Part shown: positions 1 to 64,000 of the stretch, piece after piece | How the letters are laid out: every line of letters starts with the position of its first letter | How positions within the stretch are numbered: position 1 is the first letter of the stretch | Assembly: GCA_016195265.1 (NCBI GenBank) | Contig: JACPZW010000014.1 | Span: 1 to 64,000, forward strand | Length of the DNA: 64,000 bases | Origin: Acidobacteriota bacterium | Lineage (GTDB): Bacteria > Acidobacteriota > Vicinamibacteria > Vicinamibacterales > CAVVIG01 | Direction of reading: 5' to 3' | Program-made: the position numbers and the translations under genes | The notes under the pieces: generated by a model | Databases searched by the model: none | What the model saw: the letters and a program-made list of their open reading frames with translations, nothing else | What the model was told of the DNA's origin: nothing

Positions 1-2
1 CG

Positions 3-47
3 ATCCACGGCCGCAAGGGGGTCGGTCTGCACTACATCGCGAATTGA
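3..47 (+). CDS. 3' end of a truncated CDS (...IHGRKGVGLHYIAN*), product unknown
   Basis: Open frame from window edge to TGA at 45-47. Confidence 0.35.
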   Translation: MHGRKGVGLHYIAN

Positions 48-153
48 ATCACGCGCGATTGAGGATCAAGGACTTGCAGCCACGAGCGATGCGAAACTCG
101 CCGCAAACGCCGTTTCCGTGACGAAGATCGGCTAGCACGAGGCACCCAGCACC

Positions 154-1293
154 CTATCTCGTCTCGATCGAAACGTAGCGCTGCGGGTACTCGGGCCCGA
201 CGTATTCGGCGCGCGGACGAATCAGGCGGTTGTTGGCGTACTGCTCGAGGACGTGCGCCGTCCAGCCGGAAATGCGGCTGACGGCGAAAATCGGCGTGAA
301 CAGATCGACGGCGATGCCCAGCACGTAGTAGGTGGACGCGGAGTAAAAGTCCACGTTGGCGTACAGCTTCTTTTCGGCCTTGACCACCTGCTCGATGCGC
401 TGCGACATCGCGAACCACCCGGGGTGTCCCGCGCGCTGGCCGAGATCCTTCGACATCTGGCGCAGGTGCGTCGCGCGCGGATCCTCGGTGTGATACACGC
501 GGTGGCCGAAGCCCGGGATCTTGTCCTTGCGCGCCAGCTTCGCGCGGACGACTTCCTCGGCCTTGTCCGGGCCCGCGTCGGCGCCGATCTCGAGCAGTAG
601 CTTCATGACGTCGGCGTTGGCGCCGCCGTGCAGCGGCCCTTTGAGCGCGCCGATCGCTCCGACGATCGTGGAGTGGATGTCGGTGAGCGTGGCGGCCGCG
701 ACGCGCGCCGCGAACGTCGACGCGTTCAGCTCGTGATCGGCGTGCAGGATCAGCGCGACGTCGAACGCCCGGGTCGCGAGGCCGCCCGGCCGCTCGCCCG
801 TCAGCATGTAGAGGAAGTTCGCCGCGTGGCCGAGGACGGGATCCGGGGCGATGGGGCCGCCGCCGGCGTTCATCCGCCCCATCGTGGCGACGAGCGATCC
901 GGTCTGCGCGGTGAGACGGACGGCCTTGCGGTAGTTGGCCTGCGGCGACTGATCGCCGGCGTCGGGGTCGTAGTGCCCGAGCGCAGACGTCAGCGTCCGC
1001 AGCAGATCCATCCCGTTCCCGGCCGGCAGCGTCTTCATCAGCCGCAGGATCGCTTCGGGCAGCGGCCGCGCAGCCGCGAGCTGCGACTGGAGGTCGCCGA
1101 GCTCCGCGCGCGTCGGGAGCCGGCGATGCCACAGCAGGTAGCAGACCTCCTCGAACGTGGCCTTCTGCGCGAGATCGTGGATGTCGTAGCCGCAGTACGC
1201 GAGGACGCCGCGATCGCCGTCGAGATAGCAAATCGCAGACGACGTCGCGACGGTGTCCTCGAGTCCGGCTTTGGGTTTCTCGACGGTCGCCAT
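154..1293 (-). CDS. citrate synthase family protein
   Basis: 379 aa; citrate synthase-like motifs (GFGHRVYHTEDPRA, LHGGANADVMKLL). Confidence 0.93.
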   Translation of the reverse strand: MATVEKPKAGLEDTVATSSAICYLDGDRGVLAYCGYDIHDLAQKATFEEVCYLLWHRRLPTRAELGDLQSQLAAARPLPEAILRLMKTLPAGNGMDLLRTLTSALGHYDPDAGDQSPQANYRKAVRLTAQTGSLVATMGRMNAGGGPIAPDPVLGHAANFLYMLTGERPGGLATRAFDVALILHADHELNASTFAARVAAATLTDIHSTIVGAIGALKGPLHGGANADVMKLLLEIGADAGPDKAEEVVRAKLARKDKIPGFGHRVYHTEDPRATHLRQMSKDLGQRAGHPGWFAMSQRIEQVVKAEKKLYANVDFYSASTYYVLGIAVDLFTPIFAVSRISGWTAHVLEQYANNRLIRPRAEYVGPEYPQRYVSIETR

Positions 1294-1373
1294 AACTCTT
1301 TAATGATACTCGGGGCGGCTCTCCGGGGCGGACGCGCACGTCCGCCCCGACGGCAGTCCGCCGGTGGCCGCGG

Positions 1374-1793
1374 TCAGTGCTTCGAAGCCGGCTTGTAGAC
1401 GAGACCGATCACGATCCCGTTGATGGTCCACTCGACCAGGTTCGCGACCATCAGCTCGCCGGCCATCTTTCGGCCGATGTTCGTCGTCGCGTAGCCGATG
1501 AGTGCCGCGTAGCCCGCGGCGAACACGCCCAGCGCCGCGCCGCAGCGGGCGCCTTCCATGAGTCCCGCGCCGCCTTCGTAGCCCTTCGCGTAGATGAACG
1601 CCGCCGCGAGCATCGCCAGGAAGACGCCGCCGAACAGGAACGGCATGTACGCCATCTGGGTGTCCATGGCGCGATAGACGCCGGGCGTGCGCGCGAATTC
1701 GCTCGTGAGCAGCAGGCCGTAGACGACGAAGCCGTAGCACGCATCGACGACGGTTCCGGCAACAGCGGCGAGGACGAGGCGGCCGTAATTCAT
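1374..1793 (-). CDS. small integral membrane protein, hypothetical
   Basis: 139 aa with several hydrophobic segments. Confidence 0.7.
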   Translation of the reverse strand: MNYGRLVLAAVAGTVVDACYGFVVYGLLLTSEFARTPGVYRAMDTQMAYMPFLFGGVFLAMLAAAFIYAKGYEGGAGLMEGARCGAALGVFAAGYAALIGYATTNIGRKMAGELMVANLVEWTINGIVIGLVYKPASKH

Positions 1794-1809
1794 GGTGGGC
1801 TCCTTCTGA

Positions 1810-1989
1810 CCTGGCGGGTCCGAAACGACCCGCCCTACGTGTTGACCCGGCGGGTCCGAAAGGACCCGCCCTACGTGGCGACCCGGCGGGTCCGAATGGA
1901 CCCGCCCTACGTGTTGACCCGGCGGGTCCGAAAGGACCCGCCCTACGTGGCGACCTGGCGGGTTCGAATGGACCCGCCCTGCGTACTGC
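1810..1989. repeat. five tandem 36-bp units, each a hairpin (GGCGGGTCCGAAaGGACCCGCC) plus CTACGT linker
   Basis: Direct reading; linkers alternate GTTGA / GGCGA, giving a 72-bp higher-order period. Confidence 0.97.
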
Positions 1990-1995
1990 GCGAGT

Positions 1996-3156
1996 TTAGT
2001 GAATTCTCGTCGAGGTGGGAACCGTCAGCGAGGACAGCGCGAGCGGCAGGGCGCCCTGCGCTCCCAGCTGGGCGTAGCGGAGAAACATCTGTCCCCACCC
2101 GGTCGTTTCACACCAGCGCTCGAAGACGCGGCGGTCGACCAGCGGCCAGCGGTAGAAGTCGTGGTAGACGTCGCTGGCGAGAATGAACCCGTTGATGAGC
2201 GGCGTATGAAAAAACAGTTTCTGGAAGCGCTTGAGCGGGCCGAACCAGATCAGGTCGCCGCCGCCGATCCGCACGAGGTTCTTCCCGACGTGGAACTGCC
2301 AGTTCTCGGCCGCGGCATCCACATCGCCGGCGATCTCGATCGACCGCGGGTCGCCGACGCCGAGTCCGGCCTCGTGAGCCAGACGGATGTAGTCGATCGA
2401 CAGCGGGTCGAAGCCCATCATCTTCGCCGCCACCGCGTCGATGGCCACCTGATCGGCCGACGCCAGCATCACGTTCTTCACGACGGGATACATCGTGCGC
2501 GGACCCGGGCCGTTACCCGCGGTCGTCCCGTCCATGATCGCGAAGATGCCGGAATGGATCTCCTTCTGGATCGCGAGCAGATCGACGAGCGTCTCGTGAA
2601 TCCACGAGTGCGTGTAGTGCCGCCGCGTGTTCAGCAGTCCCCCGAACGCGTTCTTCATCGCGCCCGTCGTGGTCGTGTAGATGTGGCACTTGGTCGTCGG
2701 CAGATGCACGATGTTTTTGCCGAAGAAGTAGTCGGGGATGTGAATGCCTTCGGGATAGATGCGGTTCAGCACGCGCATCTTCGCCTTCGGCGCGTACGGA
2801 ATCCATTTCATGTCCCCGTCCTTGAAGTTGTACAGGACGGGAATCTGGTAGCGCTGGAAGATCGGGACGTAGTGGTTGAGGTCCTCGCCCTTGAACGCGT
2901 TGGTGACGACGGTCTTGTTCTGCACGCAGATCTGATCGGCGAACCCGCGGCGGGCCAGCGCCTGAATCGTGCCCTCGAGCTGCCACGGCGTCGTGTTGGC
3001 GGCCGGGAAGGGGAAGTGCCAGGAGATGTTGTCTTTCAGGATGGTCGTCGTGCCGGCGGCCAGCGCGCGCGACACGCCGGCGAGTTCCACGAGGCGATCG
3101 ATGTCCGGAAGAATCGTGTCCGGCGTGACCCGGAGGACGGCGACGGTGGACTTCAT
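1996..3156 (-). CDS. DUF362 domain-containing protein
   Basis: MKSTVAVLRV...; DUF362-like sequence; ATGA overlap with upstream GT gene. The longer track ORF (to 4005) is an artefact. Confidence 0.8.
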   Translation of the reverse strand: MKSTVAVLRVTPDTILPDIDRLVELAGVSRALAAGTTTILKDNISWHFPFPAANTTPWQLEGTIQALARRGFADQICVQNKTVVTNAFKGEDLNHYVPIFQRYQIPVLYNFKDGDMKWIPYAPKAKMRVLNRIYPEGIHIPDYFFGKNIVHLPTTKCHIYTTTTGAMKNAFGGLLNTRRHYTHSWIHETLVDLLAIQKEIHSGIFAIMDGTTAGNGPGPRTMYPVVKNVMLASADQVAIDAVAAKMMGFDPLSIDYIRLAHEAGLGVGDPRSIEIAGDVDAAAENWQFHVGKNLVRIGGGDLIWFGPLKRFQKLFFHTPLINGFILASDVYHDFYRWPLVDRRVFERWCETTGWGQMFLRYAQLGAQGALPLALSSLTVPTSTRIH

Positions 3157-4658
3157 TCCCCCCTGGCAACCTGGGTCTTCAGCACGACCGGCTCCCCGGC
3201 GTACTGCTGCACGACCGATAGCAGCCCGGTGTACAGGAAGCCGACCTGGAAGAGCACCAGGAACGGCACCGTGCCGTAGATCCCGTTCGCGAGGGCGTAG
3301 AACACGGTCCAGGTGAAGTACAGGCCGAGCAGCAGCTCTATCATCGGCTGGACGTTGACCGACTGGCGGTACTTCTTCCCCACCCAGTCGTTGTTGTCGG
3401 TGGCGTCCGCCTCGATGCGGTACTTCGGCGTGCGCGCGAATTCGCTGTCTTTGTGGAACAGCGCTTCGAGCACCGCGCGCGTGTTGTTGATCGACAGGCC
3501 GATGCCGACCGACATCAGGAACGGCACGTACTTGATCCGGGCGCGCCAGTCCGGATAAATCTCGCGCTGGCAGACGACGTAGAAGTTGCAGAACGAGAAC
3601 GTCGCCGCGAAGAACAGCGGCGTGTCGATGAGGATCATCTCGTACCAACCCATGTTGTAGCGAATGACCATCGCCGGGAACATGAGGATCGAGAGGACGC
3701 ACATCAGGATGTAGTTGAAGTTCGCCGTCAGGTGGAAGAACGCCTCCGCCTTCACGCCCCACGGCAGGTTCGAGCGCAGGATCGTCGGCAGCAGCTTGCG
3801 GCACGTCTGGATCGATCCCTTCGCCCAGCGGTGCTGCTGCGACTTGAACGCGTTCATCTCGACCGGCACTTCCGCCGGCGCGATCAGATCCGGCACGAAC
3901 ACGAACTCCCAGCCGCGCAGCTGCGCGCGGTAGCTGAGATCGAGATCTTCCGTCAGCGTGTCGTGCTGCCAGCCGCCGGCGTCGTCGATCGCCGCGTGGC
4001 GCCACACGCCCGCCGTCCCGTTGAAGTTGAAGAAGCGGCCGCCGCGGTTCCGCCCGCCGTGCTCGAGGATGAAATGGCCGTCGAGCAGGATCGCCTGGAT
4101 CTTCGTCAGCAGCGAGTAGTCCTGGTTGATGTGGCCCCAGCGCGCCTGCACCATCGCGACTTTCTCGCTGCGGAAGTGCGGCATCAGCCGGACCAGGAAA
4201 TCCTGCGTGGGAATGAAGTCGGCGTCAAAGATCGCCACGAACTCGCCGCGCGCGACCTTCAGCCCCTCTTCGAGCGCGCCGGCCTTGTAGCCGGTGCGAT
4301 CAGTGCGATGGTAGTACTTGATGTCGATGCCGTCCGCGGCGAACCGCCGGACCGCCTGCTCGGCGATGTTGCGCGTCTCGTCGGTCGAATCGTCGAGCAC
4401 CTGGATTTCGAGCCGCTCGCGCGGATACTCGATCTGGCAGACCGCTTCGATCAGGCGATCCGCGACGTACATCTCGTTGTAGAGCGGCAGCTGAATCGTC
4501 ACGACCGGCGCCGGATCGAGCGCCGGGCCCGGCTGCGGCAGCCGATCCCGATTCTTCATGTAGAGATACACCAGGTAGTACCGGTGCCATCCGTACACGG
4601 CGAGCACGATCAAGACGAAGAAGTACGCGGCGAGCGTCAGGGTTTCAGCGGCGGTCAT
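3153..4658 (-). CDS. membrane glycosyltransferase family 2 (BcsA/ceramide glucosyltransferase-like)
   Basis: 501 aa; DDSTDET, DADFIP, QQHRWAKG motifs and TM segments. Confidence 0.9.
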   Translation of the reverse strand: MTAAETLTLAAYFFVLIVLAVYGWHRYYLVYLYMKNRDRLPQPGPALDPAPVVTIQLPLYNEMYVADRLIEAVCQIEYPRERLEIQVLDDSTDETRNIAEQAVRRFAADGIDIKYYHRTDRTGYKAGALEEGLKVARGEFVAIFDADFIPTQDFLVRLMPHFRSEKVAMVQARWGHINQDYSLLTKIQAILLDGHFILEHGGRNRGGRFFNFNGTAGVWRHAAIDDAGGWQHDTLTEDLDLSYRAQLRGWEFVFVPDLIAPAEVPVEMNAFKSQQHRWAKGSIQTCRKLLPTILRSNLPWGVKAEAFFHLTANFNYILMCVLSILMFPAMVIRYNMGWYEMILIDTPLFFAATFSFCNFYVVCQREIYPDWRARIKYVPFLMSVGIGLSINNTRAVLEALFHKDSEFARTPKYRIEADATDNNDWVGKKYRQSVNVQPMIELLLGLYFTWTVFYALANGIYGTVPFLVLFQVGFLYTGLLSVVQQYAGEPVVLKTQVARGE

Positions 4659-4713
4659 GTGAAGCGGGTCATGTGATAAGTGGCGTAATCACTTATATTA
4701 ATGACCGCCTCTG

Positions 4714-5475
4714 ATGACGTCAAACAAACATCTGCAGGATCTGCTCGAGCGGGTCGCGCGGGGCGAACTCGATACCGACACCGCCCGTGAGCAGCTGATC
4801 GAGGTGCTCCGGTCCAGCCCATTCGAGGATCTCGGGTTCGCGCGCGTCGATCACCATCGATCCGTCCGTCAGGGATTCCCCGAAGTGATCCTCGGACTGG
4901 GCAAGACGTCCGCCCAGATCGCGTCAATTGCCGCTGAAATCGTCGGGCGCGGTTCAACGCTGCTCGTGACACGCGCAGACGAATCGGCCTACGAGGCGGT
5001 CCGCGCGCTGGTCCCGGGGGCGCTCTACCACGCGGATGCGAAGCTCATCACCCTGCGGCAGCAGGACGTCAGCCCCGGCAAAGGAACCATCATGGTGGCG
5101 GCCGCGGGCACGTCGGACCTGCCGGTCGCCGAAGAGGCGGCGCGCACGGCCGAGATCATGGGCAACGATGTCGACCGCCTCTACGACGTCGGCGTCGCCG
5201 GGCTGCATCGGCTGCTCGGCGAGCGCAAGCGGCTCGAGTCCGCGCGCGTGATCATCGTCGTCGCCGGCATGGAGGGGGCGCTGCCCAGCGTCTTGGCGGG
5301 GCTGGTGGGCACGCCGGTCATCGCCGTCCCGACCAGCATCGGCTACGGGGCCAGCTTCGGCGGCCTCGCCGCGCTGCTCGGAATGCTCAACAGCTGCGCC
5401 CTCGGCGTCTCGGTCGTCAACATCGACAACGGGTTCGGCGCCGCGGCAATCGCCAGTTTGATCAATCACTTGTAG
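4714..5475 (+). CDS. larB: nickel pincer cofactor biosynthesis protein LarB (PurE-like)
   Basis: 253 aa; IMVAAAGTSDLPVAEEA, DVGVAGLHR, VAGMEGALPSV. Confidence 0.9.
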   Translation: MTSNKHLQDLLERVARGELDTDTAREQLIEVLRSSPFEDLGFARVDHHRSVRQGFPEVILGLGKTSAQIASIAAEIVGRGSTLLVTRADESAYEAVRALVPGALYHADAKLITLRQQDVSPGKGTIMVAAAGTSDLPVAEEAARTAEIMGNDVDRLYDVGVAGLHRLLGERKRLESARVIIVVAGMEGALPSVLAGLVGTPVIAVPTSIGYGASFGGLAALLGMLNSCALGVSVVNIDNGFGAAAIASLINHL

Positions 5476-5481
5476 ACGAAT

Positions 5482-5577
5482 TGGGTACGTGGGTAATGGG
5501 GTAGTTGGGTAATGGGTCGAGGCGACGGTTACCCGATTTCCCAACTACTCAACTACCCAATTCGTACGGTAGCATTA
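5482..5577. repeat. inverted degenerate short-word repeat, word GGGTAATTGGGTA
   Basis: gggtaatggggtagttgggtaatggg ... ttcccaactactcaactacccaatt. Confidence 0.85.
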
Positions 5578-5623
5578 ACGGTTCCCCCGCCTCTCTGGCG
5601 CGGTCACCACCCAGTCCACTGAT

Positions 5624-8053
5624 ATGCACGCAGGCGCCCTTCGGGCCCTCGAATTCGATCGCGTCGTCGAGGCCGTGAAAGGCTTCGCGCTCACACCCAT
5701 GGGCGCCGAGCGTCTGGCGCGCCTCGCGCCGTCCACTGACGCGCAGAAGGTCGCGCAGCTGCTGGCCGCGACGAGCGAGACGATGCGGTATCTGGGGCCG
5801 AACGGCGCGCTGCCGCTGCGCGCGGCGGCCGACCTGCCGGAGACGCTCGGCGCGCTCGCGGTCGAAGGCCGGCCGCTCGAAGCGGTGCGGCTGCTGGCGC
5901 TCGCGTCGTTTCTCGACGGCGTGGACGAATCGCGCGCGGCGATCCGGCGTGCGCCCGGCGCGTACCCGGCGCTCGAAGCCGTCAGCGGTTCCGCCGCGTC
6001 GTTCAAGGGCGAAACGGCGCAGGTGCGCGAGAAGATCGATCCGTCCGGCGACGTGCTCGATCATGCAAGCCCGGAGCTGAAGCTCATCCGCGATCGGCTT
6101 CGCAAGCAGCGGTCGCGTCTGCGGACAACGCTCGAGTCGTACCTGCGGGGCAAGGACACCGCGAAGTACCTGCAGGAGCAGGTTGTCACGGAGCGCAGCG
6201 GGCGCTACGTGCTCGTCGTCAAGGCCGAGCATCGCAGCGGCATCCCGGGCATCGTGCACGGTGCGTCGACGAGCGGCGCAAGCGTGTTTCTCGAGCCGCT
6301 CAGCACTGTTGAGATCAACAACGACATCGTCACGCTCGAAGAGCAGGAGGCCGAAGAGGTCCGGCGGATCCTGCTCGCGCTGACGAACGCCTTCCGCGCG
6401 CGGCCGGCGGATCTGCAGCGCACCATCGAGGCGGCGACCGAGCTCGACGTGCTGCAGGCTCGTGCGCGGTATTCGTCGTCGATCGACGGCGTGGAACCGG
6501 CAGTCTCGACCGACGGCGCGTTCGAGCTGCAGGCGGCGCGGCATCCGCTGCTCATCCCGGGGATAGGGGCCCCGGGAGCAACAAAGCCTCCGGTGCCGGT
6601 CACCATCAAGATCATTCCGCCGGCCACGGTACTGCTGATCACCGGCCCGAACACCGGCGGCAAGACCGTCGCGCTGAAGACCGCGGGGCTGCTCGCGCTG
6701 ATGGCGCAGGCGGGGCTGCGGATTCCCGCCGCGGACGGCTCGCGGTTGCCCGTATTCCGCACGATCTTCGCCGACATCGGCGACGAGCAGTCGATCGACG
6801 CGAGCCTCAGCACGTTCTCCGGACACATCGCGAACATCGCGTCGATGGATCGCGGACTGGTGACGCCGGCGCTGGTGCTGCTCGACGAAGTGGGCTCGGG
6901 CACCGATCCGATCGAAGGCGGCGCGCTCGGCGTGGCCGTCGTCGATCATCTGCGTCAGCGTGGGGCGACGGTCATCGCGACGAGCCACTACGACGCGCTC
7001 AAGACGTACGCGTCGACGACAGCGGGCGTGGCCGGCGCGGCGTTCGGCTTCGACGCGGAGACGTTCGCGCCGACCTATCGCCTGATCTACGGATCGCCCG
7101 GACGGAGTCTCGCGCTCGAAATCGCGGCGCGGCTTGGGCTGAACCCGTCGGTGATCGCCGCGGCGCGGACAAACCTGAGTGCACGCGAAGCGCAGCTCGC
7201 CGAGCACCTCGCGAAAATCGACCACGACATGCGGGCGCTCGAACACGAGCAACGCCTGGCGACGCGGGAGCGCGAGCAGCTGCACGAGGCCGAAGGCCGC
7301 GTGCACCAGCGCGAGGACGCCCTGCGTCAGAAGGAAGAGACGTTCCGCCGGCGCCTGAACGAGGAGCTGGAGACACAGGTCCGCCAGGCGCGCAAGGAGA
7401 TCGACGATGTGATCGCGGCGCTCAAGGCGAAAACCGCCGCCATCGCGAACGTGCCGCGGCTCGTCTCGACCGGCGACACCGGCACGGCGCGCAGCGACGC
7501 GCGCGCCGCCGTGGACGACGTCGCGAGCCGGATTCTCTCGGGAGAGGCGGCGGCAAGCGACGCGGCGTCTTCAGAAATCCGCACTCCGCAATCCTCAATC
7601 CGCAATGTCGAGGTCGGAGACCGGGTCATTGTGGGCGGCCTGGGGCTGGAGGCGACGGTCACGTCGATGCACGACGGCACGGCCGAACTCGATGTGCGCG
7701 GCAAGCGGATGCGCGCCAGCGTCCGCGACCTGCGCGTGATGGCGTCCGGCGGTGTGCCGGCGGCAGCGCGCGTGCGGGTCAATGTCGAACTGCAGCCGCG
7801 GGACGGGACGCCGACGGATCTGAACGTCATCGGCTGCACCGTCGACGAAGCGATTTCACGCGCCGAACGGTTCCTCGACGAATCGCTGCTGACGGATCAG
7901 CGCGTCGTGCGCGTCATCCACGGGTACGGCACGGGGCAGCTCAAGCGCGCGCTGACCGGATTTCTGCAGCAGCATCCGCTCGTGGCGCGATTTGCGACCG
8001 CGCCGCCCGAACAGGGCGGCGGCGGCGTGACCGTGGTTGAGCTCAAGGAGTGA
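5624..8053 (+). CDS. mutS2: endonuclease MutS2
   Basis: 809 aa; Walker A TGPNTGGKTV, LDEVGSGTDP, C-terminal Smr domain (VIHGYGTGQLK). Confidence 0.95.
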   Translation: MHAGALRALEFDRVVEAVKGFALTPMGAERLARLAPSTDAQKVAQLLAATSETMRYLGPNGALPLRAAADLPETLGALAVEGRPLEAVRLLALASFLDGVDESRAAIRRAPGAYPALEAVSGSAASFKGETAQVREKIDPSGDVLDHASPELKLIRDRLRKQRSRLRTTLESYLRGKDTAKYLQEQVVTERSGRYVLVVKAEHRSGIPGIVHGASTSGASVFLEPLSTVEINNDIVTLEEQEAEEVRRILLALTNAFRARPADLQRTIEAATELDVLQARARYSSSIDGVEPAVSTDGAFELQAARHPLLIPGIGAPGATKPPVPVTIKIIPPATVLLITGPNTGGKTVALKTAGLLALMAQAGLRIPAADGSRLPVFRTIFADIGDEQSIDASLSTFSGHIANIASMDRGLVTPALVLLDEVGSGTDPIEGGALGVAVVDHLRQRGATVIATSHYDALKTYASTTAGVAGAAFGFDAETFAPTYRLIYGSPGRSLALEIAARLGLNPSVIAAARTNLSAREAQLAEHLAKIDHDMRALEHEQRLATREREQLHEAEGRVHQREDALRQKEETFRRRLNEELETQVRQARKEIDDVIAALKAKTAAIANVPRLVSTGDTGTARSDARAAVDDVASRILSGEAAASDAASSEIRTPQSSIRNVEVGDRVIVGGLGLEATVTSMHDGTAELDVRGKRMRASVRDLRVMASGGVPAAARVRVNVELQPRDGTPTDLNVIGCTVDEAISRAERFLDESLLTDQRVVRVIHGYGTGQLKRALTGFLQQHPLVARFATAPPEQGGGGVTVVELKE

Positions 8054-8061
8054 GGACGTAA

Positions 8062-8146
8062 TGCACAATGCACGAATGCAGGAACGCGCGAACGGATGGG
8101 GTGTGCGTTCGTCCTGCATTTCTGCGTTCGTGCATTTCCGCATTTG
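8062..8146. repeat. imperfect inverted repeat, word ATGCACGAATGCAGGAACG
   Basis: aatgcacgaatgcaggaacgcgcgaacg ... cgttcgtcctgcatttctgcgttcgtgcattt. Confidence 0.8.
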
Positions 8147-9928
8147 ATGGGTCTCTTCCCGCAGACATTCATCGACGACCTCCGCCTGCAGGCCAACATC
8201 CTGACGGTCGTGCAGGAGTACGTCCCGCTGAAGAAAGCAGGGACCTCGTATAAAGGCTGCTGCCCGTTCCACAACGAGAAAACGCCGTCGTTCCACGTGC
8301 ATCCCGACAAGGGGTTCTTCCACTGCTTCGGCTGCAACGCCGGCGGCGACGTGTTCAAGTTCCTCGAATTGCATGAGAAGGTCGGATTCCAGGACGCCGT
8401 GCGGATGCTCGCGCAGAAGTTCGGCGTCTCGCTGCCCGAGCCGGCCGAAGGCTCCGACGATGCCCGTCGCGACACGGCGCTGCGCGAGGCGCTGCTCAAG
8501 ATGCACGAGATCGCGATCGCGTACTTCCGCGAGCAGCTCTCGGCGCCGTCCGGCGCGCGGGCGCGCAACCAGCTGGCCGACCGCGACGTCACCGCTGAAA
8601 CGATCGACCAGCTCGGACTCGGGTTCGCGCCCTCCTCGCGCGACGGGCTCAAGGCGCGGCTCCTCGCGCAGGGGTTCGCGCAGGCGCTCGTCGTCCAGAG
8701 CGGGCTGGTCGTGCAACGCGACGGGGGCGAAATCGTCGACCGTTTCAGGAACCGGCTCATGGTGCCGATTACCCGGGATACCGGGTCCGTCATCGCCTTC
8801 GGTGGCCGGCAGATGGATCCCGATCAGGGCGGGCCCAAGTACCTGAATTCCCCGGAAACGCCGATCTACTCGAAGGGGCGGACGCTGTACGGGCTCAGCC
8901 TCACGAAATCGCAGATCCGCAAGGCCGGGTACGCCGTCTTAGTGGAGGGCTACTTCGATTTCGCGCAGATGTTCCAGTCGCAGGCCGCGCCGGCCGTCGC
9001 CTCCTGCGGGACGGCGCTGACCCCGCAGCAGGCCCAGCTCCTCCGCCGCTTTACGTCCAGGATCGTCCTGAGCTTCGACCCGGATGCCGCCGGGCAGGGT
9101 GCGGCCGTGCGATCGTGTGAACTCCTGGTCGCCGAGGGCTTCGACGTCAACGTCGTCGTGCTGGACAAGGGCGAAGATCCCGATACATTCATACGAAAGC
9201 ACGGTCCCGAGCGGTATCGTGAAAGATTGAAGCACTCTCAGCCGTATTTGGAGTACCTCCTCGATCGGGCGGCGGTAGGCCGCGATTTCGGGCGGGATGA
9301 CAACCGGAGACAGTTTCTGGAGGAGATGCTGGCCGTCGCGGCGCGGATCCCTGAGGCCGCCGCGCGCGACCAGTTCGCCGACCGCATCGCGCACAAGGCA
9401 CGGATTACGGAAGAGGTCGTGCGGGCGGAGATTCGGAAGGCGGCGGTCAACCGGCGCACCGCTGTCACCACGCGCGAGCTGCCCTCGTTCGGGCAGCTGA
9501 AATCCGCGGAGAAAGCGCTGATTTGGGGGTTGATTCACGCGACCGGCGACGCGCTCGAAGCGCTTGCCGAGCTGGACGAGGGCGATTTAGAAGGGCTGGC
9601 GGGACGGGATATTCTGGAGGTGGCGCGGAGCCTCCACGAGCCGGCGGCCAGCTTCTCTGCGGCGCTGTTGCAGCGTCTAAGTACTGTGAACGCCCAGCTC
9701 GTCTCCAGCATCGCCGCCGACGCCATCTCGCCTGCCCCTCCCGCCGAAAGCGCCCAAGGGCTCAAACGGATGCGATGGGAGCGGGAGCGCGCGGCCATTC
9801 AGCGTGAAATCGATCGTCTGCAACAACTGGGAACCAGCGAGCATGAAGACGAGATCCAGACCTTGTCGCGGCGACTCTACGCCGTAGCAGTTCAACTCGA
9901 CCGAGACGTAACAGGTAGAAGAGACTAA
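8147..9928 (+). CDS. dnaG: DNA primase
   Basis: [14 protein letters not shown] zinc motif, VEGYFD TOPRIM; internal [13 protein letters not shown] chosen. Confidence 0.95.
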
Positions 9929-9933
9929 CCACT

Positions 9934-11712
9934 ATGGCAGCGGAAAAGAGACTCAATTCACCGGATCGGCGAACTGACACCGGCGGTACGCACCTCTCGA
10001 TCGAGGAGAAGTACGACGAAGTCCGTCAGTTGATCAACATCGGCAAGGAGAAGGGCTATCTCCTGTACGACGAAGTCAACGAGATGCTTCCGTCGGAGAT
10101 CACCTCGTCGGATGAGCTCGACGACCTCTTCAACACGTTCGGCAGCGCCGGGATCGAAGTCATCGACTCCGATCAGAAGTACTTGCGCGACGACGTCAAG
10201 CCGATCGACCGGACGGCCGAGGGCGCTGAAGAGCTCGAGCTGGACCTCACGCCAGGCGCGCTCGACAAGACGAACGATCCCGTCCGCATGTACCTGCGCG
10301 AGATGGGCACCGTGCCGCTCCTCACGCGCGAGGGCGAAGTCGAGATCGCGCGGCGCATCGAGCGCGGGAAGCTCGCGGTGATCAAGTCGATCTCGCGGAC
10401 CCCGATCATCGCGCGCAAGGTGATCGAGCTCGGCGATCAGCTGCACACGGGCGACCGCACGATCCGCGAGCTCGTGATCTTCAACGACGAGGAGATCACC
10501 GACGAGCGCATCATCGAGCGCTCGCGGCAGGTGCAGAAGCAGATCGATGCCGTCCGGAAGGCGCGCGGGGGGTCGGAAAAGCTCGAAGAGAAGCTGCGCG
10601 AGACGCCTCGCGGCGCGACGACGCGCGACAAGCGGAAGTACCGGCGCGCGCGGTGGGCCGCGATGCGCGCGCGGATCGAGGTGTCGAACGCGATTCGCGA
10701 GATCGAGTTCACCGAATCGGTGAAGCGCCGCCTCATCGACGAGATGAAGGACGCCGTCGAGAGCGTGCGGACGGTGCAGCGCGAGGTCGAAGCGACCGAC
10801 CGCGTGCTGAATCCGAAGAACCGCAAGACGCGCCTGCGCGAGGACGACAAGAAGAACCTGCAGCGCCAGATCAAGGAGCTGCGGGCCAAGGTCAAGTCGA
10901 TCACGGATCACCTCGAGCAGTCGCCCGACGAGCTCAAGCAGACGCTCGACGTGATTCTGCGCGGCGAGTACCAGGCCGAGCAGGCGAAGAAGGAACTGGT
11001 CGAGGCCAACCTCCGGCTCGTCGTCTCGATTGCGAAGAAGTACACCAACCGCGGGCTGCAGTTCCTCGACCTGATTCAGGAAGGCAACATCGGCCTGATG
11101 AAGGCGGTCGACAAGTTCGAGTACCGGCGCGGCTATAAGTTCTCGACGTACGCGACGTGGTGGATCCGCCAGGCGATCACCCGCGCGATCGCGGACCAGG
11201 CGCGGACGATCCGCATTCCGGTTCATATGATCGAGACGATCAACAAGCTCATCCGCACGTCGCGCGCGCTCGTCCAGGAGCTGGGCCGCGAGCCGACCTC
11301 GGAAGAGATCGCCAAGCGGATGGACATCCCGGTGTCCAAGGTCCGCAAGGTGCTGAAGATCGCGCAGGAGCCCATCTCGCTCGAAACGCCGATCGGCGAG
11401 GAGGAGGATTCGCATCTGGGCGATTTCATCGAGGATCGCCAGGTCGTGTCGCCAGCCGAAGCGGTCATCAACCTGAATCTGAAGGAACAGACCGAGTCGG
11501 TCCTGAAGACGCTCACGCCGCGCGAGGAGAAAGTCATCAAGATGCGCTTCGGCGTCGGCGACGGCAGCGAGCACACGCTCGAAGAGGTCGGCCAGAGCTT
11601 CGCCGTCACGCGCGAGCGCATCCGGCAGATCGAGGCCAAGGCCCTGCGGAAGCTGCGCCATCCGTCGCGGTCGCGCAAACTTCGCGCATTTCTCGAAGGA
11701 AGGACGTCGTAG
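9934..11712 (+). CDS. rpoD: RNA polymerase primary sigma factor
   Basis: 592 aa; [38 protein letters not shown]-terminal HTH. Confidence 0.97.
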
Positions 11713-11720
11713 AATTGTCC

Positions 11721-11793
11721 GGGCCCATAGCTCAACGGTTAGAGCCGCCGGCTCATAACCGGCCCGTTCCAGGTTCGAATCCTGGTGGGCCCA
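11721..11793 (+). tRNA. tRNA with CAT anticodon (Met elongator or Ile2)
   Basis: GGGCCCA/TGGGCCC acceptor, CTCATAA loop, CCAGGTTCGAATCCTGG T-arm; CCA not encoded. Confidence 0.93.
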
Positions 11794-11924
11794 GCCTCCG
11801 CTCGCGCGGGATCGCCCGCGAGCTACGGCCGGGCAGACCCCGCACACGTGCGGAGGCTGTCACGCCGAAGCTTGGGGCAATCCCGCGCCAAGCGAAGGCG
11901 GACGATCAACCGCTGTAGAATTCA

Positions 11925-11952
11925 GGCTCCGCTCTTGCGGGGCCTTTTTTTT
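11925..11952 (+). terminator. Rho-independent terminator
   Basis: GGCTCCGC tctt GCGGGGCC TTTTTTTT. Confidence 0.75.
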
Positions 11953-11967
11953 GCCTTTGCAGGACTC

Positions 11968-12750
11968 ATGAACGTAGATCTGGAACGCCTCATCGCCCTC
12001 CAGCAGCTCGACTCGGCCGCAGACACGGCGCGGCGCCGGCTCGCTGAAGGCCCCGAGCGCGAGAAGGCGCTCGACGCGCGGCTCGAGACGGCGCGTCAAG
12101 GCGTGGCGGCGGCCAAGGAGCACCTGACGCAGAGCCAGCACGCGCGCCGCGAGCTCGAGAAGGAAGTCGCGGTGCACCAGGGCCGCCTCTCCAAGTTCCG
12201 CGACACGTTGATGGCCGTCAAGACCAACGTCGAATACCAGGCCGTGCAGAAGGAGATGGCGTTCGCGCAGGGCGAGGTGAAGTCCATCGAGGACAAGGTC
12301 CTCGAGCGCATGCTCGAAGCCGACGATCTGACTGCGGTCGTCAAGCGGGCCGAAGCCGAGCTTGCCGCGGAGCAAAAGGCGGTCGACGCGGACCGGCGCG
12401 CGATGAACGCCGAGCAGGCGGAGATGCAGGCGACGATCGACCGGATCACGGGCGAGCGCGGCGCCGTCGTCGGCGCCCTCGACAAACAGGTGCTCGCCAC
12501 GTTCGACCTGGTGTCGCGCAAGCGCAACGGTGTCGCCGTCGCCGAGGCGCGCGACGGCATCTGCACGATCTGCCACGTCCGCCTGCGGCCGCAGGTTTTC
12601 AACAGCGTCACGCGCAACGACGCCATCATCCAGTGCGACAGCTGCAACCGGATCCTCTATTACGTGCCAAAGACCGAGGTTCAGGGTTCAGGGTTCAACG
12701 TTCAGGGTTCTGGTTCAGCGGGTTCGAGTCCCGTCGACCCCGCCAACTAA
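11968..12750 (+). CDS. C4-type zinc ribbon coiled-coil protein; C-terminus runs into a repeat and tRNA fragment
   Basis: CTICHVRLRP...CDSCNRILYY, then EVQGSGFNVQGSGSAGSSPVDPAN*. Confidence 0.85.
   Translation: MNVDLERLIALQQLDSAADTARRRLAEGPEREKALDARLETARQGVAAAKEHLTQSQHARRELEKEVAVHQGRLSKFRDTLMAVKTNVEYQAVQKEMAFAQGEVKSIEDKVLERMLEADDLTAVVKRAEAELAAEQKAVDADRRAMNAEQAEMQATIDRITGERGAVVGALDKQVLATFDLVSRKRNGVAVAEARDGICTICHVRLRPQVFNSVTRNDAIIQCDSCNRILYYVPKTEVQGSGFNVQGSGSAGSSPVDPAN
12678..12717. repeat. short-word repeat GGTTCAGGGTTC, left arm
   Basis: aggttcagggttcagggttcaacgttcagggttctggttca. Confidence 0.85.
12718..12745 (+). other. 3' fragment of a tRNA-Asp gene (putative att scar)
   Basis: GCGGGTTCGAGTCCCGTCGACCCCGCCA: complete T-arm, 7-nt acceptor strand, G73 discriminator, CCA; no 5' half upstream. 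Confidence 0.75.
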
Positions 12751-12764
12751 AGGCTGAGCGTTCT

Positions 12765-13136
12765 TCATAAAGCTGTAGCGACCCGGTATCCGCAGTGTCG
12801 GACGTAGTTGGCGCACTCGGTGGGCGTGTACAAACCGAGCGCCACAGCGACGAGGGCACAGACCTGATCGAAACTGCGCGGTCGCGCGGCGCGCATGAAG
12901 GCTTTCAGCTTGGCGAACGCGAGTTCGATCGGATTGAAATCAGGACTGTACGGCGGGAGAAAACGGAGGTGCGCGCCGACCCGTTCGATCGCGGCGCGGA
13001 TCTCGGGCTGCTTGTGGACCGCGAGATTGTCGAGCACCACGACGTCCCCCTTATGCAGCGTGGGCACCAGGATCTGGGCAATTGCGTCAGAGGTTCGGTC
13101 GTCCTCGCCTGGTGCGCCGTGGCGTTTCGGGTTCAC
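12765..13136 (-). pseudogene. truncated IS630-family transposase (C-terminal DDE part)
   Basis: [10 protein letters not shown] ... [20 protein letters not shown] ... [12 protein letters not shown]-terminal half absent. Confidence 0.88.
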
Positions 13137-13818
13137 GAGAAGCTTGTTTCGATGGGCCTGCCGCAGCTCGACGGAGAACTCGACAAGATGCGTTTGGACC
13201 AGGGGATGATGTTCAAGCAGTTCAGTCGAGTCTACAAGGTCTCAACGAAACCGGATGTCCAGGAGATTCCGGACGCGCACCTGATTCTGTTGTGCCGGTT
13301 CTTGACGTACCTGGATGACACGGAATACACCTGAAGGGAGCTCTCGGCCTTCGCAATGGCTGTGGTCATCCGACCGGCTACCAGCCGGATCCTGTCAAGC
13401 TCCAAGCCTACTATGCCGACATCACTCAACTTGTGCTACTGAATCCAAAATTCGCGTAGGACCCGTTGGACCGTGGGTCAACGGATCGAAGCGGAGACGC
13501 GTTGGCCTGCAGATCCTCGTGACGAAACTGCCGCGACTTCGTCTTGGTTGGGCAGCTGGCAAACCCGCGAAGCTGGAGACATTTCACCTCGCGGAAAGTG
13601 AACAGCTGTTCTGGAAGGCCATGGCCGAGGCGGATGATCAAGACGAAAACCAATCGCAAGCGGTCGTTTTGGGCGCATTACTGGAGGGGAATCGCTCTTA
13701 CTTTGCTTCCTTGTACTCCGCAGCGATTTCCTGTTAAGGTTGACGTGCGCTGTCTATCCTCGACCAACGTAGGCAGAATTCCGCCGCAACGGCCAAGATA
13801 CTGTCCCGTCGTTTTCGT

Positions 13819-13847
13819 TTGACTTCTGATAGCACTGTGGCTCTAAT
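13819..13847 (+). promoter_or_regulatory. sigma70-like promoter for the 2TM-GAF gene
   Basis: TTGACT - 17 nt - TCTAAT, 20 bp before ATG 13868. Confidence 0.6.
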
Positions 13848-13867
13848 CACGACGACCCACAGTTTCG

Positions 13868-14746
13868 ATGACGGATCCAAACCCGAGCGGTGCCACTACG
13901 GTTGCCCGCACGTTGCCCCTCTCGCGGCTGCCACACATTATCGCGAGCTACGCCTATGTTTGGTGGTGGGTCCTTCGCGAGAATGCAAAATCCCGTTACG
14001 GAAGGTATTTGGATCACGGGACCAAGGCCCTTCTCACCCTCTATTTGCTGCTCCTTCTTCTCGAGGTTGGGCTCGAGATAAGCGGTCACTCTGTGGCGGC
14101 GACTGGATCCATCGCGCTTCAATTGGTGTTCTTCGTGCTGATCGCCATAGCCGTAATGTTCAAGGTCGAGGAATGGCGTGAGGGCAGACAGCAGGTCTAC
14201 TTCGCAGGTGCCGCTGCCGAGATCGTCTCGACGATGGGACGGATCCAGCCAGGTAACCGGGATGACGAAGTTATCACTCGGTTGCTCGCCATCTTTCAGA
14301 AGAACTTTGAGGCGCAAGGTGCGATTAATGCGAATCTGTCTCTGCCGGATGACGGAGACCAATTGAAGGTCCGATACGTCTATCCAGAAGGGGCTCCGTA
14401 TGATGACAAGCTCGCTCTGCCGAAAGGCGTCGGCGGCTCCGGCAACTGTTACGCCGAGCGCCGTCTCGTCTACATCCCAAGCAAACACTACCGACACGGC
14501 ATCATGGAGATCATCGATTCGCCGACACTCGAGGCTGCGGAAGGCGGGCAGGCAAGAAGTGTGGAAGCGCGATATCAACTGGTCCCGGACTGCTACGTTC
14601 CCTGCACGGTTGAGCCATTCGAGACAATTCTCTCAGTTCCATTGCTGGCGTACGACCATTGTTACGGAGTGCTCAATCTTGACTGCCGAGATCGCGACGC
14701 ATTCACCCGCCGAGACTTCCCACAGGCCATTTTTACGGGTTCGTGA
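13868..14746 (+). CDS. membrane-anchored (2 TM) GAF-like sensor protein; probable 3' frameshift (frame continues to 14808)
   Basis: Two N-terminal hydrophobic helices; GAF-like GGSGNCYAERR...FETILSVPLLAYDHCYGVLNLDCRDRDAFTRRDF. Confidence 0.75.
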   Translation: MTDPNPSGATTVARTLPLSRLPHIIASYAYVWWWVLRENAKSRYGRYLDHGTKALLTLYLLLLLLEVGLEISGHSVAATGSIALQLVFFVLIAIAVMFKVEEWREGRQQVYFAGAAAEIVSTMGRIQPGNRDDEVITRLLAIFQKNFEAQGAINANLSLPDDGDQLKVRYVYPEGAPYDDKLALPKGVGGSGNCYAERRLVYIPSKHYRHGIMEIIDSPTLEAAEGGQARSVEARYQLVPDCYVPCTVEPFETILSVPLLAYDHCYGVLNLDCRDRDAFTRRDFPQAIFTGS

Positions 14747-14818
14747 TGGCCTTGTACTTGCACGAGTCCCGAGCAGTTGCGGCGACTGCCGCCCCTCATG
14801 TAACTTAGGAGTCTGCGT

Positions 14819-15034
14819 ATGCCTGGACTAGCGGTCCCTGCGGGCTCGGGACTAAATCACCGCAGGAAAGAAACGTCGGAGCAGGTGCTCGAAACGACGG
14901 AACAGGTGCTTGAGCGCCTGGCACAACGCGCTGATCGAGTGACTAACGCTCGGCCGAGACTGTCCATCCGCAAGGTTCTCGAGTTGATTCATCTCGCCTA
15001 CACCGGGCGCCCCGCCAACCGTGTGGATATGTGA
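14819..15034 (+). CDS. 71-aa hypothetical protein paired with the GAF gene
   Basis: ORF preceded by AGGAG; same strand, immediately downstream. Confidence 0.6.
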   Translation: MPGLAVPAGSGLNHRRKETSEQVLETTEQVLERLAQRADRVTNARPRLSIRKVLELIHLAYTGRPANRVDM

Positions 15035-15089
15035 CACTCCAAGGGAGGCGCTAGCGATTCGTTAGCCAAGGGATGAACGTCTAGAGACA

Positions 15090-15121
15090 AAGGGCTCGGA
15101 AGGCCGGGCCCTTCTTGTTTT
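15090..15121 (+). terminator. Rho-independent terminator closing the GAF unit
   Basis: AAGGGCtCGG aagg CCGgGCCCTT cttgtttt. Confidence 0.65.
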
Positions 15122-15302
15122 GGCGCGGAACAAGGATTCAGGAGCGTGTTCAAGACCACGGACGATTCTGGAGGATTCGGGTAGACGCCAGCGGACGAAT
15201 CGCTTTAGGTAACCGATCGGGAACCAAACCCTTATCGCCAAAAGTCGCGCGCCATCACCCGCTTAGAAAACACGCGATTGGGGTTCGAACCCCGCGCCGT
15301 AG

Positions 15303-15356
15303 GCGCGAACCTGGAACCTCGAACCGAACCCTGAACCCGGAACCATGAACCAGGCC
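15303..15356. repeat. short-word repeat GAACCCTGAACC, right arm (inverse of 12678-12717)
   Basis: gaacctggaacctcgaaccgaaccctgaacccggaaccatgaacc. Confidence 0.85.
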
Positions 15357-15776
15357 CCCCTCGTTGCCTACATCGACGGCGGCGCGCGCGGGAATCCCGG
15401 ACCCGCCGCGTTCGGCGTCCGCGTCGAGCAGCCCGACGGCATGCTCGTCGAGGAATTCGGCGAGTCGATCGGCGTCGCGACCAACAACGTCGCCGAGTAT
15501 CGCGGTCTGCTGGCGGCGCTCGCGTGGGCGCGCGCGCACGGCCACCGCGGGCTTCACGTCCGTTCCGATTCCCTCCTGCTCGTGCAGCAGATGCTCGGGA
15601 ACTTCAAGGTAAAGAACGCGGGCCTGCAGCCGCTGCACGCGAAGGCGCGGCTGCTGGCGCACGAGATCGGCAAGGTCACGTTCGAACACGTCGGCCGCGC
15701 ATTCAACGCGCATGCCGATCGGCTGGCGAACGCGGCGATGGACGAGGAAAACTCAAAACTTAAAAGAGAAAACTGA
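15345..15776 (+). CDS. ribonuclease HI family protein
   Basis: YIDGGARGNPGPAAFG, NVAEYRGLLAAL, SDSLLLVQQ, HADRLANAA. Confidence 0.93.
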   Translation: MNQAPLVAYIDGGARGNPGPAAFGVRVEQPDGMLVEEFGESIGVATNNVAEYRGLLAALAWARAHGHRGLHVRSDSLLLVQQMLGNFKVKNAGLQPLHAKARLLAHEIGKVTFEHVGRAFNAHADRLANAAMDEENSKLKREN

Positions 15777-15838
15777 AAACCGAAGACTGTGCTTTCTCGC
15801 TTCACTTTTCAGTTTCAACTTTTGAGTTTTAACTTTCT
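15752..15838. repeat. AT-rich inverted repeat, word AACTGAAAACT
   Basis: aactcaaaacttaaaagagaaaactgaaaacc ... ttcacttttcagtttcaacttttgagttttaacttt. Confidence 0.9.
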
Positions 15839-16618
15839 GATGACTCCGGCGATTCTTCCAGCCCCTTTCCCGTCACGGCGATACGAGCACAGGACGTCTG
15901 CGTGACTCGCCGTGCAGAGCGCGGAGAGGTGGATGTTCGACGGCGCGAGCCGCGCGGCTTCGAGCTGATCGCACGCCGACCGCCAGCCGTCGAAATACCA
16001 ATGCGCTGGACGATCGCCGGGCCGAAACCAGGCGTCGATCTGCGCGCGTGAAAACCTCGCGCCTTCGAAACGCGCGCGGACGTCGGCGCCGACTTCGTAC
16101 CGCTCGGCACTGATGGACGGCCCGATCGCCGCGATGAGATCTTCCGGGCGGCTGCCGAATTCGCGCGTCAGGGCCTCGACCGCGGCGGACGGCACGCGAG
16201 CCGCCAGTCCGCGCCAGCCGGCGTGAGCCGCCGCCACGGCGCCCGTCTGTGTGTCGGCGATGAGCAGCGGGACGCAGTCCGCCGCCTGAATCGCCAGCGC
16301 CAGCGACGGGTCATTCGACACGATGATGTCGGCATCCATCACGTTGGCCGGACCGGCGCCCTCGCGGCAGATGATGACCGACGCGCCATGCACCTGGCGC
16401 ACACGCACAAGATGCCGGGGATCGACGTCGAGCGCGCCGGCGACTTGCTGCCAGTCCGCATCGGTCGCTGCGACCTGGGACCCAAGCGCCCACGCGCGCG
16501 TCGTAAAGAGGTGATGGGCGTGCGGCTCCAGCGCCCGGCACACGAGCGCGGGACCGGCAGGCGCTTGCACCCAGGCGAAACCGTCGGTAGGCTGAGGCAG
16601 CGTCAACGGCTCAGACAT
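15815..16618 (-). CDS. pgeF: PgeF/YfiH-family polyphenol oxidase (DUF152)
   Basis: VRQVHGASVII, ADCVPLLIAD, AAAHAGWRGLAA, IGPSIS. Confidence 0.93.
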   Translation of the reverse strand: MSEPLTLPQPTDGFAWVQAPAGPALVCRALEPHAHHLFTTRAWALGSQVAATDADWQQVAGALDVDPRHLVRVRQVHGASVIICREGAGPANVMDADIIVSNDPSLALAIQAADCVPLLIADTQTGAVAAAHAGWRGLAARVPSAAVEALTREFGSRPEDLIAAIGPSISAERYEVGADVRARFEGARFSRAQIDAWFRPGDRPAHWYFDGWRSACDQLEAARLAPSNIHLSALCTASHADVLCSYRRDGKGAGRIAGVIRKLKLKS

Positions 16619-16632
16619 TATTAGTAAGGTAC

Positions 16633-17016
16633 ATGTCGAACATCATCGGTCTTGGGCTCGACGCCACCGACATCGGCCGCATCGCCGACACCATCGCGCG
16701 CTACGGCGACCGCTTTCTCCACCGCATTTTCACCGACGGCGAAGTGGCTTACAGCAACCGTCGCCGCGAGCCGGCGATTCATTTTGCCGGTCGCTTCGCC
16801 GCAAAAGAGGCCGCGATGAAGGCGCTGGGCACCGGCCACTCGCACGGCGTCCTGTGGCGCGACGTCGAGGTCGTCCGGCGCGGCGGCCCTCCGCAACTGC
16901 AGTTGCACGGAGGCGCCGCGCGCCGATTTGCCGCGATGGGCGGGCGCTCGTCGCTGCTGACCATCACGCACTCCGACAAACTGGCAATGGCCCAGGTCCT
17001 CATCCTCGGCGAGTAA
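16633..17016 (+). CDS. acpS: holo-[acyl-carrier-protein] synthase
   Basis: GLGLDATDIGRI, FAGRFAAKEAAMKALG. Confidence 0.93.
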   Translation: MSNIIGLGLDATDIGRIADTIARYGDRFLHRIFTDGEVAYSNRRREPAIHFAGRFAAKEAAMKALGTGHSHGVLWRDVEVVRRGGPPQLQLHGGAARRFAAMGGRSSLLTITHSDKLAMAQVLILGE

Positions 17017-17239
17017 CTTCGTCCGCCGAAGCGCGCAGGCGGAGCCGCAACCAGCGGCGTCATTTTCTCCCGCCACTCCCCGGTCGCGCACGCGGTACCG
17101 GTCCGGCCGGGCACAAGATCCGCCCACCCAGTCACTTCCGGCAACGCGTCCGATGTCGCCCGCCGGCATCGCGCTTGATCACACGTCACACGCCTGCTGC
17201 ACAGCAGCTCGAGGCGAGCTGCTAAAGAGGAGCGCGGAC

Positions 17240-17542
17240 ATGACGATCAAGATTACGCCCAACGACAAAGGTAACCCGCCGGGATTACTCGCGGACGCCG
17301 AGCTGCATTTCGGCAATGGACCGCTCGACGGCATGAAGCTGATCGGCTTCTCCATCTGGGAACGCCGCGGCGGCGGCGGCCGCAACGTGACGTTTCCGTC
17401 GCGTCAGTACACCGTCAACGGCGAGCGACGCAGCTTTGCGCTGCTCCGCCCGATCGTCGACAACACGGCGCAGAACAAGGTGCGGGAGCTGATCCTCGAA
17501 GCGTACGCCGAGTTCGAGGAGCGGTCGGCGGTCGCCAGCTAG
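17240..17542 (+). CDS. conserved small hypothetical protein
   Basis: 100-aa ORF; ATG preceded by AGAGGAG. Confidence 0.7.
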   Translation: MTIKITPNDKGNPPGLLADAELHFGNGPLDGMKLIGFSIWERRGGGGRNVTFPSRQYTVNGERRSFALLRPIVDNTAQNKVRELILEAYAEFEERSAVAS

Positions 17543-19290
17543 ACCATCGGAAGAAGCTTCGCGTTCTCCTGCGCGCGCTTCGGCGGCAGCGTCCACTCTT
17601 CGCGGAGGCCTTTTTCGTACTCCGCCTGGAAGAACGCCGCTTTCATGCCGCCGTCGATGATGTCCCACGGGAGGAACGCGTCGCGACTGCGGTCGCGGAA
17701 GATGTAGAAGTCGCCGTCGATGCCGGCGTCGGCGACCGCCGCGCGCCAGTTCTGGCCGTTGCGCTCGGCGATCTCGATCACGGGGGCCACGCGCCGGTCG
17801 CCGAGCGACAGCAGCGCCTGGTAGTACGAGTTCCGCTCGGATTTGATGTTGAAGTACACGTTGTCGATGTCGGAGGTCAGCGAGCGCAGGCGCTTGATCT
17901 TGCGCTCGATGATCGCGGGATCCTCCATCGGGATCCACTGATAGGCCGTGCCGGGCTTCGGAATCAGCGGGTTGACGCTGCCCACGATCCGGCCGACCTG
18001 GCCCCGGACGCGAGCGTGCGCGAGCATGCGCTCGCGCATCTGCAGCGTCAGCTCGCGGATCGCCACGAGGTCCTCGTCTGTTTCCGTCGGGAGGCCGATC
18101 ATGTAGTAGAGCTTCAGGTTCTCGATGCCGCCCGCGAAGATCAGGTCGGCGCGATCGAGGATCTCGTCGTTCGTCACGGTCTTGTTGATGACGCGGCGGA
18201 GGCGATCGGATCCGGTTTCCGGCGCGATCGTGATCGACCGTTCGCCGCTCTCGCGCAGCACGCGGACGATCGGCTCGGTCAGATCGTCGAGCCGGAGCGA
18301 GGCGGGGCTGATCGCGTAGCCCATCTCGAGCAGGCGCGCGAGGATGCGCTCGATGTCAGGATGGTCGCAGAGCGCGATGGACACGAGGCCGACGCGGCTG
18401 GCGTGCGGGCGCGCGGCGGCGGCGATCTCCAGGATGCGGTCGGTCGGGAACGCGCGCACCGGCAGGTAGTTGTAGCCGGCCCAGCAGAAGCGGCAGAGGT
18501 TCGCGCAGCCGCGCACGACTTCGATAAGGAGGCGCGAACCGAACTCGGTGTCGGGCGTGAAGATGCTCGTCGCCGGCGGATCCACGGCCTCGGTCGTCTT
18601 GAGCGCGGCCTTCCGGACCGGCAACGGCGCGTCCACGCCGGCGTGGACCGTGTAGCCGGCGAGCGTGCCGTCCGGCGTGTACCGCGGTTCGTAGAACGAC
18701 GGCACGTAGAACCCGCGCTCTTTCGCCAGCAGCCGCAGGAGGTCGGCGCGATCGGTGGCGGCGGAATACGCGCGGCGGAATCCGGGGACCAGCGCTTCGC
18801 CCTCGCCCGCGGCGATGACGTCGGCGAACGGCGCGAGCGGTTCAGGGTTGACGAACGTCACGGCGCCGCCGACGACGACGAGCGGGTGTCGCGTCGTGCG
18901 ATCCGCGGCGCGGGCGGGCAGGCCGGCGAGGCGCAGCAGGGTCAGTACGTTCACGTAGTCCCACTCGAAGGAGACGGAGAACGCGATGACGTCGAAATCA
19001 CCGACCGGGGTCTGCGACTCGAGGGTCAGCAGGGGCGCGTGCGCCGCGCTCAGCGCCGCGAGCTCCTGCTTCGGCGGCAGGAAGAACCGCTCGCAGACGA
19101 TGCCGTCTTCGGCGTTGAACAGTTTGTAGAGCGTCTGGAAGCCGAGATTGGACATCCCGACCCAATAGGTGTTCGGGAACGCGAGGGCGATGCGCAGGCG
19201 GTCGCCGTGCGGCTTTTTCGTGTAGCCGATCTCTTTGGCGAGGGTGGAGAGTGCGCGTTCGCGCTGTTCCCAGGAATTCATGCGTGACAC
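17539..19290 (-). CDS. B12-binding-type radical SAM protein (TIGR03960-like)
   Basis: EVVRGCANLCRFCWAGYNYLPVR cluster motif. Confidence 0.9.
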   Translation of the reverse strand: MSRMNSWEQRERALSTLAKEIGYTKKPHGDRLRIALAFPNTYWVGMSNLGFQTLYKLFNAEDGIVCERFFLPPKQELAALSAAHAPLLTLESQTPVGDFDVIAFSVSFEWDYVNVLTLLRLAGLPARAADRTTRHPLVVVGGAVTFVNPEPLAPFADVIAAGEGEALVPGFRRAYSAATDRADLLRLLAKERGFYVPSFYEPRYTPDGTLAGYTVHAGVDAPLPVRKAALKTTEAVDPPATSIFTPDTEFGSRLLIEVVRGCANLCRFCWAGYNYLPVRAFPTDRILEIAAAARPHASRVGLVSIALCDHPDIERILARLLEMGYAISPASLRLDDLTEPIVRVLRESGERSITIAPETGSDRLRRVINKTVTNDEILDRADLIFAGGIENLKLYYMIGLPTETDEDLVAIRELTLQMRERMLAHARVRGQVGRIVGSVNPLIPKPGTAYQWIPMEDPAIIERKIKRLRSLTSDIDNVYFNIKSERNSYYQALLSLGDRRVAPVIEIAERNGQNWRAAVADAGIDGDFYIFRDRSRDAFLPWDIIDGGMKAAFFQAEYEKGLREEWTLPPKRAQENAKLLPMV

Positions 19291-19345
19291 CCCTCGAGCC
19301 GAATCGAGGGGCCTGCCCCGAGCATAGTCGAGGGGTCCGGGCGCT
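19288..19345. repeat. palindromic repeat CCCCTCGAgccgaaTCGAGGGG + GCCCCGAGCATAGTCGAGGGG
   Basis: Direct reading; reverse-strand translation gives RLCSGQAPRF. Confidence 0.8.
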
Positions 19346-19423
19346 GACGCTCACACGCCGGCGTTCTCGAATGCCGTGGATCTATTTACTCTACCATCGA
19401 CACCGAGACCGCTGACGCCCCGC

Positions 19424-20755
19424 TCAGCCCTCCTGACGGCGCAGGAAGGCCGGGACGTCGAACGCGACGTTCACGTCTTCATCGGGCTTTCGCATGTCGT
19501 CGAACGCGTCGCTCGCGGGCGCGCGCGCTCCGGGTTCCGCCGTGGGAGCAGCGGGCGTCGCGGCGGGCATCGGCAGATCGAGGAGCGGACGCCGCGCCAT
19601 GGACAAAGACAGGCGCGACACAGGAATCGACGCCGCGCCGGTGGACGCCCCATCGGCGCGCCGCGCGTCGTACTGCGTCATGTCCACCGGCGTCGTGGCG
19701 GCCGACACAATCGGGCGCGCAGCCACCTGCGGTCCGAATCCCGTCGCGATGACCGTGATCTTGACCCTGCCCTTCAGCTGCGGATCCACGACGGCGCCAA
19801 AGATGATGTTGGCGTCCTCGTCGGCGGCTTCCTGGACGATGCACGACGCTTCGCTCACCTCGACCAGCGACAGATCGGGCCCGCCAGTGACGTTGATGAT
19901 GACGCCGCGCGCGCCGTTCACCGACGCGCCTTCGAGCAGCGGGCTCGAGATCGCGCGGCGCGCGGCTTCCATCGCGCGGTCCGCGCCCTCGGCGATGCCC
20001 GTGCCCATCATCGCGAGACCCATGCCGGACATGATCGTCTTCACGTCCGCAAAATCGAGATTGATGAGCCCCGGCACCAGGATCAGATCGCAGATGCCCT
20101 GAATCGCCTGCCGCAGCACATCGTCGGCGGTCGCGAAGGCGTCGGTCAGCGGCGTCGTGCGATCGATGATCGTCAGCAGCCGCTCGTTGGGAATCGTGAT
20201 GATCGTGTCCACGCAGTCGCGGAGCATCTCGAGACCGCGCTCGGCCTGGATCTGCCGCTTCTTCCCTTCGAACTTGAACGGCTTGGTCACGACGGCCACG
20301 GTGAGCGCGCCGAGCTCGCTCGCGAGGCTCGCGATGACGGGCGCCGCGCCCGTGCCGGTGCCGCCGCCCAGGCCGGTCGTGACGAAGATCATGTCGGCGC
20401 CGTCAAGCGCCTGGATGATCTCCTCGGTGTCTTCGAGCGCCGCCTGACGGCCGATCGTCGGATCGGCCCCCGCGCCTAGACCTTTGGTCAGCTTGGCGCC
20501 GATCTGCAGCTTCACCGGAGCGGCGTTCGTGCGCAGCGCCTGCAGGTCGGTGTTGGCGACGATGAACTCGACGCCCTCCAGGCCCGTGCGGACCATGCGG
20601 TTGACGGCGTTGCCGCCGCCGCCGCCCACGCCGATCACTTTGATCTTCGCGGCGCTTCGCTCTTCTTCGAGGTGCAGTCTCATCCCCTTCGTGTCCTTCG
20701 CGTCCTTGGTGTCCTTTGTGTCTCTGCCGTCGTGCGGCGTCTTGTGGTCAGCCAT
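19424..20755 (-). CDS. ftsZ: cell division protein FtsZ (alternative start at 20685)
   Basis: [24 protein letters not shown], tail DVPAFLRRQ. Confidence 0.97.
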
Positions 20756-20810
20756 TCGATGTGCTCCCTGTAACGTGGTCGCGCGGGCGTCGTCGCCCCC
20801 GGGACGTAGC

Positions 20811-20831
20811 GCAGGCCTTCAGGCCTGCCGA
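20811..20831. repeat. ACGTAG-linked hairpin GCAGGCC ttca GGCCTGC
   Basis: gacgtagcgcaggccttcaggcctgcc directly after the ftsA stop. Confidence 0.8.
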
Positions 20832-22073
20832 TCAGAAGAACTCCTTGAACAACCCGCGCAGCCGGCCGGCCGCGCGCACGAGCGCGCCCGCGCCCACCGG
20901 CGTCCGCGCCGCTTCACCCATGACGTTGCGATAGCCGTAGAGCACGAGGCCGACGCCGGTCGCGAACGTCGGGCTGTTCACGTGATCGGCGAGGCCGCCG
21001 ACGCCGACCGGACACCCGCGGCGGATCGGCAGATCGAAGATCTGCTCCGCGATCTCGGGCATGCCGTCGAGAATCGCGCCGCCGCCGGTGAGCACGATGC
21101 CGGAGTTCAGGCTCTTCTCGTGTCCGGCGCGGCGGATCTCGTCCCAGACCAGATGGAAGATTTCTTCGGCGCGCGGCTGGAGGATCTCCGACAGGATGCG
21201 GCGCGCCATCACGCGCGGCTTGCGTCCGCCGACGCTGGCGACCTCCATCGTGTCGTCTTCGTCGACCATCCCCGAGAGCGCGCACCCGCACTTGCGTTTG
21301 ATCTTTTCCGCTTCGGGCACCGGCGTCCGAAGACCGACCGCGATGTCGTTGGTGAAGTGATCGCCGCCGACGCCGACGACGGCCGTGTGCCACAGGCTGC
21401 CGCGCTCGTAGATCGCGATGTCCGTCGTCCCGCCGCCGACATCCACGAGCGCGACGCCGAGCTCCTTCTCGTCGTCGGTCAGCACGGCATCGCTCGCCGC
21501 GAGCTGCTCGACGACGGTTTCCTTCACGGTGACGCCCGCCCGGTTCACGCAGGCGACGATGTTCTGCGTCGAGCTCTGGCTGCCGGTGACAATGTGGACG
21601 TTGACCTCGAGTCGCGCGCCCGTCATGCCGACCGGCGCGCCGATGCCGTCCTGCTCGTCGACGACGAAATCCTGCGGCAGCACGTGCAGGATTTCGCGGC
21701 CGGCCGGCAGCGAGACGGCCTTGGCCGCGTCGATCGCGCGCCGCACGTCCTCGCGCGTGATCTCGCGGTTCTTTCCGGCGACGGCGATGACGCCGCGGCT
21801 GTTGAAGCCCTTGATGTGCGGGCCAGACAGCGCGAGGTGCACGGAATCGATTTCGACGCCCGCCATCAGCTCGGCTTCCTCGATCGCCTTCTTGATGGAT
21901 TCGACCGCGGCTTCGAGGTTGACGACGACGCCGCGCCGGATCCCGCGCGACTCGGCCACGCCAAGCCCGACGACGTCGAGCCCCTCGCCGGCGTCCAGCA
22001 TCTCGCCGACCACGGCCGTCACCTTGGACGTCCCGACGTCGAGCCCCACCACGTACCGTTCTTTTCGCGCCAC
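20832..22073 (-). CDS. ftsA: cell division protein FtsA
   Basis: GLDVGTSKVTAVVGE, DVGGGTTDIAIY, LTGGGAILDG. Confidence 0.96.
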   Translation of the reverse strand: MARKERYVVGLDVGTSKVTAVVGEMLDAGEGLDVVGLGVAESRGIRRGVVVNLEAAVESIKKAIEEAELMAGVEIDSVHLALSGPHIKGFNSRGVIAVAGKNREITREDVRRAIDAAKAVSLPAGREILHVLPQDFVVDEQDGIGAPVGMTGARLEVNVHIVTGSQSSTQNIVACVNRAGVTVKETVVEQLAASDAVLTDDEKELGVALVDVGGGTTDIAIYERGSLWHTAVVGVGGDHFTNDIAVGLRTPVPEAEKIKRKCGCALSGMVDEDDTMEVASVGGRKPRVMARRILSEILQPRAEEIFHLVWDEIRRAGHEKSLNSGIVLTGGGAILDGMPEIAEQIFDLPIRRGCPVGVGGLADHVNSPTFATGVGLVLYGYRNVMGEAARTPVGAGALVRAAGRLRGLFKEFF

Positions 22074-22104
22074 GTCTCCTCCAAGCCCCCAGGGCCTCCG
22101 GGGG

Positions 22105-22937
22105 TTATCGCTTCGGTTCGATCCGCACCGGCTTGCCGGCCGGCCGCACGTACACGCGATCGTCGAACCGCATATCCACGTAGTCGATGTCTGGCACGCG
22201 CTCGCGCAGCGTCGTCGCGAGGTCGAGATACGACTGCAGCCGCGGCAGAAACTGGTCGTCGCCGAGCTGCACGACGGCCGGATCGCCGGTGAGGATCACG
22301 AGCGCGTTGTGCAGATCGGCCACGTCGATCTGCGACAGCCGCCGCGCGATCTGCGGCTTCGGCCGCAGCGCCGCGATCAGGCGCGCCGCGAATTCCGCCC
22401 GCGCTTCGTCGGTCAGCGATCCACCGTCGGACATCGTCAGGCCGTCGACAATCGGCAGATCGAGATCGGCGTACTGCGGGCCGTACTGATCGATGATCAC
22501 GCCGTGCTCGTCGACGAGATACATCTCGCCGTTGATGCGGGCGATGCCCATCGGCATCCGCTCGGAAATCAGCACCTCCACTGTGGACGGCAGCGATCGC
22601 CGGAGCGCGGCCTCGCGGACCCACGGCGACGCCTGCAGACGCGTGCGCCACGTGTCGAGGTTGGTCCACAGCAGGCTCTCGCCCTGGAGGCCGCCCAGCA
22701 TGTTGAGCACTTCGCCCTTCGACAGCCGTGTGTTGCCGCGCACGACGATGCGATCGATCCGCAGCACGTGGGCGTTCGCCGTGACCGCGCCGCCGCGATA
22801 CAGGCCGAACGCGAGCAGCGCGGCCAGCGCGCCGTACTGCAGCGCGGGCCTGACCCACGCGCGCCACTGGCGCCGCCGGCGCGCCGGCTTGACGTGGTGG
22901 CGGCGGAACCGGCGATCGGCCGGCGCGGCAATCGCGC

Positions 22938-22941
<4 letters not shown>
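22105..22941 (-). CDS. ftsQ: cell division protein FtsQ (POTRA)
   Basis: N-terminal TM plus POTRA-like RIDRIVVRGNTRLSKGEVL; position in dcw. Confidence 0.88.
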
Positions 22942-24443
<1,502 letters not shown>

Positions 24444-24450
24444 GGCGGCC

Positions 24451-25563
24451 TCACTTCTTCACCAACGCCAGCGCCCGATCGACGATCACTCTCGCCGCGT
24501 CGGGACGCGCGAGCGATCGCGCCGCCGCCGACATCCCGCGCCGCCGATCCGGATCGCCCGTGAGCGCCGCGATGCGGTCCGCGAGCGCCGCACCCGAGAG
24601 ATCGGCCTGCAGCAGCAGCTCCGCGGCGCCCGCGGCCTGCAGCACTTCGGCGTTCCGCCGCTGGTGATCGTCGGTCGCGCTCGGCAGCGGAATCAGAATC
24701 GCCGCCTTGCCCGCCGCCGTGATCTCCGCCAGCGTCGTCGCGCCGGCGCGGCAGACGACTACGTCCGCCTGTCCGAGCCGCCGTCCCATGTCGTAGACGA
24801 ACGGCTCGACGTCGGCCTGAAGCCCCGCTTGCCGGTAGGCGGTGCGCACCATCTCCACGTCTCGCTCTCCCGTCTGGTGAACGAGACGAAGACGCGAACC
24901 GCCGGCCGCCAGCCGCGACGCTGCCTCCACCATGGCCACGTTGATTGCGTGCGCGCCCTGAGAGCCGCCAAAAACTAGGATCCGTGTGACGGATGCGTGG
25001 TCATCGCCTTCCGACTCCCGTTCTGGTCCTGCCGTCGCGAAAAACTCCGGCCGGACCGGGTTACCGCTGACGAACGCCTTGGATCCGAAAAACGTCTGCG
25101 TCGAGTCGAACGTCACCGCCGCCGCCTGCACCACCCGCGCGAGCAGCCGGTTCGTGAGTCCCGGCACCGCGTTCTGTTCCAGCAACATCGTCGGCACGCC
25201 GCGCAGCGCCGCGGTCAACACGACCGGACCCGCGCTGTAGCCGCCGACGCCGATCACGAGATCCGGCCGCCGCGCCGACACGATCTCCCAGCTGTCGAGC
25301 AGACTGATCGGGACGAGCGCCGCGCCGCGCACGCGCTCCACGAGTGACTTTCCTTTCACGCCCGCGCTCCTGATCAGATCCAGCGGAAACCCCTCGCGCG
25401 GGACCACGCGGGCCTCGAGTCCGCGCGCCGTGCCCGCAAACGAAATCCGCGCGTCCGGCCGCCGCGCCAGCAATTCGCGCGCAACCGCGATCCCCGGATA
25501 CAGGTGACCGCCGGTGCCGCCACCGGCCATCACCACTGACAAGGGGACGGGTGTCTTGCCCAT
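24451..25563 (-). CDS. murG: UDP-GlcNAc:undecaprenyl-PP-MurNAc-peptide transferase
   Basis: VVMAGGGTGGHLYPGIAVA, GGSQGAHAIN; upstream GTG at 25593 also possible. Confidence 0.95.
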   Translation of the reverse strand: MGKTPVPLSVVMAGGGTGGHLYPGIAVARELLARRPDARISFAGTARGLEARVVPREGFPLDLIRSAGVKGKSLVERVRGAALVPISLLDSWEIVSARRPDLVIGVGGYSAGPVVLTAALRGVPTMLLEQNAVPGLTNRLLARVVQAAAVTFDSTQTFFGSKAFVSGNPVRPEFFATAGPERESEGDDHASVTRILVFGGSQGAHAINVAMVEAASRLAAGGSRLRLVHQTGERDVEMVRTAYRQAGLQADVEPFVYDMGRRLGQADVVVCRAGATTLAEITAAGKAAILIPLPSATDDHQRRNAEVLQAAGAAELLLQADLSGAALADRIAALTGDPDRRRGMSAAARSLARPDAARVIVDRALALVKK

Positions 25564-25614
25564 CCCGCTGGCCGGCTTCGAGGCACTCGTCACGACGAAG
25601 ACACCCGTCCCCTT
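25541..25614. repeat. perfect 17-bp inverted repeat AAGGGGACGGGTGTCTT ... AAGACACCCGTCCCCTT
   Basis: Direct reading; spans murG start and ftsW-murG junction. Confidence 0.95.
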
Positions 25615-25617
25615 CCT

Positions 25618-26721
25618 TCATGCCTCGAACGACGACGCGTGCTGCGACACGTTCAACAAGATCCCCATGCCCACGAGATTGATCAGCAGCGACGATCCGC
25701 CCGCGCTCACGAACGGCAGCGGGATCCCCTTCGTCGGCAGGAGTCCCAGCACGACGCTGATGTTCACCAGCGCCTGCACGGCGACCATCGTCGTCAGGCC
25801 AAGTGCGAGGAACGCGCCGAACGTGTCCGGCGCGCGCAGCGCGACCCGCAGTCCGCGCCACGTCACCACGCAGAAGCACAGCAGCACGACCGTCGCGCCC
25901 ACGAGCCCGAGCTCTTCGGAGATCACCGAGTAGATGAAGTCGGTGTGCGGCTCGGGCAGATAGAAGAGCTTCTGCACGCCGTTCATCAGCCCGCGGCCCC
26001 AGACGCCGCCGGTGCCGACCGCGATGAGCGACTGGATGATCTGGAACCCGTCGCCGAGCGGGTCGTCCCAGGGATTGAGAAACGCGAGCGTCCGGCGGCG
26101 ACGGTACGCGGAGCCCATCACGACGATGTAGAGCACGGGCAGCGACGCGAGGATCACGCCGAAGACGTAGCGGTAGTTCAGGCCGGCCGCGAACACCATC
26201 ACCGCGGCGATGAGCACGAGCGACATCGACGTGCCGAAGTCGGGCTCGGGCAGAATCAGCGCGACGAGTCCGAGCACGAGGCACGCAATCGGCGCGAGCG
26301 CGTACTTCGCGTCGTCGATGCGATGCATCCGCCGTTCGAGCAGCGCGGCGATGAAGAAGATCGCGACGAGCTTGGCGAGCTCAGACGGCTGCACGCCGAA
26401 GCCGCCGATGCCGAACCAGCGCCGGGCGCCGTTGACCGGCGAGCTGAAGAACACGCCGATCAGCGCCAGCACCACGCAGGCGAGGCCGCTCCAGATGAAG
26501 ATCGGCTCGCGGTAGTAGCGATAGTCGATCTGCATCACGACGTACAGCATCGCCATGCCGAGCAGTGCCCACATGCTCTGCCGGAGCAGGAACATCGACG
26601 GCTTGCCGAAGCGCTCGAGGCCGACGACGGCCGAGGCGCTGTAGACCATGACGATGCTGATGCCCACCAGCAGCAGGGTCGCGAGAAACAGCACGCGGTC
26701 GGACTTCAGTTTTCTGGCCAT
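25618..26721 (-). CDS. ftsW: lipid II polymerase FtsW
   Basis: SEDS family: NGARRWFGIGGFGVQPSELAKL, PEPHTDFIYSVISEELG. Confidence 0.95.
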   Translation of the reverse strand: MARKLKSDRVLFLATLLLVGISIVMVYSASAVVGLERFGKPSMFLLRQSMWALLGMAMLYVVMQIDYRYYREPIFIWSGLACVVLALIGVFFSSPVNGARRWFGIGGFGVQPSELAKLVAIFFIAALLERRMHRIDDAKYALAPIACLVLGLVALILPEPDFGTSMSLVLIAAVMVFAAGLNYRYVFGVILASLPVLYIVVMGSAYRRRRTLAFLNPWDDPLGDGFQIIQSLIAVGTGGVWGRGLMNGVQKLFYLPEPHTDFIYSVISEELGLVGATVVLLCFCVVTWRGLRVALRAPDTFGAFLALGLTTMVAVQALVNISVVLGLLPTKGIPLPFVSAGGSSLLINLVGMGILLNVSQHASSFEA

Positions 26722-26884
26722 GCCCTCTACAGTTGGGCGCGTCTGCGCCCGAAAATACTTTCCGAACCGGCACGAACGATCAGAACGGCCCGCCACGGAA
26801 GTACGTGGCGTCCGGCGGCCCGCCTGCGCTTCGCTCCGGCGCGGCTCGCCGTTGCGCGGAGGCGGCAGCCGGACCTAGGATCGC

Positions 26885-27125
26885 GCTGAGCGGTCAACAG
26901 TCATCAGTCGGTCGTGGGCCGGGGCACCAGCTTCACAGGCCGGGGCGACCTGTGTTCCCAGCAGCCAGTCCTCTTCCGCACGGACCGACTGACGACTGTT
27001 CACTGCTCAGAGCACAAAAAGCACTCACATGGCTTCAGAGCCCAAAAAACATTCACATGGCTGATGGCTAAGGGCTGATGGCTGCGAAGCCATCGACCAT
27101 GACCATGAGCCATTAGCCATTAGCC
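26885..27125. repeat. composite repeat block: GTCAGTCGGTC inverted pair, TCAGAGCnCAAAAA tandem pair, TGGCTGATGGC/GCCATTAGCC inverted pair
   Basis: Direct reading of the ftsW-murD intergenic region. Confidence 0.85.
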
Positions 27126-28468
27126 ATCTGCAGGCGCTTCACCTCCTCTTTGAAGCGCCTGCCTCTCTCCGCGTAGTCGCGAAACATGTCGAAGCTCGCG
27201 CAGGCGGGCGCGAGCAGCACGACGCCGGACGGCCGCGCGATCGCGTAGGCGCGCGCGACCGCCGCTCCGATGCCGTCGACTTCCTCCACCTCCACCGCGC
27301 CGGCCAGCGCGTCGCGCACCAGCGGCCGCGCTTCACCTATCGCGACGACCGCTTTCGCGCGCGCGCGCAGCGGCTCGCGCAGCAGCCGCAGGTCGCCGCC
27401 CTTGAACTTGCCGCCAAGAATCGGCACCAGATTCCGCTCGAAGCTTTCAATCGATCGAAGTGCGGACTCGACGTTGGTCGCCTTCGAGTCGTTGACGAAC
27501 CGGACGCCGCCGATGTCGGCGACGAGCTCCATCGCGTGCTCGAGTCCGGCGAAGCCATCGACGGCCGCGGTCATCGACGCGGACGTGACGCCGGCGATCG
27601 CCGCGACGGTGGCGGCGGCCATGACGTCGGCCACCAGATGCGGACCGAGCAAGTGCACCGCGACGAGCGGCACCAGCCGCCGGTTCATGCCGCCCGCGCG
27701 CTCGACGATCCAGTCGCCGTCGATCGCGGTGCCCTCGGCGATCGGCCGCCGACGCCCGAACAGGCGCGTGGCGGCGCGGCCGCGCCGCGCCAGATCGAGC
27801 ACGGCGGGATCGTCGGCGTTGACCACCGCCCAGTCACCCGCGTCCTGGTTCTCGAAGATGCGCGCCTTCGCCGCCTTGTACGTCTCGACCGTCGGATGGC
27901 GATCGAGATGGTCGGGCGAGAAATTCAGCATCACGGCGATCCACGGGTGGAACGTCTCGATCTGCTCGAGCTGAAAGCTGCTCGCCTCGACGACGTGCAG
28001 CGTGTCGGGCGTCGAGTCGGATACCTGCGCGCTGAGCGGCGCGCCGATGTTGCCGCCGACGGTCACCTTGAATCCCGCGGTCGCCAGAATCCGCCCGGTC
28101 AAGGCCGTCGTCGTCGACTTTCCTTTCGTGCCGGTGATCGCGATCACGCGTCCCTGCAGCCAGCGCGACGCGAGCTCGATCTCGGCGATCACGGGCACGC
28201 CCTTCGCCCGCGCGGCCTCCACCATCGGCTGTTCGGGCGGGACGCCAGGACTCAGCACGATGAGATCGGCGTCAGTGAACGTCGCGGCCGTGTGTCCGCC
28301 CAGTTCGAGTTGCACGCCGAGCGTGCGCAGCGGCTCGGCCTCCGGCACCGCGGGGCGCGCATCGGACAGCGTCACGCGCGCGCCGCGGCGCGCGAGCAGC
28401 TCGGCGGCGGCCAGGCCGCTGCGCGCCGCTCCGGCGACGGTCACGCGCTTGCGATCAACGGTGAACAT
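27113..28468 (-). CDS. murD: UDP-N-acetylmuramoylalanine--D-glutamate ligase
   Basis: ITGTKGKSTTTALTG, LNFSPDHLDRH. Confidence 0.95.
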   Translation of the reverse strand: MFTVDRKRVTVAGAARSGLAAAELLARRGARVTLSDARPAVPEAEPLRTLGVQLELGGHTAATFTDADLIVLSPGVPPEQPMVEAARAKGVPVIAEIELASRWLQGRVIAITGTKGKSTTTALTGRILATAGFKVTVGGNIGAPLSAQVSDSTPDTLHVVEASSFQLEQIETFHPWIAVMLNFSPDHLDRHPTVETYKAAKARIFENQDAGDWAVVNADDPAVLDLARRGRAATRLFGRRRPIAEGTAIDGDWIVERAGGMNRRLVPLVAVHLLGPHLVADVMAAATVAAIAGVTSASMTAAVDGFAGLEHAMELVADIGGVRFVNDSKATNVESALRSIESFERNLVPILGGKFKGGDLRLLREPLRARAKAVVAIGEARPLVRDALAGAVEVEEVDGIGAAVARAYAIARPSGVVLLAPACASFDMFRDYAERGRRFKEEVKRLQMANG

Positions 28469-28506
28469 CAGCGTCTTTACCAGCCACCAGTCACCAGTCA
28501 CCAACA

Positions 28507-29592
28507 TCACCGCAATTTCAGCGTCGCCAGACTGAACAACGCGAAGATGATCCCGACGATCACGAACCGCGAAATCACCTTCGGCTCGCTCCACCCGATC
28601 TGTTCGAAATGGTGATGGAGCGGCGCCATGCGGAATACGCGGCGGCCGGTCATCTTGAACGACGCGACCTGGACGATCACGGACGCCGCTTCGAGCACGA
28701 ATACGCCGCCGACGACGGGCAGCAGCAGTTCCTGTTTGATGAGAATCGCGACGGTGCCGAGCGCGGCGCCGAGCGCCAGCGATCCGACGTCGCCCATGAA
28801 GATTTCGGCGGGGTACGAGTTGTACCAGAGGAACCCGAGCGACGCGCCGACGAGCGATCCGCAGAAGACCGTGAGCTCCGCGACGCGCGGCAGGTGGACG
28901 AGCAGCAGGTACTCGGCGAAGACGCGATGGCCGGTGACGTAGGCGAGCGCCGTATACGCGCCGGCGGCGATCGCAAACGTGCTGATCGCCAGGCCGTCGA
29001 GCCCGTCGGTCAGGTTGACGGCGTTCGACACTGCCACGAGCACGAGGACCGCGAACGGCAGATAGCCCCAGCCGAGATCCGGAATCAGGCGCTTGAAGAA
29101 CGGGAAGATCAGCCGCGTGCTGTAAAGACCTTCGTGCTGCAGCCACAGCAGGACGACGCCGACACAGATGGCGATCAGCACCTGCAGGCCCATCTTGTAC
29201 CGGGGCAGCAAACCGTGATGCGATCGCCGGACGACTTTCAGATAGTCGTCGGCGAACCCGATCCCGCCGTACCCCGCTGTGGTCAGCATCGCGATCCACA
29301 CATAGACATTCGAGAGATCCGCCCACAACAACGTCGGCACGAGCGCCGCCGTCAGAATCAGCAGGCCGCCCATCGTCGGCGTGCCGGCCTTGGCGCGATG
29401 CGATTGCGGGCCCTCGGCGCGAATGACCTGGCCGATCTGGAACTCGCGCAGCTTGCGCACCATCCACGGCCCGAACGCCAGGCTGATCGCGAGCGCCGAC
29501 AGGCTCGCCGCCGCCGTGCGGAACGTGATGTACTGCGTCACGTTCAGCACCGAGATCTGCGTGTGGAACTGGAACAGCAGCCGGTACAGCAT
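28507..29592 (-). CDS. mraY: phospho-N-acetylmuramoyl-pentapeptide transferase
   Basis: KAGTPTMGGLLIL, FADDYLK, NAVNLTDGLDGLA, MAPLHHHFE. Confidence 0.96.
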   Translation of the reverse strand: MLYRLLFQFHTQISVLNVTQYITFRTAAASLSALAISLAFGPWMVRKLREFQIGQVIRAEGPQSHRAKAGTPTMGGLLILTAALVPTLLWADLSNVYVWIAMLTTAGYGGIGFADDYLKVVRRSHHGLLPRYKMGLQVLIAICVGVVLLWLQHEGLYSTRLIFPFFKRLIPDLGWGYLPFAVLVLVAVSNAVNLTDGLDGLAISTFAIAAGAYTALAYVTGHRVFAEYLLLVHLPRVAELTVFCGSLVGASLGFLWYNSYPAEIFMGDVGSLALGAALGTVAILIKQELLLPVVGGVFVLEAASVIVQVASFKMTGRRVFRMAPLHHHFEQIGWSEPKVISRFVIVGIIFALFSLATLKLR

Positions 29593-31076
29593 CAGCCGCG
29601 CCCCGCCGTCAGCCGTTCCACGACGCGATCCGTCTTCACCCCGCGCGATCCCTTCACCAGCACGAGATCGCCGCGCCTGACGAGCGCCGCGGCCGCCTCG
29701 GCCGCCTCGTCGCTCGTCGCAAAGTGCCGTACCGCCTCGCGCGCCAGCCCGGCGGCCCGCGCCGCGTCGGCCAGCGCCCGCGCCGCGTCGCCGCCGACCG
29801 CGAACAGCACGTCGACGTTCGCCTTGGCAGCCGCGCGCCCGACGTCTTCGTGCCGCGCGACGGCGTGCGAACCCAGCTCGAGCATCTCGCCCAGGACGGC
29901 GATGCGCCGGCCGGCCTTCGCATGCGCCAGCACGTCGAGCGCGCGCGCCGTCGCGGCCGGGCTCGCGTTGTAACTGTCGTCGAGCACCGTCACGCCGCTT
30001 GCCAGCCGCACGACTTCTCCACGATGCCGCGCGGCCCGCAATGTCGACGCCCGCGCCGCGATGGCGTCGAGGGGCACGTCGAACTCCGTCGCGACCGCCG
30101 TCGCGGCGAGAATGTTCGCGAGGTTGCCCCGACCGACGAGCGGCGTCGTGATGTCCACGCTCCCGCGCGGCGTAGTCACGCGCGCGCCGATTCCGTCGAT
30201 CCCTCGATCCACGATTGCCGACGCTTTCACGTCGGCCTCTCGATCGATCCCGAACGTCACCGTGCGGCCGGGAAACGACCCGATGTGCGCCATCACGCGG
30301 TCGTCGTCGGCGTTGGCCACCAGCCGCGTGGACACGCCGGCGCCTTCGAGAATCTCGGCCTTCGCGTCCGCAATGGCGTCCACCGACGCGAAGAAGCCCA
30401 GATGCGCGTCGCCGACGTTCGTCCACACCCGCACGTCCGGCTCAGCGACGTTGACGAGCGTGCTGATTTCCCCGGCGTGATTCATGCCCAGTTCGACGAC
30501 GGCGATCTCCGGCCGCTGTGTCAGCTCCATGAGCGACAGCGGCAACCCGATGTGGTTGTTGAAGTTTCCGCGGTTGCGGATCACGCGATACCGCGCCGCG
30601 AGAAACTCCGCCGCAATTTCCTTCGTCGTGGTCTTCCCGGCGCTGCCGGTAATGGCCACGACCTTCGTGCCCGACGCCCGCCGCACCGCGCGGGCCAGCG
30701 CCTGCAACGCACGCGTCGTGTCGTCGACCTCGATGACGACCGGCGCAACTCGTGGGGGCGGAGCTTGCTCCGCCCCGAGGGCCGACCAAGGTCGGCCCCT
30801 ACCCGGCACGACGACGCCCGTCGCGCCCGCGTCGACCGCGGCCAGCGCGAAATCCGCGCCGTCGAACCGCTCGCCGCGGATGGCGACGTACAACTCGCCG
30901 GGCTTCAGCGTCCGCGAGTCGATCGACACACCGGCAAATTCGCGTGCCGCGTCGCCGCGCACGATCTCGCCCGCCATCGCCGCCGCGATCCACGCGGCGT
31001 GGAGCTGGAGGGCGTTTCCTTCCGGACCGGCCGTTGAGCCGGGTCCAAAAGGACCCGGCTTACGTTCGTCGGTCAT
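29592..31076 (-). CDS. murF: UDP-N-acetylmuramoyl-tripeptide--D-alanyl-D-alanine ligase
   Basis: AITGSAGKTTTKEI, ELGMNHAGEI, LDDSYNASPAA. Confidence 0.95.
   Translation of the reverse strand: MTDERKPGPFGPGSTAGPEGNALQLHAAWIAAAMAGEIVRGDAAREFAGVSIDSRTLKPGELYVAIRGERFDGADFALAAVDAGATGVVVPGRGRPWSALGAEQAPPPRVAPVVIEVDDTTRALQALARAVRRASGTKVVAITGSAGKTTTKEIAAEFLAARYRVIRNRGNFNNHIGLPLSLMELTQRPEIAVVELGMNHAGEISTLVNVAEPDVRVWTNVGDAHLGFFASVDAIADAKAEILEGAGVSTRLVANADDDRVMAHIGSFPGRTVTFGIDREADVKASAIVDRGIDGIGARVTTPRGSVDITTPLVGRGNLANILAATAVATEFDVPLDAIAARASTLRAARHRGEVVRLASGVTVLDDSYNASPAATARALDVLAHAKAGRRIAVLGEMLELGSHAVARHEDVGRAAAKANVDVLFAVGGDAARALADAARAAGLAREAVRHFATSDEAAEAAAALVRRGDLVLVKGSRGVKTDRVVERLTAGRG
30750..30804. 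repeat. two adjacent hairpins inside murF coding sequence
   Basis: GGGGCGGAGcttgCTCCGCCCC and GGGCCGACCaaGGTCGGCCCCTAC. Confidence 0.95.
31034..31060. repeat. hairpin GCCGGGTCCaaaaGGACCCGGC-TTACGT at murF N-terminus
   Basis: Direct reading. Confidence 0.88.
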
Positions 31077-31106
31077 ACGACGAATGACCCGGCCGACGAC
31101 CGTCGG

Positions 31107-32660
31107 TCATACGACGCCCGAATTCGTCCGCCGCCGCGCCAGCGCCTCGCGCGCCACCGCGACGTCGTCGAACGGCAGCACGCGATCGCCGACCACCTGG
31201 TACTTCTCGTGCCCCTTGCCGGCGATCAGCACGAGATCGCCGGGCCGCGCCAGCTCGACCGCCGTCGTGATCGCGCGGCCGCGGTCCGCGATCGTCAGCA
31301 GCGACGGCGGTTCGCCCGACTCCGATCGCGGGGGGCTCGCCGGCGGCCGCCGCGTGTCCGGCGTAATCCCGCGCTGAATCTCTTCGATGATGCGCGCCGG
31401 ATCCTCGCTGCGCGGGTTGTCCGACGTGATCACGATGATGTCGCTCAGCCGGCCCGCGACCGCGCCCATCAGCGGGCGCTTCGTCCGATCGCGATCGCCG
31501 CCGCAGCCGAACACCGTGATCAGGCGCCCGCGCGCGAGCGGCCGCGCCGTCTCCAGCAGATTACGCAGCGCATCGTCGGTATGGGCGTAGTCCACGACGA
31601 CGGTCACTTCGTCCTTCGCGCCCGAGACCATCTCGAAGCGGCCCGGCACGCCCTCAAGCGCCCGGATCCCGCGCTCGACGGCGTCGAACGGCACATCGAG
31701 CGCGACGGCGGCCGAGACGGCCGCGAGGATGTTGTAGACGTTGGGCCGTCCGACGAGCGTCGAGCGCACGTGCAGCGTGCCGCGCGGCGTGCGGACGTCG
31801 AACGTCAGACCATCGAGGGAAAACGACAGCGGACCAGGCGTGATGTCCGCCGGGCGTGCAATCGCGTAAGTGATCGCCCGTCCTCCCGCGTCCGCCAGCG
31901 ACGCGCCGCGCGGGTCGTCGACGTTCAGCAGGCTCGGCGCGTGCGGCGGCAGCGATTCGAACAGCCGGCGCTTCGCGCGGAAGTACTCGTCCATGTTCGT
32001 GTGGAAATCGAGATGGTCCCGCGTGAGATTCGTGAAGACACCGGCGGCGAAGGCCATGCCGGACACGCGGTGCAGCGTGAGCGCGTGCGACGACACTTCC
32101 ATCGCGCAGGCGCCACACCCGCGATCGACCATCTCGCGCAGGAGCGCCTGCAGGTCCGGCGCTTCCGGCGTCGTGCGCGATGCGTCGCGAACCGCGTGCT
32201 TCCCGGGTCCCGTGCGGTAGGCAACCGTGCCGAGGAGACCGCAGCGCACGCCCGCCGCTTCGAAGATCGATGCGACGAGATACGCGGTCGTCGTCTTCCC
32301 GTTCGTGCCGGTGATGCCGATCACGCGGAGCTCGCGGCTCGGCTCGCCGTAAAAAGCGGCGGCGAGCCGTGCCAGCGCCAGCCGGGCGTCGGCGACGACC
32401 ACCCACGGGATCGTCACGCCGGACGGCGCCGGCTGCTCGGAGACGACCGCCGCGGCGCCGCGCTCGATCGCCTGTTGGGTGAACGCGCTGCCGTCGACGT
32501 GCTGGCCCTTGAGCGCCACGAAGACCTGGCCGGGAGTCACGACGCGGGAGTCGTAGACCACGCCGGTGATCGCCTCCGGCGCCGCGGCGGCCCCGGCTCG
32601 CGCAACGGACGCAGCGACGCCGTGTTCGACGAGGATGCGCGCGAGATCAGCCCACGTCAT
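31107..32660 (-). CDS. murE: UDP-MurNAc-tripeptide synthetase
   Basis: GITGTNGKTTTAYLV, TNLTRDHLDFH, DNPRSEDP; starts MTWADL. Confidence 0.95.
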   Translation of the reverse strand: MTWADLARILVEHGVAASVARAGAAAAPEAITGVVYDSRVVTPGQVFVALKGQHVDGSAFTQQAIERGAAAVVSEQPAPSGVTIPWVVVADARLALARLAAAFYGEPSRELRVIGITGTNGKTTTAYLVASIFEAAGVRCGLLGTVAYRTGPGKHAVRDASRTTPEAPDLQALLREMVDRGCGACAMEVSSHALTLHRVSGMAFAAGVFTNLTRDHLDFHTNMDEYFRAKRRLFESLPPHAPSLLNVDDPRGASLADAGGRAITYAIARPADITPGPLSFSLDGLTFDVRTPRGTLHVRSTLVGRPNVYNILAAVSAAVALDVPFDAVERGIRALEGVPGRFEMVSGAKDEVTVVVDYAHTDDALRNLLETARPLARGRLITVFGCGGDRDRTKRPLMGAVAGRLSDIIVITSDNPRSEDPARIIEEIQRGITPDTRRPPASPPRSESGEPPSLLTIADRGRAITTAVELARPGDLVLIAGKGHEKYQVVGDRVLPFDDVAVAREALARRRTNSGVV

Positions 32661-34690
32661 GGCGCTCCCGCGCGGCCCGCGCGCCGCGGTGAGCGCTCGA
32701 GCGTTAGACGGCAGACCGAACCCGGCTCGAGCGGCAGGCCGGGCGCCGGCTCCTGCGACACCACGACGCCGTCGCCGGCGACGCGGGCGTTGACGCCGAG
32801 TTTCACCAGCGCGCGCACGGCTTCGCGCGCGCTCATGCCGCGCAGATCCGGCACCGTGCCTGGAGGGCCGTCGGCGATCAGGCTGACCACCGGGTCGTTG
32901 GGCGGCGTGGCGCTCGCCGGACTCGGCGTGTCGTCGCGGCGCGCCACGAGGATCGGCGCCGGCGGATTGATCGACGGACCGACGCCGAGGTAGCGCAGCG
33001 TGGGCTCGGCGATCTTCTTGAAGATCGGCGCGGCGACGGTGCCGCCGAAATAGCGGTTCGGCCCGTGCGGCGAGTCGATGACGACGACGATCGCCACCGC
33101 GGGGCTGCGCGACGGGAGGAACCCGACAAACGACGCGTTGTAGTCGGAATGCGAGTAGTGGCCGTTGACGAGTTTCGACGCCGTACCCGTTTTTCCGGCA
33201 ATGGTATAGCCGGGGATCTTCGCGGCGCGCGCCGTCCCGCGCTCGGAGTCGACGACGCCTTCCATGATGCCGGTCATCAGCGCGGCCGTGTCGGCGCTGA
33301 TCGTGCGGCGGACGACTTTCGGCGTCACCGCGTAGCGCACGCCGTTGCGGTACACCGCGCGGATGACGCGCGGCTCGATGTACTCGCCGCCGTTGGCGAC
33401 CGAGCCGACGGCGCCGACGATCTGCAGCGGCGTCACACCGACCTGGTAGCCCATCGACACCGACGCGAGCGCCCCGTCGTTCCACTTGGTCGGGCTCCAG
33501 ACGATGCCGGAGCTCTCGCCGGGAAAGTCCGGCGACACCTGATGACCGAATCCGAAGAGAGAGACGAACCGGCTCAGCCGGTCGGTGCCGAGCCTGAAGC
33601 CGATCTTGATCGCGCCGATGTTGCTCGACATCGCGATCACGTTCGCCAGCGAGATCACGCCGTAATCGTGGTTCTCGTTTTCCTTCACGACGCGCCCGGG
33701 CGCGACCTGTATCCGTCCGGGATGCGTGTCGATCATCGTCTCGGGCGTCATGACCTTTTCTTCGAGCGCGGCCGAGACGGTGACTACCTTGAAGGTGGAG
33801 CCGGGCTCGTAGAGATCCTGCACGGCGCGATTCCGGCGCTCAGAGTCGTCGAAATCACGGAACGCGTTCGGATTGAACGTCGGCTCGTTCGCCATGGCGA
33901 GAATCTCGCCGGTGTGCGGATTCAGGATGATGGCGCTGCCGCCGCCCGCGCGATTCTCGACCACGCCGGCGTGAAGCTCGCGCTCGGTGACGTGCTGGAG
34001 GTACTCGTCGATCGTCAGTTCGACGGTGGATCCGGAGGTCGGCGGCCGCTCGAACCGGCTGAACGCGTGGCGCCGCGCGTCGGTGTGCACGAGCACCGTG
34101 CCGGCCTTGCCCTTGATTTGCGCGTCGTAGGCGGACTCGAGGCCGTCGAGCCCCTTGTTGTCGACGCCGACCCAGCCGAGCAGGTGCGCCGCGAGCTCGC
34201 GATTCGGGTAGAAGCGCTTGCTCTCCTTGACCGTCCCGATGCCGTCGAGGTTGAGCGCGGCGACGCGCTGGGCCTGATCCTGCGCGACCTGCCGTCGGAC
34301 GTACGCGAACGCGCGCGGCTGGTTCAGGCGGTCGACGAGATTTTGTTGCTCCTTCGGCGTGCAGTCGGCCAGCGCGTCGCAGATCTTCTGCACCGCCAGG
34401 CGGGCGTCGCCGACCTCGGTCGGCACCGCCACGATCGAATCGGCGTCCACGCTGGTGGCGAGAATGCGGCCGTGGCGATCGAGGATGTCGCCGCGCTTGG
34501 GCGGCAGCGGCTGCGTCCGCATCTGCTGCCGCTCCGCGCGCGCCGCGAGGTCGGCGTGGCGTACCACCTGCAGCACGACCAGCCGCGCTTCGATGCCGGC
34601 CGCCCACAGCGCGAGCAGCACCGCCACCGTGACGACGCGGCGGTGGAGAATCTCGCGCCAGGCGGCGGGACCGTGACCGGGAGACGTCAT
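32657..34690 (-). CDS. ftsI: penicillin-binding protein / FtsI-like transpeptidase with C-terminal PASTA-like domain
   Basis: 677 aa; SSNIGAIKIG, AGKTGTASKL; C-terminal DLRGMSAREAVRALVKLG. Confidence 0.93.
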   Translation of the reverse strand: MTSPGHGPAAWREILHRRVVTVAVLLALWAAGIEARLVVLQVVRHADLAARAERQQMRTQPLPPKRGDILDRHGRILATSVDADSIVAVPTEVGDARLAVQKICDALADCTPKEQQNLVDRLNQPRAFAYVRRQVAQDQAQRVAALNLDGIGTVKESKRFYPNRELAAHLLGWVGVDNKGLDGLESAYDAQIKGKAGTVLVHTDARRHAFSRFERPPTSGSTVELTIDEYLQHVTERELHAGVVENRAGGGSAIILNPHTGEILAMANEPTFNPNAFRDFDDSERRNRAVQDLYEPGSTFKVVTVSAALEEKVMTPETMIDTHPGRIQVAPGRVVKENENHDYGVISLANVIAMSSNIGAIKIGFRLGTDRLSRFVSLFGFGHQVSPDFPGESSGIVWSPTKWNDGALASVSMGYQVGVTPLQIVGAVGSVANGGEYIEPRVIRAVYRNGVRYAVTPKVVRRTISADTAALMTGIMEGVVDSERGTARAAKIPGYTIAGKTGTASKLVNGHYSHSDYNASFVGFLPSRSPAVAIVVVIDSPHGPNRYFGGTVAAPIFKKIAEPTLRYLGVGPSINPPAPILVARRDDTPSPASATPPNDPVVSLIADGPPGTVPDLRGMSAREAVRALVKLGVNARVAGDGVVVSQEPAPGLPLEPGSVCRLTLERSPRRAGRAGAP

Positions 34691-34702
34691 CGCCCGATCA
34701 CC

Positions 34703-35089
34703 TCACCGCTGCGCGACGACGGACGTGGCCGGCGGATCCGCGGGCAGCACGCGTTCGATCACGATGGCTTCGTCGCGCGAGGGCGCGACCAGGTGCAGTT
34801 GCTCGGTCGCGAGCGCTTCGATGCGCTTGGGTGACTTCAGCGTCTCGATCTCGAGGCGAAGGCGGCGGCCCGTTTCATCTTCAGCCGCGCGATCGCGCTG
34901 CATCTGCTCGATCTGGTAGCCGTGGCGCAGCAGCTCGAAGTGCTGCCAGGCCGAGAACAGCAGCACGACGACGAGGAGGCCGGCGATGCCGACGGACTTC
35001 CACATCTCGCGCTGCCGCGCTTCGTCCACTTCGCGGACGATGGGGTTGTTGCGAACGTCTTTCTTGATCGCGTATTCGAAAGGTTCCAT
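34703..35089 (-). CDS. ftsL: FtsL-like cell division protein
   Basis: 128 aa, one TM plus coiled coil, between rsmH and ftsI. Confidence 0.75.
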   Translation of the reverse strand: MEPFEYAIKKDVRNNPIVREVDEARQREMWKSVGIAGLLVVVLLFSAWQHFELLRHGYQIEQMQRDRAAEDETGRRLRLEIETLKSPKRIEALATEQLHLVAPSRDEAIVIERVLPADPPATSVVAQR

Positions 35090-35105
35090 GAGTGTCCTCC
35101 CGGCG

Positions 35106-35990
35106 CTAGCCGAGCCGCTCCGCCGCGCGAAGTTTTGCGCTCCGCGCGCGCGGGTTGCGCTGCACTTCGTCCTCGCCCGGCACCATCGGCCGCTTGGTCA
35201 GCACTCTCACGAGCGCCTCGTCGCCGTGCTCGAGGGCGCGTAGCGTGTGCTTCACGATCCGGTCTTCGAGCGAATGAAACGAGATCACGACGAGCCGCGC
35301 GCCGGCGCGGAGGCGGCGCACCGCCGTCTCGAGAAAACGATCGAGCCCTTCGAGCTCGCGATTGACCCAGATGCGCAGCGCCTGAAAGGTGCGCGTCGCA
35401 GGATCGATGCGCATGGGGCCGCGCCGCGGGATCGCGCGGCGCACGATCGCGGCCAGGCGGCCCGTGGTGTCGACCGGCGCCTCGCGCCGCGCCTCGACCA
35501 GCGCCCGCGCGATCCGCCGCGAGAAGCGCTCCTCGCCGTACTGGAAAATGGCGTCGGCCAGCTCGCGCTCGGTCGATCGCGCGACCAGGTCCGCGGCCGT
35601 GTCGCCCGACTGGCGATTCATCCGCATGTCGAGCGGCTCGTCGCGCTGGAAGCTGAACCCGCGGCCGGACGCGTCGAGCTGCAGCGACGAGACGCCGAGG
35701 TCGGCCAGCGTGCCGTCGACGCCGGCGATCTGCCGGGCGTCGAGCACGTCGCCGATCGCTCGATAGTCGGCGTGCACGAGCTCGACGCGCGCGCTCCAGG
35801 ACGCCAGCGTGTCGCGGGCGTGCGCGAGGGCGTCGCGATCGCGATCCAGACCGATGACGCGCGTCGCGCCGGCCTCGAGCAGCGCGCGCGTGTGGCCGCC
35901 GAGTCCCACGGTACAATCCACGAAGAGTCCGCCGCGCTCCGGGCGCAGGTGCTGGAGGACCTCGGCGGTCATCACGGGGACGTGCGTCAT
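35106..35990 (-). CDS. rsmH: 16S rRNA m4C1402 methyltransferase
   Basis: MTHVPVMTAEVLQHL, DCTVGLGGHTRALLE, VISFHSLEDRIVK. Confidence 0.96.
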   Translation of the reverse strand: MTHVPVMTAEVLQHLRPERGGLFVDCTVGLGGHTRALLEAGATRVIGLDRDRDALAHARDTLASWSARVELVHADYRAIGDVLDARQIAGVDGTLADLGVSSLQLDASGRGFSFQRDEPLDMRMNRQSGDTAADLVARSTERELADAIFQYGEERFSRRIARALVEARREAPVDTTGRLAAIVRRAIPRRGPMRIDPATRTFQALRIWVNRELEGLDRFLETAVRRLRAGARLVVISFHSLEDRIVKHTLRALEHGDEALVRVLTKRPMVPGEDEVQRNPRARSAKLRAAERLG

Positions 35991-36430
35991 CAGATGCCGG
36001 ACTCCGCGAGCGCCTTCGCGTCGTCGTCCGTGAAGGGATCGCGCTGCAGCTTGGTCAGGAAGCGATCGTGATTCCACACGTCGAGGAAGTTGTATTGGCC
36101 GAGCACGTCGACGTCGCCGCTGATCGTCGCGGTCTCGCGCAGGCGCGCCGGGATCAGGACGCGTCCTTGCGCGTCGAGCTCGGCGGCCTGGCCGAAGAAG
36201 TTCACGCGATCGAGGTAGCGCAGCCGCGCCGGGTGGGCGGACGGCATGCGCCCGAGCTTTTCTTCGAGCTCGAGCCACACGGGCATCGGGTAGACGCGCG
36301 CGTACTCACCGCTCAGGCTGGTGAGGAACAGCTCGCGGCCGTACTTGCCCTCGAGGAGCGAACGGAAGACGTTCGGCACCTTGAGTCGGCCCTTGTCATC
36401 TATCCGTGCCTGTTCGTGACCCCTGAACAC
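35990..36430 (-). CDS. mraZ: transcriptional regulator MraZ
   Basis: ARIDDKGRLKVPNVFR, LDAQGRVLIPARLRE. Confidence 0.95.
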   Translation of the reverse strand: MFRGHEQARIDDKGRLKVPNVFRSLLEGKYGRELFLTSLSGEYARVYPMPVWLELEEKLGRMPSAHPARLRYLDRVNFFGQAAELDAQGRVLIPARLRETATISGDVDVLGQYNFLDVWNHDRFLTKLQRDPFTDDDAKALAESGI

Positions 36431-36446
36431 ACCAGCCCTTTACGAC

Positions 36447-36470
36447 CCACTTTTCACCACAAAATTCCAC
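36447..36470 (-). promoter_or_regulatory. putative MraZ operator: three GTGG boxes at exact 10-bp spacing
   Basis: Minus strand GTGGaattttGTGGtgaaaaGTGGgtcg. Confidence 0.75.
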
Positions 36471-36474
36471 GACG

Positions 36475-36503
36475 ATAGTAGGAGAGGGCCTCTGGGATGT
36501 CAA
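36475..36503 (-). promoter_or_regulatory. sigma70 promoter of dcw cluster (PmraZ)
   Basis: Minus strand TTGACA - 17 nt - TACTAT directly upstream of GTGG boxes. Confidence 0.8.
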
Positions 36504-36648
36504 CCGCAAAATCTGTTGCATCAGTAAGTTACGCCTAATTTTCGCCGTTTAATCGCCTGCCGGCCCAACCCCTTGGGGTCCACTCTGGTCCAAACCCTTC
36601 CGGCAGACCCCGTCCTTCCCCGGTCGGTGCTACGATGCAGGGCTTCGC

Positions 36649-37758
36649 ATGCTCAGGGCAGCCCTCATCGGCGTCGGTTCCAGCGGCAAGACCTCCCTTT
36701 TCCAGCTCATGACCAGCGCGCGGGAAACCGCGCGGTCCGCCCACGGCAAGGCCGAAGCGTCGATCGGCATTTCCAAAGTGCCCGACGCGCGCCTCGATCG
36801 CCTGACGGCGATGTACAACCCAAAGAAACGCGTGCCCGCGACGGTGGAATTCAGCGACCTGGCGATTCCGGGCGGCAGCGGCGGCGCGCAGGCGCTCGTC
36901 GACGTTGCGGCCTACAAGAACGCCGACGCGCTCGTCCATGTGCTGCGCGCGTTTCAGGATCCCAGCGTGCCGCACCCGTCGGGCGCGGTCGATCCAGCGC
37001 GCGACGCGCAGGCGATGGAAGACGAGCTGATCCTCGCGGATCTCGGCGTCGCCGAGCGCCGGCTGGAGCGCCTCGAGAAAGACTTGAAGAAGAACAAGTC
37101 GGCCGATCTCGAGAAAGAGCGCGACGTCATCACGCTCTGCAAGGCCGCGCTCGAGGAGGGCCGGCCGCTGCGCACGCTGGACCTGAAGGGCGACGACCTC
37201 AAGCGGCTGCGCGGCTTTCAGTTTCTGTCGGCCAAGCCGCTGCTGATCGTGATCAACCTGGACGAATCCGCGCTCGCGCAGGGCGGCGACGCCGCGACGC
37301 GGATCGAGCGCGCGGCCGAAGCCGCGGGGCTGACGGCGTTCCTCTCGCACGCGGCGACGGCCGCGGTGGCGGTCTGCGCGAAGATCGAGCTCGAGATTTC
37401 GCAGCTCGAGGCGGCGGATGCCGCGGCGTTTCTGGCGGACCTCGGCCTGAGCCAGTCCGGGCTGGATCGCGTCATCCGCGCGAGCTACGAGCTGCTCGGG
37501 TACATGTCGTTCTTCACCGTCGGCGAGGACGAGTGCCGCGCCTGGTCGATTCCCCGCCACACACAGGCGCAGCTGGCGGCGGGCGAGATTCACAGCGACA
37601 TCGCGCGCGGGTTCATCAGGGCGGAAGTCGTCAGCTACGACCACCTCGTCGCACGGGGCTCGATGGCCGTCTGCCGGGAGCACGGCGAAGTGCGTCTCGA
37701 AGGCAAGGAGTACATCGTGCAGGACGGCGACATAATTAACTTCCGATTTGCTACATAA
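36649..37758 (+). CDS. ychF: YchF-family GTP-binding protein/ATPase
   Basis: 369 aa; Walker-A GVGSSGKTSL; C-terminal TGS-like VQDGDIINFRFAT. Confidence 0.85.
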   Translation: MLRAALIGVGSSGKTSLFQLMTSARETARSAHGKAEASIGISKVPDARLDRLTAMYNPKKRVPATVEFSDLAIPGGSGGAQALVDVAAYKNADALVHVLRAFQDPSVPHPSGAVDPARDAQAMEDELILADLGVAERRLERLEKDLKKNKSADLEKERDVITLCKAALEEGRPLRTLDLKGDDLKRLRGFQFLSAKPLLIVINLDESALAQGGDAATRIERAAEAAGLTAFLSHAATAAVAVCAKIELEISQLEAADAAAFLADLGLSQSGLDRVIRASYELLGYMSFFTVGEDECRAWSIPRHTQAQLAAGEIHSDIARGFIRAEVVSYDHLVARGSMAVCREHGEVRLEGKEYIVQDGDIINFRFAT

Positions 37759-37769
37759 CGGAAGATGAA

Positions 37770-37840
37770 TTGGGTAGTTGAGTAATCTGGTAACCGGGTA
37801 ATCGATTACGCAATTACCCAACTCCCCAATTACCCAATGC
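37770..37840. repeat. inverted short-word repeat, word GGGTAATTGGGTA (as at 5482-5577)
   Basis: aattgggtagttgagtaatctggtaaccgggtaat...attacccaactccccaattacccaat. Confidence 0.88.
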
Positions 37841-38889
37841 CATCGATCAGCACTGTCCTGGTCTGTGAGGCGCAGGTGCCGTTCGTGCACGGCGGCGCGG
37901 AGCTGCACGTGCGGGGCCTGGTCGACGAGCTCACACGCCGGGGCTATCGTGCCGAGCGCGTGTCGATCCCGTTCAAGTGGTACCCGAAATCCGAGCTGCT
38001 CGCCCAGGCGGCCGCGTGGCGGCTCATCGATCTCTCCGAGTCGAATCACCAGCGCATCGACGCCGTGATCGCCACCAAGTTCCCGACCTACTTCGTCCGG
38101 CACCCGAACAAGATCGCCTGGCTGTTCCACCAGTACCGCGCGATTTACGATCTGGCCGGCACGCCGTACAGCGAGTTTGAACACACCGAAGGTGACGTCC
38201 GGCTCCGCGACACATTGATCGGCCTGGACCGCGACGCGCTCGGCGAGGCCCGGCGGCTGTTCACCAACTCGCGCAACACCGCCGCGCGGCTCGCGCGCTA
38301 CAACGGGCTGACCGCCGAACCGCTTTACCATCCGCCGCCGCTGGCTGGCCAGTTGAAATCGGGCCCGCTCGGCGACTATGTCCTGTCGGTCGGGCGCCTC
38401 GAAGGCAACAAGCGGGTCGACCTCATCGTCGGTGCGCTCGCGCACGTATTGCCCGGTGTCCGCCTCGTCGTCGCCGGTGAAGGCCCGCTTCGGCAGTCGC
38501 TCGAAGCGACGGCGGCGGAGGCCGGTGTCGCCGGCCGAATCACGTGGACCGGCCGCATCAGCGCCAATACGCTCGTCGATCTGTACGCGGGCGCGCTCGG
38601 CGTGGTCTTTCCGCCGTTCGACGAGGACTACGGGTACATCACGCTCGAGGCGTTCCTCTCGCGCAAGCCCGTCATCACGACGACCGACGCGGGCGGCCCG
38701 CTCGAATTTGTCGAGGACGGCGTCACGGGTCTCGTCGTCGAGCCGTCGCCCGAGGCCATCGGGGCCGCGATCAACCGGCTCGCCGACGATCGCCGCATCG
38801 CGCAATCGCTCGGCGACGCCGGCTACGATCGCGTCCGCGCCATCACGTGGGACGGCGTCGTCGATCGGCTGATGGCGAATGGCCGGTGA
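37837..38889 (+). CDS. glycosyltransferase family 4
   Basis: SVGRLEGNKRVDLIVGAL, EDYGYITLEAF. Confidence 0.88.
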   Translation: MPSISTVLVCEAQVPFVHGGAELHVRGLVDELTRRGYRAERVSIPFKWYPKSELLAQAAAWRLIDLSESNHQRIDAVIATKFPTYFVRHPNKIAWLFHQYRAIYDLAGTPYSEFEHTEGDVRLRDTLIGLDRDALGEARRLFTNSRNTAARLARYNGLTAEPLYHPPPLAGQLKSGPLGDYVLSVGRLEGNKRVDLIVGALAHVLPGVRLVVAGEGPLRQSLEATAAEAGVAGRITWTGRISANTLVDLYAGALGVVFPPFDEDYGYITLEAFLSRKPVITTTDAGGPLEFVEDGVTGLVVEPSPEAIGAAINRLADDRRIAQSLGDAGYDRVRAITWDGVVDRLMANGR

Positions 38890-39764
38890 CCGTGGAGATC
38901 GTCTCGAATGCCGCCGCGACGTCCGTGATCGTCCCCGCCTTCAATGAAGCGCTGTCGATCGGCGCGCTGATCGCGGACCTGCGCGCCGCCGCGCGCTGGC
39001 GCGAGATCCTGGTCGTCGACGACGGATCGGCGGACGACACCGCGGCGCGCGCGGCCGCCGCGGGCGCGCGCGTGATCCGTCATCCGTACAACAAAGGCAA
39101 CGGCGCCGCCGTGAAGACCGGCATCCGTCAGGCGGCCGGCGTATTCGTGCTCATCGTGGACGCGGACGGCCAGCACCGGCCGGAGGACGCGGTGCGTCTC
39201 GTCGCGAAGCTGGACCAGTACGATCTGGTCGTCGGCGCGCGATCAAGCGCCACGCAGGCCACGCTCTTCCGGCGGCTGGGCAACCGGCTGCTGAACGCGA
39301 TCGCCAGCTATCTGACCCGCCAGCGCATTCCTGATCTGACGTCGGGCTTCCGCGCGGCCCAGCGCGCGCGCCTCGCCGAATTCCTGCACCTGCTGCCGAA
39401 CGGATTCTCGACGCCGACCACGACGACGCTGGCGTTCATCAAGGCGGGCTACAGCGTGTGGTTCGAGCCCGTGCACGCCGCGCCGCGTCAGGGCGCGTCG
39501 AAAATCCGGCTCGCGCCGGACGGCGTCCGCTTCTTCATGATCCTGTTGAAGGTGATCACGATCTACAGCCCCCTGCGGATCTTCCTGCCGGTCAGCGCGA
39601 CGACGTTTCTCCTCGGCGCGGGCTACGCCGCGTGGACGATCGCCACGCAATCGCACGTGACGAATTCGTCGGTGCTGCTGATTCTGCTCAGCGTGGTGAT
39701 CTTCCTGGTCGGCCTCGTGTCCGAGCAGATTTCGTCGCTGCGCTTCGAGGGCCCCCGATCGTGA
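38886..39764 (+). CDS. glycosyltransferase family 2 with C-terminal TM helices
   Basis: SVIVPAFNEALSIG, VDDGSADDT, DADGQHRPED; GTG start. Confidence 0.88.
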   Translation: MTVEIVSNAAATSVIVPAFNEALSIGALIADLRAAARWREILVVDDGSADDTAARAAAAGARVIRHPYNKGNGAAVKTGIRQAAGVFVLIVDADGQHRPEDAVRLVAKLDQYDLVVGARSSATQATLFRRLGNRLLNAIASYLTRQRIPDLTSGFRAAQRARLAEFLHLLPNGFSTPTTTTLAFIKAGYSVWFEPVHAAPRQGASKIRLAPDGVRFFMILLKVITIYSPLRIFLPVSATTFLLGAGYAAWTIATQSHVTNSSVLLILLSVVIFLVGLVSEQISSLRFEGPRS

Positions 39765-40501
39765 CGCCCGTGACGCCCGCCGCCGCGCGCACGGCGCTCG
39801 TGATCGTGCCGACCTTCAACGAGCGCGACAATCTGCCCGTGCTCGCCGCGGCGCTGATGGAGCAGCCCAACGTCAGCCTGCTGATCGTGGACGACCGGTC
39901 GCCGGACGGAACCGGCGCGATCGCCGACGATCTCGCCCGGCGGTTTCCACAGCGGATCGACGTGCTGCATCGCACCGAGCGTCCCGGACTCGGCCGCTCG
40001 TACCTGGACGCGATGCAGCGATCGATTCATCGCCCGTTCGACGTCATCTGCCAGATGGACTGCGATCTGTCGCACGACCCCGCACATCTGCCCGACCTGA
40101 TCGCCGCGCTCGACAACGCGGACGTCGTCATCGGCTCGCGCTACATCGCGGGCGGCGGCATCGTGAACTGGCCGCTGCGCCGCAAGCTGCTCAGCCGGTG
40201 CGCGAACATCTACATTCGCACGGTGACGCGCCTCAGCCCTCGCGACTGCACGAGCGGCTACCGCTGCTGGCGGCGCGAGGTGCTCGCGTCGCTCCCCTTC
40301 GAGCGCTTCGGGTCGGAAGGCTACTCGTTCCTCGTGGAAATGCTGTTCGTCGCCGAGCGCCGCGGCTGGCGAATCGCGGAGGCGCCGATCACGTTCGTCG
40401 AGCGCCGGCAGGGCGAATCGAAGCTGTCGGGGACGGTGTTGCTCGAGTCGATCGTGACGCCGTGGCGGCTCGTCGCACGCCCTTTTCGTGCTATGGTTTA
40501 G
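39761..40501 (+). CDS. polyprenol monophosphomannose synthase-like glycosyltransferase
   Basis: VIVPTFNERDNLP, VDDRSPDGTG, MDCDLSHDP. Confidence 0.88.
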   Translation: MTPVTPAAARTALVIVPTFNERDNLPVLAAALMEQPNVSLLIVDDRSPDGTGAIADDLARRFPQRIDVLHRTERPGLGRSYLDAMQRSIHRPFDVICQMDCDLSHDPAHLPDLIAALDNADVVIGSRYIAGGGIVNWPLRRKLLSRCANIYIRTVTRLSPRDCTSGYRCWRREVLASLPFERFGSEGYSFLVEMLFVAERRGWRIAEAPITFVERRQGESKLSGTVLLESIVTPWRLVARPFRAMV

Positions 40502-40511
40502 AGGCTTTTAC

Positions 40512-41315
40512 ATGTCAGCGCCGCCCCCCCAGAAACCCGCGGGCCTGAGCGTCTTTTTCCCGGCGTACAACGACAGCGGCACCATCGCCAACCTGGTGAT
40601 CCGCGCCGTGAAAACCGCCGAGGCGCTGACGCCGGACTACGAAGTGATCGTGGTGGACGACGGCAGCGCGGACGCCACGGCGGAGATTGCCGACGAGCTC
40701 GCGCGCACGTATCCGCACGTGCGCGCCATCCATCATCCGAAGAACCACGACTACGGCGCGGCGCTGCAGACCGGTTTCCGATCGGCGACCAAGGATCTGA
40801 TCTTCTACACCGACGGCGACGGCCAGTACGATCCGGCGGAGCTCGCGTCGCTGTGGGACAAGATGACGCCGGACGCGGATCTGGTGAACGGCTACAAGAT
40901 CAGCCGGTCCGATCCGCTGCACCGCGTCATCATCGGACGTCTCTACCACCACATCGTCAGCGTGCTGTTCGGGCTGAAAGTCCGCGACGTCGACTGCGAT
41001 TACCGGCTGATGCGGCGCGGGATTTTCGAGCGCATCGACCTCGAGAAAACGAGTGGCGTCATCTGCCTCGAGATGATGAAGAAGATTCAGGACGCCGGCT
41101 TCCGCATCGTCGAGGTGCCGGTCAATCACTACCACCGCGCGTTCGGCAAGTCGCAGTTCTTCAACGTCCGGCGGCTCTTCCGCGTCGCCTTCGATGTGGC
41201 GGCTCTCTGGTTCGCGCTCGTCGTCCGGCGCGAGCACCTGCGCCGGCCCGGCCGCGCGCTCGTGCCGGCGCGCGACGCCGGCAAGCCGGTGTACCCGGGC
41301 TCGCCACGCCAGTGA
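40512..41315 (+). CDS. glycosyltransferase family 2
   Basis: FFPAYNDSGTIANLV, DDGSADATAEIA, TDGDGQYDP. Confidence 0.88.
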   Translation: MSAPPPQKPAGLSVFFPAYNDSGTIANLVIRAVKTAEALTPDYEVIVVDDGSADATAEIADELARTYPHVRAIHHPKNHDYGAALQTGFRSATKDLIFYTDGDGQYDPAELASLWDKMTPDADLVNGYKISRSDPLHRVIIGRLYHHIVSVLFGLKVRDVDCDYRLMRRGIFERIDLEKTSGVICLEMMKKIQDAGFRIVEVPVNHYHRAFGKSQFFNVRRLFRVAFDVAALWFALVVRREHLRRPGRALVPARDAGKPVYPGSPRQ

Positions 41316-42334
41316 ACGCCGACTACCGATCCTTCTACCGCGGCCGTGCCGTGATGATCACGGGCGGCCTCGGCTTCATCGGCAGCAACCTGGCGCGCGG
41401 CCTCGTCGCCCTGGGCGCCGACGTGCTGCTGGTCGATTCGCTGATTCCCGACTACGGCGGGAACCTGTTCAACATCGACGGCATCGCGGATCGCGTGCGC
41501 GTCAACATCGCCGACGTCCGCCAGCAGTCGACGATGAACTACCTCGTCCGCGATCGCGACGTGATTTTCAATCTCGCGGGCCAGGTGAGCCACATCGACA
41601 GCATGCGGGATCCGTACACGGATCTCGAGATCAACTGCCGCAGCCAGCTGACCGTGCTCGAGGCGTGCCGGAACTACAACCCGAAGGTGAAGGTCGTGTT
41701 CGCCGGCACGCGTCAGGTGTACGGGCGGCCCGATCGCCTGCCGGTGGACGAGACGCATCTCGTGCGGCCGACCGACGTGAACGGCATCAACAAGGCGGCC
41801 GGCGAGTACTACCATCTCGTCTACAACAACGTCTTCGGCATTCGCGCGTGCTCGCTGCGTCTGACGAACGTCTACGGCCCGCGGCAGTTGATCCGGCACA
41901 ACCGCCAGGGCTTCATCGGCTGGTTCATCCGCCTCGCGATCGAGAACAAGCCGATCCAGATTTACGGCGACGGATCGCAACTCCGCGACTTTGTGTACGT
42001 GGACGATGCGGCCGACGCGTTCCTGCGCGCGGGTGCGAGCGACGACTGCAACGGCGACGTCTTCAACGTCGGCGGGGATCGGCCGATCAGCCACCGCGAT
42101 CTGACGACGCTGCTCGTCGACGTCGCCGGCAGCGGGACCGTGCAGTACGTCGACTGGCCGCCGGACAAGAAGGCGATCGACATCGGCAGCTTCTACGCCG
42201 ACTCCACCCGGTTCACGCGCACGACCGGCTGGACGCCCGCGACGAGCCTCGCGAACGGGCTGCGCCAGACGATCGCGTTCTACCGGCAGCATGGCGCGCA
42301 CTACCTCGCGGAGTCCGGCGGAGGTCCGGCATGA
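41312..42334 (+). CDS. NAD-dependent epimerase/dehydratase
   Basis: MITGGLGFIGSNLARGL; GTG start overlaps upstream stop. Confidence 0.9.
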   Translation: MNADYRSFYRGRAVMITGGLGFIGSNLARGLVALGADVLLVDSLIPDYGGNLFNIDGIADRVRVNIADVRQQSTMNYLVRDRDVIFNLAGQVSHIDSMRDPYTDLEINCRSQLTVLEACRNYNPKVKVVFAGTRQVYGRPDRLPVDETHLVRPTDVNGINKAAGEYYHLVYNNVFGIRACSLRLTNVYGPRQLIRHNRQGFIGWFIRLAIENKPIQIYGDGSQLRDFVYVDDAADAFLRAGASDDCNGDVFNVGGDRPISHRDLTTLLVDVAGSGTVQYVDWPPDKKAIDIGSFYADSTRFTRTTGWTPATSLANGLRQTIAFYRQHGAHYLAESGGGPA

Positions 42335-43449
42335 CGCCGCGCCGCCTGCCGTTCATGTCGCTCGTGCCCGGCGAGGACGCCGCCGCCGTGCGGCAGGCGA
42401 TCGATCGCGTCATCGCGCGCGGCTGGTTCGTGCTCGGCCCGGAGGTCGACGCGTTCGAGCGCGAGTTCGCCGCGGCGGCGGGCGCGGCGCGCGCGGTGGG
42501 CGTCGGCACGGGGACCGACGCGATCGCGCTGATCCTGCGCGGGCTCGGCATCGGCGCGGGCGACGAAGTGATCACGTCGCCGCTCTCGGCGGCGTATTCC
42601 GCGCTGGCGATCATGATGGCCGGCGCGCGGCCCGTCTTCGCCGACATCGATCCGGATCGGCTCACGATCGATCCCGAGCGCGTGGCGGCGCTCGTCGGCC
42701 CGCGAACGAAGGCGATTCTCCCGGTACACCTGTACGGGCAGGCGGCCGACATGGCGGCGATCGCGCGCGTCGCGGCGCGCTTCAATCTCGCGGTCGTCGA
42801 AGACTGCTGCCAGGCGCATCTCTCGACCGCCGGCGGGCGTCCGGTCGGGACGATCGGCGTCGCCGGCGCGTTCAGCTTCTATCCGACCAAGAATCTCGGC
42901 GCGCTCGGCGACGGCGGCGCCATCGTGACCAACGACTCGGCGCTCGCCGACCGGATCGCGCGGCTGCGCAACGGCGGGCAGACCGACCGGTATCATCATC
43001 AGGAGTTCGGCATCAACTCGCGGCTCGACGAAGTGCAGGCGGCGATTCTTCGCGCGCGGCTGCCGCTGCTGCCCGCGTGGACCGCGCGCCGCCGCGCGCT
43101 GGCTGCGCGCTACCGAGAACGGCTCGCGGGCGCGCCGGTGTCGGTGCCGCCGGAACGGGATGCCGGCCACGTCTATCACCTGTTCGTCGTAAGAAGCGGT
43201 GCCCGTGCGGAATTGCAGGCGCACCTGGCCGCGCGGGGCATCGAGACGCTCATTCACTATCCCGTGTCGATTCCGCGGCAGCCGGCGCTGGCGGCGACCG
43301 GGCCGGCCGACTGTCCGGTGGCGACGCAGGCCTGCGCCGAAGTAGTCTCGTTGCCGCTGCACCCGGCGCTCGGCGTCGAGCAGGTCGACGACGTGGCCGC
43401 CGCTATTCACGCATTCGCGGACAAGGGGACGGGGCCCGTCCCCTCTTAG
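42331..43449 (+). CDS. DegT/DnrJ/EryC1 aminotransferase
   Basis: VGVGTGTDAIAL, FSFYPTKNLGALGDGG. Confidence 0.93.
   Translation: MTPRRLPFMSLVPGEDAAAVRQAIDRVIARGWFVLGPEVDAFEREFAAAAGAARAVGVGTGTDAIALILRGLGIGAGDEVITSPLSAAYSALAIMMAGARPVFADIDPDRLTIDPERVAALVGPRTKAILPVHLYGQAADMAAIARVAARFNLAVVEDCCQAHLSTAGGRPVGTIGVAGAFSFYPTKNLGALGDGGAIVTNDSALADRIARLRNGGQTDRYHHQEFGINSRLDEVQAAILRARLPLLPAWTARRRALAARYRERLAGAPVSVPPERDAGHVYHLFVVRSGARAELQAHLAARGIETLIHYPVSIPRQPALAATGPADCPVATQACAEVVSLPLHPALGVEQVDDVAAAIHAFADKGTGPVPS
43423..43447. repeat. palindrome AAGGGGACGGGGCCCGTCCCCT at the aminotransferase stop
   Basis: Direct reading. Confidence 0.9.
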
Positions 43450-43464
43450 AAAGGACCGTACGAC

Positions 43465-44427
43465 TTGCGCGCACTCATCACCGGCGGAGCCGGATTCATC
43501 GGATCGCACTTGTCGGAAGCGCTGCTCGGCCAGGGCCATGAGGTCCTGGTGCTCGACAACCTCTCGACGGGATCGATCGACAACATCGCCCACCTCAAGG
43601 GGAAGCCGGGCTTCGAGTACTTCATCGATACGGTCGAAAACGAGCCACTGCTCGCCGAGCTCATCGATCGCAGCGACGTCGTCTTCCATTTCGCGGCCGC
43701 GGTCGGGGTCAAGCTGATCGTCGAGCAGCCCGTGTACACGATCGAGACCAACGTGCACGGCACCGAAGTCGTGCTCAAGCACGCGAACAAGAAGAAGAAA
43801 CTCGTCGTGATCGCGTCCACGTCCGAGGTCTACGGCAAGAGCGAGGACGTGCCGTTCCGCGAGGATTCCGATCTCGTCCTGGGTCCGACGCCGAAGCACC
43901 GCTGGGCGTACGCCTGCAGCAAGGCGATCGACGAGTTCCTCGCGCTCGCCTACTGGAAGGAACGGAAGCTGCCGGTGATCATCGTCCGCTTCTTCAATAC
44001 CGTCGGGCCGCGCCAGTCGGGCCAGTACGGCATGGTCATCCCGAATTTCGTGCGGCAGGCGCTGGCCGGCGAGCCGATCACGGTCTTCGGCGACGGCACG
44101 CAGTCGCGCGCCTTCACGCACGTCACAGACGTCGTCGGCGCGCTGCTCAAGCTGGTGCACGAGCCCAAGGCGATCGGTCAGGTCATCAACATCGGCAACA
44201 CGCAGGAAATCACCATCACCGCGCTTGCCGAGCGCGTTCGTGACCTGAGCGGCTCGAAGTCGCCGATCAAGTTCATTCCCTACGATCAAGCCTACGAATC
44301 GGGCTTCGAGGACATGCCACGCCGGGTGCCGGATTTGACCCGTGTGAAGGCCCTGATTGGCTACCAGCCGAAGCACCAGCTCGACGAAATCCTGACCCAG
44401 GTGATCGACTATTTCCGGAAGAAGTAA
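43465..44427 (+). CDS. NAD-dependent epimerase (UDP-glucose 4-epimerase-like)
   Basis: ITGGAGFIGSHLSEALL, YACSK; TTG start. Confidence 0.88.
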   Translation: MRALITGGAGFIGSHLSEALLGQGHEVLVLDNLSTGSIDNIAHLKGKPGFEYFIDTVENEPLLAELIDRSDVVFHFAAAVGVKLIVEQPVYTIETNVHGTEVVLKHANKKKKLVVIASTSEVYGKSEDVPFREDSDLVLGPTPKHRWAYACSKAIDEFLALAYWKERKLPVIIVRFFNTVGPRQSGQYGMVIPNFVRQALAGEPITVFGDGTQSRAFTHVTDVVGALLKLVHEPKAIGQVINIGNTQEITITALAERVRDLSGSKSPIKFIPYDQAYESGFEDMPRRVPDLTRVKALIGYQPKHQLDEILTQVIDYFRKK

Positions 44428-44448
44428 GGGGCTATACTGGCGGTGATT

Positions 44449-45243
44449 ATGAAGCTCGCGCGCGCGCTCGGCCTCGGCATCCTCGCGACGTTGTTCTCAG
44501 GGCTGGCGAGCCCGTCGGCGTTCGCCGACGTGAAGCTCTCGCTCAAGGACGGCAAGGTGACGCTCGTCGCCAAGGACGTCACCGTCAAGCAAATCCTCAC
44601 CGAATGGGCGCGCGTCGGGCAAACGAAAATCGTCAACCTTGAGAAGATTCCGGGCGGGCCCGTCACACTGGAACTGACGGACGTCCCCGAGGCGCAGGCG
44701 CTCGACGTCCTGCTCCGGTCGGTGGCCGGCTACATGGCCGCGCCGCGATCGGCCGGCGTCCCGAATCTCTCGAGCTTCGATCGCATCGTCGTGATGGCCA
44801 CCAGCACGCCGCCGCGCGCGACGGCCGCATCGTCCACGCCGACGTTCCAGCAGCCGCAGTTCGCGCAGCCGCCGATGCCGGCCGACGACGACGACGATCC
44901 GCGTCCGCCCGCGCCGAACGGCCCGACGCCGAATCCCCGCGGGCCGATCTTCAACACCGTACCGCAGCCGCAGACGGTCAACCCGCAGATCGGTCCCAAC
45001 GGTCAGCCGTTCATTCCGGGCGCGCAGGGCGTCCCCGGACAGCCGCCGATCGTCCAGCAGGTGATGCCGCCGGGCGCGATGCCGCAGCAGCCGCCCAACG
45101 GTCAGCAGCAGCCGATGTCTTTCCCCGGCGCGCCGAGCGCGCCCTTTGGCGGCGTCGCCGTTCCCGGGATGATCGTGCCGACGCCTCCGCAACCGAACAC
45201 GCCGCCACAAATGCAGCGGCCCAACGGCCGCGGCGGACGATAA
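44449..45243 (+). CDS. secreted STN-like domain protein with Pro/Gln-rich tail
   Basis: Signal peptide; VTLVAKDVTVKQILTEWARVGQ...; low-complexity C-terminus. Confidence 0.65.
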   Translation: MKLARALGLGILATLFSGLASPSAFADVKLSLKDGKVTLVAKDVTVKQILTEWARVGQTKIVNLEKIPGGPVTLELTDVPEAQALDVLLRSVAGYMAAPRSAGVPNLSSFDRIVVMATSTPPRATAASSTPTFQQPQFAQPPMPADDDDDPRPPAPNGPTPNPRGPIFNTVPQPQTVNPQIGPNGQPFIPGAQGVPGQPPIVQQVMPPGAMPQQPPNGQQQPMSFPGAPSAPFGGVAVPGMIVPTPPQPNTPPQMQRPNGRGGR

Positions 45244-45249
45244 CGTCCA

Positions 45250-45702
45250 TTGGCCCTCTTCGACGAGGTGACGACGGCCATCGCTGACGCGATGCGCAGT
45301 CACGACGCGCTCCGCCTGGGCGCGTTGCGCATGCTCAAGGCGGCACTGATGAACCGTGAAGTGGAGCGCGGGCGCGCGCTCGACGCCGCGGAAGCGCAGC
45401 AGGTCGTCGCCGCGCTCGTCAAGCAGCGGCGGGACTCCATCGAACAATTCACCAAAGGCGGCCGCACCGATCTGGCGGACAAGGAATCCGCGGAGATCGG
45501 CGTGCTCGAAAAGTATCTGCCGCCCGCCGCCGATCCCGCTGCCGTCGAACGCGCCGTGACCGAGGCGATCGCCGAGACGGGCGCGACGACGGCGAAAGAC
45601 ATGGGACGCGTCATGAAGGCGGCGATGTCGAAACTGGCGGGCCAGAGCGTGGACGGCAAGGCGGTCAACGAGCTCGTGCGGCAGAAGCTTTCCGGCAGCT
45701 AA
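45250..45702 (+). CDS. GatB/YqeY domain protein
   Basis: MLKAALMNREVERG, RRDSIEQFTKGGRTDLADKE. Confidence 0.92.
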   Translation: MALFDEVTTAIADAMRSHDALRLGALRMLKAALMNREVERGRALDAAEAQQVVAALVKQRRDSIEQFTKGGRTDLADKESAEIGVLEKYLPPAADPAAVERAVTEAIAETGATTAKDMGRVMKAAMSKLAGQSVDGKAVNELVRQKLSGS

Positions 45703-45774
45703 ACTATTTCGCGAGCCGGGCCGTCTAAACCTGACGAGACGGCCATAAAACAGCCTCTCATCCATCCTCCTTTA

Positions 45775-45808
45775 GGCCCTCCACGTGAAAGCGCGGAGGG
45801 CCTTTTTT
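45775..45808 (+). terminator. strong intrinsic terminator 13 nt before the murJ-like start
   Basis: GGCCCTCC acgtgaaagcgc GGAGGGCC TTTTTT. Confidence 0.85.
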
Positions 45809-45821
45809 GCGTCCTTTTGTC

Positions 45822-46973
45822 GTGTCCGTTTCCGAACAGGGCGAACAGCGACCGCAGACCGCCGGCGGCCGCCTCGCGCGTTCCGCCAGCGTCACCGGGA
45901 TCGCGACGCTGGCGAGCCGCGTGCTCGATCTCGCGCGCGATCAGGTCCTCGCCGCGCTCTTCGGCGCCGGCAACGACATGGACGCGTTCATCGTCGCGTT
46001 CCGCATTCCGAATCTCGTGCGCGACCTGTTCGCCGAGGGCGCGATGAGCGCCGCGTTCGTGCCGGCGTTCACGCGCGAGCTCACGCGCGGCGGCAAGGAC
46101 GCCGCGTGGCGGCTTGGCAACAACGTCATCAACGCGCTGCTGGTGGTGACCGGTGTGCTGGTGGCGCTCGGCATCGTCTTCGCCGGACCGCTCGTGCGCA
46201 TGTACGCGGGCGACTTCGCCAGCGTGCCGGGGAAGCTCGAGCTGACGGTGCAGCTCACGCGCATCACGCTGCCGTTTCTCACCATGGTCGCGCTCGCCGC
46301 GGCGGCGATGGGCATGCTGAATTCGCTGCACCATTACTTTCTGCCGGCGCTCGCACCCGCGATGTTCAATCTGGCGACGATCGTGCTCGCGACGCCCATC
46401 GTGCAGTTGCTTTTCGAACGCGGGCACTTCGTCGGTGCGGACACCATCGCCACGTCGGCGGCGCTGCGCGTGTACGCGGTGGGCCTCGTCGGCTACTCCA
46501 CCGTGCGCATCGTCTCGCCGGCGTTCTACGCGATCGGCCGCAGCCGCGTGCCCGTCATGGTCAGCGCCGGCGCGATAGGCGCAAACGTGATCGCCAGCGT
46601 GGTCCTCGTGAACCTGATGGGCTTCAGCGGCCTGGCGCTCGGCACGTCCATCGCCGCCGTCACGAACGCCGTGGCGCTCGTCTGGCTGCTGCAGCGGCAG
46701 CTCGGCGGACTCCACGCGCGCCGGCTCGCGGGCACAGTGGCGAAGATCGCGCTCGCAGCGCTGGTCATGGGCGCGGTGGCGGGCGGGCTGGAGCGCGTGA
46801 TGATGCGCGCGTTACCCGGCGCGCACGTCACCGTGCAGGCGGTCCGTCTGGCCGTCGAGATCGGCGGTGCCCTCGCCGGACTCGGCGTGATGGCCCGGCT
46901 GCTGCGCCCCACTGAACTTGTCGAGTTCGGCGAGGTCGTCTCGATGTTTCGGGCGCGTGTGGTACGATCCTGA
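45822..46973 (+). CDS. murJ: MurJ/MviN-family lipid II flippase, apparently internally shortened
   Basis: LARDQVLAALFGAGNDMDAFIVAFRIPNLVRDLFAEGAMSAAFVPAF ... PIVQLLFERGHF; ~384 aa. Confidence 0.88.
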   Translation: MSVSEQGEQRPQTAGGRLARSASVTGIATLASRVLDLARDQVLAALFGAGNDMDAFIVAFRIPNLVRDLFAEGAMSAAFVPAFTRELTRGGKDAAWRLGNNVINALLVVTGVLVALGIVFAGPLVRMYAGDFASVPGKLELTVQLTRITLPFLTMVALAAAAMGMLNSLHHYFLPALAPAMFNLATIVLATPIVQLLFERGHFVGADTIATSAALRVYAVGLVGYSTVRIVSPAFYAIGRSRVPVMVSAGAIGANVIASVVLVNLMGFSGLALGTSIAAVTNAVALVWLLQRQLGGLHARRLAGTVAKIALAALVMGAVAGGLERVMMRALPGAHVTVQAVRLAVEIGGALAGLGVMARLLRPTELVEFGEVVSMFRARVVRS

Positions 46974-46982
46974 TTCGTTTTT

Positions 46983-47729
46983 ATGCGCCGCAGTGCACCG
47001 TACGCCTCGTCGTATTCGATCGGTCCGGGGCCGCTCTCGACCGTCATGAAGGCGTTGATCGGCGCCAACGTCGCCATGTTCGTCCTGACGACGCTCTTCC
47101 CGGCGCTCGTGGTGTGGCTGGGACTTGTTCCGGTGCAGGTGGTGCACGAGTTCCGCGTCTGGCAGCTCGTCACCTACATGTTTCTCCACGGCGGTCTGTT
47201 CCACATCCTCTTCAACATGCTCGCGCTGTGGATGTTCGGAACGGATCTCGAGCGGCGGTGGGGCTCGCGGTATTTCCTGAAGTTCTACTTCGTCACCGGC
47301 GCGGGCGCGGGGGCCCTGACGGTGCTGTTTTCGCTGCTGCCGTTCGGCTTCGCGCAGCAGGTCCACTATTCAGTGGTCATCGGCGCGTCTGGCGCGGTCT
47401 ACGGGCTGCTGCTCGCCTACGCGCTGTACTTCCCGGACCGCCAGATCTACATGTACTTCGTGTTCCCGATCCCGGTGCGGGTGTTCGTGACGATCATGGG
47501 CGCGATCGCGCTGTATTCGTCGCTCGGCGAATCGGGCGGCGTCGCCAACGCCACGCATCTCGGCGGGCTGCTCGTGGCCTACTTGTATCTGAAGTCCGGG
47601 CGGATGACCTTGTCGCCGTTTGCGGAAGTGAAGTACCGCTACGTGAAGTGGAGAATCAATCGCCTGCGCAAGAAGTTCGACGTCGTGTCAGGCGGAAGGT
47701 CGAACGACTGGAACGGGCGCGTTCACTAG
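46983..47729 (+). CDS. rhomboid family intramembrane serine protease
   Basis: HGGLFHILFNMLALW, GASGAVYG, HLGG. Confidence 0.93.
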   Translation: MRRSAPYASSYSIGPGPLSTVMKALIGANVAMFVLTTLFPALVVWLGLVPVQVVHEFRVWQLVTYMFLHGGLFHILFNMLALWMFGTDLERRWGSRYFLKFYFVTGAGAGALTVLFSLLPFGFAQQVHYSVVIGASGAVYGLLLAYALYFPDRQIYMYFVFPIPVRVFVTIMGAIALYSSLGESGGVANATHLGGLLVAYLYLKSGRMTLSPFAEVKYRYVKWRINRLRKKFDVVSGGRSNDWNGRVH

Positions 47730-47732
47730 AAA

Positions 47733-47835
47733 CCTGAAACTGAAAAAAGAAAAGTGAAAAGAGAAAACTGAAAACCGAAGCGTCCGCGCGCCTCGTGTGA
47801 CTCTTCACTTTTCAGTTTTAACTTTTAACTTCTTA
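47733..47835. repeat. AT-rich inverted repeat, word AACTGAAAACT
   Basis: gaaactgaaaaaagaaaagtgaaaagagaaaactgaaaacc ... cttcacttttcagttttaacttttaac. Confidence 0.9.
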
Positions 47836-48257
47836 CTTTTCTTCCCACCCGCCAGGGCGAGCGCGAGCGTGCTTCCCAGCACAGGCAGTCCGTAGCCGTT
47901 CGCCAGGAAGCTGTATTTGAAGATCGTACCGCCCGCGATCTGAAAGTTCAGCGCCATGAAGAACGCGACGAACGCCGCGAGCGGCGTCCAGAAGCCGGCG
48001 ATCATCGCCAGTCCAGCGCTCATCTCGCCGAGCGGCACGAGGCGCGCGAAGTACGCTGCGCCAGGCACGGCGATCGTCTGCAGGTACCACTGGCTGATCG
48101 ATCCGGCCGCCGCGGCCTTCGTCCAGCCCGACAACTGATCGGCCAGAAGCGACGAATTCGTGAACCAGCCGATCTTCCCAATCCCCTCGAAGACGAAGAA
48201 CACCCCGATGCAGATACGGAGGATCGTAATTCCGGCCCGCTGTCGATCGATCGCCAT
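47805..48257 (-). CDS. DoxX family membrane protein
   Basis: RICIGVFFVFEGIGKI, four hydrophobic segments. Confidence 0.88.
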   Translation of the reverse strand: MAIDRQRAGITILRICIGVFFVFEGIGKIGWFTNSSLLADQLSGWTKAAAAGSISQWYLQTIAVPGAAYFARLVPLGEMSAGLAMIAGFWTPLAAFVAFFMALNFQIAGGTIFKYSFLANGYGLPVLGSTLALALAGGKKSKKLKVKTEK

Positions 48258-48268
48258 CGCGTCCTCGC

Positions 48269-50446
48269 TCAGCTGCCTTGCAGCGTTCTCGTGGCGCGCC
48301 GCAGCGCGCGGATGACCACGGTGGCCTGGTCGGCCGCGCGCGCGTAGTTGCCCGCGTCGACGGCTTCGCGCACGCCGGGAATCGTCTTCACGCCGTACCC
48401 GGTGTACAGCCCCGGCGCGTAGATGACGTGACGGTACCACGGACGGTCGGGAAGGCCCGCGGGCTCGATCAGATCGCGCTCGGCCATCATCAGCCGGTGA
48501 TTGATGTCGCCGAGCGCCGCAGCGGAGGGCGTGCCAGCGAGCAGCGACTCGCCGCGCTGGCGCAGCGCCGCGCCGGCCCTGGTGAAGGCGTCGGCCGCCG
48601 ACCTCATTCCCGCGAAGTCGATGCGCTTCGCGTCGGCGGCCGACGCACCGGTCGCCTGCTGCGCTTGTTGCTCGATGTCGCGGATGTACTCGAGGATCTG
48701 ATTGCCGTACGCCTCGTAATCCAGCGGCAGCAGCTCGGCGTCGGCCAGACGCAACAGCGCGACGCCGGTGACCTGTGCCGCGAGTACGCTGAACTTGAAC
48801 TGCGGATCGATGTACTTCTTGAACCAGTCCGGGTTGTCGTACGTCGAGTGATATGTGCCGTCGCCGTCGCGCCCGCTCAACCCCATGTCCATCGACGGTA
48901 TGCCGATGTGATCGAGAAACGCGGTGTAGTCGGATCCGGATCCGAGCGCGCCGACCGTCGGCAGCTTGAGCATCGGATGCCCGTCTTTCGCCGGCGACTG
49001 TTCGCGCGATCGCTCGAGCCAGGTGTCGAACAGCGTCGACGTGTTCGCGGTGCTCCCCTCGATCTGAATCGACTGCGCGAGCTCGTGCGCGAACGGCGTC
49101 AGCGAGTGGACGGCGCTGCTCCCGAACGTGGGCCCGCCCGCGCCGGCGTCCCGATTGACGTACACGGCGACTTTCGCGCTCAGCTCCGTCGCGAGGTCCT
49201 CGACCCACTCCGTCGATCCGAGCAGGCCCTGCTCCTCGCCGTCCCAGCTGACGAAGAGGATCGTCCGCCGCGGCCGCCAGCCCTTCTTCAGCATCTCGCC
49301 CATCGCGCGCGCGACGCTGTTCATCGACACGTGCCCGCTGACCGAGTCCGACGCGCCGAACGTCCACGCGTCGCGGTGCGAGCCGACGACGATCCACTCG
49401 TCCGGCGCGACGGCGCCCGTGATCTTGCCAACGACGTCGATCAGGCGGCGCTGGCCGTAGTCCATCACGAGCTTCATGTGGACGTTCGCCGGACCGGGAC
49501 CGACGTGATACGTAATCGGCAGCGCGCCGCGCCACGCTTCCGGCGCGACGGGGCCCTTCAGCCGTCTCAGAATTTCCTCGGCATCGCGATACGACATCGG
49601 CTGCACGGGAATGGTCGGCAGCGTCTCGATCTTGTCCATCGGCAGCCGCTCGACGCCGGGCTTCGACGGCCGGCCGGGCGTGGACGGATCGCCGGGATAG
49701 CGCGGCATGTCCATCACGCTGCCGCGCTGGATCATGCCCGGGCCGCGGAACGGGCCGTCCGGAAACACTTCGCCCTGGAAGTAACCGTCCTCGTGCGGAT
49801 CTGAATAGATGATGCAGGCGATGGCGCCGTGCTCGGCCGCGACCTTCGGCTTGATGCCGCGCCAGCTGCCGCCGTACCGCGCGAGCACAATCTTGCCCCT
49901 GACGTCGATGCCGAGCTTCGCGAGCGTCTCGTAATCGGCGGGCACGCCGAAGTTGACGTAGACGATCTCGCCGGTCACGTCGCCCGACGGCGAGTAGGCG
50001 TTGTACGCGGGAAGAATGCCCGGCTTGTCGGCCCACTGATCGCCGCGCAGCTTTTCTTCTTCGACCTGCAGCTTGATCGGATTCGGCCCGAGGATGTCGA
50101 TGCGGCGCTCGCCCGGCCAGGGCAGCAGGACGCTGTACTCGTAGCGTGCGACCTCGAGCCCGAATTCCTTGAAGCGATCGCCGACGTAATCCGCGAGCTT
50201 GATCTCGTACGGCGACCCGGCGTGGTGCGGCTCCGCCGTCATCACGTCGAAGTCCGCTTCGGCGACCTTGGGCGACGGCGCCGCCTTCATGTCGCGCTCG
50301 CGCGCGGTTTCGGCCGCGGAGGCCGCCGCAGAAAAGCCGCGGATGCGGCCCGCGGCGGATGACGTCGGCGTGCCCTGCGCGTTGAGCCAGCCGACGCCGG
50401 CGGTCGCCAGCCCCAGCGCGATCAGTTCGAGACGCCACCGTTTCAT
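48269..50446 (-). CDS. M28 family metallopeptidase (glutamate carboxypeptidase II-like)
   Basis: IVVGSHRDAWTFGASD, SWDGEEQGLLGSTEW, SDYTAFLDHIGIPSMD. Confidence 0.93.
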   Translation of the reverse strand: MKRWRLELIALGLATAGVGWLNAQGTPTSSAAGRIRGFSAAASAAETARERDMKAAPSPKVAEADFDVMTAEPHHAGSPYEIKLADYVGDRFKEFGLEVARYEYSVLLPWPGERRIDILGPNPIKLQVEEEKLRGDQWADKPGILPAYNAYSPSGDVTGEIVYVNFGVPADYETLAKLGIDVRGKIVLARYGGSWRGIKPKVAAEHGAIACIIYSDPHEDGYFQGEVFPDGPFRGPGMIQRGSVMDMPRYPGDPSTPGRPSKPGVERLPMDKIETLPTIPVQPMSYRDAEEILRRLKGPVAPEAWRGALPITYHVGPGPANVHMKLVMDYGQRRLIDVVGKITGAVAPDEWIVVGSHRDAWTFGASDSVSGHVSMNSVARAMGEMLKKGWRPRRTILFVSWDGEEQGLLGSTEWVEDLATELSAKVAVYVNRDAGAGGPTFGSSAVHSLTPFAHELAQSIQIEGSTANTSTLFDTWLERSREQSPAKDGHPMLKLPTVGALGSGSDYTAFLDHIGIPSMDMGLSGRDGDGTYHSTYDNPDWFKKYIDPQFKFSVLAAQVTGVALLRLADAELLPLDYEAYGNQILEYIRDIEQQAQQATGASAADAKRIDFAGMRSAADAFTRAGAALRQRGESLLAGTPSAAALGDINHRLMMAERDLIEPAGLPDRPWYRHVIYAPGLYTGYGVKTIPGVREAVDAGNYARAADQATVVIRALRRATRTLQGS

Positions 50447-50528
50447 CTGCCCGCCTCCTTCCACGCGCCGCCAGCATGCGCTCCACCGGCGCCAGCCCGA
50501 GAACCGCGAACGGCACCTGCGTATCGCA

Positions 50529-50891
50529 TCAGCGATGGAAGTAATCGTCGGTGTGATCGAGCCAGTCCTGGCGAATCGGGCTGAACAGGTCGAGCTCGAA
50601 CGTGTCCTCGAGCGCTTCGGCCTGGTGCTCGACCCACGACGGAATGTGCAGGACCTCCCCTTCGCGGACTGTGATCTCCTCGCCGCCGATGAGGAACCTC
50701 AGCGCGCCCTGCAGCACGTAGGTCATCTGCTCGCTCTCGTGCTTGTGCATGGGCACGAGGCAGCCGCGCTTCAGATAGATCTGGGCGATCATCTCGCGCT
50801 CGCCCGTGACGAACTTGCGCGAGAGCATTTCCGTGACTTTTTCGAGGGCGATTTCGTCCCATCGGTGCAGGCGAACCGTCGGCGCGCTCAT
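50529..50891 (-). CDS. cupin domain protein
   Basis: [33 protein letters not shown]. Confidence 0.88.
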
Positions 50892-50924
50892 GGTGTTCGA
50901 GCATATACCAAGGTGCGCGAATGC

Positions 50925-50930
50925 TATAAT
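50925..50930 (+). promoter_or_regulatory. -10 hexamer TATAAT 10 nt before ATG of the E1 gene
   Basis: TATAATtcccggtcgcATG. Confidence 0.55.
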
Positions 50931-50940
50931 TCCCGGTCGC

Positions 50941-53106
50941 ATGAAGGCCGTTTTGAACGGGCGGGACGGACAACCCGCGAGCCAATCGAGCGGACCCGCG
51001 AGTCAATCGAGCGGTTACAACAAAGACGGGCTGCACCGCACGGACCTTCTCGCCGTCCATCGCGCGATGCTCCTGTCGCGGCGGCTCGACGACAAAGAAA
51101 TCCAGCTCAAGAGCCAGAACCACATCTTCTTTCAGATCAGCGGCGCCGGCCATGAAGCCGTGCTCGTCGCCGCGTCGCTGACGCTCAAGCCGGGCCACGA
51201 CTGGTTCTATCCCTACTATCGCGACCGCGCGCTGTGCCTGCAGCTCGGCGTGACGCCGCTCGACATGCTGCTCGCCGGCGTCGGCGCGAAGGACGATCCG
51301 GCGTCCGCCGGACGACAGATGCCGTCGCACTGGGGTAACTTGTCGCTCAACATCGTGTCGGGATCGAGCCCGACCGGCACGCAGGTGCTGCAGGCCGTCG
51401 GCGCCGCCGAAGCCGCGCTGATTTACCGACGCGTCACGCAGATTCCCGACCGCGAGTCGCGCGCGCACGACGATGAACTGACGTACGTGTCGCTCGGCGA
51501 CGGCGCGACGAGCGAGGGCGAATTCTGGGAGGCGCTCAACACGACGTGCACCAAACGCCTGCCGCTGTTGTTCCTCGTCGAAGACAACGGCTACGCGATC
51601 TCGGTGCCGGTCGAAGTGCAGACGCCGGGTGGCGACATCTCGCGCCTCGTGCGATCGTTTCCCGGACTGCACGTCGATTCAATCGACGGCACGGATTTCT
51701 TCGCCAGCCTGCGCGCGATGCGCGACGCGACCGCGTACGTGCGCGCGGGCCACGGGCCCGCGTTCGTCCACGCGCGCGTGACCCGTCCGTACTCGCACTC
51801 GCTGTCGGACGATGAGAAGTTGTACAAGCCGGCGACGGAGCGGGCGGACGAAGCGAAGCGCGATCCGCTGGTGCTGTTTGCGGCGTTCCTGAAAGAGAAC
51901 GGGCTGGCGACCGACGAGGGCATGGCCGCGATGCTCGCCGACGTCGATCGCGAGATCAATGAAGCCGCGACGAAGGCGCTGGCCGCGAAGCGTCCGGCGA
52001 AGAACACGGCCGAGCTGTGGGTCTACTCGCCGACCGTCGATCCGACCTCGCCGGCTTTCGAGACGCCCGCGCAGCCCGAAGGCAAGCCCGACACGATGGT
52101 CGCCGCGATCAATCACACGCTCAGGGACGAAATGGCGCGCGACCCGCGCATCATCGTCTTTGGCGAGGACGTCGCGGACGTGAGCCGGAAGGCGTCCCAG
52201 GGGCAGGTGACCGGCAAGGGCGGCGTCTTCAAGCTGACGCACGGTCTGCAGAAGCTCTACGGCGACGATCGCGTGTTCAACTCGCCGCTCGCCGAAGCCA
52301 ACATCATCGGCCGCGCGATCGGCATGGCGACGCGCAAGCTGAAGCCCGTCGTCGAGATTCAGTTTTTCGACTACATCTGGCCGGCGATGATGCAGATTCG
52401 CGATGAGATGTCGATGCTGCGCTACCGATCGGGCAACACGTTCTCGTGCCCGATGGTGATCCGCGTGCCGATCGGCGGCTACCTGCGCGGCGGCGGGCCG
52501 TACCACAGCCAGTCGGGCGAGAGCATCTTCGCGCACTGCCCCGGCATCCGCATCGCGTACCCGTCCACGGCGCAGGACGCCGCGGGTCTACTGCGGACTG
52601 CGATTCGCTGCGACGATCCGGTCCTCTTCCTCGAGCACAAGCACCTGTACCGCCAGACGTACAACAAGGGCGAGTACCCGGGGAAGGAGTACATGATTCC
52701 GTTCGGCAAGGCGCAGCTGCGCCGCGACGGCGATCACGTGCTGGTCATCACCTGGGGCGCGCTCGTGCAGCGGACGCTCTTGGCCGCGCAGCAGGCGGAG
52801 AAGGATCACATCAGCGCCGCGGTGCTCGACCTGCGGACGATCGTGCCGTACGACTGGGAGACGATCGCCGCCCACGTGAAGCGCACGAGCCGCGTCGTCG
52901 TCGCGCACGAGGATCAGCTGATGTGCGGGTTCGGCGCCGAAATCGCCGCGCGGATCGGCGGCGAGCTGTTCGATCATCTCGACGCGCCGGTGAGACGCGT
53001 GGGCGCGCTGAATACCCCGGTCGCTTATTGCCCTGATCTCGAAGAAGCCATCCTGCCCCAGTCCTCGGACGTCCTGAAAGCGATCAGAGAAACCGCTCGA
53101 TACTAG
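50941..53106 (+). CDS. fused alpha/beta E1 component of 2-oxoacid (branched-chain type) dehydrogenase
   Basis: E1-alpha [15 protein letters not shown] then E1-beta VFGEDVAD in one 721-aa ORF. Confidence 0.92.
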
Positions 53107-53175
53107 TTCGGGTGCCAGGTGCCTGGTGCTAGGTGCTGGGTGCCGTGCAGGGTGTTGAGTGCTGGGTGCGATGGC
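53106..53175. repeat. short-word repeat GGTGCTGGGTGC, left arm
   Basis: cgggtgccaggtgcctggtgctaggtgctgggtgccgtgcagggtgttgagtgctgggtgc. Confidence 0.88.
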
Positions 53176-53199
53176 GCGCGCATTGCTTCACGCCATCGC

Positions 53200-53592
53200 A
53201 TGGTGGCGCAGCGTTACCAGGATCTCGTGGCGTGGCAGCTTGCGAATCAACTGAAGCAAGAGGTGTACGCGCTCATTGATCGCACGCCCGCCAAACACGA
53301 TCGCAGATTCTGCGATCAGATCAAAGATTCCGCGCGTTCAGCGCCAAGCAATCTCGCCGAAGGCTTCGGCTGTTACTATCACCCGGAGTTCGCGCGCTAC
53401 TCACGGGTAGCTCGTTCCTCTCTCGTCGAAACCCACAACCATCTCGGCGACGGCGTCGATCTCAAGTACTGGTCACCGAGTGACGCCGCGCGACTACAGA
53501 CCCTCGCCGACCGCGCGACCGGCGCGACGACGCGTCTCATTCGCTACCTTGAATCGACAGACGCCCCGGGCGCGCGCCCGCGCCGCAAATGA
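53200..53592 (+). CDS. four-helix-bundle protein (S23/IVS-encoded family, TIGR02436-like)
   Basis: RYQDLVAWQLANQLKQEVYALI...RSAPSNLAEGFG... Confidence 0.88.
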   Translation: MVAQRYQDLVAWQLANQLKQEVYALIDRTPAKHDRRFCDQIKDSARSAPSNLAEGFGCYYHPEFARYSRVARSSLVETHNHLGDGVDLKYWSPSDAARLQTLADRATGATTRLIRYLESTDAPGARPRRK

Positions 53593-53611
53593 ACACGCGA
53601 CGGGTGAGCTC

Positions 53612-54073
53612 ATGCCAACGGTTTACTTGGAAACGAGCATCGTCAGCTATTTGACTGCACGGCCGAGTCGTGACGTCGTACTTGCCAGTCACCAGACGTT
53701 GACTCGGAATTGGTGGCGCGGACGCGCGTCGTACGAGTTGGTCATCTCGCAACTTGTGCTCGATGAAGCAGCAGCAGGCGACCAGCTCATGCGAACGCGG
53801 CGGCTGGAAGTATTGAGCGGCATTCCCATCGTCCCCCTGACGAACTCCGCGACCCGTTTAGCGAAGGAGTTGGTCCGGCAAGGAGCCCTTCCGGAGAAGG
53901 CGACTGTCGACGCGTTTCACATCGGGATCGCTGCAGCCCATCACGCAGCGTATCTGTTGACTTGGAATTGCAAGCATCTGGCGAATGCGACGATGCGTAG
54001 TACCATTGACGCGATCTGCCGCTCTGAGGGCCTGAATCCGCCTATCATATGCACGCCCGAAGAGCTGCCGTGA
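53612..54073 (+). CDS. PIN domain protein (VapC-like toxin candidate)
   Basis: MPTVYLETSIVSYLTARPSRD...; D-H-I-A-A-A-H acidic patch. Confidence 0.83.
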   Translation: MPTVYLETSIVSYLTARPSRDVVLASHQTLTRNWWRGRASYELVISQLVLDEAAAGDQLMRTRRLEVLSGIPIVPLTNSATRLAKELVRQGALPEKATVDAFHIGIAAAHHAAYLLTWNCKHLANATMRSTIDAICRSEGLNPPIICTPEELP

Positions 54074-54083
54074 GGAGAACCTC

Positions 54084-54263
54084 ATGAAGCGCCGCGATTC
54101 CATCGTCGACGGGCTGCACAAGCTTCGTGAGCGCATCGGCCGGGCTCACGACTTCGACGCCGACCGAATCGCCGTAACAATTCGGCGGCACGAAAAGGAA
54201 CGCGGCCGAGGCGATACTCGTGTGGCACCGAAGCGCGCGGTCCGTCAGAAGAAAGCCTCGTAG
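54084..54263 (+). CDS. 59-aa partner ORF, antitoxin candidate (absent from ORF track)
   Basis: ATG 54084 after GAGGAG; MKRRDSIVDGLHKLRERIGRAHDFDADRIAVTIRRHEKERGRGDTRVAPKRAVRQKKAS*. Confidence 0.6.
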   Translation: MKRRDSIVDGLHKLRERIGRAHDFDADRIAVTIRRHEKERGRGDTRVAPKRAVRQKKAS

Positions 54264-54362
54264 CCACTCGGGCCCGGGCCCGCGCCCCAAGTATCACGCC
54301 GCGACTTGCGACCTCCGCCGGAATTGAAGACCCGCCGCCGCTTTGCTAGACTGCGCCAAGTC

Positions 54363-55382
54363 ATGTCCCGCATCTTGCAGCAGCGCGCTGCCGCGCTCAG
54401 TCGCGTACATCGCAGAAGCCTCGTCATCGGCGTGCTCGTAGCCGCAACAGTGCCGGCGTTCGGCCAGCCCTCCGTCGGGCCGGACACATCACCGCATCGA
54501 GTTCAACGTGTCGAGGTCGAATCGAGTGTTTCCCTCGAAGTGCTCGACTGGGGTGGATCGGGTCGGCCGGTGGTCTTGCTCGCGGGCGGAGGCAACTCGG
54601 CCCACGTGTTCGACGACTTCGCGCCGCCGTTGACGCGTCGGTATCACGTGTACGGAGTGACGCGAAGAGGCTACGGCGTTTCCGATAAGCCAACGACCGG
54701 GTACAGCGTGGATCGACTCGCGGACGATGTTGCGTCTGTTGTCGATGCCCTCAAGATCGAGCGCTCTGTCGTGATCGGGCACTCGGTCGCCGGCGACGAA
54801 CTCTCGTCGATCGGTTCGCGTCATTCTGAACGGATCTCTGGTCTCATCTATCTAGATGCGGCCTACGATCGCACCGATCCGGCCTGGAATGCGATTAACA
54901 GCAAACTCCCGCCGACTGCGCCCGCGCTTGCGGACCGTGAGAACGTCCGAGCGTTTCAGGGCTGGATGACGCGCGCACTCCGATTCACGCTTCCGCTATC
55001 GGAGATCTACAACGAATTCGAGCTGACGCCGGCCGGTGGCATTGGCAGGTCTCGAATACCTCCGGCCGTTTCGCGTGAAATTCTGGCCGGCATGAAGAAA
55101 CCAGACTATTCGAGGCTACTCGTGCCGGCGCTTGCCTTGTACGCCCAGTACCGGTCTATCCAAGAAGCTCCAGGCTACAAAGACAACGACCCCGCTGCGC
55201 GAACGGCGCTTGAAGAGTACCTCTCGCTTGTTGCGGCACGTCAAGTCGTCGAGATTGAGTCATTCAAGGCTGCGGCCGTTAATGCGCGCGTCGCCAGGGT
55301 ACCTGGCGGACACTACTTCTTCCTGGCGAACCCGCAAGACACGAATAAGGAGATTGACGCCTTCATCGCAGATCTGCCCTAG
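54363..55382 (+). CDS. secreted alpha/beta hydrolase
   Basis: VVLLAGGGNSAHVFDDFA, VIGHSVAGDELS nucleophile elbow; signal peptide. Confidence 0.85.
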   Translation: MSRILQQRAAALSRVHRRSLVIGVLVAATVPAFGQPSVGPDTSPHRVQRVEVESSVSLEVLDWGGSGRPVVLLAGGGNSAHVFDDFAPPLTRRYHVYGVTRRGYGVSDKPTTGYSVDRLADDVASVVDALKIERSVVIGHSVAGDELSSIGSRHSERISGLIYLDAAYDRTDPAWNAINSKLPPTAPALADRENVRAFQGWMTRALRFTLPLSEIYNEFELTPAGGIGRSRIPPAVSREILAGMKKPDYSRLLVPALALYAQYRSIQEAPGYKDNDPAARTALEEYLSLVAARQVVEIESFKAAAVNARVARVPGGHYFFLANPQDTNKEIDAFIADLP

Positions 55383-55450
55383 CACCTTCGCGGCGCGCGC
55401 ACCCAGCACGTGGCCGGGCACGTCGCACTTCTGCACCCGGCACCCGTCCT
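55383..55450. repeat. short-word repeat GCACCCAGCAC, right arm (inverse of 53106-53175)
   Basis: gcacccagcacgtggccgggcacgtcgcacttctgcacccggcaccc. Confidence 0.75.
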
Positions 55451-55471
55451 TCTTGACTCCCAATTGGCTAA

Positions 55472-55489
55472 TGAATGAACATTCATTCA
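55472..55489. promoter_or_regulatory. FadR/TetR-type operator, perfect 8-bp arms
   Basis: TGAATGAA-CA-TTCATTCA just upstream of the TetR start. Confidence 0.88.
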
Positions 55490-55492
55490 CCC

Positions 55493-56125
55493 ATGGCTTC
55501 TTCCTCCGCCACCGCGCGCCGCGCCCGACCAGGATCGACCGATTCTCCGTCCGGTGCCAAGCGCGACGCCATCCTCCGCGCGGCGATTGACGTCTTCGCC
55601 GAGCGCGGGTATTTCAACGCACAGGTTGCCGACGTCGCGCGCGCCGCGGGCGTGGCGGCCGGCACCGTCTACCTTTACTTTCACAACAAAGACCACCTGC
55701 TCGTCTCCATCTTCGAGCGCAGCATGCGCGACGGCCTCGCCGAGAGCCGCGCGACTGTCGCCGAACTGCGCGATCCGCGCGAGCGGCTGCGCCGTCTCGC
55801 GCGCGGCCACCTCGCGCGCCTGGGGAACGACCGCAACCTGGCGATCGTGTTCCAGGTCGAGCTGCGGCAGTCGACGAAGTTCATGGAGCGTTTTTCCGCC
55901 ACGCTGCTGCGCGACTACCTCGGCCTGATTCGCGCGGCGATCGCCGACGGCCAGCAGGACGGGACGTTCCGTACGGACATCAAGGCAACCGTCGCCGCCA
56001 AGATGCTCTTCGGCGCGCTCGACGAGATGGCGACCAACTGGATCCTCAGCGCCCGCCGGTACTCGCTCGAAGCCGATGCCGACGCGGTCGTCGATCTCTT
56101 TGTCAACGGCGCGCGAGCGCGATAG
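55493..56125 (+). CDS. TetR family regulator, FadR-like
   Basis: KRDAILRAAIDVFAERGYFNAQVADVARAAGVAAGTVYLYFHNKDHLL; heads a beta-oxidation operon. Confidence 0.9.
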   Translation: MASSSATARRARPGSTDSPSGAKRDAILRAAIDVFAERGYFNAQVADVARAAGVAAGTVYLYFHNKDHLLVSIFERSMRDGLAESRATVAELRDPRERLRRLARGHLARLGNDRNLAIVFQVELRQSTKFMERFSATLLRDYLGLIRAAIADGQQDGTFRTDIKATVAAKMLFGALDEMATNWILSARRYSLEADADAVVDLFVNGARAR

Positions 56126-56130
56126 GTCAC

Positions 56131-58404
56131 ATGTCTCTGGCGAACTTCCGATCCGTCGCGGTTCTGGGCGCAGGCACGATGGGCGCGCAAATCGCCGCGC
56201 ACTTCGCGAACGCAGGCGTCCGGGTCACGCTGCTCGACGTCACGGCGGACGCCGCGCGCGACGGCCTCAAGCGGGCGCGGGGGCTGAAACCGGATCCGTT
56301 CTATACGTCCTTCACAGGGGACGCCGCGGCTCTGATCACGACCGGCGGACTCGACGGCGATCTCGCACCACTGGCAGACGCGGACTGGATCATCGAAGCG
56401 ATCGTGGAGCAACTCGACGTCAAACGCGCACTGCTCGCGCGCGTCGACGCCGCGCGCCGGCCCGGCACGCCTGGCACGCCTGGCACGATTGTTTCGTCGA
56501 ACACCTCCGGCATTCCCATCGCGTTGCTGGCCGAAGGACGGAGCGCGGATTTCCGGCGGCACTGGCTCGGCACCCACTTCTTCAACCCGCCGCGCTATCT
56601 CCATCTCCTCGAGGTCATCCCGACGGCGGACACCGATCCGGCAGTCGTCGCGCGCGTGACGCATTTCGCGGATCACCGCCTCGGCAAGGGCGTGGTCGTC
56701 GCGAAGGACACGCCGAATTTCATCGGCAACCACCTCGGCCTCTTCGGTGTCATCCAGGTGCTGCGCGCGCTGGAGTCCGGCGGCTTCACGATCGAAGAGA
56801 TCGACGCCATCACCGGACCGGCGATCGGCCGGCCGAAGAGCGCGACGTTCCGGACGATGGACATCGCCGGCATCGATATCCTGGGTCACGTGGCGCGCAA
56901 TCTCGCCGAGCGGCTTCCCGACGAGGAGGCGCGGCGCGCGTTCGTCCTGCCGCCGCTCGTCGCGGCGCTCATCGAGCGCGGCTGGATCGGTGAAAAGAGC
57001 GGACAGGGTTTCTACAAGCGGGAGAGAAAGGACATCCTCACGCTCGATCCGGCGACGATGACGTATCGCGCGAAGCAATCGGCGCGGCTGCCGGCGCTCG
57101 AAGCGGCGAAATCGATCGACGACCCGGCCGCGCGCATCAAGACGCTCTTCCTCGGCCGCGACAAGGTCGGGGACTTCCTGCGCCAGACCCTCGGGCCCAC
57201 GCTGCGCTATGCCGCGCGCGTTGCGCCCGAGATCGCGCATTCGATCGACGACGTCGATCGCGTCATGCAGTGGGGCTTCGGCTGGGAGCTCGGACCGTTC
57301 GAGATCATGGACGCGATCGGTCCGCATGAGGCGCTCGGCGACGTTTTCCCGAAGGGACGCACGAGTTTCCGCGACGGCCGCGTGCCGCCGGCCGCGCCGG
57401 ACCTGCAGATTCTGCGCTCGGCCAAGGATCGCGAGCGCGTCGTGAAACGCAACGCCGGCGCGAGCCTCGTCGATCTCGGCGACGGCGTCCTCGCCCTCGA
57501 ATTCCATTCGAAGATGAATGCGATCGGCGGCGACACCGTGCAGATGATGCACGCCGCCGTCAAGGAAGCCGCCGCGAATTTCTCGGCGCTCGTCGTCGGC
57601 AACGACGCGCCGAATTTCTCCGCCGGCGCGAACCTGATGCTCGTTCTGCTCGAGGCGCAGGAGGGTAACTGGGATGAAATCGATCTGATGATCCGCGCGT
57701 TTCAGCAGGCCACACAGGCGCTCCGCTTCGCCGACGTTCCGGTCGTCGTCGCGACCGGCGGCCTGACGCTCGGTGGCGGTTGCGAGATCGCGCTCCACGC
57801 CGATCGCGTGCAGGCGGCGGCCGAGAGCTACATCGGCCTCGTGGAGGTCGGCGTCGGCTTGATTCCCGGCGGCGGAGGAACGAAGGAAATGATCGCGCGC
57901 GCCGTCGAGCACGTCCCGTCCGCGCAGATCGACCTGCTGCCGTTCATGCAGCGCGTGTTCGAAACGATTGGATTCGCGAAGGTCTCGACGAGCGCCGCAG
58001 ACGCACGGCGGCTGGGATTCCTCGACGAAGCGGATCGCGTGACGATGAACCGCGAACGGTTGATGGCCGACGCGAAAGCGCTCGCGCTCGAACGCGTGAG
58101 TGAAGGCTATCAGCGGCCGTCGCCGCGAATCGCGATTCCCGTCGGCGGCGAGGGCGTGCTGGCGGCGCTCAAGCTCGGCGTCCACCTCGCGTGGCGCGCG
58201 GGACGTATCGGCGATCACGACGCGGTCGTCGGCAGGGCGTTGGCGAAGGTGCTGGCCGGTGGCAGCCTGCCGCACCAGACGACGGTCGGGGAACAGTACT
58301 TGTTGGATCTGGAGCGCGAAGCCTTTCTGAAGTTGTGCGGCGAGCCGAAGACGCTCGAGCGGATTCAGTACACGTTGAAGACGGGTAAACCGTTGCGAAA
58401 CTGA
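56131..58404 (+). CDS. fadB: bifunctional 3-hydroxyacyl-CoA dehydrogenase / enoyl-CoA hydratase
   Basis: VAVLGAGTMGAQIAAHFANAG; IPGGGGTKEM crotonase region. Confidence 0.93.
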   Translation: MSLANFRSVAVLGAGTMGAQIAAHFANAGVRVTLLDVTADAARDGLKRARGLKPDPFYTSFTGDAAALITTGGLDGDLAPLADADWIIEAIVEQLDVKRALLARVDAARRPGTPGTPGTIVSSNTSGIPIALLAEGRSADFRRHWLGTHFFNPPRYLHLLEVIPTADTDPAVVARVTHFADHRLGKGVVVAKDTPNFIGNHLGLFGVIQVLRALESGGFTIEEIDAITGPAIGRPKSATFRTMDIAGIDILGHVARNLAERLPDEEARRAFVLPPLVAALIERGWIGEKSGQGFYKRERKDILTLDPATMTYRAKQSARLPALEAAKSIDDPAARIKTLFLGRDKVGDFLRQTLGPTLRYAARVAPEIAHSIDDVDRVMQWGFGWELGPFEIMDAIGPHEALGDVFPKGRTSFRDGRVPPAAPDLQILRSAKDRERVVKRNAGASLVDLGDGVLALEFHSKMNAIGGDTVQMMHAAVKEAAANFSALVVGNDAPNFSAGANLMLVLLEAQEGNWDEIDLMIRAFQQATQALRFADVPVVVATGGLTLGGGCEIALHADRVQAAAESYIGLVEVGVGLIPGGGGTKEMIARAVEHVPSAQIDLLPFMQRVFETIGFAKVSTSAADARRLGFLDEADRVTMNRERLMADAKALALERVSEGYQRPSPRIAIPVGGEGVLAALKLGVHLAWRAGRIGDHDAVVGRALAKVLAGGSLPHQTTVGEQYLLDLEREAFLKLCGEPKTLERIQYTLKTGKPLRN

Positions 58405-58434
58405 AAACAGAAAAGTGAAAACAGAAAAGTGAAG
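58397..58434. repeat. AT-rich short-word repeat (AAACAGAAAAGTGA)
   Basis: gaaactgaaaacagaaaagtgaaaacagaaaagtgaag. Confidence 0.8.
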
Positions 58435-59199
58435 ACCGCGGAGCTGATCGATCGCGGCAACGGACCGGCGCTTGTGCTCATTCCCGGCATTCAGGGCCGG
58501 TGGGAGTACATGCGCCCGGCCGTCGACGCGTTGTCGCGCGTGTTCCGCGTCCTGACGTTTTCCCTGGGGTCGGATGATCTCGATGGGCACGCGGACGAGG
58601 TCAACGCCGCGTTACGACGCGCCGGCGTGGACCGCGCGGTGATCTGCGGCGTCTCGTTCGGCGGCATCGTCGCCGCGCGATTTGCCGCCGCGTACCCGGA
58701 GCGCACCAACGCGCTCGTGCTGGCGTCGGCGCCGGCGCCCGGCTGGCGCGTGCCGAGACGCCACCGGGTTTATGCGCAGCTGCCGTGGCTGCTTGGACCG
58801 CTGTTTCTCGTCGAGTCGCCGTGGCGCATGCGCGCGGAGCTCCGCGCGGCTTTTCCGGAGGGACGCACGCGGCGCGCGTTCAAGGCCTCGGTCCTGCGGA
58901 CGCTGTTGAGCGCGCCAATTTCGCTCGGGCTTATGGCCGCGCGCGCGCGGCTGATCGACGAGACCGACCTGCGTTCCGACTGCGCGCGCATCGACGCGCC
59001 GACGCTCATCGTCACGGGTGAACCCGCGCTGGATCACGTGGTTCCGGTCGAGAGCTCGCACGACTTCGTTCGACTGATTCGCGGGGCGCGCGCAGACGTC
59101 ATCGCCCGCACCGGCCACCTCGGATCGGTGACACGCCCGGACGCGTTCGTCGCGCTGGTCAGCAGATTCGTCGAAGGGACGCGTCATGCCGCTGCGTGA
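58429..59199 (+). CDS. alpha/beta hydrolase
   Basis: LVLIPGIQGRWEYM, ICGVSFGGIVAARFA; GTG start. Confidence 0.85.
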   Translation: MKTAELIDRGNGPALVLIPGIQGRWEYMRPAVDALSRVFRVLTFSLGSDDLDGHADEVNAALRRAGVDRAVICGVSFGGIVAARFAAAYPERTNALVLASAPAPGWRVPRRHRVYAQLPWLLGPLFLVESPWRMRAELRAAFPEGRTRRAFKASVLRTLLSAPISLGLMAARARLIDETDLRSDCARIDAPTLIVTGEPALDHVVPVESSHDFVRLIRGARADVIARTGHLGSVTRPDAFVALVSRFVEGTRHAAA

Positions 59200-59854
59200 G
59201 ATTGCCGGCCCGGCCGGCAGACTCGAGGCGCTGCTCGACGAGCCGGTGGCCGCCGGTACGATCGACGCCAACGGCCGTGTGGCCGGCGGGTTCGCGAACG
59301 GCCTGCGCGCCGCGGTGGTGTTCGCGCATCCGCACACGGAGTACGGCGGCACGATGCACACGAAAGTGGTCTATCAGGCGGCCAAGGCGCTGAGCCGGAT
59401 CGGCTGCGCGGTGCTCCGGTTCAATTTCCGGGGCGCCGGCGCCAGCGCCGGCACGTTCACCGACGGACCGGGCGAGATGGACGACTTCCGCGCCGCGCTC
59501 GAGTTCATGCGGCGTCAGTATCCGGGCGCGAAGGTCTGGGCGGCCGGCATGTCGTTCGGATCGTGGATCGCATTGACGGTCGGCGCCGCCGATCCCGGCG
59601 TGACGACGATGATCGGCATCGCGCCGCCGATCTCGCGCTACGACTTCGAACCGGTCGCGCAGAGTGCCACGCCGAAGTTCCTCATCCAGGGCGAACGCGA
59701 CGAGCTGTGTCCGCTGAAGGATGTGCAGGCGTTTTACGCGCGCGCCGCGGAGCCGAAAGAGCTTGTCGTCATCGACGCGGCGGACCACTTATTCGACGGC
59801 AAAGTGAGCGAAGTCGCGGACGCGGTCGAGGACTTGTTGGGGGATTGGTCATGA
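59186..59854 (+). CDS. alpha/beta hydrolase (YqiA/dienelactone-hydrolase-like)
   Basis: [40 protein letters not shown]. Confidence 0.87.
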
Positions 59855-61035
59855 ACGAAGCTGTCATCGTGTCCGCGGCCCGTACCGCGGTGGGCAAGGC
59901 GCCGAACGGGACGTTGCGCGGGACGCGGCCGGACGAGCTGGCGGCGACCGCCATCGGCGAAGCGCTCAGGCGGGCGCCGGGGCTCGATCCCGCCGAGATA
60001 GACGATGTCATTCTCGGGTGCGCGATGCCGGAGGCCGAGCAGGGCATGAACGTCGCGCGCATCGCGAGCCTGCGCGCCGGCATTCCGGTCAGCGCGTCGG
60101 CCGTCACCGTGAATCGCTTCTGCTCGTCCGGGCTCCAGGCGATCGCGTACGCCGCCGAACGCGTGATGTGCGGCTTCGCGTCGTCTATCGTCGCCGGCGG
60201 CACCGAGTCGATGAGCCTCGTGCCGATGGGCGGCCACAAGATCGCGCCGAATCCGACGCTCGTGGACCGCTACCCCGACGTCTACCTGAGCACAGGGCTC
60301 GTCGCGGAGAACCACGCGCGCGAGTCGAACATCTCGCGGGATGCGCAGGATCAGTTCGCGCTGCGCAGCCACCAGCGCGCGATCGCCGCGATCGACGCCG
60401 GCCGGTTCGCCGAAGAGATCGTCCCCGTGACGGGCATGGCGATCAACGGGGACGGGTCTCGGCGTGAGGCTCCGAGACCCGTCCCCTTCACCTTCGCGAT
60501 CGACGAAGGGCCTCGGCGCGACACATCCGCCGAGGCGCTGGCGAAACTGCGGCCGGCGTTCCACGCAGCCGGCAGCGTCACGGCCGGTAATTCGTCGCAG
60601 ACGAGCGACGGCGCGGCGGCGGTGATCGTCATGTCGGGCGAGCGCGCGCGCGCGTGCGGCCTGACGCTGATGGCGCGCTTCGTCACGTTCGCGACCGCCG
60701 GCGTCGAGCCGGAGCGGTTCGGCGTTGGTCCCGTGCCAGCGATCCAGAAAGCGCTGAAGCTCGCCGGGCTGCCGCTGGATCAGATCGACCTCATCGAGCT
60801 CAACGAAGCATTCGCGGCGCAGGTCCTCGCCTGCCTCGCCGCCCTGCCTATCGATCCGGATCGGTTGAACGTGAACGGCGGCGCCATCGCCCTGGGCCAT
60901 CCACTCGGGTGTACGGGCGCGAAACTGACGACCACCCTGCTCTATGAAATGAAGCGGCGGCGTGCGCGGTACGGGATGGTAACGATGTGCGTTGGCGGCG
61001 GAATGGGGGCAGCGGGCATTTTCGAGCGGCTGTGA
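59851..61035 (+). CDS. fadA: acetyl-CoA C-acyltransferase (thiolase)
   Basis: [50 protein letters not shown]. Confidence 0.95.
60448..60486. repeat. perfect 15-bp inverted repeat inside thiolase
   Basis: GGGGACGGGTCTCGG cgtgaggct CCGAGACCCGTCCCC. Confidence 0.95.
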
Positions 61036-61114
61036 TCCACCGGCCCGCGCACATGAAACAAGGTCCGTTGGCGGCGAGCGTGGGCGCTGCCGGCATTTTC
61101 GAGAGAGTGTAGCC

Positions 61115-62950
61115 ATGGCGATCATCACGAATGCTCCGAGTGCGACGACGATTCAGCGCGGCGGCGAATGGCTCCTGCAATCGACCGATGCCGACCGCGT
61201 CTTTACCCCCGAGCGGATCACCGACGAGCACCGGCTCATCGCCAAGACGGCGCGCGAGTTCGTCGACAGCGAGGTACTGCCGGTCCTCGATCAGCTCGAG
61301 ACGAAGGACTGGGACCTGGCGCGCGCGCTCGTGCGGCGCGCCGCCGGCCTCGGCCTTCTGGGCGTCGACGTGCCTGACGCCTACGGCGGCCTCGCCCTCG
61401 ACAAGGTGACGTCGCTCGTCGTCAGCGAAACGCTCGCGCGGTCGGCGTCGTTCGGCGCCGCGTTCGGCGCGCACGCGAACCTGACCATCGTCCCGCTGGT
61501 GCTCTTCGGCAGCGAAGCGCAGAAGCAGAAGTACCTGCCGACGCTGCTGAGCGGCGAGATCATCGGCGCGTACGGCCTGAGCGAGTCGGGCTCGGGCTCC
61601 GACGCGATGGGCGCGCGCACGAAGGCGACGCGGCAGCCCGACGGCAGCTTCCTTCTCAACGGCGAGAAGATGTGGATTACCAACGGCGGCTTCGCCGATC
61701 TGTTCGTCGTCTTCGCCCAGGCCAGCGACGAACCGGGGGCAGGGGCCCCCGGTGTGAAAAAGGACGCCTTTACCGCGTTCCTCGTCGAGCGCGGCTGGGG
61801 CGTGAAGAGCGGCAAGGAAGAACACAAGATGGGCCTCCACGGCTCGTCGACCTGTCCGCTCATCTTTCAGGACGTCAAGGTCCCGGCCGAGAACGTGCTG
61901 GGCGAGGTCGGCAAGGGACACAAGGTCGCCTTCAACGTGCTGAACTTCGCGCGCTTCAAGCTGGGCGCGATGTGCGGCGGCGGCGCGCAGAGCGCGCTCG
62001 CGGAAAGCGCAAAGTACGCGGCGGCGCGAAAGCAGTTCGGCCAGCCCATCGCGTCCTTCGGCGCGATCAAGCACAAGATCGGCGAGATGGTCGTCCGCAC
62101 GTACGCGATCGAGAGCTTGCTGTACCGCATCGCCGGGCTCGTCGACGAGCGCATCGCCTCGACGCCGCACGAGGCGACGGATGGATCGGCGGCGCTGGCC
62201 GCGTTCGAGGAGTACGCCGTCGAGGCGTCGATCGCGAAGGTCGCCGGCAGCGAAGCGCTGAACTTCATCCTCGACGAGAACATCCAGATCCACGGCGGCA
62301 ACGGCTACGTGCGCGACTACCCGGCGGAGCGCCACTTCCGCGACGCGCGCGTGAACCGCATCTTCGAAGGCACGAACGAGATCAACCGCCTTCTGATTCC
62401 GGGCATGCTGATTCGCCGCGCCGTGAAGGGCGACCTCGCCCTCATCCCGGCGGCGAAAGCGCTGCAGGACGAACTGCTCGCGCCCGCGACGATGCCGTCC
62501 ACAGATGATGGCGTGCTCGCCGACGAACGGCGCGCGATCGACGCGTTCAGGAAGACGGCGCTGATGGTGTTCGGCGTGGCGATGCAGACCTACGGCGCCA
62601 AGCTCACCGACGAGCAGGAAGTGCTGATGCACCTCGCCGACATCGCGATCGACGTCTACAGCGCGGAAAGCGCGACGCTGCGCGCTCTCGCGGCGTCGGA
62701 CCGAAAGGTACCGCGAGCGGCGCTGCACGTCGATGCCGCCCGCGTATTCGTGAGCGACGCCGCGCTTCGAATTGACGCGGCGGCGCGGCAAGCGCTGGCG
62801 GCAATGACCGAGGGCGACACGCTGCGCACGATGCTGGCCGCCCTGCGGCGCGTGATCAAGGTGACGCCGATCAATACTGTGGCGCTACGCCGCAGGCTCG
62901 CGGATGAAACCGTTACCCGCGGCGCATATCCCTTCGCGCAAGGCAGGTAG
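61115..62950 (+). CDS. acyl-CoA dehydrogenase (long form)
   Basis: GAYGLSESGSGSDAMGARTKA, IHGGNGYVRDYPAERHFRDARVNRIFEGTNEINR. Confidence 0.95.
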   Translation: MAIITNAPSATTIQRGGEWLLQSTDADRVFTPERITDEHRLIAKTAREFVDSEVLPVLDQLETKDWDLARALVRRAAGLGLLGVDVPDAYGGLALDKVTSLVVSETLARSASFGAAFGAHANLTIVPLVLFGSEAQKQKYLPTLLSGEIIGAYGLSESGSGSDAMGARTKATRQPDGSFLLNGEKMWITNGGFADLFVVFAQASDEPGAGAPGVKKDAFTAFLVERGWGVKSGKEEHKMGLHGSSTCPLIFQDVKVPAENVLGEVGKGHKVAFNVLNFARFKLGAMCGGGAQSALAESAKYAAARKQFGQPIASFGAIKHKIGEMVVRTYAIESLLYRIAGLVDERIASTPHEATDGSAALAAFEEYAVEASIAKVAGSEALNFILDENIQIHGGNGYVRDYPAERHFRDARVNRIFEGTNEINRLLIPGMLIRRAVKGDLALIPAAKALQDELLAPATMPSTDDGVLADERRAIDAFRKTALMVFGVAMQTYGAKLTDEQEVLMHLADIAIDVYSAESATLRALAASDRKVPRAALHVDAARVFVSDAALRIDAAARQALAAMTEGDTLRTMLAALRRVIKVTPINTVALRRRLADETVTRGAYPFAQGR

Positions 62951-63011
62951 GGCGGGTAAGGCAGGTGGGGAAGAAGAGGCCGTTGGGTTTGGCGGGGATG
63001 GTAGGTTGAAC

Positions 63012-63659
63012 ATGAATCGCATGCGTCGTCTTTCCCTACCCGCCCTACCTGTCCTACCCGCCCTTCCCGCCCTGTGCGCGCTCGCCCTCTTCATGGGCGC
63101 GTGCTCAACTGCCACGCTTCCCGACGCCAAGGACTACGCCGCCAAGCTGACCGCCGAGCGCGCGGCCAAGGACGCGGCGTTTGCCGCGAGTGACGATCCG
63201 GTCCCCGGGGTCCGCCACGCGGAACTGCTGCCCCTCGCCTACTTTCCGATCGACGCCGACTACGACGTGCCCGCGGTGCTGAAGCCCGCCGAGAGCAGCG
63301 CGCCGATGAAGATGCCCACGTCGACGGGCACGCAGCGCGACATGCGGCGCGTCGGCACGCTCGAGTTTTCACTCAAGAGCCAGCCGCTGAAGCTCACGGC
63401 GTTCGTCGAGGTGGGCGCGAAGGATTTGAATCGGCTGTTCGTGCCGTTCACCGACGCGACGACAGGGACGGAAACGTATCCCGGCGGACGGTATCTCGAT
63501 CTCGATCGCACGGCGACGAATCTCTACGACCTCGACTTCAACCGCGCGTACAACCCGTACTGCTACTTCAACGCCAGTTACGAATGCCCGTACCCGCCTG
63601 CCGAAAGCCGGCTGAAAGTTCCGGTCAGGGCGGGCGAGAAAGTTAAAACTGAAAACTGA
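63012..63659 (+). CDS. DUF1684 family lipoprotein
   Basis: Lipobox LFMGAC; FNRAYNPYCYFNASYECPYPPAESRLKVPVRAGEK. Confidence 0.85.
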   Translation: MNRMRRLSLPALPVLPALPALCALALFMGACSTATLPDAKDYAAKLTAERAAKDAAFAASDDPVPGVRHAELLPLAYFPIDADYDVPAVLKPAESSAPMKMPTSTGTQRDMRRVGTLEFSLKSQPLKLTAFVEVGAKDLNRLFVPFTDATTGTETYPGGRYLDLDRTATNLYDLDFNRAYNPYCYFNASYECPYPPAESRLKVPVRAGEKVKTEN

Positions 63660-63737
63660 AAACTGAAAACTTCGGACCGCAAGTTTTCACTTTCGAGTTT
63701 CACTTTTCAGTTTTCTCTTTTCAGTTTTAACTTTACT
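63640..63737. repeat. AT-rich inverted repeat, word AACTGAAAACT
   Basis: gttaaaactgaaaactgaaaactgaaaactt ... agttttcactttcgagtttcacttttcagttttctcttttcagttttaacttt. Confidence 0.92.
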
Positions 63738-63738
63738 C

Positions 63739-64000
63739 ATGCTCAAAGCGATCGTCTTCGACTTCGACGGCGTGATCGCGAACAGCGAGCCGCTGCACTT
63801 CCAGGCGTTTCGCGACGTGCTCGCCGGCGAAGGCGTGACGCTGACCGAGCAGGATTACTACGCGCGCTACCTCGGCTACGACGACCGCGGCGTCTTCAGG
63901 ATCGTCGGCGAGGAACGCGGCGCCGGCTGGACCGCCGCGCGCGTCAGCGAGCTGGCCGCGCGCAAGGCGGCGCGGCTCGAAGCCCTTGAGGCGATGGACC
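63739..64000 (+). CDS. HAD-superfamily hydrolase, beta-phosphoglucomutase-like (truncated by window end)
   Basis: MLKAIVFDFDGVIANSEPLHFQAFRDVL. Confidence 0.9.
   Translation, partial: MLKAIVFDFDGVIANSEPLHFQAFRDVLAGEGVTLTEQDYYARYLGYDDRGVFRIVGEERGAGWTAARVSELAARKAARLEALEAMD

Follow-up and report, generated by a model that had tools for sequence, protein, structure and literature searches.

The two-transmembrane (2TM) GAF-like gene and the 71-amino acid (aa) open reading frame (ORF) downstream of it are part of an island in the 64,000-nucleotide stretch of DNA analysed here (the window). The tRNA-Asp 3′ end copied at the left edge of this island, its T-arm-like right edge and the empty site in relatives indicate that it was captured at a tRNA-like secondary attachment site. 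The unit proper is the whole insertion (12718-15294) and not 13819-15121, the segment that a first-pass annotation had taken for a self-contained system. This clean case of capture is the firmer result; the orphan cargo looks partly decayed. For the cargo, we tentatively prefer, with less than even confidence, to read the island as an eroding remnant carrying an operon for a ligand-gated membrane effector or sensor and a small regulator, with conflict or defence as a first guess at its role and this copy probably impaired.

Extent and edges of the insertion

In the window genome, the 2.58-kb island (12718 to ~15294) separates rnhA, recognised by RVT_3/RNase_H matches in Pfam, from an upstream gene for a coiled-coil, zinc-ribbon-like protein, which we take to be of the zf-RING_7 type. 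These two genes are close neighbours, side by side, in 24 of 24 relatives whose retrieved locus contained both of them; intergenic gap sequences were inspected for ten of the 24. The island is A+T-richer than its surroundings, as first described, with a G+C content of 0.577 versus 0.668 for the window. Its features are:

12718-12757, plus strand: left edge of the insertion, att-like; copy of the tRNA-Asp(GTC) 3′ end plus ~11 nt downstream
12765-13136, minus strand: C-terminal fragment of an IS630-type transposase, DDE_3 domain part at ~12860-13088
13092-13456, plus strand: pseudogene, C-terminal part of a helical ~270-aa protein, 5′ part missing, one shift near 13319-13334
13819-13847, plus strand: promoter-like TTGACT-17-TCTAAT, the only 10/12 match on the plus strand of the window
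13868-14746, plus strand: 2TM-GAF-like protein, 292 aa as read, ORF from ATG 13868
14734-14808, plus strand: out-of-frame stretch that was probably once the 3′ end of the GAF gene, judged from the sequence and the C terminus of the relative L005
14819-15034, plus strand: 71-aa helical ORF, preceded by AGGAG
15090-15121, plus strand: strong intrinsic terminator, confirmed over 15090-15113
15280-15294, plus strand: right edge of the insertion, T-arm-like GGGGTTCGAACCCCG

The tRNA scar noted at first pass proved real: over 39 nt, the left edge is 97% identical to G000:C3:130151-130189, which spans the end of tRNA-Asp and the bases after it, and the intact tRNA-Asp(GTC) gene at that site lies on another contig. 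When the flanks were joined at TTCGA, the resulting sequence aligned to the empty site of G002, a genome of the same genus, over ~250 bases, placing both junctions at TTCGA, and the empty site carries a T-arm-like GCGGGCTCGAACCCG at the junction point. The island thus has the partial tRNA copy at an edge and the empty site in relatives by which tRNA-site integrated elements are recognised. With tRNA-targeting integrative elements and genomic islands it shares a tRNA 3′-end copy at one edge, a T-arm-like sequence at the other and an empty site in relatives, but it is only 2.6 kb long, lies outside a tRNA gene and has no integrase gene among its ORFs. Pfam searches of the island ORFs tested gave only DDE_3 and weak GAF matches above chance level. 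These observations support, as the simplest reading, that a small integrated element, with the copied tRNA-Asp 3′ end for an attachment core, recombined, presumably through an integrase, with a T-arm-like secondary site in the gap separating rnhA from the zf-RING_7-type gene. That the GAF gene and the 71-aa ORF are cargo in an island, as first proposed, is well supported by the empty sites, the tRNA-Asp 3′-end copy, the T-arm-like edges and the insertion sequence (IS) fragment.

Repeats of the GGTTCAGGGTTC type and their complement flank the insertion (12680-12716 and 15300-15345), and similar repeats occur in the same zf-RING_7-type/rnhA gap of two same-genus genomes (L019, L020).

A transposase fragment and a helical pseudogene

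The IS remnant reported by the first-pass annotation is likewise genuine, as the transposase fragment matches PF13358 (DDE_3; E = 2.6e-18, profile positions 66-145 of 146). A second IS630 copy, sought to define the ends of the element, was absent from the genome. Next to this fragment lies what is clearly a broken gene. It consists of two pieces, each in its own frame (13092-13331 and 13319-13456), and these line up end to end with a 270-aa protein from another family of the phylum (L078, 826-1635), to whose C-terminal half the pseudogene corresponds; the alignment scores were 119 and 70, with shuffle means of 26 and 23, and none of 2000 shuffles reached either. By eye, the pseudogene has the motif RNGCGH, with RCQCAH as its counterpart in L078. 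Such an RNxxxH-type motif recalls HEPN ribonucleases, which is only a lead as to whether the pseudogene is HEPN-like; neither the pieces nor the intact L078 relative matched Pfam or PADLOC, HEPN models included. An ORF at 13315-13737 was rejected as a gene, since its coding signal is weak and about equal in all three frames and it partly overlaps the pseudogene in another frame. In L078, the 270-aa protein is part of an intact two-gene unit (174-815 and 826-1635, encoding 214 and 270 aa); the unit had no match in Pfam or PADLOC.

The data also support that the element no longer has an integrase, was hit by an IS630-type element and is probably eroding. Under the preferred reading, its last cargo is the operon for the membrane protein and the 71-aa helical protein.

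The membrane GAF-like gene, its probable frame change and the 71-aa ORF

The 292-aa protein has hydrophobic segments at residues 54-72 and 82-100, which bears out the two TM helices assigned to the ORF from ATG 13868. No clear ribosome-binding site was seen before this ATG. The promoter claimed at first pass is present, and when the 131 nt upstream were shuffled, a match of this quality turned up in 0.65% of cases; however, its -10 element (TCTAAT) lacks an A at position 2 and is therefore unlisted under a stricter promoter scan. In its C-terminal half, the protein can be aligned to the last part of the PF01590 and PF13185 (GAF and GAF_2) profiles, but its best GAF match (E = 0.0038, profile positions 56-120 of 136) scores 17.9 bits, below the Pfam cut-off of 28.6. 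A PDB profile search gave nothing below E = 0.065, and the AlphaFold model, with a mean pLDDT of 38, was too poor for use or for a fold search. We nonetheless call the domain GAF because a distant relative, L005, passes the cut-offs of both PF13185 (29.0 versus 28.6) and PF01590 (22.8 versus 22.4). The GAF-like domain of the first-pass annotation is thus upheld through this relative, whereas the window protein itself departs from Pfam GAF/GAF_2 in its score below the gathering threshold and its out-of-frame C-terminal helix.

L005, which comes from a different family of the same phylum and is 24% identical, was the one full-length 2TM-GAF relative among the ~500 genomes sampled from the phylum. 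Its E-value (8.8e-5 per genome) is borderline for a search of 396 genomes, so we rely for the relationship on the direct comparison (2e-9 for that single comparison), on a shuffle test (alignment score 113; mean 33 and maximum 57 in 1000 shuffles) and on the shared layout: a short ORF, here of 68 aa, again lies downstream of the GAF gene on the same strand. The first hydrophobic segment of L005 is weak, and the conserved N-terminal part of the protein precedes the first ATG/GTG/TTG. The 68-aa and 71-aa ORFs have no detectable similarity; with nothing to identify them as one and the same protein, we cannot claim that the pair is co-conserved. Searches of genome contigs with the GAF protein and with the two-row alignment yielded no relatives, and viral contigs, plasmids and phages had no match to the GAF protein or L005. 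The alignment search otherwise hit larger sensor proteins, through short matches to the GAF end, or membrane stretches by chance (for example L082, which sits among succinate-dehydrogenase-type genes). With a single relative found, neither a family nor a partnership is established. Fragments of ORFs close to the L005 GAF gene (L080, 1900-2660) recall an adenine glycosylase; they gave only a weak helix-hairpin-helix match (E = 0.01).

The 3′ end of the window gene appears altered. The ORF stops at TGA 14744, before the last GAF helix, and at a T5 run (14730-14734) the other frame continues as FYGFVMALYLHESRAVAATAAPHVT to TAG 14806, which abuts the AGGAG of the 71-aa ORF. The C terminus of L005 is a helix comparable to this out-of-frame FYGFVMALYLHESRAVAATAAPHVT continuation; on its own, the 25-codon tail has a weak coding signal. 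We infer that a one-base change near the T5 run, real or introduced in assembly, cut off the C-terminal helix, and that this copy of the gene is probably impaired. Because the source assembly is a draft (87 contigs, 91% completeness), an error of sequencing or assembly could account for the shift. Given the apparent shift of the GAF frame, the unit is possibly not intact, and "self-contained system", which would also call for co-conservation, was too strong a description.

The apparent frame change raises the question of whether both genes have by now become pseudogenes, decaying cargo that no longer serves any function. The open continuation that ends at the ribosome-binding site of the next gene fits such decay, as do the broken helical gene nearby, the IS fragment, the failure to find an integrase inside and the absence of the insertion from relatives. 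Yet both ORFs are free of internal stops and keep a host-like codon preference in their named frames, above composition shuffles (GAF ORF, -0.13 versus -0.66, sd 0.07; 71-aa ORF, -0.09 versus -0.57, sd 0.14), the promoter-like site and the terminator are intact, and the shift may not be real. We therefore regard complete decay of the pair as unlikely, and keep to an operon of which one gene is probably impaired.

The second gene of this operon, the AGGAG-ATG 14819 ORF, is present as annotated and is followed by the terminator (z = -3.7), in agreement with the earlier call. The 71-aa protein is modelled as two helices with a pLDDT near 90, for which a fold search returned no significant match. 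It has the coding signal that the first-pass annotation had called for but not the homologs, none being found in the genomes of relatives, viral contigs, plasmids or phages. Its best match in relatives, L067, was rejected as chance, there being no 2TM-GAF ORF nearby. In PHROG, the only match was a weak one of the 71-aa ORF to phrog_22087 (E = 0.026). As neither gene had a Pfam or NCBIfam family above cut-off or a PADLOC match, "undescribed" was a fair term; a literature search with limited coverage of subscription papers turned up no account of a 2TM-GAF plus small-protein system.

A two-gene operon with a small helical second protein in a mobile context could also encode a toxin-antitoxin-like pair, with the membrane protein as toxin and the 71-aa protein as antitoxin. 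We consider this improbable: neither resembles any toxin-antitoxin family in Pfam, NCBIfam or PADLOC, a 292-aa ligand-domain toxin ahead of its antitoxin would be an unusual order, and the small protein is without a homolog.

Known systems and possible roles of the cargo

The Pycsar receptor PycTM joins a transmembrane segment to a cyclic-nucleotide-binding domain (PMC11224242). In the window protein, too, a membrane segment is fused to what is probably a small-ligand domain on the cytoplasmic side, which makes PycTM a model for ligand-gated membrane damage, but the ligand domain here is GAF-like and the partner a 71-aa helical ORF. No cyclic-nucleotide-binding domain was present in the 292-aa protein, for which Pfam gave only GAF-type matches, and no pyrimidine cyclase gene lay in or beside the island, where PADLOC reported none. 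Nucleotide-dependent conflict systems include SLATT-type 2TM predicted effectors, and GAF is listed among their nucleotide-binding domains (PMC7159879). The window protein has the two membrane helices and the conflict-system logic of SLATT-type effectors, but here a GAF domain is fused to the membrane helices. SLATT, nucleotidyltransferase and NTPase genes were not detected, and SLATT was without a match in Pfam (E up to 1) or PADLOC. The likeness to PycTM and to the conflict systems is thus one of logic and not of membership, the defining parts being absent.

Mechanistically, we suggest that the two-helix membrane hairpin and a juxtamembrane coiled segment carry the GAF domain on the cytoplasmic side. 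Binding of a small ligand would change the oligomer and act on the membrane segment, and the small protein, translated from the same mRNA, might bind the membrane protein and either hold it off or relay its state. By architecture and company, a defence or toxin role is possible; we put conflict or defence ahead of housekeeping signalling as a first guess because of the island setting beside the helical pseudogene with its RNxxxH motif. To speak of a self-contained defence or toxin module goes further than the data allow.

Sensing is a common function of GAF domains, and the protein could be an ordinary orphan membrane sensor (redox or second-messenger) moved by chance with an unrelated or accessory small protein, and have no role in defence or toxicity. 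In line with this, the island genes had no match in the defence library, the small ORFs of the window and L005 are not homologous, and L005 adjoins genes for an FtsX-like permease and a GreA/GreB-like protein and not known defence genes. An ordinary sensor would, however, need an output domain, and the window protein has none besides its membrane hairpin; the short-ORF arrangement common to both loci and the island context with the helical pseudogene also speak against this alternative. We see an orphan sensor as a serious but somewhat doubtful alternative to the ligand-gated effector or sensor that we tentatively prefer.

Should the two genes indeed encode a ligand-gated membrane effector, they would add a GAF-based type beside membrane effectors with other ligand domains and would point to a host- or phage-made signal rather than the product of a dedicated cyclase. 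A broader proposal, that a 2TM-GAF protein with a short helical partner represents a rare, undescribed family of ligand-gated membrane effectors, possibly anti-phage, on tiny tRNA-site islands, the short gene changing too quickly for its relatives to be recognised from sequence, seems to us quite unlikely. Elsewhere in the window, in a stretch of lower G+C, we noted by eye ORFs (53119-54073) that resemble, in order, a four-helix-bundle (S23-type) protein and a PIN-like protein.

What the first reader, a model, noticed from the sequence alone, without database searches (positions are those of the whole stretch)
15345..15838. RNase HI gene takes both its start and stop from word repeats; convergent pgeF takes its tail from the same hairpin
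The rnhA ATG lies inside GGAACCATGAACC (repeat word) and its end ...EENSKLKREN* is encoded by aactcaaaacttaaaagagaaaactga. The opposing gene pgeF ends ...VIRKLKLKS*, encoded by the other arm of that hairpin. Both convergent proteins therefore end in Lys-rich tails from one element.
Basis: seen in the sequence. Interest (0 to 1): 0.72.

Follow-up and report, generated by a model that had tools for sequence, protein, structure and literature searches.

The report
Heptamer-word hairpins supply gene ends
In this bacterium the spaces between genes are often filled with hairpins built from seven-letter DNA words, and the rnhA gene has taken its start codon from one such element and its stop codon from another, which also ends the facing gene pgeF.

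Summary
The only possible rnhA start (ATG 15345) lies in GGAACCATGAACC. The rnhA stop and last ~9 codons lie in the left arm, and the pgeF stop and last ~6 codons in the right arm, of an AAAACTG-word hairpin (15748-15837). Homology to relatives ends just before both tails, and relatives lacking the element have unrelated tails. (1) The GAACC array is the right arm of a second word hairpin, between a zinc-ribbon gene (COG1579-like) and rnhA. A ~2.5-kb insertion with an IS630-like fragment splits it; it is intact in a congener. (2) It is not peculiar to rnhA/pgeF: in 1.05 Mb of this genome there were 65 AAAACTG and 34 GAACC arrays (0 expected), 7 genes starting inside a CC[A/T]TGAACC word, and about 14 C-termini of the KTEN*/KREN* kind. 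(3) At orthologous junctions the hairpin often stays while the words are replaced. Tandem heptamer repeats overlapping gene ends and putting stops in all frames are published (TAACTGA, Beggiatoaceae), so the kind is known. The variant is the hairpin pairing, start-codon donation and word replacement. The likeliest role is an intercistronic or 3'-end stem-loop; the tails are by-products. Function was not tested.

The parts
15748..15837 (.). AAAACTG-word inverted element: left arm 15749-15785 (AAACTC-AAAACTT-AAAAGAG-AAAACTG-AAAACCG), right arm 15800-15836 (reverse complement words)
15345..15776 (+). rnhA-type RNase H gene (143 aa); start codon inside GGAACCATGAACC, stop codon inside the left arm
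   Evidence: (PF13456 RVT_3 4.5e-19, PF00075 RNase_H)
15747..15776 (+). repeat-derived C-terminal codons of RnhA (..ENSKLKREN*)
15815..16618 (-). pgeF (polyphenol oxidase/laccase family) convergent with rnhA; stop codon in the right arm
   Evidence: (PF02578 1.3e-56)
15815..15835 (-). repeat-derived C-terminal codons of PgeF (..KLKLKS*)
15307..15357 (+). CTGAACC-word array, right arm of the second element; contains the rnhA ATG and the first codons (MNQ)
12676..12727 (+). GGTTCAG-word array, left arm of the second element; encodes the C-terminal VQGSGFNVQGSGS of the upstream zinc-ribbon protein
   Evidence: intact counterpart in congener G002 = L011:1384-1515
11968..12750 (+). COG1579-like protein gene (CT398 coiled coil + C4 zinc ribbon) immediately upstream of rnhA in relatives
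   Evidence: PF02591, PF24481
12728..15306 (.). about 2.5 kb insertion in the loop of the GGTTCAG/CTGAACC element; boundaries approximate; DDE_3 (IS630-like) fragment 12768-13241 (-), weakly GAF-like protein 13868-14746 (+)

Best explanation
rnhA and pgeF are ordinary genes whose outer ends were rewritten by two intergenic word elements. Each element is an array of near-identical 7-nt words arranged as an inverted repeat, placed across a gene junction. Shown: the AAAACTG element lies between the convergent genes. Its words contain TGA, and because 7 is not a multiple of 3 a ribosome entering from either side meets a stop in whatever frame it is in, so each gene ends a few Lys/Glu/Asn-rich codons into the element. 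Shown: the right arm of the GGTTCAG/CTGAACC element carries the rnhA start, a one-base variant (CATG) of the usual CCTG word; congeners use ATG or TTG at the same place. Inferred: the arrays grow and change by slippage in 7-nt steps. Inferred: what is kept is a stem-loop at 3' ends and between co-directional genes (terminator, mRNA end or intercistronic insulator), and the peptide tails are tolerated by-products without function.
For: Homology stops before the tails and tails differ between relatives. The rnhA start lies in GAACC words in G000, G001 and G002, and apparently as TTG in G014. The same happens elsewhere in the genome: 21 of 889 genes have a GAACC array at the start, 7 of them with the start codon inside CC[A/T]TGAACC or a near variant; 18 gene ends were flagged as lying in AAAACTG words, about 14 of them of the KTEN*/KREN*/KTEK*/KLKS* kind. 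The period is 7 (61 intergenic windows), with 10 at lag 8 and none at lags 4, 5, 6 or 10. Arrays avoid divergent, promoter-only intergenic regions: 8 of 78 against 102 of 370, p = 0.0008. 26 of 27 inverted AAAACTG pairs have the A-rich arm first. An AAAACTG hairpin lies just downstream of the SRP RNA gene in G000 and G002. Hairpins persist at orthologous junctions: 10 of 16 hairpin junctions have a hairpin ortholog, against 1 of 16 non-hairpin junctions. In three cases both are hairpins with local sequence similarity of 0.11 or less (L078:6908, L108:7925, L088:12049).
Against: The rnhA/pgeF element does not match a consensus intrinsic terminator. T-rich arms often end 3-18 nt before the next start codon, an awkward place for a terminator. 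The left and right arms of one AAAACTG element are no more complementary to each other than to arms of other elements (mean rank 0.62), so there is no sign of selection for exact pairing. No transcript, ribosome-profiling or terminus data exist here. The sampled stretches were mostly chosen because they contain arrays, which biases frequencies but not orientations. Gene calls are from a home-made caller.
Confidence: 0.6

Rival explanations
1. Neutral debris: heptamer arrays arise by slippage anywhere, survive only where no gene or promoter is hit, and have no function. The hairpin is a by-product of copying between arms, and gene ends drift into the arrays.
For: Heptamer arrays are the commonest long simple repeats in many bacteria and polymerase slippage is the standing explanation (PMC4679880 introduction; PMC4692102). 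Own arms are not specially complementary. Presence/absence turnover between congeners is frequent (crude tally 22 both, 17 one only). Without the element, as in G001, G004 and G007, PgeF simply overlaps rnhA by about 56-59 nt.
Against: Hairpin persistence at orthologous junctions despite replaced words; fixed A-first polarity in 26 of 27 pairs; in co-directional regions A-sense arrays lie nearer the upstream END 25 against 5, and T-sense arrays nearer the START 17 against 3.
Confidence: 0.3
2. Translational-coupling bridge: between co-directional genes the hairpin starts at the upstream stop and ends at the downstream start, so folding brings stop and start together, or a ribosome translating the left arm exposes the start in the right arm.
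For: In G002 the intact COG1579-rnhA element folds at -77.6 kcal/mol (z -10.5) with the rnhA start in the stem and the left arm inside the upstream coding sequence. Genes abutting arrays have SD-like motifs less often: 3 of 21 and 3 of 19, against 246 of 790.
Against: It cannot explain convergent pairs such as rnhA/pgeF. In the window the element is split by 2.5 kb, yet rnhA is intact. The SD difference is small in number.
Confidence: 0.15
3. A mobile palindromic element (REP/MITE-like) that inserts between genes and donates stop codons.
For: Many copies per genome, intergenic, inverted repeats; true REP-like palindromes (GGGTCCGAAAGGACCC) do occur in the same genome. Coxiella MITEs donate C-termini (PMC5896051).
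Against: There is no fixed sequence or boundary: words, copy number and order differ in every copy, and arms are not reciprocal copies. Target duplications were not examined.
Confidence: 0.08
4. Assembly or binning artefact in a metagenome-derived genome.
For: Short repeats assemble poorly; 87 contigs.
Against: The same elements occur at the same junctions in two further genomes of the genus with point differences.
Confidence: 0.02

Closest known systems
TAACTGA heptamer direct repeats of marine Beggiatoaceae, cyanobacteria and Bacteroidetes (MacGregor 2015, PMC4679880)
   Same: 7-nt direct repeats, mostly intergenic, many a few nt upstream of a start codon; forward repeats put stops in all three frames and overlap the stop of upstream genes in 13 cases; repeat-encoded residues lie at protein ends outside homologous regions; SD motifs rare.
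   Different: Here many word families in one genome (AAAACTG, AACCCTG, AAATCTG, ACCAGCC and others), commonly paired as inverted arms forming hairpins, start codon inside the word, and words replaced at conserved positions. The Beggiatoa repeats are almost all direct and predicted unstructured.
Heptameric long simple sequence repeats: Xanthomonas GGGAATC, Nostoc GGGGA(C/T)T (PMC4692102) and, from memory, the STRRs of heterocystous cyanobacteria
   Same: Heptamer unit, intergenic, extensive length and sequence variation at conserved gene pairs.
   Different: Those are G-rich, single-word and discussed as G-quadruplexes, not hairpins.
REP/BIME elements and MITEs, e.g. Coxiella QMITE1/2 (PMC5896051)
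   Same: Intergenic stem-loops overlapping gene 3' ends and adding C-terminal residues. IS insertion into such elements is known (title and abstract of PMC1525189) and resembles the insertion that splits the GAACC element here.
   Different: Those have a fixed sequence; the word elements do not.

Membership tests
Heptanucleotide simple-repeat arrays (TAACTGA-type / long SSR) | tandem direct copies with a 7-nt period | tested here: met
Heptanucleotide simple-repeat arrays (TAACTGA-type / long SSR) | mainly intergenic location | tested here: met
Heptanucleotide simple-repeat arrays (TAACTGA-type / long SSR) | forward arrays within several nt upstream of start codons | tested here: met
   GAACC family; AAAACTG sense arrays sit at gene ends instead
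Heptanucleotide simple-repeat arrays (TAACTGA-type / long SSR) | the word TAACTGA itself | tested here: not met
   words are AAAACTG/GAACCCT and others; TAACTGA is not among the words found
Heptanucleotide simple-repeat arrays (TAACTGA-type / long SSR) | unit-length copy-number change by slippage | not testable with these tools
   no strain-level or read data
Intrinsic (Rho-independent) terminator | stable RNA stem-loop at a gene 3' end | tested here: met
Intrinsic (Rho-independent) terminator | G+C-rich stem followed by a T run | tested here: not met
   no consensus site at 15748-15837; the stem is A/T-rich with the T residues inside the right arm
Intrinsic (Rho-independent) terminator | transcription ends there | not testable with these tools
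   needs term-seq
REP / MITE | conserved element sequence with fixed ends | tested here: not met
REP / MITE | target-site duplication or cognate transposase | not tested
   element boundaries are too fuzzy to define

The most novel reading that the evidence does not exclude
The genome keeps stem-loops at fixed gene junctions but not their sequence. The words of both arms are replaced together (for example GGATTGC to GTAGGGC-type words), so selection or a hairpin-templated expansion process acts on structure and position, and it continually rewrites the start and stop codons of neighbouring genes.
Probability: 0.3. Interest if true: 0.8.

Novelty: new variant of a known kind. Interest (0 to 1): 0.55.

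Why it matters
It shows a concrete route by which protein termini and start codons are created from repeats, visible by comparing three congeners, and it affects annotation: MNPEP- N-termini and -KTEN/-KREN C-termini are repeat products. If the word-swap reading holds, these junctions are natural experiments for separating the role of structure from that of sequence between genes, and for asking why 7 nt is the preferred unit.

Tried and rejected
Consensus terminators and promoters: none at the element. Rfam: only tRNA-Met in the window; SRP RNA and a cobalamin riboswitch in the other stretches searched. A named literature family for such hairpins in Acidobacteria: none found. tRNA-gene origin of the GGTTCGA stretches flanking the insertion: no tRNA there, not pursued. 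Specific complementarity of own arms: not found. One protein alignment failed on coordinates and was replaced by the junction analysis.

Full report
CHECK. rnhA (15345-15776) starts in GGAACCATGAACC (15339-15351) and ends NSKLKREN* in the left arm of an inverted repeat (arms 15749-15785 / 15800-15836, 78% complementary). The convergent pgeF (16618-15815) ends VIRKLKLKS* in the right arm. Pfam supports both identities. ATG 15345 is the only standard start codon available in frame.

TAILS. In 80 relatives, RnhA homology in the close orthologs covers about residues 1/6 to 134-138 of 143, and PgeF homology ends at about residue 261-264 of 267. The convergent rnhA/pgeF order is kept in most relatives examined, and the region beyond the conserved ..AMD (RnhA) and ..AIR (PgeF) differs in each. 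Congener G001 has no element: RnhA ends AARE* and PgeF runs on about 56 nt antisense into rnhA; G004 and G007 behave alike (59 nt). Congener G002 has its own, differently worded AAAACTG element, and RnhA ends EKLKT*. Others have different words at the same junction: a GAATTGAGAATGG hairpin in G056 (L037), and in G026 (L025) an array read in frame as SSVVSPQ repeats. So the element separates two genes that overlap in some relatives and gives each a new stop.

START. In G002 the region between the zinc-ribbon gene and rnhA is one intact inverted array, ggttcagggttcagggttcagcgttcaggg...ccctgaaccctgaaccctgaaccATGaaccctgaaccc, which folds at -77.6 kcal/mol, z -10.5. In the window the two arms lie at 12676-12727 and 15307-15357, separated by about 2.5 kb carrying a DDE_3 (IS630-like) fragment and a weakly GAF-like gene. 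The left arm encodes the tail of the zinc-ribbon protein (VQGSGFNVQGSGS). G001 starts with TTG in GAACCTTGAACCC; G014, from another genus, appears to do the same with TTG in GAACCTTGAGCCC.

THE GENOME. I sampled 1.05 Mb of the same genome in 61 stretches, mostly chosen around AAAACTG or GAACC hits, with my own gene caller. Tandem self-similarity is concentrated at lag 7 (61 intergenic windows, and its multiples), with 10 at lag 8 and none at lags 4, 5, 6 or 10 (on the first 764 kb). Word families include AAAACTG/AAAAGTG, AACCCTG, AAATCTG, ACCAGCC/ACCAGTC, AGCCCTC, AATCCGC and some octamers. AAAACTG arrays: 65 against 0 in a random genome; GAACC: 34 against 0. AAAACTG pairs are A-rich arm first in 26 of 27. 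In co-directional intergenic regions the A-sense arm is nearer the upstream end (25 against 5) and the T-sense arm nearer the downstream start (17 against 3). Arrays avoid divergent regions (8/78 against 102/370, p = 0.0008). Seven genes start inside a CC[A/T]TGAACC word or near variant, and about 14 C-termini are of the KTEN*/KREN*/KTEK*/KLKS* kind. The AAAACTG family is common in the genus (42, 41 and 15 pattern hits in G000, G001 and G002) and rare or absent in the other genera sampled. GAACC arrays occur in 14 of 80 relatives. A named scan finds AAAACTG arrays scattered over many phyla.

TURNOVER. At orthologous junctions between G000 and G001/G002, arrays were present in both in 22 and in one only in 17 (crude word count). 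Of 16 junctions with a hairpin (z below -3) in G000, 10 have one in the ortholog, against 1 of 16 non-hairpin junctions. In three cases both are hairpins with essentially unrelated sequence (L078:6908, L108:7925, L088:12049). Within the AAAACTG family, however, an element's own arms are no more complementary than arms of different elements, so exact pairing is not under evident selection. An AAAACTG hairpin follows the SRP RNA gene in G000 and G002.

INTERPRETATION. The tails and the start codon are by-products of word arrays invading gene junctions: well supported. That the arrays are kept as stem-loops at 3' ends and between genes is the best functional reading, but it is inferred; neutral slippage debris is the main rival. 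The all-frame-stop logic and the overlap of heptamers with gene ends were described for TAACTGA repeats (PMC4679880), and C-terminal extension by MITEs is known (PMC5896051), so the kind is known. The new aspects are inverted pairing, many words in one genome, start-codon donation and word replacement at fixed positions.

LIMITS.

Noticed in passing
window 12728-15306: Insertion of about 2.5 kb (IS630-like DDE_3 fragment, weakly GAF-like protein) inside the loop of the GGTTCAG/CTGAACC hairpin, flanked by TTCGA-containing stretches resembling a tRNA T-arm; congeners G001 and G002 have no such insertion.
   Followed up: partly
window 47727-47839, 58388-58446, 63635-63742: Three further AAAACTG elements at gene junctions in the window; at 58404 congener G002 has a GAACC array instead (L318).
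   Followed up: yes
L025 (G026) and L020 (G017): The rnhA frame continues into a downstream domain of about 150 aa with similar sequence in both; in G026 the linker is a heptamer array read as 7-residue SSVVSPQ-like repeats.
   Followed up: no
relatives G005, G025, G030, G042, G060, G061: PgeF homology is split near residue 200, suggesting in-frame extra sequence at one site of the protein in several genera.
   Followed up: no
window 1807-1984 and many intergenic regions: Abundant REP-like palindromes GGCGGGTCCGAAAGGACCCGCC, partly in tandem, with a GTAGG-like edge.
   Followed up: no
L077:2144, L083:2756, L090:8025, L094:3354: Longer-word hairpins of CACGGAGGA type between genes, same architecture as the heptamer elements.
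   Followed up: no
ACCAGCC-family arrays, e.g. L089:9436-9493: The array GGTGGCTGGTGG contains the E. coli Chi octamer GCTGGTGG in every unit; significance unknown.
   Followed up: no

Follow-up and report, generated by a model that had tools for sequence, protein, structure and literature searches.

The murF gene of this acidobacterium contains, in frame, two inverted REP units. We interpret them as a REPIN/BIME-like doublet of a dispersed REP family that was mobilised by a RAYT transposase and kept in loops tolerant of additional residues, and we assign this reading a probability of about 0.86. The pair belongs to a family with many copies in the genome, the Mur ligase domains around it are intact, and the same loop is occupied by other repeats in relatives. 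The analysis was based on the window, a stretch of 64,000 nt that includes murF, on the draft genome from which it was taken (G000) and on genomes of relatives.

The inserted pair in murF

A cluster of cell wall genes is located on the minus strand of the window and includes murF (29592..31076, minus strand), which encodes a UDP-MurNAc-tripeptide--D-Ala-D-Ala ligase of 494 aa. The gene was assigned by TIGR01143 and three Mur ligase Pfam domains. A profile search against TIGR01143 yielded 396 bits (cut-off 289), and a genome search revealed this copy as the only full-length murF match (n=1). Re-reading of the sequence confirmed that two hairpins lie back to back within murF, with the place, translation and flanks given in the preliminary description. 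The unit GTGGGGGCGGAGCTTGCTCCGCCC (30752-30775, plus strand) carries the head GTGG in place of GTAG, and the unit GTAGGGGCCGACCTTGGTCGGCCC (30779-30802, minus strand) has an intact GTAG head. Both belong to family c and are oriented tail to tail, separated by the 3-nt spacer CGA (30776..30778). Each unit of 24 nt consists of GTRG and a 20-nt palindrome with perfect 9-bp stems, the stems of the two units being unlike (GGAGC and CGACC). The complete pair comprises 51 nt, equivalent to 17 codons in frame, and corresponds to about residues 92-109 of MurF. As RNA, the 51-nt insert has a predicted fold of -38 kcal/mol.

Additional units were found in the same window. One family c unit is located in the final codons of the murC ORF (22956..22979, minus strand) and two are located at the 3' end of murC (22996..23019 and 23032..23055, both plus strand). 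The hairpins at 22952-23056 had been described as the same as those in murF; they are indeed three members of the same family, but not identical copies, as stems and loops differ. A unit of family d, GTAAGCCGGGTCCTTTTGGACCCGGC (31038..31063, minus strand), falls within the initial codons of the murF ORF and is read KPGPFGPG; its translation would hinge on which start codon is the true one. Five family d units (GTAGGGCGGGTCCTTTCGGACCCGCC) are arrayed every 36 nt at 1813-1982 on the minus strand. Another GTAG hairpin, GTAGCGCAGGCCTTCAGGCCTGC, is positioned directly downstream of ftsA (20806-20828, plus strand) and is also present in an M20 peptidase loop of the relative G002.

Dispersal of family c and the RAYT genes

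Using the full-unit pattern of family c, GTAGGGGCNGANCNNGNTCNGCCC, we detected 52 exact 24-nt copies in the 4.5-Mb genome and 0 with the reversed control. If mismatches were allowed, the pattern matched 139 times genome-wide; among the matches listed for the fetched stretches there are at least about 109 units in at least 68 clusters, distributed over many contigs. The 68 listed clusters consist of 33 single, 29 double and 6 triple ones. Tail-to-tail neighbours form 22 pairs among the matches listed, with spacers of 2-8 nt in 19 of them. Within the window, the stem pattern with up to two mismatches gave 7 matches compared to 1.1 expected, a number reached by 0 of 100 shuffles, and five perfect stem matches were found at 22956, 23000, 23036, 30756 and 30779. 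Alternatively, the two hairpins could have arisen by chance from G+C-rich coding sequence, with the loop being an ordinary linker. The MurF loop is poorly conserved in any case, which would suit this explanation, but it is refuted by the copy number, with exact copies absent from the reversed control and a window count beyond that of every shuffle, and its probability is next to nil.

Upstream of GTAG, the base at position -1 is C in 80% and the base at position -3 is G in 58% of the cases. Since this preference is alike for in-frame copies and other copies, it looks like a preference of the target or the terminus and not like a codon effect. In the mechanism that we propose, REP units would be mobilised as single-stranded hairpins by RAYT, an HUH tyrosine transposase, and would land 3' of GNC.

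A genome search revealed one Y1_Tnp gene in G000 (L099:1953-2429), which was assigned as RAYT by the NCBIfam equivalog NF047646 with 114 bits (cut-off 80). This gene of 158 aa is part of a REPtron (L099:1550-2580, on G000:C37), in which about twelve units of family d flank the gene on its two sides. The RAYT genes of G017 and G001 are flanked by family a, and one in G012 lies between family b units. In the loci examined of the 91%-complete G000 assembly, family c is not accompanied by a RAYT. Family c may be mobilised in trans, or by a RAYT that was lost or is absent from the draft. In G017, 16 family a cores are arranged in tandem with exact 36-nt steps (G017:C1:153409-153968).

In-frame copies and the same sites in relatives

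Using a codon-usage score trained on eight ORFs of the window together with domain matches, 21 clusters were scored in frame. Because about 20 of these are located inside conserved genes, the MurF insert is one instance of a habit of in-frame REP insertion throughout the genome. Judged by homology and conserved domains, the putative hosts include the repair-type proteins UvrA, AddA, an AddB-like nuclease, a LigD phosphoesterase and an MrfA-like helicase. Further predicted hosts are HscA, PFOR, two AMP ligases, an ABC exporter, a protein kinase, an M20 peptidase, a radical SAM protein, a penicillin amidase, GT87 and others. Within the gene of the ABC exporter (G000:C50:45213-45339, L076) a REP half-unit is repeated in tandem and RAEQAL is read several times.

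The VGAELAPP phase (phase 0) is used by 17 of the 19 forward units (binomial p 0.0004). The phase with TAG is used by 0 forward units; this absence is at least in part given by construction, unlike the 17 to 2 split. Given how common GNC codons are, the preference upstream of GTAG would probably bring forward units to codon boundaries. Such an element would be easily tolerated, as its units are 24 nt long and five of the six frames stay open.

That an assembly or binning artefact put the repeat into murF is very improbable. The genome is a draft (91% complete, 87 contigs) and repeats are able to break assemblies; however, the frames are open across about 20 genes and usual sequencing reads are longer than a REP unit. 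In addition, family c recurs in independent genomes at the HscA, AddA and AMP-ligase sites, and in the case of HscA and AddA this includes G017, a member of a different genus.

Alignment of the MurF family showed that the loop from VVVP to VVIEVDDTT comprises about 9 to 35 residues, with about 9 aa in the E. coli enzyme. The preliminary description had regarded a conserved segment of equal length in orthologs as evidence against an insertion; the loop at this place is variable and non-conserved. With a dispersed GTAG-REP family, a single full-length MurF and a variable ortholog loop, the claim of a REP insertion in frame in MurF holds. Among the relatives compared, no ortholog has an empty site with the exact MurF flanks. 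Because the linker minus 51 nt would be shorter than that of any relative, the original loop residues were probably in part replaced or lost, in contrast to a clean insertion of 51 nt.

Four different dispersed repeats occupy the MurF loop in five species of four genera (G000, G001, G012, G017 and G019). Family a is present in the loops of the congener G001, whose MurF shows 84% identity, and of G017, with 163 and 279 genome matches, respectively. The loop of G019 contains CCCTTCGACAGGCTCAGGG (59 genome matches) and that of G012 a 74-nt element with 36 further genome matches. A nested insertion in the G012 loop was considered and discarded, as the dispersed element also spans the flanking family-a-like ends. 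The loops of G004, G014, G015 and G016, which represent other genera, are short and contain no REP recognised by alignment, copy number aside.

It is conceivable that the loop encoded by the REPs, or the hairpin pair in the mRNA, tunes activity, binding or translation of MurF and that the repeats are kept for this reason. The repeat-occupied loops of the five species, the predicted fold of the insert RNA and the family c copies at the HscA and AddA sites of another genus would be in line with such a function. But sequence, length and family vary among relatives, so that the place recurs and the sequence does not, and the four short loops lack a recognised REP. We consider a function of this kind improbable; most likely MurF gains nothing useful from the insert. 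According to our preferred reading of a doublet kept in a tolerant loop, intragenic REPs would be kept solely in loops that can take up 8-30 additional residues, and the MurF loop would be such a place, like some 20 others in G000.

The site alignment with G001 revealed that 9 of 20 orthologous sites hold a REP, eight of them of family a (GTAGCGCGAGSCTTTCAGSCGAGCG) or b (GTGGCGTCCGGCTTCAGCCGGAC) and one of family c; site C23 was excluded from this count because a reliable match was not found in G001. The 20 sites contain 12 units and the remaining 68 kb of the loci 15, while the reversed control gave 0. Compared to the 9 sites seen with a REP, about 0.44 were expected, and the Poisson p of about 1e-9 assumes uniform density and ignores selection, so that it indicates strong enrichment and not an exact probability. 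At C31, C21, C3 and C7:21739 the loops of G001 are shorter and no unit was detected. With strict patterns, 3 of 12 orthologous sites in G002 and 3 of 11 in G017 were positive, and some of the family c copies that these two genomes have at G000 sites may be shared by descent. In the sampled stretches of G001, 5 of 29 clusters were scored in frame, which is too few for a reciprocal search toward G000. In G002, a further repeat (around CCTCCGCTGACGCTNCGGCGAGGCTCGCCGAAGCGC) is shared by loops of PFOR and DUF1223 (L190 and L201), which correspond to REP sites in G000.

Loop tolerance alone may be insufficient for the 9 of 20 shared sites, and another attractor, namely old REPs serving as targets, may be needed. 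In this refinement an old REP in a loop draws new ones, so that one ancient insertion per loop followed by family turnover, with one family replacing another or stacking on it, would account for the pattern. Several observations point in this direction: 35 of the 68 listed clusters contain two or three units, other families occur at the orthologous G001 sites far over expectation, and, by eye, a degenerate family-a-like stretch ends the loops of G007 and G019. On the other hand, a flanking remnant of an older unit is not provable in the MurF loop of G000, where degenerate matches are weak, and much the same pattern would be expected from selection for tolerant loops. We regard the refinement as possible, with the odds somewhat against it. 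Another reading, which we put forward tentatively and think rather unlikely, is that in conserved proteins of these acidobacteria certain fixed loops are inherited as landing sites, on which unrelated REP families succeed each other, the same codons being hit again by target choice beyond selection. If true, the loops would record past REP invasions.

Relation to known elements

GTAG REPs, their link to RAYT and intragenic in-frame copies, including those in DNA-repair genes, have already been described (PMC3733652, BMC Genomics 2013 14:522). In the sections of that paper used for comparison, the in-frame hosts are uvrA, recBCD, helicase and ligase genes and dimers encode 20-30 aa. For recB, the same sections give a single case in which different REPs sit at nearly one position, in X. 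campestris and X. oryzae; elsewhere the sites differ. The elements of G000 resemble the GTAG REPs of these sections in the GTAG head followed by a palindrome, the dimers and the in-frame copies; a link to a RAYT flanked by the same REPs is seen for families a, b and d. Their length is in the range of 20-40 bp, one of the murF units has GTGG in place of the GTAG present in the 52 exact units, and they are dispersed at high copy. They differ from the REPs in these sections in that a congener has REPs at 9 of the 20 sites, 8 of them of another family, and in having MurF as a host.

Like REPINs and BIMEs, the elements occur as two inverted REPs with a short spacer (3 nt in murF) and are dispersed as pairs. 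Unlike these, many units in G000 are single, the murF pair mixes two stem variants, and the loci examined yielded no RAYT beside family c. The preliminary description had drawn a parallel to the palindromic elements of Rickettsia (RPE). This parallel is valid for the outcome, as in both cases palindromes appear to be inserted in frame in genes for conserved proteins; it does not extend to the elements themselves, which are GTAG REPs and belong to a class that has RAYT transposases of its own. RPE-4 and RPE-6 are classified as CGTC-tagged REPs in the corresponding section of PMC3733652, whereas the units of G000 start with GTAG or GTGG, without a CGTC tag, and are found in Acidobacteriota. The G000 elements are analogous to the Rickettsia elements, not members of them. 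They represent a known kind in another phylum, and what goes further is the more extensive re-use of the same sites.

As in the reports on other phyla, the hosts include DNA-repair proteins. In addition, the gene of an essential cell wall enzyme of a soil acidobacterium hosts a mobile hairpin pair, in a loop that was hit several times across relatives. The data set at hand bears on the protein positions that tolerate insertions and on REP target choice versus selection in retention. Throughout a bacterial family, short transposon-linked hairpins rewrite the loops of housekeeping enzymes, and sister species serve as natural replicates.
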